From positions 832,001 to 896,000 of the forward strand of contig NW_019028983.1 in the NCBI RefSeq assembly GCF_002105155.1: a DNA stretch of 64,000 bases. Direction: 5' to 3'. The notes beneath the pieces are model-generated. The model did not search any database. It saw only the letters and a program-made list of their open reading frames with translations, and was not told the DNA's origin. A program made the position numbers and the translations under genes. How positions within the stretch are numbered: position 1 is the first letter of the stretch; every line of letters starts with the position of its first letter. Of this stretch, positions 1-64,000 are shown piece after piece. This DNA is from Lobosporangium transversale. Its lineage: Eukaryota; Mortierellomycota; Mortierellomycetes; Mortierellales; Mortierellaceae.

Positions 1-76
1 TGTATGTGGCATGCATTTTTTTTTACACATCTTGGGACAGATGGAGGAATAATTTTGAACATGCAATGTTAATTTA

Positions 77-819
77 TTACTTGACTTTGAGATCAACTTT
101 CCATGTTAGGGTGAGTTTTACAACGGTCTCGAAAGCGGCATTCTTAATTAAGACCTCGTTGACCAACTTTGTGATATCCCTATCATTAATCGGTGATACA
201 ACGGAGCTTGCAGTAAGAAGTCCACGCGAGACTTTAATGTACTACGAATATGTTTCAAAAATATGAAGCGCGGATATCTCGTTAGATGTGATTAAATCGG
301 TCATTAATATAAATATATGTATATATATTTTAAAACTCACTTCGGCATGAATATTGGTAAGAATGGCCCTATCCTTCTTGCCCAAGAGGGTAAATACTGC
401 GAGGCCGCCAACTGTTTCTCCAAAGGTAACTAATGCAGCTGCATGAACACATCTGAATGGGTTTGAAATATTTTTGGTTTCCTTTGGTTGAAAATAAAAT
501 GGAGAATTAAAATCCACATTCAACAATAATAAAACCTATTTTAAAAAACTCGTATAAAGCATACCTTCATAACACCACAGGCTTTGCCCTTTCTCAATTC
601 CGTAATGCGGAAGTTAATGGACCTGGAATATGGGTTGGCGAAACCAGCGACAGTTGAAAAGATCCAGCCTCTCATACGGATGGGCAAGAGTCCAACATTG
701 TTGAGGGCATCCCAGACTTGCAGGGGATCTCTCAAAGAACCCAGTTTTTTAGCAATAAAGAAGACGCCAGCGATCAGTCCTAAAAGGACCACGGATGCAA
801 GGACGAGTGTATGATCCAT
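77..819 (-). CDS. DUF4442 / PaaI-thioesterase-like protein
   Basis: Three exons: 565-819, 341-481 and 77-241. They join in frame to give 186 aa. Introns are GT-AG (donors gtatgc and gtgagt). The N-terminus has a hydrophobic segment (about residues 5-25, ending in FFIAKK). It is followed by the hot-dog-fold region with RNPF/VHAAAL-like residues (SNPFRCVHAAALVTFGETVGG), typical of DUF4442 proteins, which resemble PaaI thioesterases. This fits a membrane-attached acyl-thioesterase-like protein; the substrate cannot be told from sequence. The ATG at 819 is the first in the open frame and sits 367 bp from the divergent ISC1-type start. Family assignment is fairly sure, activity is inference. Confidence 0.8.
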
Positions 820-1186
820 TTATGCTTTCACTTTTGTGTTGTTTGTGATGTGTGCAAAGTCGTAGAGTATGTTAGTAGTGATCAGATCATATAATGTATT
901 GCAAAATAGTTTTTGTCCTCTTGTACAATCACCAGTTAAATCTACATTCGAGCACCACTTACCACGGGAATGAATGTGTAAGACAGGGCAGGAAGATGAA
1001 GAACCTGCCGTGCGATGGTTAAAGTAAGAAGCTTACATGACCTGATCTCTCTTTTAGGAGGCAGAAGCAAGGAAACGTGCACGTGTTGACTCCATTGAGT
1101 TTCCTTATTATTTTTTCTCTCCAAGAGCCTCATCTCTGTATTCAATTGACTCTTCCACTTTTTATTCACTTTTTACGACCAAGACT
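820..1186. promoter_or_regulatory. Divergent intergenic region, DUF4442 / ISC1
   Basis: This 367-bp spacer separates two divergently transcribed genes and must hold both promoters. I see no clear TATA box or other named element. A cttttaggaggcagaag stretch and short T/C-rich runs near 1110-1160 precede the ISC1-type start. Confidence 0.4.
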
Positions 1187-1280
1187 ATGGCAACTGAAAC
1201 CCAACTCTCAGTACTAACACTTAACTGCTGGTAGCGTAATATCCCGCAAGCGACTTTGAAAATCTTGATGCAATCATTTC

Positions 1281-1311
<31 letters not shown>

Positions 1312-2958
1312 GAAGCATGCTTTAGGCTATTCTTTTACATTTTTTAATATTTTTGCTATCTTTATCACCTCAATTTGACAGGGGCCTTAAATTTATCGCC
1401 AAAGATCGACAGGATCGCTTGACAGCCATTGGCCGCTATCTCGCAGATCCCGCACGCAGCTATGACATTGTTGGCTTACAAGAGGTCTGGGTATATGATG
1501 ATTACTTACGTATCAAGGACCTTGTCCGAGACACTTTTCCTTACACGAAACATTGGTACTCAGGGGTCCTGGGTTCTGGGCTGGTGATTCTATCAAGATT
1601 TCCAATTGTGAATACAACGATGCGTAGATTCGCATTGAACGGCGACCCATTCAAGTTTTATCATGGAGATTGGTTTGTTGGCAAATGTTTTGTTAGTGCC
1701 ATTGTCATGCATCCAACATGTGGTGAAATTGAGGTCTTCAATACTCATGTAAGTGGGCTTTTTTTTTTATATTTTTGTTTGGTTCTGTGCTTTGTGCCGT
1801 TGTTCATCCATAATTTACTATCCATAATAGCTTCATGCGGGATATGATAAAGTAGGCACCCCGGATTCTTATCTAGGTTGCCGTGTTGGTGAAGCCTGGG
1901 AGATGGGGTCTGTTGTCAAAGCTGCTACGACTCAGGGTCGCCATGTTATTTCGGTAAGCGATTATTTTCTTTTTACCAGTGGTATTTTTTAACACAATTC
2001 CCTCTTGAGTAAACATTACCCATGTCACCTGGTTATTGCACGTTAATTTTATTCATCACCCCTATTTTAATTATAGTTAGGTGACTACAATAGTGCACCT
2101 AACAGTCTGGTTGTACAACTCCTGACCAAGAGAGGAGGCTTGACGGATTCATGGAACAAAATCCACCCTGAACCTCGCAACCCAATTCCTAAAGGCCTCA
2201 CACCTGAAGAAGGCGTTTCTATCATGGGCGTAACCTGTGATACTCCTCTTAATACATGGTCAAAGCACACTTGGCTCAACTACTTAACCAACGACCCCAT
2301 TGGTGAACGGCTCGACTATATCTTTTACAAAGAGACCCCAGAGATGATATGTAACTCCGTCGAAGTTGCAGTTCGTGAACAAGTCTCTGGAATTGGAGCA
2401 TCCAACTCAGGTGTCAAAAACTATAGTGACCATTTCGGCGTTCATGCTAAATTCTCTATCAAGCCTGCTGTCTATCATTTTCAGGATCGGGTTTTGCCAG
2501 ATGCTTCAGTATATGCACAGGATAATGTAACCACCCTTCCGTCGGATGCCTTAACTATCGACACTCTGGAAGAGATTCTATTAATTTTGAAGCAGCATAG
2601 CAACAAAGCCAAGGCTCGGTCAAAACTCGAGTTGACGGTCATTGTGCCACTGGCTTTGATTGTAACCTTTGGTTTGATTATCGCCTTTTTCTGGATTCAA
2701 CCTCGCTGGGTCGCATTCATTATGGCGCTGATCCTCAGTGCATTTTCTTCTGGCTGGATTGTACATTTCCTATATGGTTTCCTGTACGGAGGAGAGACTG
2801 CTTCTTCCTTTACAAACACGATCCAGGAGGTCCAGACTGTTTTGGACTACAAGCTTCTGACTGAGCATGGCTCGAATTCCGTCAATGGAATGTCAAGGGG
2901 TAGCAGCAACACTCGATATAATGCTCATAGTCACCGACAAAGTCTTTTGCAAAAATGA
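1187..2958 (+). CDS. ISC1: Inositol phosphosphingolipid phospholipase C (neutral sphingomyelinase-like)
   Basis: Four exons (1187-1230, 1382-1748, 1831-1953, 2077-2958) give 471 aa in frame. The endonuclease/exonuclease/phosphatase (DNase I-like) fold is recognisable from LTLNCWGLK near the N-terminus, LQEVW (metal-binding Glu), FNTHLHAGY, GDYNSAPN and the C-terminal SDHFG with the catalytic His. Two hydrophobic helices near the C-terminus (LIVTFGLIIAFFW and AFIMALILSAFSSGW) match the membrane anchor of Isc1/nSMase enzymes. In yeast, Isc1 hydrolyses complex sphingolipids to ceramide at the ER and mitochondria. The short first exon is chosen because it alone supplies the conserved LTLNCW start in frame. 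Intron 1 holds a 28-nt poly(A) tract. The gene converges on the dynactin gene 229 bp downstream. Confidence 0.92.
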
Positions 2959-3186
2959 GGCAACTCTGCTCTCCCCTTTAGGACGTTGGGAGAGGGCGCA
3001 ATTCGACTCACTTGATACGAAAGAAATAGGAAGCACACTCCACTAGTCTAATATGTGATCATCATAATACCCAGTGATATATTTTATTTTGTATCTGTTC
3101 CGAATTTATTATTTCTTCATTCTGGTATGTGTTGATGCCAACTTTTTTTTTTAGTATAGTGTTGCAAAAAAGACCTTAGGTGTTGT

Positions 3187-4332
3187 CTAAGCTTGATTTC
3201 TGGACCTCTCTACTTCAGATACTTTCAGCTCTGCAGCAGCCAAAAGTCCATCCCAAGATAAGAACACTTCCGACAATGTATTAATCTATCAAAAAAAAAA
3301 AAAAAAAAAAAAAAAAAATTAGTGTGTGATGATGACCAGAATAAAATTTTTTTCTTCTTGACAAAGATGAGCATTTTACAAGGCTGTTGTAATCATCGAT
3401 GAGCTTGTTAATTTTGTCCGAGACATTATTGGTTTCTTGAAGCTGATTGACATGGATAGTTTCAAGCTTGGATAGAGCAGGGTAATGAGATTCGATGTCT
3501 AAATAACAGTAACAATTAGGACAGTGTCTATGATGGAAAAAAGAACAGATGCTTCCCTGCTACAACAAGTTCTTTTCTTCTTTTTTAATCAGACGGATTT
3601 CTTCTTTTTCAACTTTTATGAATACCCCTTACTTTTGAGTCCTCCGATTTCAGCACAAGGCTGTAAATTCTGAATTTCTTTGGATTCCTCTGATAACTTT
3701 TGAAGATCCTCTTGAGCAGCAAAAATTAATTCTGTCTTTGCTTGCAGCGTTAGCAATTCTCGATCCGGATGACTATCATATGGATTATTAATTAGTTTGG
3801 ATGATTCATCTATTGATATAGAGTATTGAAAAAAAAGTCAGACCAGTTCAGGAGATTATACTCAGCATATCTATTTCTTTTATGCATAGAACTATGACAT
3901 ATTCTGAAGATTGCGAGAGATGCACATACACTTTTGTAAGAATTCATCGATAGTTTTACGTTCTTTTATAGCCGCCCACAGTTTTGTCTCAGTTTGCTGG
4001 ACCCGCCTTGAAAGCGAACCTGGAGTATGGTTGACGTTGTTGGGCTGGCGATGATGATGGTGGCCGTGCCTATTACTACCTTGATGGTGACCCTGTTGAT
4101 GAGGTGGTGATGACGAGCCAACATCGTCTTTAGAAGCTTCTTCAATAGGACTCTCAGTTTCAGCGGCAGTCATAATTGCTTTGGAAGTTGGTGGAGGGGC
4201 AAGCAGTTTTTCAATTGCTCGAATACGTTGAGCAAGACTTTCCAAGTCTTGAATCTGAGGGTCCTGGCTTTCTTCCATGGCGGGCAATGATGCTGTGGGT
4301 GTTCCTGCGTTAGATGCTTGGGCCACAAGCAT
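3187..4332 (-). CDS. DCTN3: Dynactin subunit 3 (p24) family protein
   Basis: Four exons (3930-4332, 3633-3809, 3380-3498, 3187-3285) join in frame to 265 aa. The protein is mostly coiled coil: LESLAQRIRAIEKLL near the N-terminus, then a His/Asn/Pro-rich low-complexity stretch (about residues 60-105), then LSRRVQQTETKLWAAI. The last exons give PALSKLETIHVNQLQE, DDYNSL and then LSEVFLSWDGLLAAAE. These align with the C-terminal part of dynactin p24 (pattern IH...Q, YN, LS..F..WDE). p24 sits in the shoulder/sidearm of dynactin, the dynein cofactor. The last intron carries a 28-nt homopolymer run. The low-complexity insert is longer than in animal p24. The start at 4332 is the first ATG in the frame. 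Confidence 0.8.
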
Positions 4333-4547
4333 TAGCGATGTTTTTTTTTTGTTGCAAAGAATTATAATTAACTCAATGTGTGGATGGCCGCGAGTTCAAA
4401 AGCGAATTATCTGAACAGTTGTCCTGTGCGAGACCCAGGAACATACTCCACCCGTGATTTGTATGCTCTGTGATTTATCACACATTTTATTTGTGTAAAT
4501 TTAAATGCTCACACTCATCTTTATTCGATCCTTAAGCGCCTTTTTTT

Positions 4548-5065
4548 TTACATGAAATCGTCAAACTCATCATAATCGTTGCTATAATCCTTAGTATCGA
4601 TAACAGTATCGACTTTGGCAGTTGCCAACGATGGCTTATTGCTACCCTTCTTCTTGGTCTTTTGAGCTTCCTTAGCTGCTTTTTGCTTCTCGTTAGCTAA
4701 GGTTGTCAAAGTGCTGGCAAACTTGCGAACATCCACATCGCGGACACCCTGGGAAAGTTCGCGGAAAAGACCCTCCAAGAACGAAACATAGAGTCCTTGT
4801 TTCTGTTACAAATGAAAGTAGAAGAAGAATGGAAACGTTAGGAGAAAAAAAAAAAAAGGTGTAAAGTAATTCTTTTAGCAAGCTGTGCTTCATTCTTCTT
4901 TGACCATCTTCTTACTTCATGCTTCTGGATAAGGGCGACCAACTCTGTGGTAAACTCAGCAAACTGTTCCTTGGTCTTGGGCTTCATAGTTTCCAACTTG
5001 CTAGCAGAAGTGACGACTATAACCGGACATAACAAAACAATATTAAGTGTCTAAACCATTGTTGA

Positions 5066-5103
<38 letters not shown>

Positions 5104-6125
5104 TTCATCGGTGACTTTAACACCGCTAAAGAGATCAGCAGCATTTGCAATATCCGACTCAATAATAGCATTCTTTTCACGCTGGCGACGCTCAAATTTC
5201 TCCTCTTCGGTTTCATTCTCGGGTACAAGCTATAAGTAGTTGTTCAGCACAAATATTATATTAAAGATGTTAGGAAACAGGGGTTATGACCCTATACGCT
5301 TTTTTTTTTTTTTTTTTTTTTTTCCCTAAATGAAAACTTACAGCCCTCTTTTCCAATGCAGCCTGCTTCTTACGTTCGGCTTCGGCATTGCGCTGAGCAA
5401 TCTTCTCAGCCAAGGTTAGTTTAGGGGGCTTTGCAACAGGGGCCTTGACCTCAGGTTCAGATTCAGACTCACTGCTGGCATCCCAGTCTTCCTGTTGAGA
5501 GATAATAAAAAATGTGTATATATGAGCCACGCGTTATATATTAGCTCTTGATATACAATCATCGGTATGATGCATTTGATTGTATGGTCCTTCCATCAAT
5601 GGAATTCCCTAATATAAGAAATGCAGTCCTCTGTTTTCCATGACCATGAACTTGTGATCCTGCAGTGATTTGAATATCTGTAATGTTTTAATTGTTAAAG
5701 CAATAGATTTTCAATGTCGAGAATGATATTGGGCATTCCCGGAAGTCGCGTCTATCAATTTTTTTCTTTTTTAGAAGAAATGAAGGACTGTCAGATGCCC
5801 ATGTCAACGAACCTTGACGTCGTCCTCCTCGACATCCTCGTCATCCCACTGCTTCTTTGCGGGAAGAACCGGTGCTTCAATAACATCGTCCTTTTCTATA
5901 ATCGTATAATGGATTACTCAAATTAGTGTATTGATCTCGAGCAAATATGCAGATCTAAATATCTACACAATCCCTATCCATATCGTCAATATGAATAAAA
6001 ATGCAGGTTATTTTGTCGATATGACCATAATTGTTTCTTTCTTTTTTTTTTCCTTTCTTTTATATATACGTATATAAAGCATTATTATTTTCGCCAAAGG
6101 AAGAATACGCACCCCAGTCAGACAT
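4548..6125 (-). CDS. HCR1: Eukaryotic translation initiation factor 3 subunit J
   Basis: Six exons (6113-6125, 5813-5895, 5342-5491, 5103-5229, 4916-5016, 4548-4802) give 242 aa. The N-terminus is MSDWEKDDVIEAPVLP followed by the acidic WDDEDVEEDDVKEDWD block, the hallmark of eIF3j/Hcr1. Next come PKLTLAEKIAQRNAEAERKK, a central helical part and a C-terminal KDYSNDYDEFDDFM tail. eIF3j binds the 40S decoding centre and helps start-codon selection and ribosome recycling. The first exon is only 13 nt and codes MSDWE up to the splice. Two introns are packed with about 25-30 nt poly(T) tracts on the plus strand; in intron 4 the sense-strand poly(A) begins directly after the GT donor. Confidence 0.95.
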
Positions 6126-6259
6126 GATCGCTAAGTTTGAATTTGATTAATTGAAAGTAATTAAAGATGAATGACCTTTAAGGTTTGCATGTAATGGTTT
6201 TTTTCTTTGTTGATTTTCATAGTTGACAGCCACATAGATATAAACTTAAGGGTACATAG

Positions 6260-6373
6260 ACCGAAACGCCTGCAAAGGAAAAGGAACGCTTTCTCACACG
6301 TGCTGAAAGGAAGAATAGGCTCATTGCACAACAACGTGCAGCCATACGGTGGCAAAACGATGGATCGTCTTGA
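6260..6373 (+). pseudogene. Possible short coding relic, Lys/Arg-rich
   Basis: The stretch reads 37 codons to a TGA with protein-like composition (for example KEKERFLTRAERKNRLIAQQ, then IRWQND). It follows a catag that could be a splice acceptor, but no upstream exon was found. It may be the end of a small gene, a relic, or chance. No family recognised. Confidence 0.2.
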
Positions 6374-7343
6374 TGTAAAAGATAGGAGAGTACACACTTA
6401 CAGTACAAGAAATACCCTTTTCCAATAATTGCACTACCTGGCGTTTATTTTAAAGTGAACTCTTCTTTCCGCTCCTGCTCTTCGATCAAACCATGTAGCC
6501 TGTCCCTGCACAAGTTCTCTTATTATCTTGACTCCTTTTAACTTCACCCTATCTCCACCCTTACATTTCATGACATGTTTTTTGTCCATGGAACGTCTTT
6601 TATCAAACTTTGCTTTCTCCTTACTCTCATCCCAATAGCCACAGCCACCAAAACCCATCCGATATGCCAGAGATGCCCAGTGTGTATCTCTTGATTGTCA
6701 TCCAGCCAGAACGCACTCATCAATCTAACATTACCATTCCTAGAAGAAAGGCTGCTGCACCTATATAGGTGCCTATTATTACTTCTCCGCTAATGACGAC
6801 GATAAAGATCAGCTTTTGAATGATAGAGTATGTAATGCTAATAGTCAATAATCGGTCGAAAGCTGCTACTACCTATTGATCTGAGATTGCGGCTACGAAA
6901 GGATGTGGATGTATCCCTTTGCTTACTCTGATGACTGAGTCCTTTACCGAGTCTCGAAATTATTCTTTTACATTATACGCTAACAGTGGATATAAAGGTG
7001 AATCCTACTTTTAACTGTTTAAACAGCATTATGCAGTTGAATCTATCATACTCACTGCCAGTATTCGTATCATCCAAGGTCTTCTTGCATTCATTCCTGC
7101 CCCTATACACCTGTCAGATCAACCTTAAGTATTTTTTAGGATGAATATGGGCCTGGAAGCATTTTTAGCTGGTGACTGATGGCGGTATGCGCCATAAATC
7201 CGTGACTTATAGTTTTATAAAAAAAAATATAACCATCATGTTCTTTTATGTAAATAAAGACCCCTTTGTCAGATTTGATCTAAGAAAAAAGAAAGTTTAC
7301 TCAGACCAGCGATTTTGAGGATCTACTGGAATTCTCACGGAGC

Positions 7344-7410
7344 ACTGGTTTTAACTGGTCTTAACCAGTTAACAACCAGTTTAATCGGTTCTCACTGGTT
7401 AAATCGGTTA
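7344..7410. repeat. Cluster of inverted/direct ACTGGTT-like heptamers
   Basis: About seven copies of ACTGGTT, AACCAGT and AATCGGTT variants lie in 67 bp in both orientations, including the perfect palindrome TTAACCAGTTAA-like core near 7361-7372. They lie about 250 bp upstream of the SET/MYND start. They could be a transposon-end remnant or a clustered binding site. Confidence 0.5.
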
Positions 7411-7580
7411 ATTTTTGCTAATCAGGGTGCACTAAAACTGATTTTTTTTTAGGTATCTCACACTAAGACTGACAAAGTGGTTTGTGCTGTGTAGAAATAA
7501 CGAAAGACTACTTCCTGCACGTGCCTCGGTTCTAAAAGAGGCACAGAAGCTTAAAAGAGATCTTTCATGTTCTGTGAGAT

Positions 7581-7611
<31 letters not shown>

Positions 7612-7653
7612 GGCATTCAAAAAAAAACACACGCACGTATTAGAAAAGTAAAC

Positions 7654-10600
7654 ATGGACGTGACTCCGCAGAGCATTGCCGCCGCTACAGCTACTACCAC
7701 TACCCTAGAACAGGCAGCCGAACTTATGACGGCACCTCTAGAAACACCTGTGCGCTCAAACAACAGAGCGAAACGAAACTACCGTATCAAAAGCCGAGAC
7801 AGCAACTTGGAAGACGAGGATGGGAATCGGGACGGGGATCAGGATATAGATCAGACAGATGGTCCTGCGCAGTTGAATCAGCAGGAGCAAGCCTCTTTAG
7901 ATTCTTTGACATCGTCATCCCCATATATTCAATCTCAAAAGGCTCAAAATATCGCAGAAGTTTATCCTGGCCTAGCAAGGCTCAGTTTCTTGGATCAGGA
8001 TCAAGATCAAGGTTTGGGCAAGGGTAGTGACGGCGGAAGCGTGAATTCTTTCACAAATGTCTTGGAAACTAAAAAACAGAGACGTCCTTTCCAACAACAG
8101 CCTACTATGTCTCAAATTACCATTGAGGATCCCGATGACATTTCTAAAGTTGAAGATCAGAAGGAAAAAGAGATGCGGTCATTGAGCACAAGTTCGACCT
8201 CTACTTCGACCTCATCGAATGCAAAGTCAAAAGCCGTAGCCGTGCCCCCAGTGACTTCTCCAGCTGCTATGTCGTCAAAGTCGGGATCAGGATCAGGATC
8301 AAGTCTGTTTGAAATTAGAGAAACCGAATTGGAAGCCAAAGGCAGGGGTATCTTCTCAGCTGCTAATGAAATTCTTAAACCAGGTACACTAGTCTTCAAG
8401 GAGCTCGGATACTGCCAGGTTGTGGATGATGAATCTCTCTCACAAGTGTGTTCTACTTGCTTCAAGGACGTGAGGGATGAATTGGGCGAAGATGAGGCTT
8501 CTTCAGCCAGCGTAAACGGACAAAAAAAGCTTGTCCGGTGCGCAGGATGCAAAGTAGTGTGGTACTGTAACAAGGTATATCACTAGCAAGGGCTGCCAAA
8601 TATTCTGCTTGTAGCTCGCTATGGTATTTTACGTATCTAATTTTTTTTTTTTTTTTTTTTTTTATTACACTATTATGCAGGCGTGCCAGATCAAGGATTG
8701 GAAACTACACCATCAATTGGAATGTCAGGGTATCCAAAGATCAATGTCAAGCCCAGTTATGAAGGAGATCTGGACGAAACGCACTATTAATACAACTATC
8801 GCCAGAGCTCTCTGTCGATTGATTCGCCGACGCGAGCGCGTCAAGGCATCGAAAGCTTATAAGGTGGAACATGGAAAGATTGATAATTCCCAAAAGCAGG
8901 TCAATGAAGTGTACTTTTCTGGGCTTGATCAAAAGGAGGAAGAGTGGCTCGATGAATATGGATCTACATGGATTGAGCAATACCTTCGCACCTATGAGCA
9001 GGAGAAAACACCTGTAGCCGCAACTGCAACCAATAGTTCTTCACTGGGGACATTAGAGGAATCAAGTCCATTAGCAAAAACTCTTGCCATTGTTATGTCA
9101 TGTGTAGTAACACCTACAGAAGATCGAAATGTATTTTTAAAAAGCGTAAGAGAACCCTGCGTGAACGTCGAATCAGCTAGTGGTGATAGTGCATTGGATC
9201 TTTTACGAAAGTTGAATTCATATGGGTTCGCCATCACCAACATGGAAACAACTACAGCTGTCGGTCTAGCATTGTATGTTCAGTGCATACCATTTATGAA
9301 TCACTCATGCATACCCAACTGTGTTTACACATTCCGAGGTTCCCGAGTCGAATGCCGAGTCATTCGCGATATCCAGCCAGGAGAGGAAGTAAGGATAGCT
9401 TTGTAATGTTGTAAATATTTGAGCTTCAAGCTTTGAGTGTGATAACAAAGCAGAAAACTGGTTAATACTTTGTATCTGTTCGCATTTAACAGTTGACAAT
9501 TAGCTATATTGACCAGATCGGTACTACACAAGAGCGACAGAAACAACTGAAAGAACAATATCGTTTCACCTGTGATTGTCCGTTGTGTAAATATTATCCA
9601 GCCAATCCCCTGGCCCAGCCTGAAGATGGCCCATTGAGGCAAATCATTGCGGATCCACTATTTGAACCTAGGCTTGACCCTAAACAAGGCTTTGTCTGCT
9701 CTAACCTTTCATGTAAAGCTATCAACGGACCGAAATCAATCCTAGCTATTGATTCTCAACTTGCAATCTATAATAAGGTGGAGCTCAAATGCAGTAGCTG
9801 TGGACATTGCACGGAAATTACACAGGAGCTTGTTCAAGAGAATGAGAAGGAAGCACAGAAATTAATAGCAGAATTTGTGCGTGAAATGAATGGAGGAGTT
9901 GAAAGACAAATACCAAAATCAAACTCAAGGAACTTTGAATTGGCGAAAGTGAAGGCATCTTCTTCAGAAACACCATCTGAAGATACAAATAGCATGGAAA
10001 GGAAACCTGCTACTGCAGTCATTGGAGGTTTGAAGACAGTCCGAGAGCCATCTGCACGAGCTCTGAAGAATTTTCAGGATGCATTCAAGGTGATCACAGG
10101 AAGACCAACAAGTGACTCCGAAAAGGCAGTACCAGCTATTGATTCAGCACAAAGCATCTGTCGTAGCCATCTTCATCGACTTTCGCGCCAATTGATACAG
10201 ATTGGGTTTGATGAGGCAGTGAGTCACAAGAACTGGGTTTTTGCTTTACATCGATCGATCGAACTGGAGAGATTACTGAACGAGTCATATATTGGCCACC
10301 ATCCCTTGAAAGCGATCCAAGCATACTATACCTGTAAAATTGCTAACCTGTTGGCGAATTTGCTTTTGGAGGAATCTACTGTTGAGATTGAGGATAGTGA
10401 GGAGGAAAAGGATAAGGATTATGGCATGTTGGACAGCGATGACGAAGCGGACCTCAAGTTACTACGTGATGCAATGCGTAAGAATGGGACCGGATCTATG
10501 CAGGAACAACTATTAAGAAGAAAGCGGAAAGAAAATGAAGAGGGATCATCAACAGGGGAAGGAAATGCTGAAGATCGACGCAAGAAGCGTGTACAAGAAA

Positions 10601-10830
10601 AAGAAGTATCACGGACTCAAATTGAGTCCTCGCAACAGCTACAGCGATATCTCCAGTCACTTGTACCCAAGATTGAAGATCCCAAGATTCTAGTTCAAGT
10701 CCGGACATGTTGGGGTAAGGATGGCAAGCTTGGAAGCCGATACCGGTGTCTGATTGACTCGTTGAAACAGGCGCTGCATTATGCAGCATTGCCTTTTGTT
10801 TCACAAGAGCAGAAGCAAAAAACAATTTGA
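7654..10830 (+). CDS. SET and MYND domain protein (SMYD-like lysine methyltransferase)
   Basis: Three exons (7654-8574, 8681-9388, 9493-10830) give 988 aa. Residues 1-235 are low-complexity and probably disordered. A split SET domain follows. Its N-terminal part (IRETELEAKGRGIFSA...PGTLVF) is interrupted by a MYND zinc finger with Cys pairs in CSTCF, CAGCKVVWYC and a final HHQLEC. The SET core is FMNHSCIPNC followed by IQPGEELTISYID across the exon 2-3 junction, and the post-SET cysteines are CDCPLC. These are the AdoMet- and Zn-binding features of SMYD/Set5-like protein methyltransferases. The C-terminal 400 aa carry acidic patches and a helical part. Substrate unknown. It is roughly twice the length of animal SMYD proteins. 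It converges on SEC63, 192 bp away. Confidence 0.9.
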
Positions 10831-11022
10831 AAAGCAATATAAACTCATCTTAATAAATAAATGACCTTGGCATACAATATCAAGGAATCTGTTCAACATT
10901 GTAATCGAGGGGAACTTATTGTCAATACACCATTCTGTAATGTAATGCATCTAACAATCTCAGGACTCCAATGACGAAAGAAAGAATAGTATACTACGTT
11001 CATAAAATAAAAAATTTAAATT

Positions 11023-13916
11023 CTAATCACTATCACTGTCGCTGTCGCTGTCTGTCTCAGGCGCCTTGGCCTTGCCCTTGCCTTTACCGCCTGGAGCAGG
11101 ACCCTTAGTACCTCCACCAATGGCGGCAGCAGCGAGTCCTTGCTCTTTCAACAGCGCCATCTGACCTGCAATCGAGTCCTCATCAGGTTCAGAAATATCA
11201 TCATCAATCTCAGGCTCGGGTGGCAATTGAGATGCATCTAATACTGTCAAGGTCATGTCCTGCAAGATATCTGAACCTAGGATTGAGTCTGACTTGATGA
11301 ACAGGTTGAATGAGTACTGGCCAGGATGAGGAGGCGCCTGAAATTGAACGCGGACACTGCTAGGGGTTGAGGTAATATCCGTGACCTTGGTAGGAGGAAC
11401 AACGATGCGATTATTCTTATGATCACCCAAAATCACCCACCAGAAAGGCTTCTTCTCGCCAGGGAAGTAGGGTGCATGGACAGCAGGAGCAGTGGCTTTA
11501 ACCTTATTTTTGGGCTTGATGTTACCATCCTCATCCTCCTCACTATCCACGTCACCTTCGAACAGAGCATCGACATTATCCTTTGCAGGCTTAACAGGTT
11601 CTTCTTCCTCATCCTCGCCAGGAACAACAGCGCGGACCTTCAAGACAAATGTGCATAAAGATCCGGGGGTAATGATGTTGTCACCAGCAACTAAAAAAAA
11701 AAAAAAAAAAAAAAAAAAAGATTGAATATAATGTTAGTACTTGACGAATAAATATGGAAAGTGACAAGGGATTATTGGGATAGGATACCTTTGAAGAACG
11801 CCTTAAGAACCTTCAGTTCAGGATATTGCTTAGCAACGGTAGCGACCTGGTCAACTTGATCATCAGTAATGTTTCCTTTGAGTAAAGCAACACGGTCCTC
11901 GCGGTCCAAGTCCATAAATCGGCTAACAGTTTTGATCTGGCTTTTGCCTTTGAGCGCCTTGACGGCATCGACATTGATAAAAGGAAGCTGCTGAAGAGGA
12001 GAGTCGTGGAAGTAAAGTCCTTGAACCAAGATTTGCGACATCTCCATGAGGGACAAGGAGACTGAGAGCCATTGACGAGCAGTTGAAATCTGAATCATTC
12101 CATGAATTAAGTGCAGAGTCTTGACGATAATATCAGCTTGATCTGAGGAGATAATTCGAGAGGATGAAAATACGAGAATGTTAATATGAGCAAGAATTTT
12201 TTTTTTTTTTTTTTTTTTTTTTTCAGCTGAAAGTCCAAATCTCCAAATGATCATCATCGTTTTTCTTTTAAATGCTTTGATTTGCATACCTTGAGCAAGA
12301 TCTTTGTCTTCGACAGCCATGTTCAAAGTATGTGCATACAAAAGCGTTAAAGCCTTCAAGGCAGGAAGGTTCATAGTCTTCTTCGTGTACTCAAACTTCT
12401 CGCCATTCCTGCTCTCAAGCGCTTTGTTCACCTCAAGACAGAGCTTCTCCAGTGCAGCTTCATCTGTTGGTCGGCTCACGATATCCTCCTTGAATTCATC
12501 GGCAAGAGCCAAAATCTCAACGATCTCTTTGGGGCTACTTGTTTCCTTGATCTTCTTGAAAAATGTTCCCATGGTTTTAGTGCGGATCTTATCCTTAGTA
12601 AAGTTTCCAGAACGGTACCACCACTTTCCGATAAAGTAAGGAAGCATCAGTCCACAGACAATACCATAAGCAGACAAGACCCAAAAATTGTTGTGAGCTT
12701 CTACCAGCCAGGGTGGGAGTGCAATGCTCATGGTCATTGAGCTTCTACTACCATCAGGATGTCCGTATTTTTCCCAATTCTCGCGAGTTGCATCGTCAGT
12801 CAGACTATTAATCCAGTAAAGAACAAAATGAAAACACCCTCGTATAAGTATGATATAGATACTGTAGAACACATGAAAGAAGTAGGATCAAAACTAGAGA
12901 ATGCTTTTAAAAGGGAACTCTATCTCCTTTTATCTTTCGCCACTTACGTCTCGTAAGCTTTATTAATCTCAGCCATCTTAGCATCGGCTTCATCACGTTT
13001 GTCAGCCTTGACTTTGTCAGGATGCCAAATCTTACTGAGGCCACGGTATGCTGATTTGATTTGCTTTGGGGTTGCGTTCTAGATGATAGAATGTAGATAA
13101 ATCAAGGTGATTTTAAGGCAATTAAGGACTCACATCAGACGTTTGTTACTTTTTTTTTATAAAATTGGCCTGGTGCACAGTTGTAAACCTACGTCTGGAA
13201 TCCCAAGAATGTCAAAAGGATTCCACTTGATGACTTCAGGTGAGGGTGTAATGTATGCCTGATATGCGACGAAAGCAAACAAAGCCCATCCAAGAGCAAT
13301 TGCAATCATCCTTTTTCTTTCTGGTTAGCACAAGGCGGTTGACTAGATCGAGAAATATATATGTATATATAAATGTTCTGGCTTACTTTTTGACAACACC
13401 AGAGGATTTACGGGGTGCAACAGCACGCGAAGCCTTGCGTTTACAGGCATCGCAGGAGCAATGAACCTTTCTTGCAGCAACAACTAAGTATAAAGATGTA
13501 AAATTGAGGAATTAAATATTTCGGTGAACAAATCTTCCTTCTCACACTTATATGTAAAAAAAAGAAAAAAAAAAAAGATTCTGTTGCATCTCCAAATATG
13601 TCCAAGTCAAAATCTGAAATCAATCAATCAATCTGCTGAGGAATGGTACGACTCATTCCTGTTGTTGATCTCCCGAAATGTCTTTTCCGTGTATGTTTCT
13701 CTTGAGTCATAGCCCAATTCAAAGTGGAGTACTCTGTGGTTTTCATTGACAAATAAAATCCTCAAAAATGGCCTCTCCCCCTTTCGCCTTTTCATGCAAT
13801 TTACCTGTCTTCTTGAAGATAGTTAGATAAGTAGCTGGGAGTAGAATGATAGCGAGGGTTGTCAACACAAAGTAGTTGAAAGTATCCCCATTCTCGTCAA
13901 ACGTATACTTGGCCAT
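11023..13916 (-). CDS. SEC63: ER protein-translocation protein SEC63 (J-domain)
   Basis: Seven exons (13805-13916, 13387-13483, 13193-13316, 12948-13078, 12290-12804, 11789-12142, 11023-11690) give 666 aa. TM1 lies near the N-terminus (FVLTTLAIILLPATYLTIF), TM2 in IAIALGWALFAFVAYQAYI. The lumenal J-domain WNPFDILGIPD...IWHPDKV carries the HPD motif that activates Kar2/BiP, and TM3 follows (WVLSAYGIVCGLMLPYFIG). Two Brl/Sec63 domain parts follow, then an acidic tail ending in SD repeats, as in Sec63 proteins. The protein works with Sec61 and Sec62 in post-translational import into the ER. The last introns hold poly(T) tracts on the sense strand. Frame and domain order are complete; the function call is sure. 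Confidence 0.96.
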
Positions 13917-14435
13917 CCTGTTGACTCTTTCAAACTGTTATTAGTTTGATATTCTTATTTGAAAAGAGAAAGAAAGGGAGAGATAAATGTTCGAATATCC
14001 GATCAATCCTTGAGGTCCTCTGCCGTGTCAATAGCTCGTGGAATGTGACAGAGCAAACACGGATGAAAAAAAAAAAAGGAACAAAGCAAGAAGCAGGAGA
14101 ATAAAAAAAAAAGGATGGAGAGAGAAAGAGAGATTACACTAATTGGTGGCCTTTTTTTTCTGTCCATAATGAGAAAGGGCCTATCAGGGGCCAACAGAGG
14201 ATGCTTCAATCAGCCAATCGCATTGCTTGCTGGCCTTCCAAAGCACTGACACGTCAGAAACCGCCCCTTAAAATAATATTTACTCAAATGCTCCACGTTT
14301 CATTGCTTCATTGCTATTGTTATTTTATGCATATGACGATGCTTTTTCTAATGGGTATATTCTATTATTTTTGATTTGATGCTTTTAAAAAATAGAGTGG
14401 TCTGCTCAGTCGCCAAGACTTCAAGGCCTGTATGT
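13917..14435. other. Intergenic region upstream of SEC63
   Basis: The 519-bp gap holds the SEC63 promoter and the 3' end region of the fucosyltransferase-like gene. It includes a CCAAT box at 14214-14218 and a bZIP-like palindrome (see 14247-14256). No coding sequence seen. Confidence 0.5.
14247..14256 (-). promoter_or_regulatory. Candidate bZIP/UPR-type element upstream of SEC63
   Basis: On the minus strand the site reads TGACGTGTCA, 331 bp upstream of the SEC63 ATG. It resembles the TGACGTG core bound by XBP1/HacA-like bZIP factors. SEC63 is an ER-translocon gene of the kind the unfolded protein response induces. A CCAAT box lies about 30 bp closer to the gene. The role is inferred from similarity only. 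Confidence 0.3.
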
Positions 14436-16358
14436 CTATGGCAGCGCTTCGTCATGACCTTTGACATGATCTGGATGATATTCAGGCCATAGATGATTTA
14501 CGATATATGCTGTAAAAGTGCTCCTTTCTGTGCCCTGGAATTCACGACCTTTGGCGGCCAAATTAGCATCCATTAACGCTATCATGTAGGGCAACATGTG
14601 CACTCCGTCTACAGGATTTCGGATGCTGTCCAGAATTGCAATAGATTCGGTAAAGTCGGATAAGAACATTGTGCACGGATATTGGTCCAAGAGATCTTGA
14701 AGTATAGGTGATTCCCGTGGTCGGTGTACGTCTGTCGCCATAAAGATCATAGGTGACTCTGGAGGGGATTCCGCGCAACGTTCCAAAAAGGGAGGCACGG
14801 TATATTCCTGTCTTCGCGTTACTACAGGCGAACTTGCTCTAGACATCGTTGCTCTCTTGCCCGCCATATATGTTGTACGGTCTCGCTTAGACATCTCTCC
14901 TAACCAGGCGATAATCCTCTGCAAATTTCTGGGCACTAACTTCTCAAAGAATCCATCCTCTGTTCGAAAGTGAACACCCAAGAAGCCTGGGGCAGCTCTT
15001 CCGGTTTGGTTCTTCCAAAAATTTATTTGCTCTTCTGCCAGGTTTGTTGCGTCAAGGATTGCCTGGTTCCAGAGCTCCATCCCATGATAAATATAATTTT
15101 GAAGAGCCTTATTTTTTTCTGATTGAGCGTCAACCCTGTCAGTCGCGAAAAGCGATCCAAAGTGCAATACCTTCTCAGGCCGTTTCTGAATATCTGTCAG
15201 GAGTAACTCACGATCATACCGCCCCAGAAATTCTATCATATGAGGGCTAAAGCCTTGTTTGATCATCTCTTCCCTCTCTCTCTCCAGGCGTTGCTCCTCT
15301 GTTTCCGGCATATTTCCATAATCGACCTCGGAATCATCCACGATCCTATATGCATAGCGACTGGTGTCATTGTAAAAATAAACCTCGGTATCCGGGTCCT
15401 TGATCTCTAGATGCTCATACAACCAGTCTAGACTCATTACAGGCCTATTAAAAACACGAATGGGTTCCGTCTGACCAGGTACAGCATCCACAACACCGGC
15501 CAGGAGCTTGGGAATGTTGTAAAAATACGTCCATGGAGTCACAGTCCAGCTATGATAAAATAGACACTCCCGTTCTGTTTTTCGCTCAATCTCAGTCATC
15601 GCCTCACGCTGCTTCTTGGTTTTACGAGGCCAGGCGGATGTATCAATCTCACGACAATACCCGACATCTGTCCTGTTACGTTCAGCCCACTGTTGCAGCA
15701 ATATAGGTGGCTCTTTCCACAACAAAGCTTGAAGCTTATGGCTCAAATGTAAAGGTGGTAAAAGAAGAGTTCGATTGAGATATGCAGCAAGTCGGAGAGC
15801 ATTTTCCAGCGTGATGAGCTGATTATGGAAACCGCTATGTGGTAGGTAGGCGAGAAATTTTTCACCCTCCATGGGTGGCCGATCAGGAATCATTGAGAGA
15901 AAGGGATTGCGTTCCTTATTTCCATCGAGTTGTCGAGATGGTGCGGGATCATATTCATGTTCATTACCATTACCGTTACTGTTGTTGATGTCGTCTTCAG
16001 CCACTGTACTTTGTGAATTTTTGCCATCTGTGTCAGAGCCATCATGCCCTCCTATCGGCGTCGTCGAGTGAACGGGAGCCGGCACAGATTGGCTTGGTAT
16101 CAAAGGAGAAGGGTCTAGTGACTGTGGACGAGGGATAGAAACATGATTGGAGCCTTTGTGAAGTGGTTCTTCCTCCAACAAAATACCATCTGATTTTTCA
16201 GATGGGGATGAGGAATAACTAAGGTATGGAACCCACTCGACTTGTGCGCCCAAGACAAAGAAAACTGTGATGATAATCAGGAACACAAACAAGATCCTGC
16301 TCTTGGACCGGAACTCGGTCTTTGTGCTATTACTGGTATTACCCAGCATGAACGTCAT
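14436..16358 (-). CDS. Type II membrane O-fucosyltransferase-like protein
   Basis: Single exon, 640 aa from the ATG at 16358; a second ATG at 16349 (MLGNTSN) is an equally good start. A signal anchor (ILFVFLIIITVFFVLGAQV, about residues 20-38) follows a short basic cytosolic tail. A Ser/Pro/Asn-rich stem leads to the globular part. That part has FLAYLPHSGFHNQLITLENA and LNRTLLLPPLHLSHK, matching the GDP-binding N-terminal motif of GT65/GT68-like O-fucosyltransferases. GFLGVHFRTEDGFF and FMATD near the C-terminal third fit the HFR..E/D sugar-nucleotide motif. This suggests a Golgi glycosyltransferase; acceptor unknown. Confidence 0.75.
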   Translation of the reverse strand: MTFMLGNTSNSTKTEFRSKSRILFVFLIIITVFFVLGAQVEWVPYLSYSSSPSEKSDGILLEEEPLHKGSNHVSIPRPQSLDPSPLIPSQSVPAPVHSTTPIGGHDGSDTDGKNSQSTVAEDDINNSNGNGNEHEYDPAPSRQLDGNKERNPFLSMIPDRPPMEGEKFLAYLPHSGFHNQLITLENALRLAAYLNRTLLLPPLHLSHKLQALLWKEPPILLQQWAERNRTDVGYCREIDTSAWPRKTKKQREAMTEIERKTERECLFYHSWTVTPWTYFYNIPKLLAGVVDAVPGQTEPIRVFNRPVMSLDWLYEHLEIKDPDTEVYFYNDTSRYAYRIVDDSEVDYGNMPETEEQRLEREREEMIKQGFSPHMIEFLGRYDRELLLTDIQKRPEKVLHFGSLFATDRVDAQSEKNKALQNYIYHGMELWNQAILDATNLAEEQINFWKNQTGRAAPGFLGVHFRTEDGFFEKLVPRNLQRIIAWLGEMSKRDRTTYMAGKRATMSRASSPVVTRRQEYTVPPFLERCAESPPESPMIFMATDVHRPRESPILQDLLDQYPCTMFLSDFTESIAILDSIRNPVDGVHMLPYMIALMDANLAAKGREFQGTERSTFTAYIVNHLWPEYHPDHVKGHDEALP

Positions 16359-16574
16359 ATGCAGCAGTACACTTGTACAGGGCTGGATGAGAGTTGGGAA
16401 TACAATGTATGGCGTTAACAGGGGAGCCTTGCCAACCAGACTCGTAAAAAAAATGGAGCGTGTGTAATTATGTGTAAGAATATAATTTGCGATTGGGATG
16501 TGTGAGAGAACGAGCAATGTGGACCCGAAGATGGGAAATTATAATGGAGAGCTGAATGAAAAGGAAGCAGTGTT

Positions 16575-16614
<40 letters not shown>

Positions 16615-19274
16615 GGTGCCAGATTAATGATTTGACAGGGACAACAATCTCCTGAAGGAAAAGTCAAGAGAACAAGGCAATCGCATCCAAAGAATTTTCA
16701 AAGCAACATTTAACATCGATTAGCGATTAAGCCCGTCATTTTCGTCATCACTTGTTTTTTAACCATCCTACTCTTTTGTCTAACACTGACAGTGATTGAA
16801 GGCCCAAATCTTCATCAAAAGCTTAAAGCTTTGATCATTTTTTTACTAGAGCTAGCCACATGTAATATAAATATTGCTATTCAATAGGTGGGGTTTTTAA
16901 TGAATAATGTCATGTCAACCACACCAGGAATAGCAAGAATGTATTTCAGGGGTGGTAATTCTCTTGTCATGATTGGACTCTATTGTTATTTTTAAACTCT
17001 AATCAGTTGGTCAGATTTTTTAAGCCGTTGTCATGACAATTTGTGTCAAGCATCTTCGCTTTAATTGAAACTATGAGCTTCCAGGTGCTACCTCCGACTT
17101 CGATAGTGAATTACCTCCAAGGTAGTGTCTTTCAAGGCTTACGGTTCATGGACGCTGTAATACTCGTTCATATTCGTGATCTCAATCATCCACACAGTCT
17201 GAACAGGCGAATTCTGAGATGAAAACTGAAAGGATAAAGCTATTGTATACATGTAATTTGGATTATCTTCGTTGCTTCAAAGGAAGTAATCAAGAGATTA
17301 ATTCACTAGTAAAATACAAGCATTAATACGCGGGATAAGGAAACAGATTACATATAATATATATACCACAAGAATCAAGTGGTCGAACGACTACTTTTTG
17401 TTGAGCCTTTACGCCTTGCTGATCAAATAGTGTGTATACAAATATATATATATATACATATATATATTTATATACATGTACACATAAAGCCCCTACCATC
17501 AAAACTCAAACCGGAGGCTGTTCATTGGTGCGTTATTGGGTTCTTCTCTCCTGAATAACACCAACTTTATCGTACTGTATATCATATGCATTATATAAAT
17601 ATATATATATCTAATGTACATATAAGGTGTCCATGCAAACTCAACGATATCACGACAGTATCCAGATTGCCTCTTGTCACCCTGAAGATGAACATTCCTT
17701 GGACACTTTTCATTGTCATTATACTCGTGAACATCAAGTATCCTATCACGTAGCCGGAGGTTTTTGTTTTGGAATAAACCGCTTCACCAAGGCGTCATGT
17801 TTGATTAACACTTCTGCTCGACCGCTAAAACTACAGGTGAAGCGTTAGGGTATCTTGGGTCATCCTTCGGATGCGCTATATCCTATCTTTTTGGACTCTC
17901 GGCAGTGTAGTTGTAGCTCGTTGACCGAACCTTCTCACGTCTGATCACCTCATAAGCATCCAATTCACGCTTTAAAAGCTGTAGAGACGCTTCTGTACAG
18001 CACATGTGTCGTCGCTGGTGAACTGAGGTGGCTAAGGCCTATCTAGACCCCTTCTAGGGCAAATGAGGAGAGCTTGGACTTGGTCATGTCAATCTCAGCA
18101 TAGGCTTATTAAATTCCAGAAAATAACTGAGTGAAGTAAGACCAGTATAGAAACTACATATAATAACGATTTCTTTTTTTCTTTATTATGTGTTGAAATT
18201 CAATCGTGCTCTTCCCACCCTAAAGACCTCATCTGGATTGATTCCAACGACAACGGTGCTTGCTCTCAGATGGTTTGTAGAATTCTCGAAGTAAACCTCC
18301 GCATTCATCAGGATCTTTGAGCAACATCACCAATTGGCTGGAGTTGCTGCAATAACTCGGTTAAATGGGCTGGAGCCTGTTATAAAGAAGAGCTTGTGAT
18401 GATGTCCTACCCTTCACACTGTACTAGGATGATGTACCTGCCTGAGACGAGACTATGTCCTGTCTCGTTCCGGATATGATTGTTCTTCCTCCTTTTCTCC
18501 TATCCTCTCCTTCTCCTCCGCCCCTTTACTCACTTTGCTTTCTCCCCTTTCTCATAAGCATTCACCAAGAAGAGTTCATCTAGCTCATGATCGGCGCCTT
18601 TGTCATCAAAAAAAAAAAAAATAAAAAAATAAGAAAGAAAACCATATCCTTCGTTTAGTCAGCCTCGTTGAACATTGAAATCTTGATATGGAAACTCGTC
18701 CAATCAAAATCGTAATCAGACTTTCTCGGCTATGGAGCCTTATCTGATACTGCGTCCTATCATTACCCTCGTCTGATTGCTGGTATAAAAAGATTGACTA
18801 GGTCCGCTTCTGGGAGATAGATAAAGCGAGAAGCGAAAAGCTGGCCTTGGAAGGTTGCTGAGCTTGTGTGCCTGCAAATTCTCAATAACAAGCATAGTTC
18901 TAACACTCAATCATCAGACAAAAATATCAAGTGCTTTTCACGCCAATCTAAAATGAATCATGGAGGATCTTCAAAAAAAAAAAAAAAAAAAAAAATTCTT
19001 ATGCAAGAGACCGAAACTCTTGTGACATTTCTCTTCACTTAGTATGACTGATCGAAGATTCTTGATCCCTGTAAAGTCACCAAGGATAGGACACGTCTAA
19101 AATCAGATGTAGCATGAACTTATATAGAGACGATTAAAGTTTGAAGATGTCAATAATTATACTTCTGTTCTGTTTTTACTGAGTATCTCGTAGATCATAG
19201 GCAACAGAAAAACACCAAAAAAGTAATAAAAGCATTTATCGACAATCGGGTATTTTAAAATACTATGTGCTATG
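16359..19274. other. Gene-free intergenic region
   Basis: About 2.9 kb without a supportable gene. It contains a 33-nt poly(A) run at about 16577-16609, an AT-dinucleotide tract near 17436-17476, another near 17595-17613, CT-rich stretches near 18480-18560 and a 21-nt poly(A) run near 18974. The longest open frame (17627-17848, +) has no recognisable features. Confidence 0.5.
17436..17476. repeat. (TA)n microsatellite-like tract
   Basis: A run of TATA/ATAT dinucleotides broken by single C bases. Simple-sequence DNA with no gene near it. Confidence 0.7.
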
Positions 19275-22200
19275 TTATGACACCTGCTCCATCATCCTCT
19301 TGCGCTCGTAAACTTCTTTTGTACGTCGATTATTCTCTTTAATCGCATCCAGAATCCGCGAATACGTGTCCATATACTCGGCACGATCTCTTGTGGCTTC
19401 TTCATACCGCTCCTTCGCGTCCTTTAACAGGGAATCTCCACTAACGATCTGTCCTGCACCACCCATCGGGCCATACTTGGCCTCCTGTTCACGGTTGCGC
19501 ACATGCATCTTCTCTATACGGTGATAATGGGCCATTAGACGCTCAACCTCCATTGAGATCAGATCCTTATGCATCATTATCTCATCCGACTTGAGTTTCC
19601 ATACGGAGAGCGTGCTATTGTATCCAGCTGCTTGCGCATCCTCCATCGTACCCTGGAACGTCTCCATCATAGTCGAGGCCATCCTTGATGGGGTTATTGT
19701 AGACTTTGAGTGGAAGGGAGGCAGAATCTTCTCAATAGCTTTAAGCCCCTTGTGAGTATATGCATCATTGCCGTCACATGATAATACACCGAGGCCGGTA
19801 TTGATCTTCAACGCCTCAGCTAGAGCTACCATACCATCCTCCCCAAAGCGATTGTAGTCCATTGATAGAACTCGTAATGTGTCATTTTCGGCCAATGATG
19901 GGAAGGCCAACGACACACGACGTCCAAATCCGCCAGTCGACCGCCCTTTAACTATAACGCTCTCAGGTCTAGTTAGACTACCGCTGTTAGTCTTATTATG
20001 GCCGCTACTACCGCTTACTGGATCAATACTCATCGATGCGGTGTCTTGAACCATCTGTTCAATTTCCATGCCTGAAATATCTAGCATAACCAATGTCTTG
20101 TTGTATGTGAGCACACGTCCAAGACCAAGACAAGTCTCCTTCGACGCATCTTCTGGTTTGATTTTGAGCACGACTTCTTCATAAGGTAGGCCATTCAATT
20201 CCTCAACCTGACTCTCACGCTTAATCAATAAGCCCTTAACATTAAACTCATTGAAACATATTGCCCCCTCCAAGGCCTTTAGAACACATTGCATGGCCGC
20301 ATCACGGACAACAAGGCCTTGTATCTTGATTCCAAAGGGTGTCCCATCAATTCTCCTTCCAGACTCAGCAATGCTTTGTGTCCAGGCCTGGACAGACTCC
20401 TCCGACTCAAAGAGCATGTTTTGGCTGACATCGAGCGTGAATTTTGTACTTTCGTTTACAGAGCATATGGTCCTGAACAATGGAACTAAGTCAATCCACT
20501 CAAGTTGGCATCGGGATAGAGTGATCGTCAATAGCTCACGATGTGTTGCCACGAAAGTGCATAAAACTGTGATGGTCGCATGATTGATTGGCGCAGTAGA
20601 GAGATCCAGAGAAGTGATATCCTGTAATTTCGAGAGTCTTTCAAGATTGACAATGCTGGTGTCTGTAGTTGGAGGAGGAATAGGAGCCCCTAGTCGGAAC
20701 TTCTGAAGACTCTGGTTGTTGGCAAGAAGAGAATCAGTCCATTGCCACCAGCGTTCATCAACTTGATTGCCTTGCAACCTGATCGTGAACATATTCTTAA
20801 GGTTTTTGACAAGAGCTTCAATGCCTCCAAGACCAATATTACAGTCCGTAAGGTCAAGTGTTCTAAATTGTCTCCACTGCTCCAGACATCTAGCCAACCA
20901 ATGACCGACATCATTGTTCCTTGCAAAATCATTTCTCGCTAGTGAAATCCGCCTGCAGGGCTCACGACCCTGGCTACTACGTACTTGCTGATCTACACCA
21001 GTAAGTCCGCTCAAAAATCCCTTCACAGTCTCTGGGGTCCAACGGCAACCAGCAAAGTTCCAACAATCAATATGCTTCATCTCTCGACTCATCTTCTCAA
21101 GTTCTTGAATCAGTTCTGGCTTCCTCCATCCGTCTTCCAAAACCTTAACATCTTCGAATCGAACCTTGGAGCATTGGTCGTACTCGCGGAGCGTACGCAT
21201 AACTGCACCAATGACTAATGTCGGATGAGCCTTTCTATCGTTCTCCGCTGGCTTCAACGTGAAGGTGCCGCGGCGAATTGAGTAGTCAATCGACTCAATT
21301 ATCCGATCTTCAACATTAAAGAGCTTGCCCCACATGCGAATCGTCCTGTCGACCCATTGCTCATCCTTATCCGCCACAATTTGGCTCGATGTGGAGCCGA
21401 TCAAGGGGGTTTCAAACCTTGCATGGAAGTTCAATCGGTTCATGAGTGTACTGTGGGCTTGTTTGAGAGAATTCATGAAATGTTGTGCATCCTCATTTGG
21501 TAGTTCAACATCAATACGTTCTCCAAAAAAGTCTCTGCCACCTCTTGATACCAGACCGCACATCTCCATACTGACAGTGCTCGTCTCTCGGTTATTCTGA
21601 GTCATATTTAGGTTTTCAATCTCTACCAGGCTCCAATGTTCCAGGCTCCTAGCAGATGCGTCTCCAATAGAGGCCTGTTCTTCTGTGAAGTAATGTAAAC
21701 CGGTATCTGTCAAAGCCAAGACATGGACTGCATCGTTCACAGGCATTGTCTCTTGGGTCTCTACCGACGCCTTTAATGTCGATACAGACCATCTATTGCA
21801 AGCCCATGTCGGAGGGGTGTCCTTGGAAAGACCACCCGCCTCCCCAAATAGATTAGCGCCCCTATGTTTCTCCCACGAGTTTGCTCCGTTATAAAGATGT
21901 AGAAGTTGTGCCTGTGTAGGAGTTTTGGGCTTTGATTGTTTGTGTGCAGTGTCATCCAGTCCCTCAAAATCATCATCTGCTTTCCTCTTACGTTCGCGTT
22001 CAAAAACATCCCGTTCACTCATTTCTTCATCAAAATCGTTGCCAAACTTCCCATTTTCAGGCGATGATGGGGTCGACATATCGTCTTCCATGATATCGTC
22101 TTCCTCGGTGTCTTCAGCAGAAATCCTAGGATGATCATGATGGCTATGTACACTCGATGTACTTTCAGGCGCGGAGTTGATATCACGGGCAGCATTCGAA

Positions 22201-25200
22201 GATGAAAAGTCGTGAACAGCTCGATCTTTCATCACCATCACATGGGCTGTTCGTTCTTTCATCTTCCGAAGAAGGTGACGTTTGCGATTACGTTCTTGTT
22301 TTACGACTTTGACCAAATTTTCTTCGTATCTACGAATTAGAGAAGATACGATGTCCTGTCTTGATCTGCCATCATCTCTACCATCGTCAGCGCTCATCCT
22401 TGGGACCATCGGCCGAGGTGGTACCTTGGCATTTGTGAGTATTTGAGTAATTTCCTCATTTTGAAGCATATGGGCGAAGTTCAATGCTATTCATGGTATT
22501 GATAATTATGATAATGAAAAGATAGTTAGTTTTGAGTAGATTTAAAGGGGTATAGTAAGGGTGATAAGGGTGGCATTTAGTAAATTCAGAGTCGACGTTG
22601 TCATTATGATAACATACCTGTCTTGTTATTTCTGTCCATCGCCGTATGATCAATGCCCATATCAACCAACTCCTTCACCAGCCTGGACATGCCTGATTGG
22701 ACAGCCAAATGAAGCAGTGTATGTCCGGATTCGCTCTAAATTAAGTCAGACAAATCACAAATGAATTAATTGAAATCCACATGCAGCGCAGGTTGACGCA
22801 AACGCAGAGAACAGACTTTGTAATAACCATCTATTACATACTCTGAATGAAGGCAGAACGCGTCCAGGCGCCAGGATTTGGATCGTACGTAAGAAATCAA
22901 GGGCCATCTCCTCCTTCGCTGATAATGCGAACGCGAAACTAACGTCAAAATCATTGCCAACAAAGCTTGCGGGATCATCCAACAAACCAAGGCCAATTCC
23001 TGCTCCATTGCCATGAGCATTCAAAAGATATGCCAACTACATGTTACAATATACGATGACAGATGAAATATTAGTTAATAGAAAGATAAGTTACGATGTC
23101 CTGAAATGCCAAATGCTTAGTTTGAATCATTTAATTATAAGTCATACTTACAGCATTGTCCTGAGGGTACTCATTAGCCATACCGTATGACAGAGATGTT
23201 GCTGCCAAGTTGCAGAAATCGTAATCTGGTGGGGCCATGTACATAAAATCAACCTTTTCAGTCTGTGGGCTCAGTGGGAACGCCAAAGATGCGATCTGGA
23301 CGGAGACAATTCCAGGCTTCAAATTTTCGGCGGGGGGTGTTGTGCACTCCATTACATCATGATGAGAAACTGTTACAAGTTCTGCAGGGACCTTTCCGAA
23401 GTATACAACGGGATTCTGAAGAACATCGAAGTGAGCACCGTGGATGGTAACTCGAGTTCCTCCCAAGATCGTCCCCTCACTAGGCGTGAGGGGGTAAATT
23501 TGTCGGAATTTTGGTGGGGCAATAATACGGTTGCCTGCATTTTGGCCATAGCCGTTTGTGAACCTTGTGCTATTTTCTTGGCCCTCGACCGCCAAAGAGT
23601 GCACAACACGCTCGTCCATCGATTTCGGGGAGGCCATTGAGGCTGAGTTTGTCGAAGGAGTACGCTGATGACCTCTGACCAGTGGACTGTTTGCACTAGC
23701 ATGGCTCAAAGATGGGCTCTGCAGCATCTGCTCATTAGTTGCAATGACTGGAGAGCGGGAGCCAGTAGAAACTGGAGCGTCGATATCTGTTAAACCCTCT
23801 TCTTCCTCCGCATCTTGCTCTCCGCTGCCGGTTTTGGATCGTGCCTCACAACAGATACGAAGCTTTACAGAACCACCCATACGGACAACTTCAGGTAAAG
23901 TCTGCATTCGGACCACAAAGCCCTCGTGCTCGTTGTGATGATCGCAATAACAATTAAGTTTAATACAGACGATAGCATGACCCTTTCGGATATCAATCAA
24001 CGGCTCTCCCGCCGGGCTTTGCTTAAAATTTTTAGCCAAAACTTGCATGATCTAAAAGAGAACGTAGTGAAGAGGGGCGGTAGGTAGAGTGACGCATTCC
24101 ATTAGCTCAAAAGTACACTATACCGATTACTCTATCAGCGTTGAGACGTATGGCAATGTTAAAGATGTTCTTATTCTCCTATGCGCACCTTTCTCTCGCC
24201 GTCCATTCGCATCACACAAGCTGGGCACGAATCCTCAATGATCCGATCTCTGTTGTTGGGTGACACTAGAACAATGTCTACATCCAACACCCTTGCGCCT
24301 CGCATCTCTATGCACCAGATATTAAGTTGAGATGTTGCAGTTTGTTAGCGGCACTTGTAATCCAAAATCGTCTCATATGCTTATTATTCGAGTTCATTTT
24401 TTTTTATAAATTTACCCTCAGGACTGAGTTTCTTTTTAGGCTGTGCATTATCACGGAAGCGATCGACCTTGAACCGTAAGTAATCCCAATCACGTACAAC
24501 CTGTCGGTTATCGTCAAGGATGCTGGTCTTCAAATAGATGATAGGTTCGATACGCAAAGCATTTTTATGTTTGACCGCAACGTAGTGTCGTGGCTTTTTA
24601 CGGAATGTGTATGCTTTGACATCAAAAGCTGGTAGGCGTGAGTGTGATGGGACTAGAGAATGAGAGAGAGTATTGCCTGCTGCCAATGTCAGGGACATGT
24701 CTAACAATGACATATTGCTAAAATGAGATTAATAGTGGTATGGTTAAAGCAATGTTGATCAGAATCTACGCTAAGTGTTGGTCAAATTCAGAGGCCATAT
24801 CATTTGTTCTCTTCTAGTCAAATATAATTTGTATGTCGTACCTTGGCTTTTGAGAATTGTGGCCAAACTGATCCCCATTGGTCAACGATATATCCGCCTG
24901 GTAGAATGGGGTATGAAGGGATTGTGCATAAAGGTTATTAGCCTTCAAAGAATTTGACATCGATAGCTCTTGCCCTGATCCAGTAGGTAAGCTTGTCTAT
25001 TGTTTGTTAGATTTGTTAAAGAGGTTGAGTCACGTGTACTTAACCCAACATTCCAAAGATCCATGATACCAAAGAAATATGCATAGAGAGCATGCTGCAG
25101 ATCAGGGACAGAGGTCGAAAAAGGCTCTCATGCCCTTTCTTTAGTCTCGATGCATAATTCTCTGACACTAACATCTCCCTTCTCGGGGACTTGAAAAAGC

Positions 25201-26202
25201 TCCCGAATAGTTAAGGATGGTAAGAGCAGTTCAGGGGAAATGGAAGCAGAGATTGAAGAATCGATGCTGTGAATCCTCTATAGATCACTGAATATGAAGG
25301 ATGTAGCCCAATGAAAGAGGAAAGGCATGCCTTCGATTATTGATAGGATTACCCGTGTAATGTAGCGTTGAAATATAGATCGACATGTTGTACGTTCTAA
25401 TGATCAACAGCCAGATATAACAAAGGCTATTGATCGAGTGTATGAACAAGAGAGCACACTATAATAAGAGAGATATTATCGTTACCTCGTAATTGTCCAA
25501 ATATGCTGGCATAGATGCTGTCGAAGATGGACTTGATGATAAAGGATATGGAGGTGACCAGGATGGAGTCGAGCTGTCAATGTTTGTTTTTGCTGCGTTC
25601 AGATGTGGCGAAACTTGTGGAGTCAAAGATTGATTCGCAACTAGGCCTGCTGCCGTCATAGCTGCAGTAGCCATCGAATCAGATAACGAATTCTGGTGAG
25701 AGTTCAATATGGATGTATGAGGAAGGCCATTGGCAGGAGACACTGAGTTAAGCGATGAATTGGTAATTGGTGTGGTAGACGAGGAGGCAGGAGACGAATA
25801 CATAGGATTATAGCGCTGACCATAGTGCGTCGTTGTTTTTTGCTTTCCAGGCGTAATCGGTCGCTGCTGATCCAGCTGCTTGGTAGATGAGAGTGAAAGT
25901 TGTTGCTGATGTTGCTGCATTGGCTGCTGTTGCTGTTGCTGATAAGAAGGCTGGGAAGGTTGGTAGTTTGGATATGGTTGTCGGTTAATAATTGGCCCAG
26001 CTTGCCGATATCCTAGGCCTTGGAATTCAGGGGAAGGGTGCTGTACATGTTGATTTTGGTGTTGCCCTTGCTGATGCTGTGCTAGTGAATGCTGTGGAGG
26101 AGATGTGAACTGAGGCGCTTGCGACTGCTGTAGCTGCTGCTGGTGCTGGTGCTGGTGCTGGTGCTGGTGCTGCTGATATTGAGGCACGATAGTATTCTGC
26201 AT
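19275..26202 (-). CDS. Mga2/Spt23-type IPT-ankyrin factor with C-terminal PH-like and LRR region
   Basis: Nine exons (25486-26202, 24842-24996, 24416-24717, 24189-24307, 23152-24051, 23095-23100, 22842-23036, 22618-22735, 19275-22486) keep frame throughout and give about 1907 aa. Residues 1-239 are Gln/His-rich. The next part has SCPACVMRMDGERK and IVCIKLNCYCDHHNEHEGF, matching the Cys-rich segment of Mga2/Spt23. An IPT/TIG domain follows at about 611-700 (LTPSEGTILGGTRVTIHGAHF). Ankyrin repeats come next (SGHTLLHLAVQSGMSRLVKE, then ALNFAHMLQNEEI). After a basic coiled stretch there is a PH-like region and leucine-rich repeats (LDLTDCNIGLGGIEALVKNL, LRVLSMDYNRFGEDGMVALA). Yeast Mga2/Spt23 are ER-anchored regulators of fatty-acid desaturase, but this protein has no C-terminal membrane span. 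Exon 6 is a 6-nt microexon; intron 1 is unusually long (489 nt). Confidence 0.85.
26120..26178 (-). repeat. CAG/CAC trinucleotide repeat coding poly-Q/H
   Basis: The plus strand reads repeated ctgctg and ctggtg units. In the sense strand these code alternating Gln and His near the N-terminus of the IPT-ankyrin protein (about residues 8-27). It is coding simple sequence and likely length-variable. Confidence 0.8.
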
Positions 26203-27132
26203 TTTGTTGCTGAGCTTATTTCTTTTCAATTCCTCTTAAAGTTGTAACTAAAACGTAGGCTGGTATAACTCGTGAAGGACTGAAGTAATGCAAACAAAAC
26301 GAGATTAGGTACTGCAAAATTGAATAAAGACAGTGGAAGATGCGAAAAGAATTAGTTGGGAGGAATGAGGATAAAGGTGAAAAAGAGAGAGAGGGAGAGA
26401 AGAGAGAGTGAGGAGAGAGATAAGAGAGAGAATTCCGCCAGGGGCACTGTGGCTGCAAGAACACCCGAAATGAGCAGAGAGAGCAGCCAAAACACTCCAC
26501 TGCTATGCTTGCTATGCTTCCACTTGGATAATCATCATCCACTTCTATTTCATCTGTGTTGTTATTACTGTCATTGTTACTGCTACTATCCTGATAGTAA
26601 CCATTGCTATTGCTGCTTATGCTTTTCTTCATCGACTTACACCTAATAACTGCAACCAGCCACAATTGAATCTAAAAAGGCACTGTTTGACAGATGATCT
26701 TTGACCTGAACATAATGAGGTGTGAACACTAACCAGAGAAAGTTCTTTTGCTTGGAACTATGTTGAGGCCCGATAACAATGAGCGCGTTTGTAAAGATGA
26801 TTGATGGTCGATGAACAAACACTTTGTACCAGTTTCTGGTCGCGATGGAGGGGAAATGAGGTGGAGGCAAGGGGGGTTCCACCTTTGTCTGCTCTTATTT
26901 TTTTTTCTGCATGGCATGATAGGCCAAAGCACTTGCACAATGTGATTGGACTTGGTAAAAAAAAGTCCATAAAAAAGTGATCATTGTAAAAAAAAAGTTA
27001 CAACAAGCAACACAACACTCTCCGTGCAAAAAGATCGAGTGGTGTATATTTTTTATTGTTGTTTAGTTTAGTGAAACGCAAAGCAGCAAGGATTTTTATT
27101 AGGCTTTTGATTTACGCTCCCAAACCTAGCAA
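26203..27132. other. Intergenic region upstream of the IPT-ankyrin gene
   Basis: About 930 bp holding the promoter of the leftward IPT-ankyrin gene and the 3' region of SAD1. A purine-rich GAGAGA tract lies at 26372-26431 (CT-rich on the sense strand, common in fungal promoters). No gene recognised. Confidence 0.5.
26372..26431. repeat. (GA)n-rich tract
   Basis: GAGAGAGGGAGAG-type purine repeat of about 60 nt, pyrimidine-rich on the strand of the downstream gene. It may act as a promoter CT block or long 5' leader. Confidence 0.6.
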
Positions 27133-29246
27133 TTAAGAATAGTTTGTGTTAACGCCCTGAACACCCTGGAAAATGGATGACTTTAAATTATTCAAATTGT
27201 ATGATAAACTCACCTGAATATACGATTCCGATAAAAAAATCATTTGCGCATTAATCTCTTCAACAAACAGGTCCTGAATTTGGTACCATTGCTCCTTCGC
27301 CCGATGTTGAAGATGAACCTTGTAGCTTGTCGAGCCTGGTGTAGCGGGGTCACCTTCATGTGTAACGTTTGCAAGCAGATCATAGTGCAGTCCTAATGCA
27401 TTTTCCTTTTCTGGATCAGACACGTCTAAAAAAAATAAAAAAAATAAAAAAGTTATGTATAGTTGGCACAAATACTAACTAATGTCTTTCGCTTGCATAT
27501 GGGCTCGTCAACTTACATTCTGCCATGCTCAGGTTTTTAATAGGGAAAGTGACAATCGTAGGGTTTTTTTCTTCCACAAAATTGTTCTTCGAAAACCGTT
27601 TGATGTGAAAAATAATATAGTTGGGGAGTCGAATTATATGGAATCGCTTCAATTCAGACGCAGTTTCCTGTGTGGTTCAAGACATAGCGGATCATATAAT
27701 TATTATCAATAGTTGACAAAGCAAAAATTTATAAAATAAAAAATCTCGGTATAGTACTTGAAAGAAAAGCATGAAGATCATACCTGCGTGGTTTTCCCGT
27801 CATACTTTGAGAGAATAGCCGTAAGTGGAATTTGAGGAATGATGTTTCTTTCCTGTTCGTCATGGAAAAGTGGTGCAGGTGGAAGCTCAAGAGCCAAAAA
27901 TAAAAAGGGCGACTTGATCTTCGTCACAGCTGTCACATATGACAATACATATTTTAATCCTTTGGAGTTAGATTAGCTGAATCACAACATATTTTAGGAC
28001 AGGGCTTACCAAAAGATTGTATAGGATATGCTTTCTGCTTATAAACCTTATTATACATTACCATTATTCGGATCAAATGAAACGACAGAACCTTTTGGGG
28101 TATTCGTATCAATGGACTGTGATTCAATCGAGAGCTCTCCTTGAAATGTAGAGTATATAATACTACTGTTTTTCTTCTTCGATCCTCCAAGATCTCGATG
28201 CAAAGTATTCAAAAACCAGGACAAAAACGCCAAAGGATCCCCTTGCTTCGTCAACTTAAACTGCCTGTTACTGGCATTGGAAATTTCCTATTGGATAGAG
28301 GAAGAGATCAACAGTATAGCAAGTTGACAAGTTGAGTATTCTATGTAGATATAGTATAGTTTGTGCACGCAGTAAACATGCGGAACTTGCCTGCAAAAGC
28401 TCATGAGGACTGACTTGACCTTTGAACGCTGCTGGGTTCCAGATCTTTCGTACTAAGGTTCCAAATCTTTTGACAAGCTCTGATTTGTCGTCAAATGTCT
28501 GTAACATAAAAAAGTTTCGAACTGGAGGGATATGCACCAGAACCTGAATCACCACGTTAACATAATCATTGGCTTTAACGTTGTTCAGTCCAATAAAACC
28601 TATATACCGAATAGAAACCAGAAAGATATTAGCTACCACATCCAAAAAAAAAAAAAAAAAAAAAAAAGTGAACCAAAACGGACCTGGAAGGTATGGCTTG
28701 CGGTTCAAATCAAATGATTGTCTAGAGTTCTTATCGAGCGCTTCGACTTGTGCCGGCGTAAATCTTGGATCCAAAACATACTAAATAAAATAAAAGCAAG
28801 GTTATGAGGATCTAATCAGCATGTATATTGGGATCTAGCTTCTTAGTTTTTACAAAAAAAAAACTTTCGTTCCAGTGATATCCAGGGATTTATCACTTAC
28901 TTTGATATCATCCAGCGACGAGTCCGTCACTTCATAGGAATCCGGTAAAACATACACCTTGAGTGTATTGAGATTAATGTAGACGTGATGATTCTCGTGA
29001 AGACTATGGAAATACGCATGCGAGGTAGGGCCACGTCCTGATTATCTCGAGTTAGAACAAAAAGAGTACTCATGCTATGGTCTTATTGTTACAGAGAATG
29101 ATAGTAAAAAGGGTACCTTGAAAATATTTCCCACAAACTAGACATGCATAGACATTCAGATTTGACAGTGAGACGGAACACACTTTTTCGAAATCAAAAT
29201 CGAGCATAAACCGTTGGATCGTATCAAGATAAAGTCCTGAAGTACG

Positions 29247-29282
<36 letters not shown>

Positions 29283-29423
29283 CGCAACACTCCCACTAGT
29301 CGAGGCTTCATTAACTTTTTTTCTTTTGTAGCGGACAGAATGCACTGCCTCATCAGCATCCGAGATGGAGCCTTCATCACCCTCATTTGTTCTCTTATCC
29401 GTGGTATCGTCTACAGCATCCAT
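27133..29423 (-). CDS. SAD1: U4/U6.U5 tri-snRNP protein SAD1/USP39 (inactive ubiquitin hydrolase)
   Basis: Nine exons (29117-29423, 28901-29037, 28684-28780, 28391-28599, 28062-28287, 27784-27929, 27517-27667, 27214-27425, 27133-27165) give about 505 aa. After an acidic/Ala-Gly N-terminus come a UBP zinc finger (VYACLVCGKYFQGRGPTSHA, then HHVYINLNTLKVY) and the USP fold. The usual catalytic Cys of GNTCY is replaced by Asp: GFIGLNNVKANDYVNVVIQ. This is exactly the feature of catalytically dead USP39/Sad1. SPHELLQ, GDPLAFLSWFLNTLHRDLGG and IIFHIKRFSKNNF follow. Sad1 keeps the U4/U6.U5 tri-snRNP stable for pre-mRNA splicing. Intron 4 uses a GC donor (CAG|GCAAGT). The final exon has two in-frame acceptors, so the C-terminus may differ by three residues. 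Confidence 0.93.
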
Positions 29424-29850
29424 TAATTCTCTTTTATTTTTAGGACAAGAGTTGTGATTTAACAAATGAACATGGCAACAATTGATCTCAAAATGAATGA
29501 TCAACTTTGATTAAAGTCACGTGTAAGTTTACAAGTTTTATTCCACACAACAAAGTCCTTCCGATGTTAATTCAAAGACCTATAGAAATATGTAATGCCA
29601 TATTTACATTGTTTCTTAAGAGCTCGCCCATTTTAAAGCTATGCTGAACGGCCTCTCTATTAAAGATATGGGTTTTCTAGCTTCCTTAGGAGTATACTAT
29701 ATGGAATATAGAGCACTCAGTCTGTCTATCTGTTGATCTGTACGGTTTTTAAAGTTAGTCCAGAAATTCAGGGGCAAAAGATTAGAGGAGACGAAAATAA
29801 ACAGAACTTACAAATTTTTTGTGGGTGTGCCGGCACCCAAATACTTGTGT
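29424..29850. promoter_or_regulatory. Spacer: SAD1 promoter and 3' flank of the Fanzor locus
   Basis: This 427-bp stretch lies upstream of SAD1 and directly downstream of the Fanzor stop codon. In TnpB and Fanzor systems the guide RNA comes from this 3' flank. It contains a near-palindrome at 29825-29838. No coding sequence seen. Confidence 0.4.
29825..29838 (-). other. Short GC palindrome just 3' of the Fanzor stop
   Basis: GGTGTGCCGGCACC-type palindrome, 14 bp with one mismatch, starting 13 nt after the Fanzor stop codon in an AT-rich flank. It could be a structural part of a guide RNA or an element end; it is too short to judge. Confidence 0.25.
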
Positions 29851-31554
29851 CTAGTGTCGTGCGCGCTTTGCAGCCGGAGCAGGCGACTCTTCCGTGGGCT
29901 TGTACTTTGCAGGTCTCTCTTGTCTCTCAATTTGAGCAAGACCGATTCTTGCGATGTTTTCCGCCCCTACTGCGTCACGGTCGAAGAATACCTTACATGT
30001 CCTGCAATATTTAGAGCGAGGGTACACCGTCTCTAAAAAGCTACCGCAGAGGGGTCGGGGACAGCGGGCGCTGGTGTAAAATTCGTGCGCTCCTACAGCG
30101 AAGTGTCCTCGTGCTTTGACCTAAGCGTTTCAAATGGCAGTCGTTTATTAGCAAGGGTTTTATGGCTTTCCAGCTTTGCTTACTTTTTTAAAAAAAGCCA
30201 TACCTGTGTGACAAGATGTCTCGTTATAGCAGTGTGCTTGCTGGGAACTCCTTTACTACTTTCAAAGGATCCTAGGCCGACGACAAGTACTCTTTATCCC
30301 CAAGCATCTTCAACACTCGCTGTACCGCGTAGTCGAACGTAGCTCGTTGAGCCTTTCGTAGGTCCCATTTTTTTTTTCAGGTGCCATCTGGACTCGTAGA
30401 ACTCTTGAAGCACATCCAAATTCGTTGATCCTGTCTGTGTCTGAGACTCCTCGTTCATCCATTGAAAGTACTCATTATACGTATCCCTTCCAAACACAGG
30501 GATGGCGCTCTCAACCTCAATCATTCCATTTTCACGCTTCCTTTTGTTCAACAGGTGATTGAAGCGGAGGACAGGGAGGTACAAGAACCTGCTTCTCACC
30601 TTTACCGTTTGCCGCAAGTTAGGGTTGTGAGGGTCCAGCGAGGAAAACGTAAGGGCGTTAACAATACCAGGATCACATCCGACGATAGTTGTGGTGTTTG
30701 CGGATGGGCATCGCCCTGGTTTGTTGAATGTGAGCTCAACGTTTTCAAGCAGCTTGGAGCTCCTCTTCCAGTTTATGTTTGCGTAGCCTTCATCTGTCAG
30801 GTCTTCACCGGCCGCCTTTGAACACGTCGTGTTGAGAAATCCCTGAGAAAACTCCAGTTCTTGGCTGGGGTCTTCTTCATCTACGTCAGACTGCTGCTGT
30901 CTCTTCGTCTGGGTTGTATCATAGGCAAGTAGATTCAGAACTAGACCGTTGGTAGAAATCGTTCCTTTGAGTTTGAACCGAGTTAGATCTTTGTCCTGTG
31001 GCTGCAGGGATACTTTGTCTTGATATCCACGAACCATGCGATCACCTCCAATGTCACAAAAGAGAGCCTATATCAAAACCCCTTTTGTTCCCTGTACACA
31101 CTCATACATTGCAGTCTTGGAAGGATTATTGAGAGGCAGAATACGCTCCAGCAGCTGCTTGGTATCTTCGTTCACCCAGAGGATGTCAACTAGGGCGTGT
31201 TCAGACAGATACACATACCCGGGTGACCAGGGGGACGTAGGAAAGTCTGAGTATTTTTTCACTTTTTTGTTCTCCCGCAAAAAAAACTCAATGTCACTCA
31301 TATCTTCACTTGTTTTCTCGACATCAAACTAAAAAAAAAAAAAAAAAAAAAAAAAAGGTGTGAATAAAGAGCATTTGATTGCAGAATATGCATGAAAATA
31401 CCCCTACACAAGCTATACCATTGCGTTCCTGTAGTGCTGCCTTAATGATGTCTGTACTTGGCCCATTAGTAAGTCTGACGCTCTTGGAAATGTGATCTTT
31501 TTGGGATCAAAGCCTTGGACGTCCCCAATGTGATGTCTATATCCTTTATTGGGG
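29851..31554 (-). pseudogene. Fanzor (eukaryotic TnpB-like) RuvC nuclease region, broken copy
   Basis: The readable segments are 31419-31554, 30204-31328 (shared with a splice) and 29851-30120. RuvC-I is VGCDPGIVNALTF (Asp codon 30672-30674). RuvC-II is VVGLGSFESSKG followed, after an intron at 30121-30203, by VGAHEFYTSARC (Glu codon 30082-30084). A zinc ribbon C-x4-C/C-x2-C (CPRPLC...CRTC) leads to RuvC-III FFDRDAVGAENI. This series with TSxxCP is diagnostic of TnpB/Fanzor RNA-guided nucleases. Upstream, FCDIGGDRMVRG and GTISTNGLVLNLLAYD fit the WED-like part. Lesions: TAG at 31068-31070, one extra base in a T10 run at 30368-30377, one missing base near 30293-30295 that restores frame, and one missing base near 31545-31560. 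It lies in frame downstream of the FEN1-like part. Confidence 0.82.
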
Positions 31555-33352
31555 AAAGTTCAGTGGTGGCCTTGAAATGTTCATAAGCGAGGTGATGATG
31601 GGGCGTTTCTACCGCCTTTCCTTGTTTCTTTGCCCTCGCGTAAGCTGAATTGGGGCCACCTTGACCACTCAAAAGAAGGGTGGCGAGACGGAAGGAATAA
31701 TCATTGCTATCCAAGACCTCGTCCAGTGCCTTTTTCCTCGACTTTGCTGCCCCTGGTAACCGCATGATCCTCTCAATGTCCAAGGCAATCGCCCAGTATG
31801 CATAGCGGCGTAGTCGGTTGAGGACAACAACTGCCCCTCGGATCTGGCTTGCAATACTATCCCTTTCATCTGCGTCCAGTCCGCCTTTCCTTGCCATGGA
31901 GGCCTTAAGGGACCCAATTGTTAAGGCCTTGATAGGGTGCTTACTGCTGTAGCTGTGATCAACCTTCGTAGCATCCTTCAAGTTCCTAATTGGTGCACCT
32001 TCTTTTTTAGCCCTGTGGGGCTTCTTGCCTTTGTGCTTCCGCTTTTGTTTTTTCTGTTGCTTCTTTTTTGCCTTTCTCCGACGTGGTGGATGCTTAAGGC
32101 CCGGCCTATCGTGCTGACGGCAGTTACTGATATCAACTGTGCGCCCATTCAATATGCTCGGCTTGTCAGAAAAGATGGGCCGGAACTGGTTCCTATGTGA
32201 CCCTTCCGCTATATAGAATGATGGTACGCCTCTACATTATTCAAGAAAGGGACTAACGATTAGTATTGGGGACGTCTGGTTTCAAGGCCAAAAACTATAG
32301 CTTGAGCTTTCTTACGTTCTGCGGCGCTGCGCTCGCCTTTGCTGAGCCATTCTATGGCGAAGATCCTTTCCATTGAGTAGACGCTGCTTGAAGTTATCGA
32401 ACTCATTGTTCGATGGTAACGCTTGGGCCGACGTTTGATGGCCGGAAGTAAAAATGCGGAGAGCTACACTGAAACGGCCTTCCTCAGAGGCTACGTTCCT
32501 TCCCAACACCTTATTAGCTTCCCCGAGGTAATCTTGAAGCATTTTATTGTAGTTCTCGTTCCACGCAACCTTTCGAACCAATCGAAGATTATTAACCGGG
32601 CCTAACGTCTCGAGGTTCCTTGAGTAGTCATTGCCTGCGATGGCACAGAATAACACCAGATGCGCGTGTGTTGGCAGTCTTAGTGCTTGGATAACGTTGT
32701 CTACGTCGTAAACCCCAAACTTCCGTCTACGGTGCGGAAGGGGTCGCACTAGGAAGCAGACTCGTTCGTACGCAAAAAAATCAGAGTCTTGGGATATCAC
32801 GATCCTATCATTCTCCTCATCATGGCACCCTATGCATGGGTCCGCTTCATATGCACACAGACAGACATCGAAGACAGAACTAAGGCCTGTTGCCAGCTGA
32901 TCCTTGTCCTGGACGCTCAGGGTGTGGACTTCTCGAAGACCCTTCTGGATGCGCCTCATGACTTGAGGACGAGTCCATACCCCACTCCGAGAATTTCTCT
33001 CGAAGGTGCTCATATTGTTCTCCAAAGCGTCCATATTTTTTTGTCTTATGGCTTGCCGTTCTGTCCTTGCTTTTTCTTTCTCAGTACAAGGTTCCCCATC
33101 AATATGTATAGTCAGGTTGTCCGTTGTGAAAAGATCCTTTATCTCGAGTGCCAGGGACCTTCCTACATCAATGATGGTTTCGTTTTTCATCTTTGCATGG
33201 ACGACTCTGCGGAGGATGTCGTAATAGAACGTACTGAGGAGATCTAAATGAACAGAATGGTCAGGATTTGCCGCCAAGAAAGTGCCCACGTCAGTTTCCG
33301 AAGGTAAAACCCCGCGATCCGCAACCAGTTTGAAGAAGGACTTCAGCCCCAT
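31466..33352 (-). CDS. FEN1/XPG-like nuclease domain protein, N-terminal half of the FEN1-Fanzor locus
   Basis: Two exons (32316-33352, 31466-32231; donor AC|gtaaga, acceptor tgtag) give 600 aa to the first stop. The start MGLKSFFKLVADRGV mirrors the FEN1 start MGIKGL. Acidic metal ligands are in place: D37 (VHLDLLSTFY), D85 (IHIDGEPCTEKEKARTERQ), E169/D171 (CLCAYEADPC), D189/D191 (VISQDSDFFAY) and D242 (AIAGNDYSRNLETLG, in the H2TH region). So a flap-endonuclease-type active site looks intact. A strongly basic stretch (about 32003-32085, RRRKAKKKQQKKQKRKHKG) may be a nuclear signal. The last 30 codons lie after a probable one-base loss near 31545-31560. In the other frame, GDVQGFDPKKITFPRASDLL continues and splices (donor at 31418) into the Fanzor region. 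The upstream ACC ATG context supports the start at 33352. Confidence 0.78.
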
Positions 33353-34743
33353 GGTCAATATCTAAGCGAAAAGAGAAAGAAAAAAGGAAAAATGGCGGTG
33401 ATGAAAAGAAATGAAAAAGAAAAAGAAAAAGAAAAAAAAAAAAAAAAAAAAAAAAAGAGCGACAAAGGTATAAAAGGATGAGCTTTTTATGGTGTAAAGA
33501 TTCAAAGCGAATAGATAAAGAATATTGAGGGAAAGATACAGGAACAAGTGGCAGTGGTAAAAGGGATGGGACTTTGAAGGAGGAAGACAATGATCCCTTT
33601 TTATATCCTGGATTGATGATGAGTTTTATCATTGCCTCATATAGTTTTGATATCGATCCTTTGCTTCACAGGCCACATCAATCTTTATTCAGTTCCTTTG
33701 TTTGGATTGGGGTTTTGTCCCAGTCAATAGCAGAGATTGACAAATAAATACAAGCTCTCGCATGAACGGCAGATTGGAAGAAATAGCATTGAGATACCAA
33801 AGTGAAACCATCTCGGTATACAGCATATAGTGCTGATGTTGATCCTTTGTTATACAATTTTTTTTCAGCTTCTTTTGTTTGCAGTGGCCCTTGCTTTGTG
33901 AGGAATTTAATGATTTATAATTTTGAACAGGGGTAATAAATGCATTGACAGATATGACTCGGTGATTATAGGTAACAACTAAAGAAAAAAAGTCTTTTTT
34001 ATCAGAGAATGGCTTCAAATGATGCTTTTTGCTCCAACAGCCCCAGTACTATTGCGTTAAAGCAGAGATATTCGTTGGCTCTCAGGTTCCGGCATCAATG
34101 GCGGAGATAGGTGATGTGCTTATTGCTTGGAGTAAAAGCTAGCTAAGCACCCTTTCTTACTGGACGATGCCTTGTTAATGGTGATATTGCGCAGCGCCTT
34201 GTGGATGGAGGGAGAGCAGAAGCGAGAGTGGTGGTTTTTGGCGGTCGTTTGGTGTGTGTATGTGCGAACTTGATAGTTGATACCAATCGCCAAAATATAT
34301 GCATTTAGAATTACAGAAGCGAGATTAATACCGACGCGTTTCATCCTTTCCTAGGGATTGTTATAACCATGGCATGATTGTGGAGTGGCCGCCAAAATAA
34401 AGTTTGTTTATTTCTTCTGGAGGCACCAATGGAAAACGCTTGCTTTCAAGTCGATACTATGGCGAATATTATCACTTCTATTACACCAGTTAATAAATAA
34501 ACAACACAATGGGCCCCCTAAGAGGATGCTAGTGTCATGCGAAAGCCTTCAAGAGTTTTTTTATTGGCACAAATAAAGAAGCCAGGATAGCTCCATGACA
34601 GTTTAGTTTTCGGTCATTTATTTCGACATCGAAATAAAATTTCAAGACAATGCCCATGAATTGCTGGATTTTAAGCCCATTTATAATGGCAAATTTGCCA
34701 GGTTGACGGTTTAAGGGATAGTAGTGATTAGATATAATCGTAT
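33353..34743. other. Intergenic region between FEN1-Fanzor locus and velvet gene
   Basis: About 1.4 kb. It holds a purine-rich (GAAAAA)n and poly(A) block at 33410-33456 just upstream of the FEN1-like start, and ordinary AT-rich DNA with short unsupported open frames. No terminal inverted repeat or target-site duplication could be seen by eye. Confidence 0.45.
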
Positions 34744-36376
34744 TTAATGTTTTTCGTCCTTGCGGGAAGGAATCCTTATTGAATATTTGTTCAAGTGGTT
34801 TGCAATTTCGTTGTTATCTGTTGGGAAACCAATAATAATAATATCAATAATAAGTTTTATATTAAAAAAAAAAAATAAAAAAAATAAAAAAATAAAAAGA
34901 CGCTCTTACCACAAGTACCAATGAATTTTTTTGGCGACTGGACATGGATTGGGTCAGAAAATATGCGATACATAACAGGTGTTGCGGTCCTAAGTATGAG
35001 GCGTGATAGTTTAAAAATCTATTCATACTGAACCTGCATCTCTTTACTGCCTGCGGTATGATCGAATGCATTAAACGCCGTCATTGACATACCCTTTCCT
35101 TTGCATTAAATCAAACAATGAAAATCGCAGCTTAAATACACCTTCAGTTCGGATAGAAAGCATACTGAACGCGAACCATATATATGACGTCTTGTCATCC
35201 AAGTCTGGGGCCGTCTGCCCTCCCACAGTCGTTTGGCCCACCAGATTCTGAGCCGAATGTGCCTCCCACTCGATCTTTTCCTCTGGATAGTGCTCATTCG
35301 TCATTTGCTCTGCCTCCTTTGCCGAGCGCTGTTGTCCTTGGTCAGTTGTATGATCATCTTGTGTGCTTCTCCAGCGGTTACCATGGTTGGATATGTTTTC
35401 ATCATGTGATGATTGGATTGGCCTATTTTTAAGCGTACTTGATAAATGGGATGTCTCTAACTGGTTCTGTGGTAAATGCAGTTGCATCTTACTCCCTACT
35501 TGCAATACAAAAAAATATATATCAGTATTTGCTGTTTTGTGAGCTTGCTAGAATAATAATAAGCATGATATAAACTAGAAAAATGTATTCACCAGAAAAG
35601 GCCGAATGGTCATCCCAGTTCTCTGAAAGATCTGTTGGTTTGGAAGAGACAGATCTATTTGAAGGCCTGTTAGAAATGGACGAGATCAAGACGAGGTTTC
35701 TTTCTGTGACCTCATCCTCCAACCAGAGATCAGCATTGACAACAAAAGCCTGCCGACTCAGATTACTACTAATTTGGAACCATTTAACAAAGAAGGGTTG
35801 GTTGATTATGAATACAGTCTGTTGGTCTTGTGTATAATCTTTTCAACTAAATAAACAAACAAAAGGAAGCATTGCAAATTGCCAAACGAAATATAAAGAG
35901 ATAGAATGAAGTGTGAAAAATGGATAGTGGAGAGAATAAACAGAAAATAGGGTGATTGAAACATCACTGTCTGTCCACAATGACATTTGTACTCCTCTGA
36001 GAAGTCATTTTCAAGCAAAAGTACAATATTATTCACATAAGCATCCCCTCTGAAGCGTAACAGCAATAGCTCGATTAGTCATTATTGAATACTCAGAAAT
36101 ATGAAAAAGCGTGGAAGGTATCTATTAAAGACACCGCTCAAAGCAAAAATAACAACTGGTCGAGCACAATGTGGGTTCTTTATGCTATTCCTTCCTTTCC
36201 ATCTGTCACTCGCGAAAGAAAAGTGACTGAAAGAAGAGTGAACTGGTGACGCATATCGTCTCATTCTCTCTCCGCAGTGTTGCACATTATGCGTGCTTGA
36301 TGGTTCACGCCACAACAAATATTATATTCATATATAATTAACTATTTGTGCCACATTGAAAACAACACAGCCGGGG

Positions 36377-36412
<36 letters not shown>

Positions 36413-37205
36413 ATATTTACATTTTGTGGTTCATCAAATGCACCTCAAGCACAGCCACCAATCAAACCCTGTTATAATCACATCTCTTTCGATCAAGGAA
36501 TGTATTGTGCCACAGAATGATTTTTTTTTTTTTTTTTTTTTTTTTTAATTATGGAACCGTTACACACGAACCTGGTAGGAACGAGTTTTCCATCTGCTGT
36601 CTTGGCTATCAGCTTCAATACTGGCGCTGGTGTTATGTTACGACGGTCCTAGAGCCAAATTCGGTATCAGAAGTACATATTATTGATAACTGATCGCAAG
36701 CATACAGGACATTAAAAAAACTGCCACCAAATACCATCGCCTATTGACGACCTATTGCATGTATGTTTCTCCTTGTTTTTCAGTTGGCTTTACGCCTGAG
36801 AGTTCAAGGAGAAGGCCCAAGTTTGCTACAAATCTTCAGGAAGCATGACTTGGTGGCTCCTTGCACACCAAAATTGCAGTATGGAATAATAATACAAAAA
36901 AAAAAAAAAAAAAAAAAAAAAACGTACAACAAGCTGCTATACCTTATCACCAAATCCGCACATTCTAGCCCGTTGTGGTTGCTGCACTATTTCTAGCGAA
37001 TAAATTCTATTCAGGAGTTTTACCGAATTCATGGTTATTGGGCACATTAGTATATCAGTAAATAGATCTGTTTTTACAAATAATGTGAAAAGAGCCATCC
37101 TTGTGGCATGGGATTCTGAACGCACACTTCACTGAGATCTACATCGCTATCACTGTTGTCGTCCTTCGGCTGGCCGCGAGGTCGGTAATATCTTATCTTG
37201 TCCAT
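34744..37205 (-). CDS. Velvet-domain regulator
   Basis: Seven exons (37126-37205, 36943-37006, 36572-36648, 35593-35768, 35093-35498, 34910-34989, 34744-34817) join in frame to 318 aa. The velvet domain starts with YSLEIVQQPQRARMCGFGDK and DRRNITPAPVLKLIAKTADG. It continues with FVVNADLWLEDEVTERNLVL and, after an insertion of about 100 polar residues, with SIRTEGVFKLRFSLFDL. It ends in TATPVMYRIFSDPIHVQSPK and NEIANHLNKYSIRIPSRK. Velvet proteins (VosA, VelB, VelC) are fungal DNA-binding regulators of spore development and secondary metabolism with an NF-kB-like fold. The exon set is spread over 2.5 kb with two introns of 300-800 nt, one holding two long poly(T) tracts. Family call is sure; the subfamily is not. 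Confidence 0.92.
36378..36411. repeat. 34-nt poly(T) tract
   Basis: Uninterrupted T run inside the long intron 3 of the velvet gene; a second T run lies at about 36523-36546 in the same intron. These are among the longest homopolymers in the window. Confidence 0.9.
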
Positions 37206-38391
37206 TTACTTTCCTCTTCTTGACCCTAGTTGTGAAAACGTGATAATCGGAGGAGAGGGTGTGGATAGAGGTTTGACTAGTAGGCAGACGAAACAAATGC
37301 TACTCTGTTGGATGCTGTAGGCTGCAATAAAAATAAAAATAAAAAAGTTTAAGTACATAAATATAATAGCCAACCATGCATAGGGAGACAATCTTCAACG
37401 AAGTTAGAGTTGTGCTATAATTCAAGTGTGCAGAAGGACATCTTTTTTTACGTGTCAATGGTAAGAACATAAAAAAAACCTAAAATGTTGCATCGCACAA
37501 ACATGATCACAAAAAAGAATGAGCTCATTGAATGGACTGTGGAATGCATTCTAATGAGTGCAGACGACTACATTGTGTCAATGGTCTTAACGATCAGCGA
37601 ACAACGACATTGAGAACAATGTTGACTTTTTTTTTTACAACGAGAAACAAAATATATTTGTATATTGTGAAGTACTTTTTTTTTTTTTTTTCCCTTGATT
37701 GGCTCCTTGTTACACCGTTAAGGACAATAAGTCACAGAGATTTAACAGGAATAGATCATGAAACAGTTCGGTGAGGAAAAGGCGAACACAGCAGAGACAG
37801 ATATGAGCAGAAGTAGGACAGAATGACAAAAGAATAGAGAAAGAGAGAGTGAAATGTGTGAGAGAGACAAGAGAGATGGGAGAGACGACAAGGCATGGCA
37901 TGGTATGGTTTTCACAGGGTACACATTCGTTCATACAAAGTAGGTTGACAGGCATACAGACCGGGAATAAGAAACAAGACATCCTGGACAAGACATGTGG
38001 ATATGCATTTAGATTTTAGATGGACCAAAACATTGCAGTATGGAAGCAGCTTCCCGATTAGATTAGGACGACAGCCAGCAGTGAGCAACATGTCATCGAG
38101 ACAAAATAGCGAATTGGCGATTCGTAATTCAGGGCTCTTTCTCTGCTCTTCTCTCCCTCCGCCTCTATTTTAATTGTATTTTTTGATGCAGAAGCGTCTT
38201 GTGCGCTTAGTATGCTTTTTTTTTTTTTTTTTTTTTTCAAGGAAAAAAGAAAAACAGGTTCTCCCAATAATTTAGAATGTCTTTAGGCAGCTCCAGTACT
38301 TTTTTTATTTTAAAACTGATCTGGGTTGCGATATTTTTTTGCTGCTGATTGGTCACAACAACATTAAGTCCATATTAGTGTGGTACTCGAT

Positions 38392-38439
38392 GATGCCAAT
38401 TGCTTATCACTTCCTGATGCCAATTGCTTATCACTTCCT
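38392..38439. repeat. 24-bp direct tandem duplication
   Basis: Two exact copies of gatgccaattgcttatcact plus four bases (24 bp each) lie head to tail. It is a recent local duplication in non-coding DNA. Confidence 0.9.
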
Positions 38440-39360
38440 GCTATTACAATTCCTAAATGTGCATAGAAATACACAGCAATTCAATTCGACTTCCTCATGT
38501 TAAGATGATCTGAGATTTAAATAGGCTTCTTTGATTCAATCGACTACGGTCCAATTTGTTTGAACATCTGTATTGAACCATTTTTTTTTCTTTCGTTTTG
38601 AACCAACTTTCTGTTTAACGATCCATTGCCCTGGGAATAAACTATTAAACAAACCAACAAAAGAGTTGTGTATTTGTGCCAACACATGGGTCTCCCCGTC
38701 TTGATTTCTCCCTGCTCTCCTTTTTTTTTTTTTTTTTTTTTTTTTTAGAAAGATCTGGTATAAGTTATTTGATTACCATTCGTTGGGACGAAGGCTGGAC
38801 AATAATGCGTTGACGAACGAAAAATCAAGGCAGCAGCCCATGGTTGCTCAATCAAACCACATTGCGCGCGTTGATAGCAAATAAATAAAGCATGGCAATC
38901 AACTGGTTAAAATTTTTTATAAAAAGTCATACTAACCTCAGCTGACAACACTGTCTTGTAGAAACACAGGCGCGTAACAGAACTATAGGCTTAATACCCT
39001 TAATTGTACACTAGCAGGAAGTGAGGCACTCAAACTTAGGCTGTGCCATACTAAGTAGTGTAAGATTAATGCTTCGCCAAACGATTAGACTATTAGGTGA
39101 ATCACAGAAGATACAGCGGTCGTTAGAGCTTAGTACAATGTGATTGTGTTGCCTGGATCATACTTCGACTATCCACCTTTGTCTCTATGGGTGCTATCTG
39201 GCACTTTAGGCCATGTGTCCACTCAATCAACATTTGGACCCTTGCACATACTCCGGCGCTTGCGCTTTCCTAGAGTCCCATAGCTTTTTTCAATACCAAA
39301 CAATGGACTCTATTCCAACTAGGCTATTCAACTTTTGGTGGCTCTAGAAAAAGTATTATT

Positions 39361-39535
39361 ATTCCGAGCAGCTTTTCTTGCACTCTTCTATCTCCCGATG
39401 GTACTTGAATAAATGATGGACTGATTTTGGATTGCTTCCTCAGCTTGTGTCTTGACCTCCTTATCGGTTTTTTTACTGCTGTTCAGACTAGTGGCTTTAT
39501 AGGCCTTCGTACCCTAGTCTTGGCCTCTGAGATAA
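39361..39535 (-). pseudogene. Possible decayed coding stretch
   Basis: On the minus strand one frame reads protein-like sequence (KAYKATSLNSSKKTDKEVKT and then QAEEAIQNQSIIYSSTIGR) but is broken by in-frame TAG codons. It may be the relic of a gene or transposon. No family recognised. Confidence 0.22.
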
Positions 39536-39758
39536 ATAACTGAATCCCCTTGCTCATCTTAGATTATTAAATTACTTCTGTAGGGAGCAAACGAGAAGGA
39601 GTTCTCTTTTCGCTTGCCAACCAACTAATGGCCAACAAAACAAGCTTTATCACGTGCGTCCCACGTTTTTTTTTTACTACCATTTTTGGAGAAAATGAAT
39701 ATCCTTTTCGGTTATTTTTTATCATCAACAGATCTTAATTTAATCATTTATCATAATA

Positions 39759-40781
39759 ATGTCTCCATCATTGCTTTTAAAACATATGAAGCTTACTTCT
39801 TGCATATCACGGCTCATGATCTACACTCGTGCATTTCCAAGGACACCATGCTTTAGCACACGAATTTCAATCAAAAGATCTTTATTACTCCGATCCGAGT
39901 CATGGAATCAATTCAGTGTACCTTTAATCCCATATAACTCTGTCGCGCACTTTTCGACAGGATCAGGTAATGAAAAATGATAAAATAAAAAAAATCCTTT
40001 CTGAAAACGATCCTTTTTTATTCGGAACAGAAATGTGAGATTACGCTTTGCACAACTGCGCAAACAAAAAAAAAAAAAAAAAAAAAAAGGTGCTCCCTAT
40101 ATACTGGACATAAAACACAGCAGACATATCCTGCTTCTTTCCTTGCTTTTATTAGAAAAGTGCAGATACGAAGAGAGAGAGAATGAAGCAACAATGGAGA
40201 TATACAGGACCTCGTGTCCTGTGTTTTCAACTTGACCAAGTACATTTATACACACATTAATTTTTTTTTTCTTTTTCGCTTTTCGTTTTGCCAGTTTGGT
40301 GCCATGGAGCGCTGCCTCGTCCAGCACCCGGTACAGGATTCAAGGTTAATTTCATCAAGCCGGATGGCGAGAAGGTGACCGTAGAAGCGAACAATGGTGA
40401 GAGCCTACTAGATGTTGCTCGTGCTAACGATCTAGATGTGGAAGGAGCATGTGAGGCTTCGCTAGCTTGTTCAACCTGCCACTTGATACTGGATGAGGAG
40501 TCATTCAATAAGCTGGAAGAGCCATCTGATGAGGAGAACGATATGCTAGATCTTGCCTTTGGGCTCACAGACACGTAAATGACTTTTTTTTTTTTCATTT
40601 TGCTCCATGCTTATCAAAAGAAAAAGAATACTTTTCTTACTCCACTGAAAATTGACTGTGTAATAGATCACGTCTTGGTTGTCAGGTCTTAATGTCCAAA
40701 GAGTTAGACGGTTTGACAGCTAAGATGCCATCAGCAACCAGAAATATGTATGTCGATGGCGCCAAACCCAAGCATCATTAG
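39759..40781 (+). CDS. YAH1: Mitochondrial [2Fe-2S] ferredoxin (adrenodoxin family)
   Basis: Three exons (39759-39966, 40295-40574, 40667-40781) give 200 aa. The first exon codes a typical matrix-targeting leader rich in Arg/Ser and poor in acidic residues ([17 protein letters not shown], then SIKRSLLLR). The mature part has [20 protein letters not shown] and the cluster ligands C-x5-C-x2-C in [14 protein letters not shown]. The fourth Cys is in SRLGCQVLM, split from the rest by intron 2. [20 protein letters not shown] matches vertebrate adrenodoxin and yeast Yah1. Yah1 passes electrons from ferredoxin reductase to Fe-S cluster assembly and heme A synthesis. Intron 1 (328 nt) contains a 25-nt poly(A) run. 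Very sure of the call. Confidence 0.95.
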
Positions 40782-42740
40782 AAAATGAAACCGGAACTCT
40801 ATCCAGCGATATATATCGATTTTCATGACACAAAATGACACTGCAACATTGTACATACATTTCACACTTGTCAGCTGGAACTGCTATCTTCTTTTTCCCC
40901 TTTGGCTGAAGATCATAAAATATATTCATGTATATTCGAGTTTAAACAAGAATCAGCACCATAGTACACCATCATCACTATCATGTCACCATAGAATGGA
41001 GCTCAATGTAGCTCGGTAATATGAATAATATACGCACAGATGCATAGATGTATACACTGTTATGACAAATTTGAAAGCGCTTGTGAAGGGAAATGACCGT
41101 GGGAAGAAGGATGCGCAGTTATCAATAGTGGAAGCATTCTAAACAAAATATTTAGAATAAAACAATACAAAAAGAAAATGATCTATCATGTCAACTTACT
41201 TCTTATATACTCATCGATACTAGAGCAATCTCATTGGGCACAAATTCAGAGTCAAATAATGCTGATGATGTTATAGGTGTTGTTATTATCGTTTAACGAA
41301 GCTATCCCATCCGATGAATGTGATGTTGCCGATATTACTCCTGGTAACATCGTGTGTTAAGAGAGGATAGATGGTAAAGGTGCTGATACCTATGGTAGTG
41401 CTCATACATGTACCCATCAATCGGCTGAGTCTTTTAAGGACAGGTGTCTCCATGACTAACCCCTATTGGACGAATTGATATGTCCAATCGATGATGGATA
41501 GGAACTATGAGATTTAATCTGCCATTGGCTTATACTGTTGTCTGCTGCTTTACGAGTGCTGCTTTAGATAATCAATGGTGATAGCAATAATGACAATGAC
41601 ATAGCGTGTGCTTTGTAAGACTTATTCAACTTAATTAGATCGACTTTGAAAAGGATCGCATGAGACGCTACCGTATTTGGTGACTGCACACGACTCTCAT
41701 GGTGGATGCTGTTGTACATGTTAGTTTTTACTACTGTTGTTGCCGACATAAAAAGGCTGTTTCAGCCGCATTCGGTATAAAGTTGGTGCTGTCACGTTGT
41801 TCCAAAATGATGACAATAGTTTGCTTAAAGCCCCCCGCTGAAATCGAGTTATCGATGTCTTCCATTGAGAAAACGGATACATTGAGTGTTAAAATATGAA
41901 GCAGCTTCACAGAGATATTGTCTACTGGTACTGAAATTAGAAATACCCTAATGGTGTCTTCGTTCACACAATGCTTTCCTAGCCACCTCCTATGTTTTTC
42001 TGCTGTTTTTTAAGCCGCCTTTTTCATTGTTTTACTCTTCCGATTTATCTCTATCCAAAATCAGTTCTACTTGCTATTAATCTAGTACAAATGTGCATGT
42101 CTGTATAACCGCATAGTCTTTAAGTCATGAAAGCACTTCATGATATCCAACATTGGTATCAGACATCTGCCACAAAAAGAAAAGGGTGACATCCGAAAGA
42201 AGAGGAGACATATCGACGAATCTAAGACTTAAGGCATGTGTTATCTAAACCTTATGCCTGCGCGCCATCGCTAGGACCCTTTCTGATCGAGCCAAGTCCT
42301 TTTAATTGCTGGAAAGTGAACAGAATAAGGTAAGCCACACAACGGTTTTGTCCTGTTTGACCATTATGGCAGCGATCAGTAACGACGGGAATGCGGAATC
42401 GTACATAGTCTTTAGTTATGGTAGTATTTATTTTATTTTACTTTTGCCATGATTGAGGTCGTGCCCAGGCCAGTTGAACATTTTTATACTTTTCGTCATG
42501 GGCAAAATGATATCCTACTCGACTCGCCTTGACTTCTGTCATCGACACTTTGTTTCTTCCTTCCTCTCTTCCTTCTCCTACCCCTACAGTTGCAACCTTA
42601 TCGCTACATATTCCTATATCCCATCGTCTTAAAACTGCACCTCTACTTCTGACATTCATTTATTTAACATATTCTAATTCATAAGCTTTCTTTGTATTTA
42701 CATTCTCTTTTTTCTTTAGTCCTCTTTCAGTTTTAATCTT
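40782..42740. other. Gene-free intergenic region
   Basis: About 2 kb after the ferredoxin gene and before the next rightward gene. CT-rich blocks at 42540-42610 and 42700-42735 fit the promoter of the downstream gene. No coding sequence could be supported. Confidence 0.5.
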
Positions 42741-44486
42741 ATGGCTCTGAAACAACCAGTATCGACTTTCCAGATCCGAAACCCATACCGTTTAGAGCGA
42801 CCTGCATTCGACTCAGCAGAGGTCTGGCAAGCTGCTATTACAGACGAAGAGCAAGCAATACACACAAACCTATCGCAGAGACCGCTTCCACGTCAACTTA
42901 AAGAGAGTAGACAGTATGGTGCTAAGAAGAACAAGCAGAACTCTGAGAGTAATGGCTCAAGTACCGAGAATAACAATCCTTACCAATCTAGTCACGAAGT
43001 CCAACAGCAGCCCTCTCAACCATCTATCCCTACCATCACCGTCACTCATCATATTGACACATACTCTGAGCTCACGTTTGAGCGCCATGTTGAATGGCTG
43101 ACGCAAACTGCACTTTGGTGGGATATGCCTGTAGTTCATTTGTATCCGGCACCAGAATCTCGATCCTCTTTAAAGTATGTGGAGGCAGCAGCATCACGGT
43201 TTTCTAATTGGGTCAATTTTGTGAAGATTCCAATCAGTGAAGAGACTCAGCTGGGATCTGCTACCTTTCTTGCAAAGTCATCACAGGCTAGCAGAGGAAA
43301 GAGCCAAAGGGTCATCAAGGACTCTAAAGTTGACAGCGCCCAGAGCGACACTGCTAGACGGGACGGCAACCAGGAAGGAGGATTGGTGAAGAGCGCTCTC
43401 GGGCAACGTGAACTCAAAGATGTGAAGCTCATTGTGGGCTATACATTTGTTGGTTCAGTAGAAGAGCAAGCCCAGTATCATAATGTCTTTGAGGCAATGA
43501 CAAAGCTGTACCCAATGATTGAGATTCGGTATATCAATTCGTTTGAGCCGCAACACTTACAGTCGCGACAACAGCAGGAACTTTTAGAAGACGTCTACCT
43601 TCAAAATTTGAGCTGGATCCATTATTGGAGCGCTGCAAAAGAATCACAGGTACTACAAAGTAAGATAGTGAATGAGGTCGTACGGGCGCGTCCCATGTGG
43701 GTTAACGGTGATCTCCTTCATCGCAACTATCTTCCACCCGTGGTTCCAACAACCCCGTCACCTATCCTGGACCATCCTATGTCCTCGCTTTCATCATCAG
43801 CATTAGCCATCTCGCCATCACCCAGCGTATACGTTGGTAGTAATGAGGGCGATGGTTATAGCATTGAAGAATCACTGCGAGGAATTCCATCGACAGTGTT
43901 GATCGCATCGCACTTGGACACCAGTTCAATCTCAGATGAGCCAAAACAAACCGATATTTCGTCTCATGATCGTCGACATTTTGCATTGGAATGTCAATAC
44001 GATAATGTCCAAGACACGGGTTGTCTCGAGCGATTGCCAAGTCGAGTTCTCTTGAACCGTACTCAGAGCCCTGTAGATGTTCATCGCGATGCAAAGAATT
44101 CAATTAGGCCTTTTAATCGTTCCAAAAAGTGGGGGTTTCCATCATTAGTAGGCGGTGGAGTGAAAGATCGTGAATATCGCAGGTCGGTGTCGACCCCGCT
44201 ATTACTACTTACACGAGATAATTATAGTAGTGGAGCAATTGCAAAGAGTAAGGAGAGCTTCAAGGGTATAGAGATTGTCGGTTCTAACATTCGAGGTGAT
44301 ACGAATATGTCGCCACCACCAACCTCATCACCACCAAGCTCTCCCACTTCCACATCTTCGACTGCTTCCTCATCGTCCTCGTCTTCCATGGGTTCATTAG
44401 GTATTGGCCACCGCCTGGCTGGATTGGCCCATCGTTTTGGCATGTACAAGATAAAAGGGTCTTCACTCATGACTGTCGATCTTTGA
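42741..44486 (+). CDS. Conserved-looking protein of unknown function
   Basis: Single exon, 581 aa, not recognised. The first 100 residues are polar and Gln/Asn-rich (SESNGSSTENNNPYQS). The middle (about 105-310) looks globular, with LTFERHVEWLTQTALWWDMP, VVHLYPAPE, FSNWVNFVKIP and VKLIVGYTFVGSVEEQAQYH. The C-terminal 250 residues are Ser/Pro-rich and end with a run of Ser and SMGSLGIGHRLAGLAHRFGM. There is no signal peptide or membrane span. The start codon follows a CT-rich leader (ctttagtcctctttcag) typical of an expressed fungal gene. The reading frame, composition and promoter support a real gene; nothing in it names a function. Confidence 0.75.
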   Translation: MALKQPVSTFQIRNPYRLERPAFDSAEVWQAAITDEEQAIHTNLSQRPLPRQLKESRQYGAKKNKQNSESNGSSTENNNPYQSSHEVQQQPSQPSIPTITVTHHIDTYSELTFERHVEWLTQTALWWDMPVVHLYPAPESRSSLKYVEAAASRFSNWVNFVKIPISEETQLGSATFLAKSSQASRGKSQRVIKDSKVDSAQSDTARRDGNQEGGLVKSALGQRELKDVKLIVGYTFVGSVEEQAQYHNVFEAMTKLYPMIEIRYINSFEPQHLQSRQQQELLEDVYLQNLSWIHYWSAAKESQVLQSKIVNEVVRARPMWVNGDLLHRNYLPPVVPTTPSPILDHPMSSLSSSALAISPSPSVYVGSNEGDGYSIEESLRGIPSTVLIASHLDTSSISDEPKQTDISSHDRRHFALECQYDNVQDTGCLERLPSRVLLNRTQSPVDVHRDAKNSIRPFNRSKKWGFPSLVGGGVKDREYRRSVSTPLLLLTRDNYSSGAIAKSKESFKGIEIVGSNIRGDTNMSPPPTSSPPSSPTSTSSTASSSSSSSMGSLGIGHRLAGLAHRFGMYKIKGSSLMTVDL

Positions 44487-45352
44487 TGTCCGATCTCTTT
44501 TCTTTTTTTTTTTTTATCTTTTAAATCGTATACATTTGTAATAAACAAAAATATATAGCAAGACATCACCTGTTACGAATGCTGCCCTGAGACGTGATAT
44601 CACGCATTACAGGTTGTTATTCTAACTTTATTCAAAGTGAGATGATGGGAGCTAAGGCACATGTACATTTTTGAAGGGCCATCAAGAAGATGAGAGCAAA
44701 TGAAGACAAGGTCCCCTTAGGAGTTACAAGAGCTGATCGACACTCCATACTACTGAACAAACTTGAAATTAAAAAGTAAACGAGCTAAGCAAACCAAGGT
44801 GTCTTGACGCATCCTGTTGTGCAGCCAATGGTGTTTCTTTTCAAGAGATAAGTAGTGAATTGTATATTTTCATGTTACATGCATACCTTCCTATTTCTAC
44901 AATTACCGAATATCCCGATAAAATTAAATAAAAAAACTCACGGACGTGCCATACCTTTGATGAGAGCCCTGTCCAAAAGAGCACAATCACAGAATTCTAA
45001 AAATAAAGAAAAAAAAAAAAAAAGTATTCCGCATAGAACCCAAGAGCCACGCCTTTGTCATATTGAGAGAATTTTAAATATTGATATAAAGTTATAGGAG
45101 CCAGTAAAGCAAATAAAAACATTACCTACGCGGCTTCTTCGGCTTGTCCATCTGTTTGTCTAAACATAAATATCGCGGATCTTTGTATATATATATATAC
45201 GCACTGCCTTGAATTATACATCTGGCTTCAAGATGCAGCTATATTTTAGGAGTCTTGCAGAAAGGTAAACAGTGCATAACTGATCAGTGACATGGGTGCA
45301 AGATGACTGAGACTGTTTTACTCACTATTTAATTCTTTTAAAGATGTGTACA

Positions 45353-45376
45353 GTAGCGTAGTAGCGTAGTAGCGTA
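45353..45376. repeat. Three tandem copies of gtagcgta
   Basis: Three exact 8-bp units in a row in non-coding DNA. No further structure around them. Confidence 0.85.
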
Positions 45377-45768
45377 TGCTTTCCTCTGAGCTCTTGTCGC
45401 ATGGCAAATCCTTTGTCCTACCATGTTCTGTAGATGAGGGAGAGGCCCAGGCAGGAGAGGATGTCCCAAAGCGCAGAGTCATTTGGCGCAAAGTACATTC
45501 ATCTGTTTAAAAAAAAAAAAAAGGGCTACGCAGGAAATTAATAAAATAAGGTTTTGTTTGGTTTTATTACCAGACAAACAACCAGACCAAGACTAGGACC
45601 AGGGCAGGAGAACCAAGGTTAAAAAAATAAAAAATAAAAAAGAATGTCCAACACCAACATTGATATAGTGTGTCCATAATAAAATGCTTTTGTAAATGAA
45701 TCGATGTATACAACATAATGTGTATATGTTTGAATATTACATGCCATGAAGAGGAAGTAAAACAGTTT

Positions 45769-45790
45769 GGAGGGAGGGGGGGGGGCGGGG
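45769..45790 (+). other. G-rich tract (possible G-quadruplex)
   Basis: A run of G bases (ggagggagggggggg followed by gcgggg) with enough G triplets for a quadruplex, in an otherwise AT-rich region. Not tied to a gene. Confidence 0.4.
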
Positions 45791-48700
45791 TACCAGAATA
45801 AATGGAGTCGAGGATACTTTGCAATGTGTCAAGTTAAGGATTCAACCCCAGTCTGTGTACATGTACGTGAATGATTATAAGAGTGTGTAGAGGAAGAGAG
45901 AGGGAAGAGAGAGCAAAAAATTTTTCCCGTCCTTCTTTTTTTCCCAACCAAAAAAAAAGATGATTTTTTTTTAAGGCACAGGCACTCGTCAGTGGTTCGC
46001 AATTATAATTATTCTTAATTTTATTGACGTTGTCATGAATGAATGGTGTCTCACTCCAGTTGCTGTTGTTTGAAGATTCCTGGTAACCATCCCATACAGT
46101 CTTTCCTTCATACAAACAGACTGGCTGTTCTTCTTTATTGACGTGTGTGTGAGAGTGGTTTGCAGGGGTATGGTAAAGTCTATCAGAAAAAAGATGACTT
46201 CTCTTTCTTCCATTCTCTTTTCTCTTCCCCTCTTTGTCTTTGTCTCTGTCTTTTCCCCTTTTTCTTCTTTTCTTCCTCCACAAGCATCGCACCCCTTCCT
46301 TGCCCTGACCTTGCATCGCAAAGAGGTCCCTTCCCTCTCCTCCTCCGCCCTTTTCCTTCATACATCAATACATTCATTCCAACTCTTCATTCATCATTCA
46401 TTTAATTCTCTTACCTCTGCTAGCAACAACAATAATACGAACACTTACTTTTTAATACATTCATCCACCTGTAATCGCAATCTTTGCAAGCAACCACCTT
46501 ACACATTCCAAGGTACATCATCAGTTTCATCAAAAGCACATTGCATGCACTTGATGATTGTAGCTCATCTTCTATCCATCACATACATCACTTTACACAT
46601 CTCTTCATACGCCATCAACTGCTGGAGTACGAACCCCAGTGCTATTTTTTTTTTTTTTTTTTTTTTTTTTATACCCCTGGTTCTTGTTTAAACATGCCAA
46701 TATTTTTCAGAGACAAACTGATCGGATGTTTTGGCTGTCTGGTGAACAATTCGCCTCTTTTTATTTTTAACCATATCTCCACCACTCACAATGACAGGAG
46801 ACTATTTACTGATTCGCTGTGTCTTATTCATTTTATTTTATTTTATTTTTTTCTTCACATATTAATCATATTAATTGTACAGGCAGTATCGGCTCTGAGA
46901 CCCATCCAGGTAAGGAGACCATTTTTATTTTTACTGTTGTTTTCAACATTTTTTCCTGGCACCTCCTTTGCCAATCTATCTATTTGTATAAAAGTGCGGT
47001 TGGGCGCGTGGTATCTATTAACGTACGATACGTGCCTTCTCAACTCTCATATTCATAAGAGAGACCGGTCTGCGACCCCTTTTTGTCCACACTACCAACC
47101 GACAAGGCTTTTTTTTTTATCTTCAACCCTTTCTTGCGATCTTTATTATTCTATGCCCTTGCTCAATCTTATTTGGTGCCCCCTCCCCTTGTCTTGTGCG
47201 CATGTGCAGTCGTATTATTTTTATATCTAGAACACTGCTCTCCTATTTGGGTTTAGTTTCTACTGTGGTCTGATAAAAAAACTGCATGCTCCCTTAATTC
47301 ATCTCACAACCTGTCATCCTGAGCAGTCTTCCTTTTTCTAATAACACAATCTGGCTAATACGCTAATACAGAAAAACTTTTTGTTGGCTTTAAGAAACCT
47401 ATTGAATCTGCATGCCGCATGTTGCATTATTTCGTATAAATATACTCTCCCCCTTTTCTCTTCGCTTTCATACTTGTCAACATGGGTTGTTTGATAGGAT
47501 TCTTGGAAGATTTGGGATGGGAATACTATTCCTTGCCATCAATTATCCCTGTCGATCCGTTTTTTTATGCAAACATGAGGCATTGCAAACCCTTCATCCC
47601 TGAACCGACAGCATGGCACGCGTCAATGTTACTATTATTGGCGTGAGTGAACGTAGTTGCTTCACTTTTGCTTGTTCTCACTCCACTTTGTTTCTTTTCT
47701 GTCTCCTTCTCTTAATTTTGAACTTTGCAACCGAGACCATTCAGATTTCCTATTCAATGCTTCACCCTCCTCTCTCATACTCACGTATTCCTTTCTTGTT
47801 CTCTTATTCCTTGCTTGCTTAATCTTTTTATTTTCAGATTTTCAATTAATTGATTGTGAAGCAAAATCGACACTACAGGCAAAGGTAGTCTTTGTTTATA
47901 TAATTGGATTGGCCCATCTTCATTCTTTTGTTTTTTTTTATTTATTTTTTTATTTTTTTTATTTATTTTTTTTCATATTTTATTTTTACGCTGTGATGAC
48001 GAATGCATGGAATATTCAATGCATGTTGGCCGGTGTTTTCTTGACAAAAGGCAGCACCCCTATCAGCTTGATCTTACACATTGCTTCTCTGGATAGTTTT
48101 AATTTGATGATTTTGGTGTTTCTTCTAGTCCTATTTTTATCATTGTAGTGGGTGTGAGTGAACGTGGTTGTAATCACAGTTGGGCAACAGACAAAGGCAT
48201 CACGTTGTCTGTGTCCGATGAAAAGCATGATCCAACAGGGGCATCACACCTTTTTTCTGTGCTTGTCATCAATATCGTCATCATCGTTATACCCTTGGTC
48301 CGCTGTTTTTCTGTGTTGGCCTTGTAGGAGGACTCAACTAAACTTAGGGCATGGCATGTGCATGCAATCCTTTCTCTATTTCTCTTCTCTCCTCCCTTTT
48401 CCTTTTTTTTTTTTTTTTTTTTTTTACCTTCCTTATTTCATATTTTTAATTCTTTTTACAACTCTTTCAAATGATCAGAAAATAGTCTCATCATACTAAT
48501 CAGAAACCACTTCCCCTAATTTTCTTTACTCTCTTTTCATAGTTGCTGGACAGACCTTTTTTTTTTTTTTTTTTTCCTTCCCTCTTTTATTTCCCCACCT
48601 ACTTGCATTGAACTTCGTCAAGGTAAGACACAGTAATTCAACAAGCCTCGACCAATATTCTACACTCGGATACTCGATGATCGCTCGAATCCAGTTTTTC

Positions 48701-49783
48701 CTTTTTTCATTATCCAATATTCACTCTATCCACACCTACTGCGCCCATCCTTATTACATATCGGCATGCATCAAGCAAAGACCTCCCTGCTCTACCACAT
48801 TCACCCATTCAATCTCCCACTTCTGGTCCCTTTTTTTTTTTTTTTTTTTTTTTTTTTCTCTCTTCAACGTGTAATATTTTTATCTCTCAGTCTCCTTAAA
48901 TTTTTTTTGTCCTGGTCTTTAGCATGGGCATGGATCGTGATTTGTAAAAATGCACAAGATCTCCGTGTATGATTATTTTTGGCTATGGGATTTTATATTA
49001 ATAATGAAGAGAGCGATGGGTGACATCCTGCTTATATGATTCCGATAATGACCAAGTTGTTCATTTACGTATTCTTGAACATGCTGGCAAACTATCAGGC
49101 TCATCATCCAATATTAAGAGAAAAAGTCAGGTGTCCATTCTTTCAAAAAGCTATTTTTTTGCTCCAACATGTCAGGCACCATGATGTTGACTGCTTATTG
49201 GAAAAAAAAAAAAAAAAGAAGTTCTTGGGCTCTTTTCTTCTGTATCGTCATTATATGCTTGTTTGACAGTTCGGAATACTAGCCCTGACTGGCGAACTAT
49301 GATTCGCTACCGGGATTGTACGCTGCCATGAGCTGATGTCGTGATTGTTTTCATATTCCCAATGCCACCTCTATCTGATTACACTCTACTCGATCCTCCA
49401 ACGCTTGCTGACTTCGGGTCCATAGCTAGTTTTTTGTTAATTCTATCCCAGCCTGGCCCTGACAATCTCATTATACCATAATCTATATTGGGATGTGACA
49501 GAGTCGTCCTGCAAAATCCCTTTCATAATCTTCCAAAACTCTTGAACAAAAGCTCTTTTTCCCTTTATTTCCTTATTCACTTAATTTCATATCTAGGATC
49601 TCACTCATTCGTAGTCTGTGCCTCACTCCTTTTTATCAATTTCGTAAAAGCCATATGCTTTCTTATCTTTCAATAATTCAAAGTTATTTAATTAAAAAAA
49701 AAAAAAAAAAAAAAAAAAGAAACAAAAAGAGAATACAGTGGATCCCAGATTAACACTTATTTCTCCTATATTTTTTCCATAGT

Positions 49784-52700
49784 ATGGACCAGCCCTATCA
49801 GGACCTGGAAGGTCAAACAGTGACTTATGCTGAGCCTCAGATCCGCCGCCAGTCCCAGGCTGGTTTGACTATTGACACCAGAGCTCGAGGCAACACAAAC
49901 TTTCGCCGCCAAAAATCGCTTGTCCGGCCCGAGCGTGAACGTGTTGACCGCAACCATCCACAATACTTTTATAGAAACGTGACACAAAACTTGGATGGAT
50001 CTCATGTAAGAGTACAGCCTTCTACCACAGGTACTGACCCAACCGGAGCAGCCGTCCCCAACCGATCTGCCGGCCTTCGTCGTGGCAAGAGTGTGCTTGG
50101 TCGTGAAATTGAGAAACCTGGGCATTCGCGAGCCAAGGTAAAAACGAATGCTCCCAAGCGTAAGATCATCCCAGACCTTAAGGATCCGCTCAAGGAGAAA
50201 AAGCGGGAGTGGCCTTCTAAATGGGTTATATATTACAATGCTATCACGTGCTGTTTTCCAGCAGCGCTTCTGAGCAAGTGTGGTAAGGAGTGGTTCCAAG
50301 TTTTTTTTTTTTTTTTTTTTTTTGTAAACAGTTCAAAAACAAACGTCTATATGACAAAGAATATCGTCTAAAGATGTGTCATTGTCCGCTTACTTGACAA
50401 TTTAGGTATGCATACACCGGAGATTCAGCGAGCATGGCGCGAAAAGATTGCGTTGGTATCTTTGATTGTGTTAATGGTTTTGGCTGTTGCATTTTTGACA
50501 TTTGGACTTCAACAAGCACTGTGTCAGGACGAACAGAGCGGCAAGTTTGTTGCTGGATCGAGATCCGAAGATGTGATTGTCCATGGCATGGGCTATTACT
50601 TCACTGCACAGGATAATGGAAACGGCGAACCTGTTTTTATGCACCCGCCACTGAACAGGGATGTTTCGAGCGAGAGTGTTGATATTATGAATGCAGAAGG
50701 AGTCTACGCAGCTAAAGGCAAGGACGCGTCATTCTTATTCCAGGACGCTGCTGGAGGCGCTTGTGATGGATTGATTAGGCGTAACGCTCCTGCAGCTCCG
50801 ACCGACAGCCAGGCTAACTTCTACTTCCCATGTATCATGCGTAGTATTAACAGTCCTACTGACTACAACACTACCTATGAAAGAGGCATTAATGCTTGCC
50901 ATACTTCTCAACCCGTTCGTGATTCCTGGAGTTCGCTCAAGAGCAAATACAATGCCCCAGCTTACTACACATGGGAAAACATCACGAACCCTGATCGCGC
51001 ATTCTTTGCATATGATGGCGATGTGATTGATGCAGATATTCTAAACTGGATCAAGCCTGAATTCACTGTGGATGAGAGCATTAATGCCCTTCGTAACGGG
51101 ACCATTCGCCTTCGCAGGGATCTCTCGTTTCTCTTTGTTCAAAAAAAGATGACCCATGTCGGTGACTGCTTAAAGCAAATTGCTCGTGTTGGTGCCATGG
51201 ATTCCAAGACGATTGGCTGTGTGACCTCAGATGTAATCACCTACGTTTCGTTGGTCATCATTCTTGGTGTTGTATTCATCAAGTTCTTCTTGGCTGTGTT
51301 CTTCGGCTGGTTCCTGAGCCATCGCCTAGGTGGTTTTGAAAATGAGACCTATCAGGATCGTATGAAACGTGCAGAGCAAATCGAAGCATGGAGCTCTGAT
51401 ATCAACCGACCTGCCTTTGCTGGCGCCAAACGTTCAACCTTCTTTCCTACTACCTCTCGTTTCACTCCTACTACTAGCAATCCTGGTTCTTCTAACAGTT
51501 TAGTAGCACCGTCGCTCGGTACTCCTAGTGCTAGGCCTGTATCGATCTTTAATCGCCCTGGTGCTGCCTTTGGTAAACCATACACGCCTCCCGGCTCACC
51601 AGGCATCAATCCCGCATTTCTGTCAGCATCTGCTGCATCTAGTACTTCTTTGAACCGCGGTTCTTATCTGAACCAGTCCCCAGGTCCAAATGGCACTCCT
51701 CCTCCATCGCCGCCACCAGTTCCTAATCCCATGAGGCCTGCCAGCGTGCACAGCTTTGGAGGCTTGCGCAATATCTCCCGGCGCTCTTCAACTTCATCCT
51801 CCACTGCAATTCAGCAATCCAACTGCCCTATGCCTACGACACCATTTCTCATCCCTCAGCCCCCTGTATCCTATCAGCCTTTTAATTTCCCCCTGATTCA
51901 CACTATGGCCTTGGTCACTTGTTATTCAGAGGGCATTGATGGACTTCGCACGACTTTGGATTCGATTGCCACAACCGATTACCCTAATTCACATAAATTA
52001 ATCGTTGTTATTTGTGATGGCATGATTATCGGAGCTGGTAACAACATGTCAACCCCGGATATTTGTCTTTCGATGATGCAGGATGACCTTGTGCCACGTG
52101 ACGAAGTCGTTGCCCACTCGTACGTTGCTATTGCGGATGGTACTAAGCGTCACAACATGGCCAAAGTCTATGCCGGGTTCTACAAGTATGATGATGAGAC
52201 GGTCCCAGATAAGAAGCTTCAAAAGCGTGTCCCAATGTGCGTGATTGTAAAGGTTGGAGGTCCTACGGAACAGAACATGCCTAAGCCCGGTAACAGAGGA
52301 AAGCGTGACTCTCAGATCATTCTGATGGGATTCTTGCAACACGTTATGTTTGACGAGCGTATGACATCGTTCGAATACGAATTCTTCAACACTATTTGGC
52401 GCCTCACAGGAGTTTCTGCAGATCGATATGAGATTGTGCTCATGGTAAGTCTATTCAACTGTTTTGTAGCAAAGTGCGGAAAAAAAAAAAAAAAAAAAAA
52501 AAGATTAGCTTCTAACTTGAAATCTTCATTGGTCTTTTGCCCTTTAAAAGGTGGATGCTGATACCAAGGTTTACCCTGATTCACTAACCCGTATGATTGC
52601 AGCCATGGCCCATGATCATGAGATTATGGGTCTGTGTGGAGAAACCAAAATTGCCAACAAGACTGACTCTTGGGTGAGCATGATCCAAGTTTTTGAGTAC

Positions 52701-54029
52701 TATATCTCACATCACATGTCCAAGGCTTTCGAGTCTATGTTTGGAGGCGTTACTTGTCTGCCAGGATGCTTTTGCATGTACCGTATCAAGGCGCCTAAGG
52801 GTGGTAACGGCTACTGGGTTCCAATCCTGGCCAATCCTGATATTGTCGAACACTACTCCGAAAATGTTGTTGATACTCTTCACAAGAAGAATTTGCTGTT
52901 GTTGGGAGAGGATCGTTATCTAAGTACGCTCATGTTGAGGACGTTCCCCAAACGCAAGATGATGTTTGTACCTCAAGCAATCTGCAAAACTGTTGTCCCT
53001 GATACATTCAAGATTTTGCTGTCGCAACGTCGTCGTTGGATCAATTCAACCATTCATAATCTGTTAGAGTTGGTCCTCGTTCGTGACCTGTGCGGTACTT
53101 TCTGTTTCTCGATGCAGTTTGTTATTTTCATGGAGTTGGTTGGAACTGTAGTCTTGCCTGCTGCTATTTCCTTCACTATTTATTTGGTCACTATCTCAAT
53201 CTATCGCGCCATCTCACATGATGAATCGATCCCTGATACGACTGTTCCTCTGCTCCTGTTGGCAGCCATTTTGGGATTGCCTGCAGTTTTGATTGTGATG
53301 ACTTCTCGCAAGATGGTCTATGTTGGATGGATGTTGGTTTACCTGTGCTCGATCTTTATCTGGAACTTTGTCCTGCCTGCTTACGCTTACTGGCACTTTG
53401 ACGATTTTAGTTGGGGTCAGACCCGTATGGTTGCTGGCGAAACAGCTGGAGGCGATCACAGTGCAAAGGAGGGTCAATTTGACAGCTCTAGCATCACAAT
53501 GAAGCGATGGGGTGAATGGGAGAAAGAACGTCGCCAGAAGGCAGCCATTTTGGCTGGGCTGCCTACGCCCCAATTCCTGGTTTCGGATTCCGGTGAGGAT
53601 TGGATGAGTCAAGTAAGAGAAGAGGAGCTTTCGGACGAGAGTTCAAGCTCACGTAGGACTGGTGATAGTTCGCAACCTTTTGCAAGACAAATGACCTCTG
53701 GATCGTCTGCATCCACCGGAGGATACTCGCTCTCAGATGCTCCTGTGTACCCAAGCTCCGGCCTGGACTCAATTCCTTTGATGAACATGCATGCTCCTGC
53801 ACCTGGTGGAACGATAGGTAGACAAAGTATGTATCAGTTCAACAATCCAGACCGAATGTCCACGCTGACACCACCAGCAGCGGGTCACATCCCCAATCGG
53901 CAGCACACATCATCTCCCAAGCAGAACTACACACCTCCTCCCATGCCTCCAACTGGCCCTCGCTTAAATTCGATTGACACACGAGCACCATCAAGGCCCG
54001 CATCACCTTTGTCACGACAAGATTCATAG
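49784..54029 (+). CDS. Chitin synthase, class IV (Chs3-like)
   Basis: Three exons (49784-50282, 50406-52444, 52551-54029) give 1338 aa. After a polar N-terminus come two membrane spans ([16 protein letters not shown] and [18 protein letters not shown]), an extracytosolic region, and a third span ([20 protein letters not shown]). A Ser/Pro-rich linker leads to the GT2 catalytic domain: [26 protein letters not shown] at the exon 2-3 junction, [19 protein letters not shown] and the QRRRW motif in [16 protein letters not shown]-terminal spans end in [14 protein letters not shown], a mark of class IV Chs3-type enzymes. The enzyme polymerises GlcNAc from UDP-GlcNAc across the plasma membrane. The ATG directly follows tttttccatag, so an intron may end in the 5' leader. 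It converges on the zinc-finger gene. Confidence 0.95.
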
Positions 54030-54450
54030 TATCACAAGCATGGTGCAAAAGAACTCTGAATATTTTTTAGACTTCAAAACTATTTACACGCATTACATTC
54101 TCTTTTCAATAATTCAAATCGGTGCAAGCGAGCAACCTTGCCCTAGTCAACAATCCTACTCTTAGAATACATTATCATAATTATTTGCTTCATAAAATAA
54201 AAAAAGAACTCTACGAAATCGATTCAGCGGGAAGATGCTCCCTCCTTTCCATTGTGGAAAAAAATTGCCCATTTTTTTGATCCAAGGGCTTTCAAGCTCA
54301 CAATCATGATTAATAGTAGAACTTTGAAGCATGGATGGTCATCAGCACTTTCAGCTTACTGAGGAATGTTTCATTCCTCTTTACTAACAATTATTAACGT
54401 ATTTTGCGGCCTCTTTCTCAGAAAAAAAAAAAAAAAAAAAGGTGATATTA

Positions 54451-54562
54451 TTAATCGGCTTTAAGTACGCCTCGTGTGGATTTAAGATGAGTTCGTATGT
54501 GTCTTTTGAGGTTGCTGGCCACATTAAAGTCCTTGTTACAGTATGAGCAAACGTGAGGTTTC

Positions 54563-54598
<36 letters not shown>

Positions 54599-55451
54599 TC
54601 AATAGTTATGAAAAAATAGTTTAACAAAAAAAAAACATGAGCTCGTTAGTGCAACTTGTATGCTTGCTTCCTTTACCTCTCCCGTGTGTGTAAGCCTATG
54701 AGTTTCTAGTTGGCTTGGTCTCGAGAAGCGTTTCCCACAAGCGGAACATTTGTGTCTTTTTTCTTCAGGAAGTAGCTTTCCATCTTTACCCTTGTAACCA
54801 AGTCTCTGCTGATGTTTGACAATATTTGACTTGGCATCACGCTTTCTCTTTGAGAACGAGACAGGTTCAAGCGATTCCGGCCTGTTTCCATCTTCTTTTG
54901 CATCGCTGTTATTAATTTCATTATCATCCTCGTCGTCCCCGTCATCACTACTCTTGTCGTCTATGTCTGTATCGTTGTAATCGTTGTAATCATTGTAATC
55001 GTTATCATCATTGTCATTGTCGTTATCATCATTCCACCGCTCCCGTTCTGAACGGTCTTTGCTTCTTCTAAGATCTCTACTGCTGCTGCTGCTAATGCTG
55101 GTAGCTGTGGATATATGGTAGTGTTTTCTATCTTTGCCCTTTGAGCGAGGAGAAGAAGGATTATTACTGATGCTAGACGCCTGTCTCCCTTGTTCTCCAG
55201 AGTTCCTTCCATCCATTTTAGCTTCCGATCTTGTGGCATAGTAATTATTTATCCACATTGAATGCAGCTTCGCAAGATCTTCAACTGTATAATATCCTTC
55301 TTCACCAAGTTTGAGCTTTGACTCAGTCTTGTGAAGTCTATCAGCTATGACTCCAGCTTTGTTAAAACTATGGTGTTCGTGCTGAGAAGTCGTCCAAGAA
55401 CGTGTGTGATTTAATTCAAACGAATCGTCGCCATCTAGGCTCGAATCTTTC

Positions 55452-55500
<49 letters not shown>

Positions 55501-57557
55501 CCACAATAATTTCTTTTTAAAAAAACTTGCATCTGGCATGGTATCATGCTGCAAGTTTGTTTGCCGCCTAGAAGACCTTACTATCTAATGATACAAACGA
55601 CTGTCTTACTGGTTGAGTCTTTCAAAAGGGTTGAGCTGCTTCCTCGGAAGTTTGCAAAAGTTGATTGTCTTTGAGCGCTTGTTAAAGCTGGTGTGGTAAT
55701 ATTGGACACGCTCTCATGGCGCTGTGCTATAAAGAGCGTGGATTGGGCTTTTTGGAAGGTAAGAGAGAAAGATGGTGACTTCATTAGAACTACTTTATCC
55801 CAAAATGAGGTTAATACACTTCCTTTTTTCCCTTTTTTGAATCCTCACCCTCCGAGTCTTCTTTCAGCTCATCCTGTTCGTAATGCTTTAAACTTTTTTG
55901 TTTGACCCCGAAGCTACGCAAAGATAGCCTCGGAAGAGTTGGTCGTTGAGTTTGCCCCTTATCACCATCAACCAAGATGTCCATTACTTTTTCTTTTCGC
56001 TGCCGCTGCCATAGATGATCGTCGTCATCATCGTAGGACGCCCTTCTCTTGATAGTGTCAAATGAATTTGTTTGTTGCCTTCCTTGGTTTAATTTCGAAT
56101 ACGGACCTTTACTTGAAGGTACAGTATCTTTGTCTAGACGGCGTTGACCACGTAAGTAATCATATGAATAATAGTAGTGGTGTTCTTCTTGTAGATGAGC
56201 ATCGTGCCAATCGCGACTTTGTTGTATATTACCCCATGTTGGGTCTCTTTGCTCTATATTGCTTGTCGATGAGTGTGATTCTCTCCTGGATTTACTTCCA
56301 CTCCCATGATTACTACGTAAATAATAGTGATCATAATGCTGTTTTGGTTGTCCGTCTTTCTGCTGCTGCTGATGCACTTCCTGCTGTTCAATATAATAAC
56401 TATGCCGATTATAGTTTTGAGATCCTTTGATTCGTTGCCCATCGAGCAGTTCTGTATCATGAAATGGAGGAAATGATTGCTCGCGTGTAGAGTGGTATAG
56501 AAGATGTTTGTGAAGATGACTTTGGTCTGACTTTGAAGGTCTTTGATGTCGTGATAGGGACAGGGATGAAGAAGCTTCCCTTTGCAGAACGCCGGACCCC
56601 TGTTGGTACTTTAGAGAAGAGGAAGAAGAAAGGGAAGAAGCATTCTGTTGATGTTTAATCGATGACCACTGTCTGTCATATAGTATATCAACAGATCTGT
56701 GTATTCTTATTTGTTCAGTCAAGGAATAGCTAGAGTGACATACATGTTCATGATTTGATGGCTGTATACTATGTTTCATATAGTCATCGTCAACAACCAG
56801 GCCTATAGAGCGAACATTTCGACGATGATCGTCATGATACTTCGGACTAGTTGATGGATACTCTCCATCTCTGAACCGTTGCTGCTGAGAGCCATAAAGA
56901 TCAATTGTTGTTCCTCTCCTTGTTTGGTCTATTCAACGCGACAAGGACGAAAGTATCAAGCAGGAAAATAAAAAGTCAGAAAAAAAAAAGAATGGGGCTG
57001 TTCTTTTCCTCTCCCCTATTCAATCGCAGAAAAAATGTTGAAGTAACCAATCGTATCTCATGGCCCAGGCAGGTAACACAGTGAAACATGCTTGGAAAGG
57101 AAAAAAAAACTGTGATACCTTTCATGACAGGGGATTGCAAGGTTGATAATGTTGAATGCCTCAACACCTTGTCGTCAGTCGCAACTGGAGTGGGTAGAAT
57201 GATAGCAGATGCTTGCGTAGGAGTAGGGGAGCGGTTCGATGATCGAGCGAAAGAGCCGTGTTGATGAGAGGAAGCAAAGATGGGGATGTCCGCTGAGACT
57301 ATTAGCATTTCTGGTGTAACTCTTGAATCATCAGAAGAACCATGGTATTTTCGTTCCTGTTGTTGATATTGTTGATCATAAACTTGAGATTGAGATTGTT
57401 CAGGCTTCAACTGCCGTAGATATTTTGAATGTGAATGAGTCAAGTATTGATGAGATTCTTCCAATAGTGGTGCATCAGGTATATCTTGTATAGGTTTATT
57501 ACCAAGATCTGTTTGACGACTTTTGTGTGTACTTTTGTGGCTATGCCTCTGTTCCAT
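54451..57557 (-). CDS. C2H2 zinc-finger protein with two fingers
   Basis: Five exons: about 57117-57557, then from 56936 down to a GAGG|gtgagg donor near 55855, then about 55614-55731, about 54676-55454, and 54451-54561. All are in frame by my reading. The N-terminal three quarters are low-complexity (Gln, His, Ser, Asp/Asn runs such as DNDNDDNDYNDYND). The end has two classical fingers split by the last intron: HKCSACGKRFSRPSQLETHR then LTHTGE, and KPHVCSYCNKDFNVASNLKR then HIRTH. The HTGEKPH linker is restored exactly by splicing. This points to a DNA-binding regulator; target unknown. Several introns contain 29-35 nt homopolymers, and intron edges are less certain than the fingers. Confidence 0.82.
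55460..55494. repeat. 35-nt poly(A) tract
   Basis: Uninterrupted A run within an intron of the zinc-finger gene (T run on the sense strand, shortly before the acceptor ctgaaag). Confidence 0.9.
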
Positions 57558-57574
57558 TCTTTCTCGGAAACAGG

Positions 57575-57609
<35 letters not shown>

Positions 57610-59519
57610 AGAAAGAGATAGAAAATGAAGATGAGGAGACGAATATCTAGTATCGACAGTGAATGGAGTAGTTATTGAGGTTCATCGTTTCACTTGAAAT
57701 GGGATATCTTTGGCGTAAGAAGGATAAGAAAAGCAAGCTTCACTTTAGTCAAGTTGAAGTTTATCGTAAAAATGTAACACGCGTTCTTTTTAGAATAAAT
57801 TAATTTATAAGCTTAACAGGGGGATATGCAAATGTTTGTGGCGAGTGAGGCAAGTTGAATAGATGAGGCAGTTAAATGAATTAAAGGACATTCTTTTGCT
57901 CATTGAAGCGACAATGCAACAAATGATTTACCCATGTGCATGAGTTAAAAAAAAAAAAAAAAAAAAGGAAGAAAGAAATAGGAAAAAAAAAGATTGTCTG
58001 TATGTGGTTCGGTGATGATACTCCATGCTCAAGTATACTTTCGCACACGATATCATTCCCGCCCTCTCTCGTCCTTTCGGCGTTTGAACCAATTGTATTT
58101 GATTTAAGTACACATTGTTGTGTAAGGTGTTCACCAGAACAGGGTTCGATCGCGCTAGAAGCAATGCAACAATGGGATCGACGAGGACTGAGTGCTGTTA
58201 GTTTGTTCCAACAGTTAGTTCGCGTTCATCTGTTCATTTGGAATTGAAACAGAGCTAACCAAATGTGTGAGTATCAAGCAGTGATCTTCACCTCCTATTG
58301 AAATTGTGTTATTTAAAATTTATTATGGTAAGAATCAAACACGCTTGTCGTAAACAGTTGAAGCAAGTCTGCTGCTTGGTTAAAAAATTGTTCACATGTT
58401 CAGGTCTCCCTCACCACAGAACAATAGTATTATCTTATAAGAATCTGCCTTGCTTTTATCACCCTTAAACCAAACCACAGAGGATTCGGTCTCGACCATT
58501 CCTTACACCAGTAATCTGATTAAGTTATTTCATTTTTTTTTTTTTTTTTTTTTTTTTGTATCCCATCCATTCATTATTACCTGAGTTGACCTTTGAGAGT
58601 CAGATATTTATATCGACGGTCTCAAGCACCACCTTGGTGTCTGCTACTGACTTTGATGCCCTTTGTTTCTGGTACGCATTCCAGGAAGGTATAGTGTCAC
58701 TTACATAAAGAGTTTAACATTGATAACATGTCGATGATTTCTTCAGTGATATTCACCAATTTTTCTATTCTCTTGGTATGAATAGGTTTCAAGCGTTTTA
58801 AGATAGCATTTATCCGGATCTAACAACATTGTTGACTAAAAATACCTACATCCCCAAAGGACTTTACGGCCACTGTTAATAATTACTTTATTTTGAATAT
58901 CGAATTCAAGGATTAAGATCTTTGGCATTGGAATGGGATGATTCCAACTCCTATTTGACACCCGTAAATGAATAGAGAAATGTGAAGCACGTTTTTTTTT
59001 CCATCTGCGTTTTTTCTCTGGCGCAAAGATTGGACCTTGACTTGATGTAGTACAGAGTACATGCAGAAGAAATAAATTTTTAGCATGAATTTTTTCAATT
59101 CAATGTTCCACTTCTATAAATGGAGGCACTCCATTGGTCCATTTTCTTGATTTAGATATTCGGCGGCTGTGTAACATTTTTATATCCATCTCTATCGAAA
59201 GACTCTTGCCACTCTATCTGACTTGAACGCTGTGCAGTTATGACATGCACATTGCTTTACCAATCTCCGGAGATACCCAGTACTCCAGTATTAATATTCA
59301 TTTACAAAGCATAGTTACAGATAGAGAAGACAGAACAGACAGATATCTCCAAAAAAAAGAAAAAAAAAAAAGGAAACTTTATTTTCATACAAGGAAAGGA
59401 CAGCGTACTGATGGTTCTTTTTTCGTTTCGTTACGATCAATGAAATAGGTGTCAAAACTGTCTACTATTACATCAATAAATCAACAAAAGAATAGACGCG
59501 TCAGTATTGCCAACTTTCC

Positions 59520-59550
<31 letters not shown>

Positions 59551-59640
59551 CCTTTGCTAAATTAAGCTCTTGATCTTTGTAAGCTTACCATGAATATAAT
59601 AAAAAAATGATGAAAAAGTAGAAGCTGTACAGATTCGGGA
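57558..59640. other. Gene-free intergenic region
   Basis: About 2.1 kb between the zinc-finger gene start and the PP2A stop. It has poly(A)/poly(T) runs near 57579, 57946, 58533 and 59520. No coding sequence or RNA gene recognised. Confidence 0.5.
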
Positions 59641-61025
<1,385 letters not shown>

Positions 61026-61919
61026 GACTGATTGAGACAGTTATCTTTTGAATCAAAATTATTATAGGATCGTGATTACGTGGTAATGAGAAAGAGAGCA
61101 CGATGAAGAAAATTTGTCGTTTCTAGATAGTAATGATATTTTCAAAAAAAAAAAAAAAAAAAAAAATCATTCAAATTAGATCGGTGACGCAAATGAAAAT
61201 AAATAAAAGATTCGAATTAACATATCATCATCTCAATGTTGTACTGCCATTAAAGGAAGATCACAGAATATGATCATTACAAATGTCATACTCCAAGAGA
61301 ATAGACGTGTTAATTGAATTTCGCATAGAGACAGAAAATGGAAACTCTTCTAGATCATGGAACATTAGACCTCCTAGGTCGCTTGTGCCATTCCCCTTCA
61401 TTCACTCACAACAACAGGATAAAAGTGACGAATGTAACCTCACAGAGAATGAGAATATATTAAGAACATATCCATGTTTATCCACCCAACATTATGATTA
61501 ATTGGATAAATACAAGTGGGTCAAGCTGTCACAAAAACACGTCTTCATTTGCTGCCTTCAAGGCGATAGACATATAAAGAAAGACAATATCAATGAGCAA
61601 TTTATTGTAGAAGAGAATGGATGGGAGGATGTAAGGAAAGGATAATGTGGATATTATCATTTAATTGGAAATGGCGTCGTACCTTGATGATGTTGCTCTT
61701 TAGTGATGAATAAAAAGAAAAAAGATTATGATCCGTTGTAGTCAATTGGATCAAAGGGATGCTGTGTAAAGGAAAGAACTGGAGATTAAAATCTAAAAAT
61801 TATAATCTAAATAAAAATAAAAAGAGGGTTTGGAGTATCATAGGAGACACGCGTTTTTTGGTATCCAGTTCTTCAACCATGTTTTCTTTCTTTAAAGCAG
61901 CTGCATTGTATGTACCAAT
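61026..61919. other. Intergenic region, PP2A upstream
   Basis: About 890 bp with the PP2A promoter and the 3' flank of the WAPL gene. A 23-nt poly(A) run lies near 61144. No gene seen. Confidence 0.5.
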
Positions 61920-64000
61920 TTATTCTGAAATTACTTTATGCAACGCGTGTCTATTTTCGATATCCTGTAACACTTGGATGATCTTGGAAAAGCTTTGTTG
62001 GACTTCTGCAGATCTTGGGGCCCCAAATGATATTTTAAGACTGTCACTTGAATATTCATTTCCAGCTAAAGTAAAAGATCCATTCAAGGATTCGTCTTGA
62101 AAAGTTTGTGACAGTTCTATCCGGTCTTGCCGCCTTGCATTCTCAACCTCGATTGACTCTTGAAGGGCTGCATATCCATTCAAAAGACCCAGCATGGGCA
62201 CAAGACTTTGCCCAGCAATCGCACGATACAATCGAAGCTCGCTCTCCGAATGCCCTGCTACGATAAAACCAATCAACAATGCCAAATATGCCGCTAAAAC
62301 TTGGTTTTCTGTCTATTAACCAAATAACAAAAGTTATGCGTCGTGAAATAAATGAATAAAAATATAAATAGTACTTTCTTTCTTACCATTTCACTGATTA
62401 TAGCCTCTGTATTGTAAATATCCACCAGTCGCTCCAGGACTTCAGTACTCTTTTCACACTGACACTGTCCATGGAAACAGTCGCCAATAGCCTTGCAGTC
62501 TAAACCTATAGCTGTGAGCACATTGAAAAGGGTTTTCGTCATTGATCAATAATAGGTTTCCCATCAGTCACAAATAAGAAAAAGAAAAAGAAAAAGAAAA
62601 ATAAAAAATGCAAATAGTTTCTACCTCTGCCAACGAGTTCTTCCTTCCTCACTGGATTTAATTCCAGCATATTGATCAACAATGCAAGTGATAGCAAAAG
62701 AATGTCATACCACTCATTTGCATCATCCCCAACTATGATTTCTGGAAAGTTTTTACAGGATTCCTTCTCTTCCTGCCCATTAACCTCAGTACGTAAATTA
62801 TTTGCTCCCACATTTGCCAAAGCCAAATCTTTCAATAAGAATGTTCGACTGGAAGGTCTCATATCTAGCCGGCATTCAACTTCTGTCCTAAGTGCCCGCT
62901 CTATCCCAACTTGTATATCCTCAGGATTATAATTCCTACAACGTGCATAGAACTGGACGAAATTTTGGATGAAGACATGAATAGAGTCGCTTTGAGCGAG
63001 TTTATCGCAGCATGGCTCGTTCCCATTTGTGAGATTAACCAATAGGCGTAGCGTATGCAGCATAATATTAATAGAATCTATACGGATATAGTTAAATTAG
63101 TAAGAGGTTTTTTATACTTCTATTTTTCTATAATATGATAGCGGTTCGTTATCGGGAGCTGCGAGAGCCTTACCAGTTCGACGTGGGTATTGAAAGGAAT
63201 GAGCGCGACAGAGAGTAATTAATTGCACAAGAAGAGGAAATAGACGCGTATTTTCTGCCAACGACGCAGCCGGACGTTCAGAGACAAATGCCAGTCTCTC
63301 GATTATACGAAGGCAGTTCTCTATCCTATCAATGTCCAACACATCCGGTAGGAAAGCGCCCTTGAGTCAAAAGCGGTATTGAAAAAATATTAGAAAAGTT
63401 TCGACACAACAGCGCCTAACCAATAGCGCCTAACCAATAGCGCCTAACCATAAGTATAAAAAAAAACAAAAACAAAAAAGCAGCCATACTGATGACAGCG
63501 ACGGTTGCTTAATCCAAGCGAGATCATCAATTAAAAGCTCGATGACGGTATGCAAGAAGTCAGGGTCCTGATTGATGACTGTAAGTGCTTCTATATCCCC
63601 TGAGGAAACACTCTCAGTGATAAGACAGGCTATCGCTGATAAAACTATTGACTTTGTCAAGACCTTTTGGCCTTTTTGGATAATGCCTGATTGACGCGCA
63701 ATATCTTTGAAGTCGTTGTACTAACAAGGTAAGTCCCAAAAAAATACAATGCGGATTAATTGCTATGAATCACACCGTTAAAGTATTGTTGAACATGTCC
63801 AAAAAGACTGACCATTGTCAGCTCTTGTCGAGTACTTGGCATCAAAGCCATTGGGTCCATTTCCATTCCAAGCCCACTACAAAGGTATTTAAGGAGATTA
63901 TCGATGGCAACAATATCGTTACAAGCTCGTATATCTTGAAGGACAATCCCTAACATGAGTATCGAACAAGAAAATACGAACTATCCAAATATTAGGTTGG
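61920..64000 (-). CDS. WPL1: WAPL-domain cohesin release factor (5' part beyond window)
   Basis: Partial gene, C-terminal part. Exons seen: 63813-63953, 63490-63720, 63174-63360, 62625-63077, 62386-62505 and 61920-62312; all joins keep frame. The helical-repeat WAPL domain is recognisable from LHTLRLLVNLTNGNEPCCDK, ILLLSLALLINMLELNPVRK and VLAAYLALLIGFIV, the order found in animal WAPL and fungal Wpl1/Rad61. The protein opens the cohesin ring with Pds5. The start and the N-terminal disordered region lie past position 64000. One intron (63361-63489) contains a short triplicated repeat. Confidence 0.85.
63412..63452. repeat. Three tandem copies of a 14-bp unit in a WAPL intron
   Basis: agcgcctaaccaat is repeated about three times head to tail inside the intron at 63361-63489. 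It is a local tandem duplication without visible effect on the splice sites. Confidence 0.85.

Follow-up and report, generated by a model that had tools for sequence, protein, structure and literature searches.

Fanzors are RNA-guided nucleases of eukaryotes. They share the motif D-X(125-275)-[TS][TS]-x-x-C4 zinc finger-X(5-50)-RD, and Fanzor1 proteins are also reported to travel in mariner elements (PMC3627910). For TnpB, a published model holds that the nuclease cuts the empty site and that recombination then recopies the element (PMC11870625). The window analyzed here is a stretch of 64,000 nucleotides from Lobosporangium transversale (contig NW_019028983.1, positions 832,001 to 896,000). 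On its minus strand lies a gene in which a predicted FEN1/EXO1-like 5' nuclease domain precedes a Fanzor (Table 1). The gene is part of a multicopy mobile element, which an earlier, sequence-only reading of the window did not report.

Table 1. Features of the window, with positions counted from its first nucleotide.
Feature	Position	Strand	Description and basis
Exon 1	32316..33352	-	FEN1/EXO1-like 5' nuclease domain; 345 codons and two bases; open frame
Intron 1	32232..32315	-	GT-AG; after second base of codon; position and phase common to family 2
Exon 2	31419..32231	-	Basic linker and helical region; frame of window copy broken near 31545-31560
Intron 2	31329..31418	-	GT-AG; between codons; place common to family 2
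Exon 3	30204..31328	-	Fanzor middle part and RuvC-I (GCDPG, Asp at 30672-30674)
Intron 3	30121..30203	-	GT-AG; between codons; place common to family 2
Exon 4	29851..30120	-	Glu of HEFYTSA (30082-30084), C4 zinc ribbon, Asp of FDRD (29974-29976); Pfam TNB, SpuFz1 alignment
Mobile-element (repeat) copy holding the gene	29727..34442	-	Maximal extent; blastn against five other copies
Chitin synthase gene, at least two exons	50372-54029	+	Chitin_synth_2, CHS4
TIG-domain protein	23131-24051	-	Weak SPT23/MGA2 DNA-binding match
700-codon frame	14436-16538	-	Weak O-fucosyltransferase match, below cut-off

Gene layout and the two nuclease domains

Introns 1 and 2 had been proposed from the sequence, and both proved to be GT-AG introns at the places given for them; intron 3 was missing from that account. 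Its picture of phase-keeping joins and coding-like sequence throughout was too generous for the window copy, which has frame breaks and an in-frame stop. Long T or A runs lie inside intron 2 of the window and inside introns 1 and 3 of a second family of copies (family 2, below). Poly-T or poly-A stretches also break several other frames of the window.

The metal ligands of FEN1 are D34, D86, E158, E160, D179, D181 and D233. The exon 1 protein begins MGLKSFFKLV (minus strand, from 33352) and carries D37, D85, E169, D171, D189, D191 and D242, so the full set of FEN1-type acidic residues claimed for it is present, at nearly the FEN1 spacing. All seven positions are also kept in the database proteins P0012 and P0013 and in the family-2 copy L033. 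The Pfam profile XPG_I is weak in the window (15.9 against a cut-off of 24.9, E 0.018). It appears at E up to 1 in six of the 11 members of alignment A4 (best 0.0043), and among P0012, P0013, P0014 and P0016 it does so only in P0012 (0.15); in the L057 lineage (C13:672316) it exceeds the Pfam cut-off (25.9 against 24.9). A FEN1/EXO1-type fold match spans residues 2-308 of window exon 1, with 13-18% identity to the matched chains. A phmmer search of the PDB with P0013 gave no match, and profile searches of the PDB did match. The relation to FEN1 is drawn from alignment, profile and fold together. These support a FEN1/EXO1-type nuclease as the N-terminal domain, with metal-ligand positions kept and activity predicted.

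At the other end of the gene, the Pfam profile Cas12f1-like_TNB scores 30.6 bits in the window (cut-off 26.3, E 3.7e-7), in agreement with the Fanzor end read from the sequence. P0012 (33.2 bits), P0013 (30.4), P0014 (32.0) and P0015 (31.4) are also above the cut-off, and P0016 (25.3) is just under it. The three RuvC motifs and zinc ribbon described for the window were all located (Asp of GCDPG, Glu of HEFYTSA, Asp of FDRD, C4 ribbon). The Fanzor motif given above is frame-broken in the window copy and is found in P0013 (GMDPG at 939, HEYYTSA at 1116, FDRD at 1151, four Cys between). In a profile alignment, the Glu and last Asp fall on chain residues 935 and 1000 of SpuFz1, the Fanzor1 of Spizellomyces punctatus. 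These fit the catalytic residues E541 and D606 at a worked-out offset of 394, with the last-Asp stretch scoring poorly, and the counterpart of the catalytic D383 was matched by motif only. The profile match to SpuFz1 is weak (0.0028; best stretch 0.13). As to WED and REC domains, Foldseek gave a fold match to SpuFz1 (E 5.6e-6 over 280 columns) for a model whose middle is of low confidence. The pattern from Fanzor alignment A3 matched 53 times in viral_contigs, and no match was confirmed to be a relative.

Database searches recovered relatives to different extents. Exon 1, searched against 5.8 billion proteins with much longer proteins outside the limits, matched seven proteins, all from L. transversale. 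The C-terminal 142 residues of L033 matched nine, of which four belong to L. transversale and five to other sources. Full-length L033 matched one protein among 7,988 scored candidates, those sharing most words, with low-complexity words perhaps swamping the selection. The L. transversale models P0004, P0006 and P0008 each link pieces of exon 1 with exons further on, and in none are both domains complete. P0012 (Podila verticillata, 1260 aa) has the XPG-like domain first and the Fanzor in the same protein, as does P0013 (1183 aa, encoded on a contig of 4910 bases). P0016 (Mortierella sp. GBAus27b, 1153 aa) also has an XPG-like start and a Fanzor, without the stretch that holds the second ligand. 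P0014 (M. alpina, 1053 aa) contains both parts, its model starting inside the XPG-like part after the first two ligands, and P0015 (M. alpina, 542 aa) is the C-terminal part only. The earlier proposal of one two-nuclease protein is therefore upheld by four single proteins (P0012, P0013, P0016 and P0014), by conserved introns, and by one predicted chain that displays both the XPG-like and the Fanzor fold; homologues do not always encode the parts separately. Comparison and modeling support a gene whose single product, about 1,050-1,260 residues long, contains two nucleases; it occurs in several diverged lineages, in mobile elements of the Mortierellaceae, a family of soil fungi.

Families, linkage and decay in L. 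transversale

Exon 1 has at least 121 matches in its own genome (42.7 Mb assembly). In family 1, to which the window copy belongs, ten copies, this one included, have a whole exon 1 free of stops. Family 2 is about 31% identical to family 1 in exon 1, and 15 of its copies were fetched. Their median DNA identity is 97.9% over 105 pairs (best aligned piece >1500 bases), exon 1 is stop-free in 14 of the 15, and the alignment of L031 with each of the 14 others continues through the Fanzor region downstream. Thirteen of the 15 were spliced by intron motifs. Of these 12 are interrupted; L033 has a 1209-codon frame from the XPG-like start to past the zinc ribbon, with a tail frame unlike that of other copies. 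The introns have clean splice sites. In both families intron 1 follows the second base of a codon, intron 2 lies between codons (N-A-M or N-A-Q, then F-D), and so does intron 3 (V-T-Q or V-E-K, then V-K or A-K). Because three introns share positions and phases in families only about 31% identical in exon 1, the XPG-like and Fanzor parts are taken as one gene. Two more diverged loci, L057 (G000:C13:669000-673300) and L058 (G000:C44:167000-171300), have both parts in order.

A linkage census was made from hand-copied places. For the XPG-like part, 78 places were kept of at least 121 matches, with same-locus fragments dropped. For the Fanzor C-terminus, 109 rows were kept of at least 169 matches, among the matches listed, after removal of most rows confined to the opening part of the query. 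A same-strand Fanzor C-terminus lies no more than 6 kb downstream of 65 of the 78 XPG-like places (median 2.2 kb; chance expectation 0.6). Thirteen XPG-like and 45 of the 109 Fanzor places are unpaired, and two XPG-like places share one Fanzor. A chance or assembly join was ruled out by this census, the second family and homologues in other genera.

Three of the unpaired Fanzors, L052, L053 and L054, were fetched. Each derives from family 2 by deletion, with the XPG exon wholly or mostly gone. L052 and L053 have identical deletion junctions, so the deleted form was apparently copied. The element would therefore be able to move without an XPG-like domain in cis.

The window copy is a pseudogene, a decayed member with less broken relatives in the same genome. 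Besides the frame change in exon 2 (Table 1), exon 3 contains an in-frame stop near 31068; its frame also breaks near an A-run at about 30375, and a stop follows there. Several other copies reach further left than the window copy, which lacks its left end (near 34442). Five further family-1 copies were fetched. All five have open frames in exon 1 and in the zinc-ribbon exon, three (c2, c66, c51) have exon 2 open as 274 codons, and in two (c66, c69) exon 3 is unbroken into the GLGSF motif. The latter two, with the longest family-1 exon 3 frames, have Asn at one FEN-ligand position (DSN for DSD). The raw pN/pS ratio is 0.604 for family-1 exon 1, over ten copies chosen for a complete stop-free exon 1, and 0.274 for the start of family-2 exon 3 (13 copies).

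The mobile element and the possible role of the 5' nuclease

Sailor (DD82E) elements are known from L. transversale; they have a TATA target duplication, and their terminal inverted repeats usually start with GT (PMC8533490). One copy of family 2 spans about 6.2 kb and has short, imperfect terminal repeats (one end GTATAGCCCGTTCCATT; other end, reverse complemented, GTCCGTCCCATT). Like Sailor, family 2 has ends that start with GT and a right flank of TATA (11 of 13 copies). It differs from Sailor in that TATA precedes the left end in only one of 12 copies and that no transposase was recognized by eye among frames of at least 100 aa (both strands in family 2, minus strand in family 1). There are 61 places with the left-end motif and none with its control. 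One locus, L055 (G000:C51:197500-200500), matches the left end of family 2 over 85 bp (90.6% identity). Its frames show DDE_3 similarity below the cut-off (E 1.8e-4) and the motif HCELQPIE, comparable to HCELNPIEL of Sailor (PMC8533490). L055 is a possible autonomous, Sailor-like partner. The XPG-Fanzor element itself looks non-autonomous and is probably moved by a Sailor-like transposase. Folding of two element right ends gave no omegaRNA signal (z -1.35 and +0.75).

In alignments and models, a nuclease of FEN1/EXO1 type is followed by a helical, basic middle region and then by a Fanzor that has the RuvC D-E-D residues and the zinc ribbon. A guide RNA, cutting, resection and any influence on repair are our inferences. 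We propose that in XPG-Fanzor the Fanzor cuts empty sites and the 5' nuclease steers repair to recombination, by which the element is recopied, the window holding a decayed copy; we give this account about even chances. A resident IS630-Tc1-mariner (Sailor-like) transposase would move the element and leave an empty donor or allelic site. An omegaRNA from the right end of the element would then guide the Fanzor to the empty site, where it would cut. The EXO1/FEN1-like domain would remove 5'-terminated strands or flaps at the break, and repair by recombination with an element-bearing copy would recopy the element rather than lose it. A partner of this type fits the TnpB model, since 5' resection or flap removal would favor recombination. 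The broader view is of a self-contained natural cut-and-resect machine, a Fanzor fused to a 5' nuclease that channels breaks to recombination and has been kept through Mortierellaceae diversification. This we advance tentatively, at somewhat under even chances.

Other roles for the domain were considered. It could work in transposition itself, for example by cutting back flaps or hairpins during excision or filling-in, or by aiding a transposase that acts in trans. The gene does sit in elements whose short ends are similar and whose left end also occurs in the element carrying the putative transposase (L055); against this, three family-2 derivatives without the XPG exon, two of them with the same junctions, were apparently copied, although action in trans would still be compatible with that. 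We consider a transposition role unlikely, though worth keeping in mind. That the domain trims guide RNA (the 5' end of the omegaRNA, or the gene's own transcript) instead of DNA ends is rather doubtful, and processing of the cut is favored over guide processing. Weak XPG_I scores and the DSN of two of the five further family-1 copies would suit a catalytically dead module that binds DNA or a partner. This is improbable given all seven ligands in P0012, P0013, family 2 and window exon 1, and the third L. transversale lineage above the XPG_I cut-off. Two neighboring genes, or one element inserted by chance beside another, would agree with the mostly partial L. transversale database models and the broken window frames, but single proteins in other genera, introns conserved across the join, the L033 frame and the linkage census make this very improbable.

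Genome engineers have joined RNA-guided nucleases by hand to nucleases that process 5' ends. If active, XPG-Fanzor would be a naturally selected fusion of this kind from eukaryotes, and a starting point for tools that favor templated repair. The role of Fanzors for eukaryotic transposons becomes directly testable with it. Resection of ends by the partner domain would strongly support the idea of retention by recombination.

Comparison with known systems

Structures of SpuFz1 (PDB 8gkh, 9cey) provide the closest comparison for the Fanzor half, which resembles it in the RuvC Asp, the Glu before TS with the zinc ribbon, and the Asp in RD. The domain description of SpuFz1 lists REC, WED, RuvC and NUC only (PMC10432273), whereas in the Mortierellaceae protein a second nuclease of about 350 residues comes first. 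PpFz1 of Parasitella parasitica, also fungal, likewise has a domain added to the Fanzor; the addition, an FRI insertion inside RuvC, binds cyclophilin (PMC11423790) and is no N-terminal nuclease. FEN1 and EXO1 share with exon 1 the fold and the seven ligand positions, but at the low identity given above, and the Mortierellaceae domain is joined to a Fanzor within a mobile element. In mariner elements of the PGv-1 type a second nuclease also travels with a Fanzor, but it is a GIY-YIG nuclease, of another family, in a separate gene (PMC3627910). No description of a fusion between a Fanzor and a FEN1-type nuclease was found in the open-licence PMC papers searched. Added domains are already known from Fanzors, and separate nuclease genes from Fanzor-bearing mariner elements; the FEN1-type fusion appears to be new.
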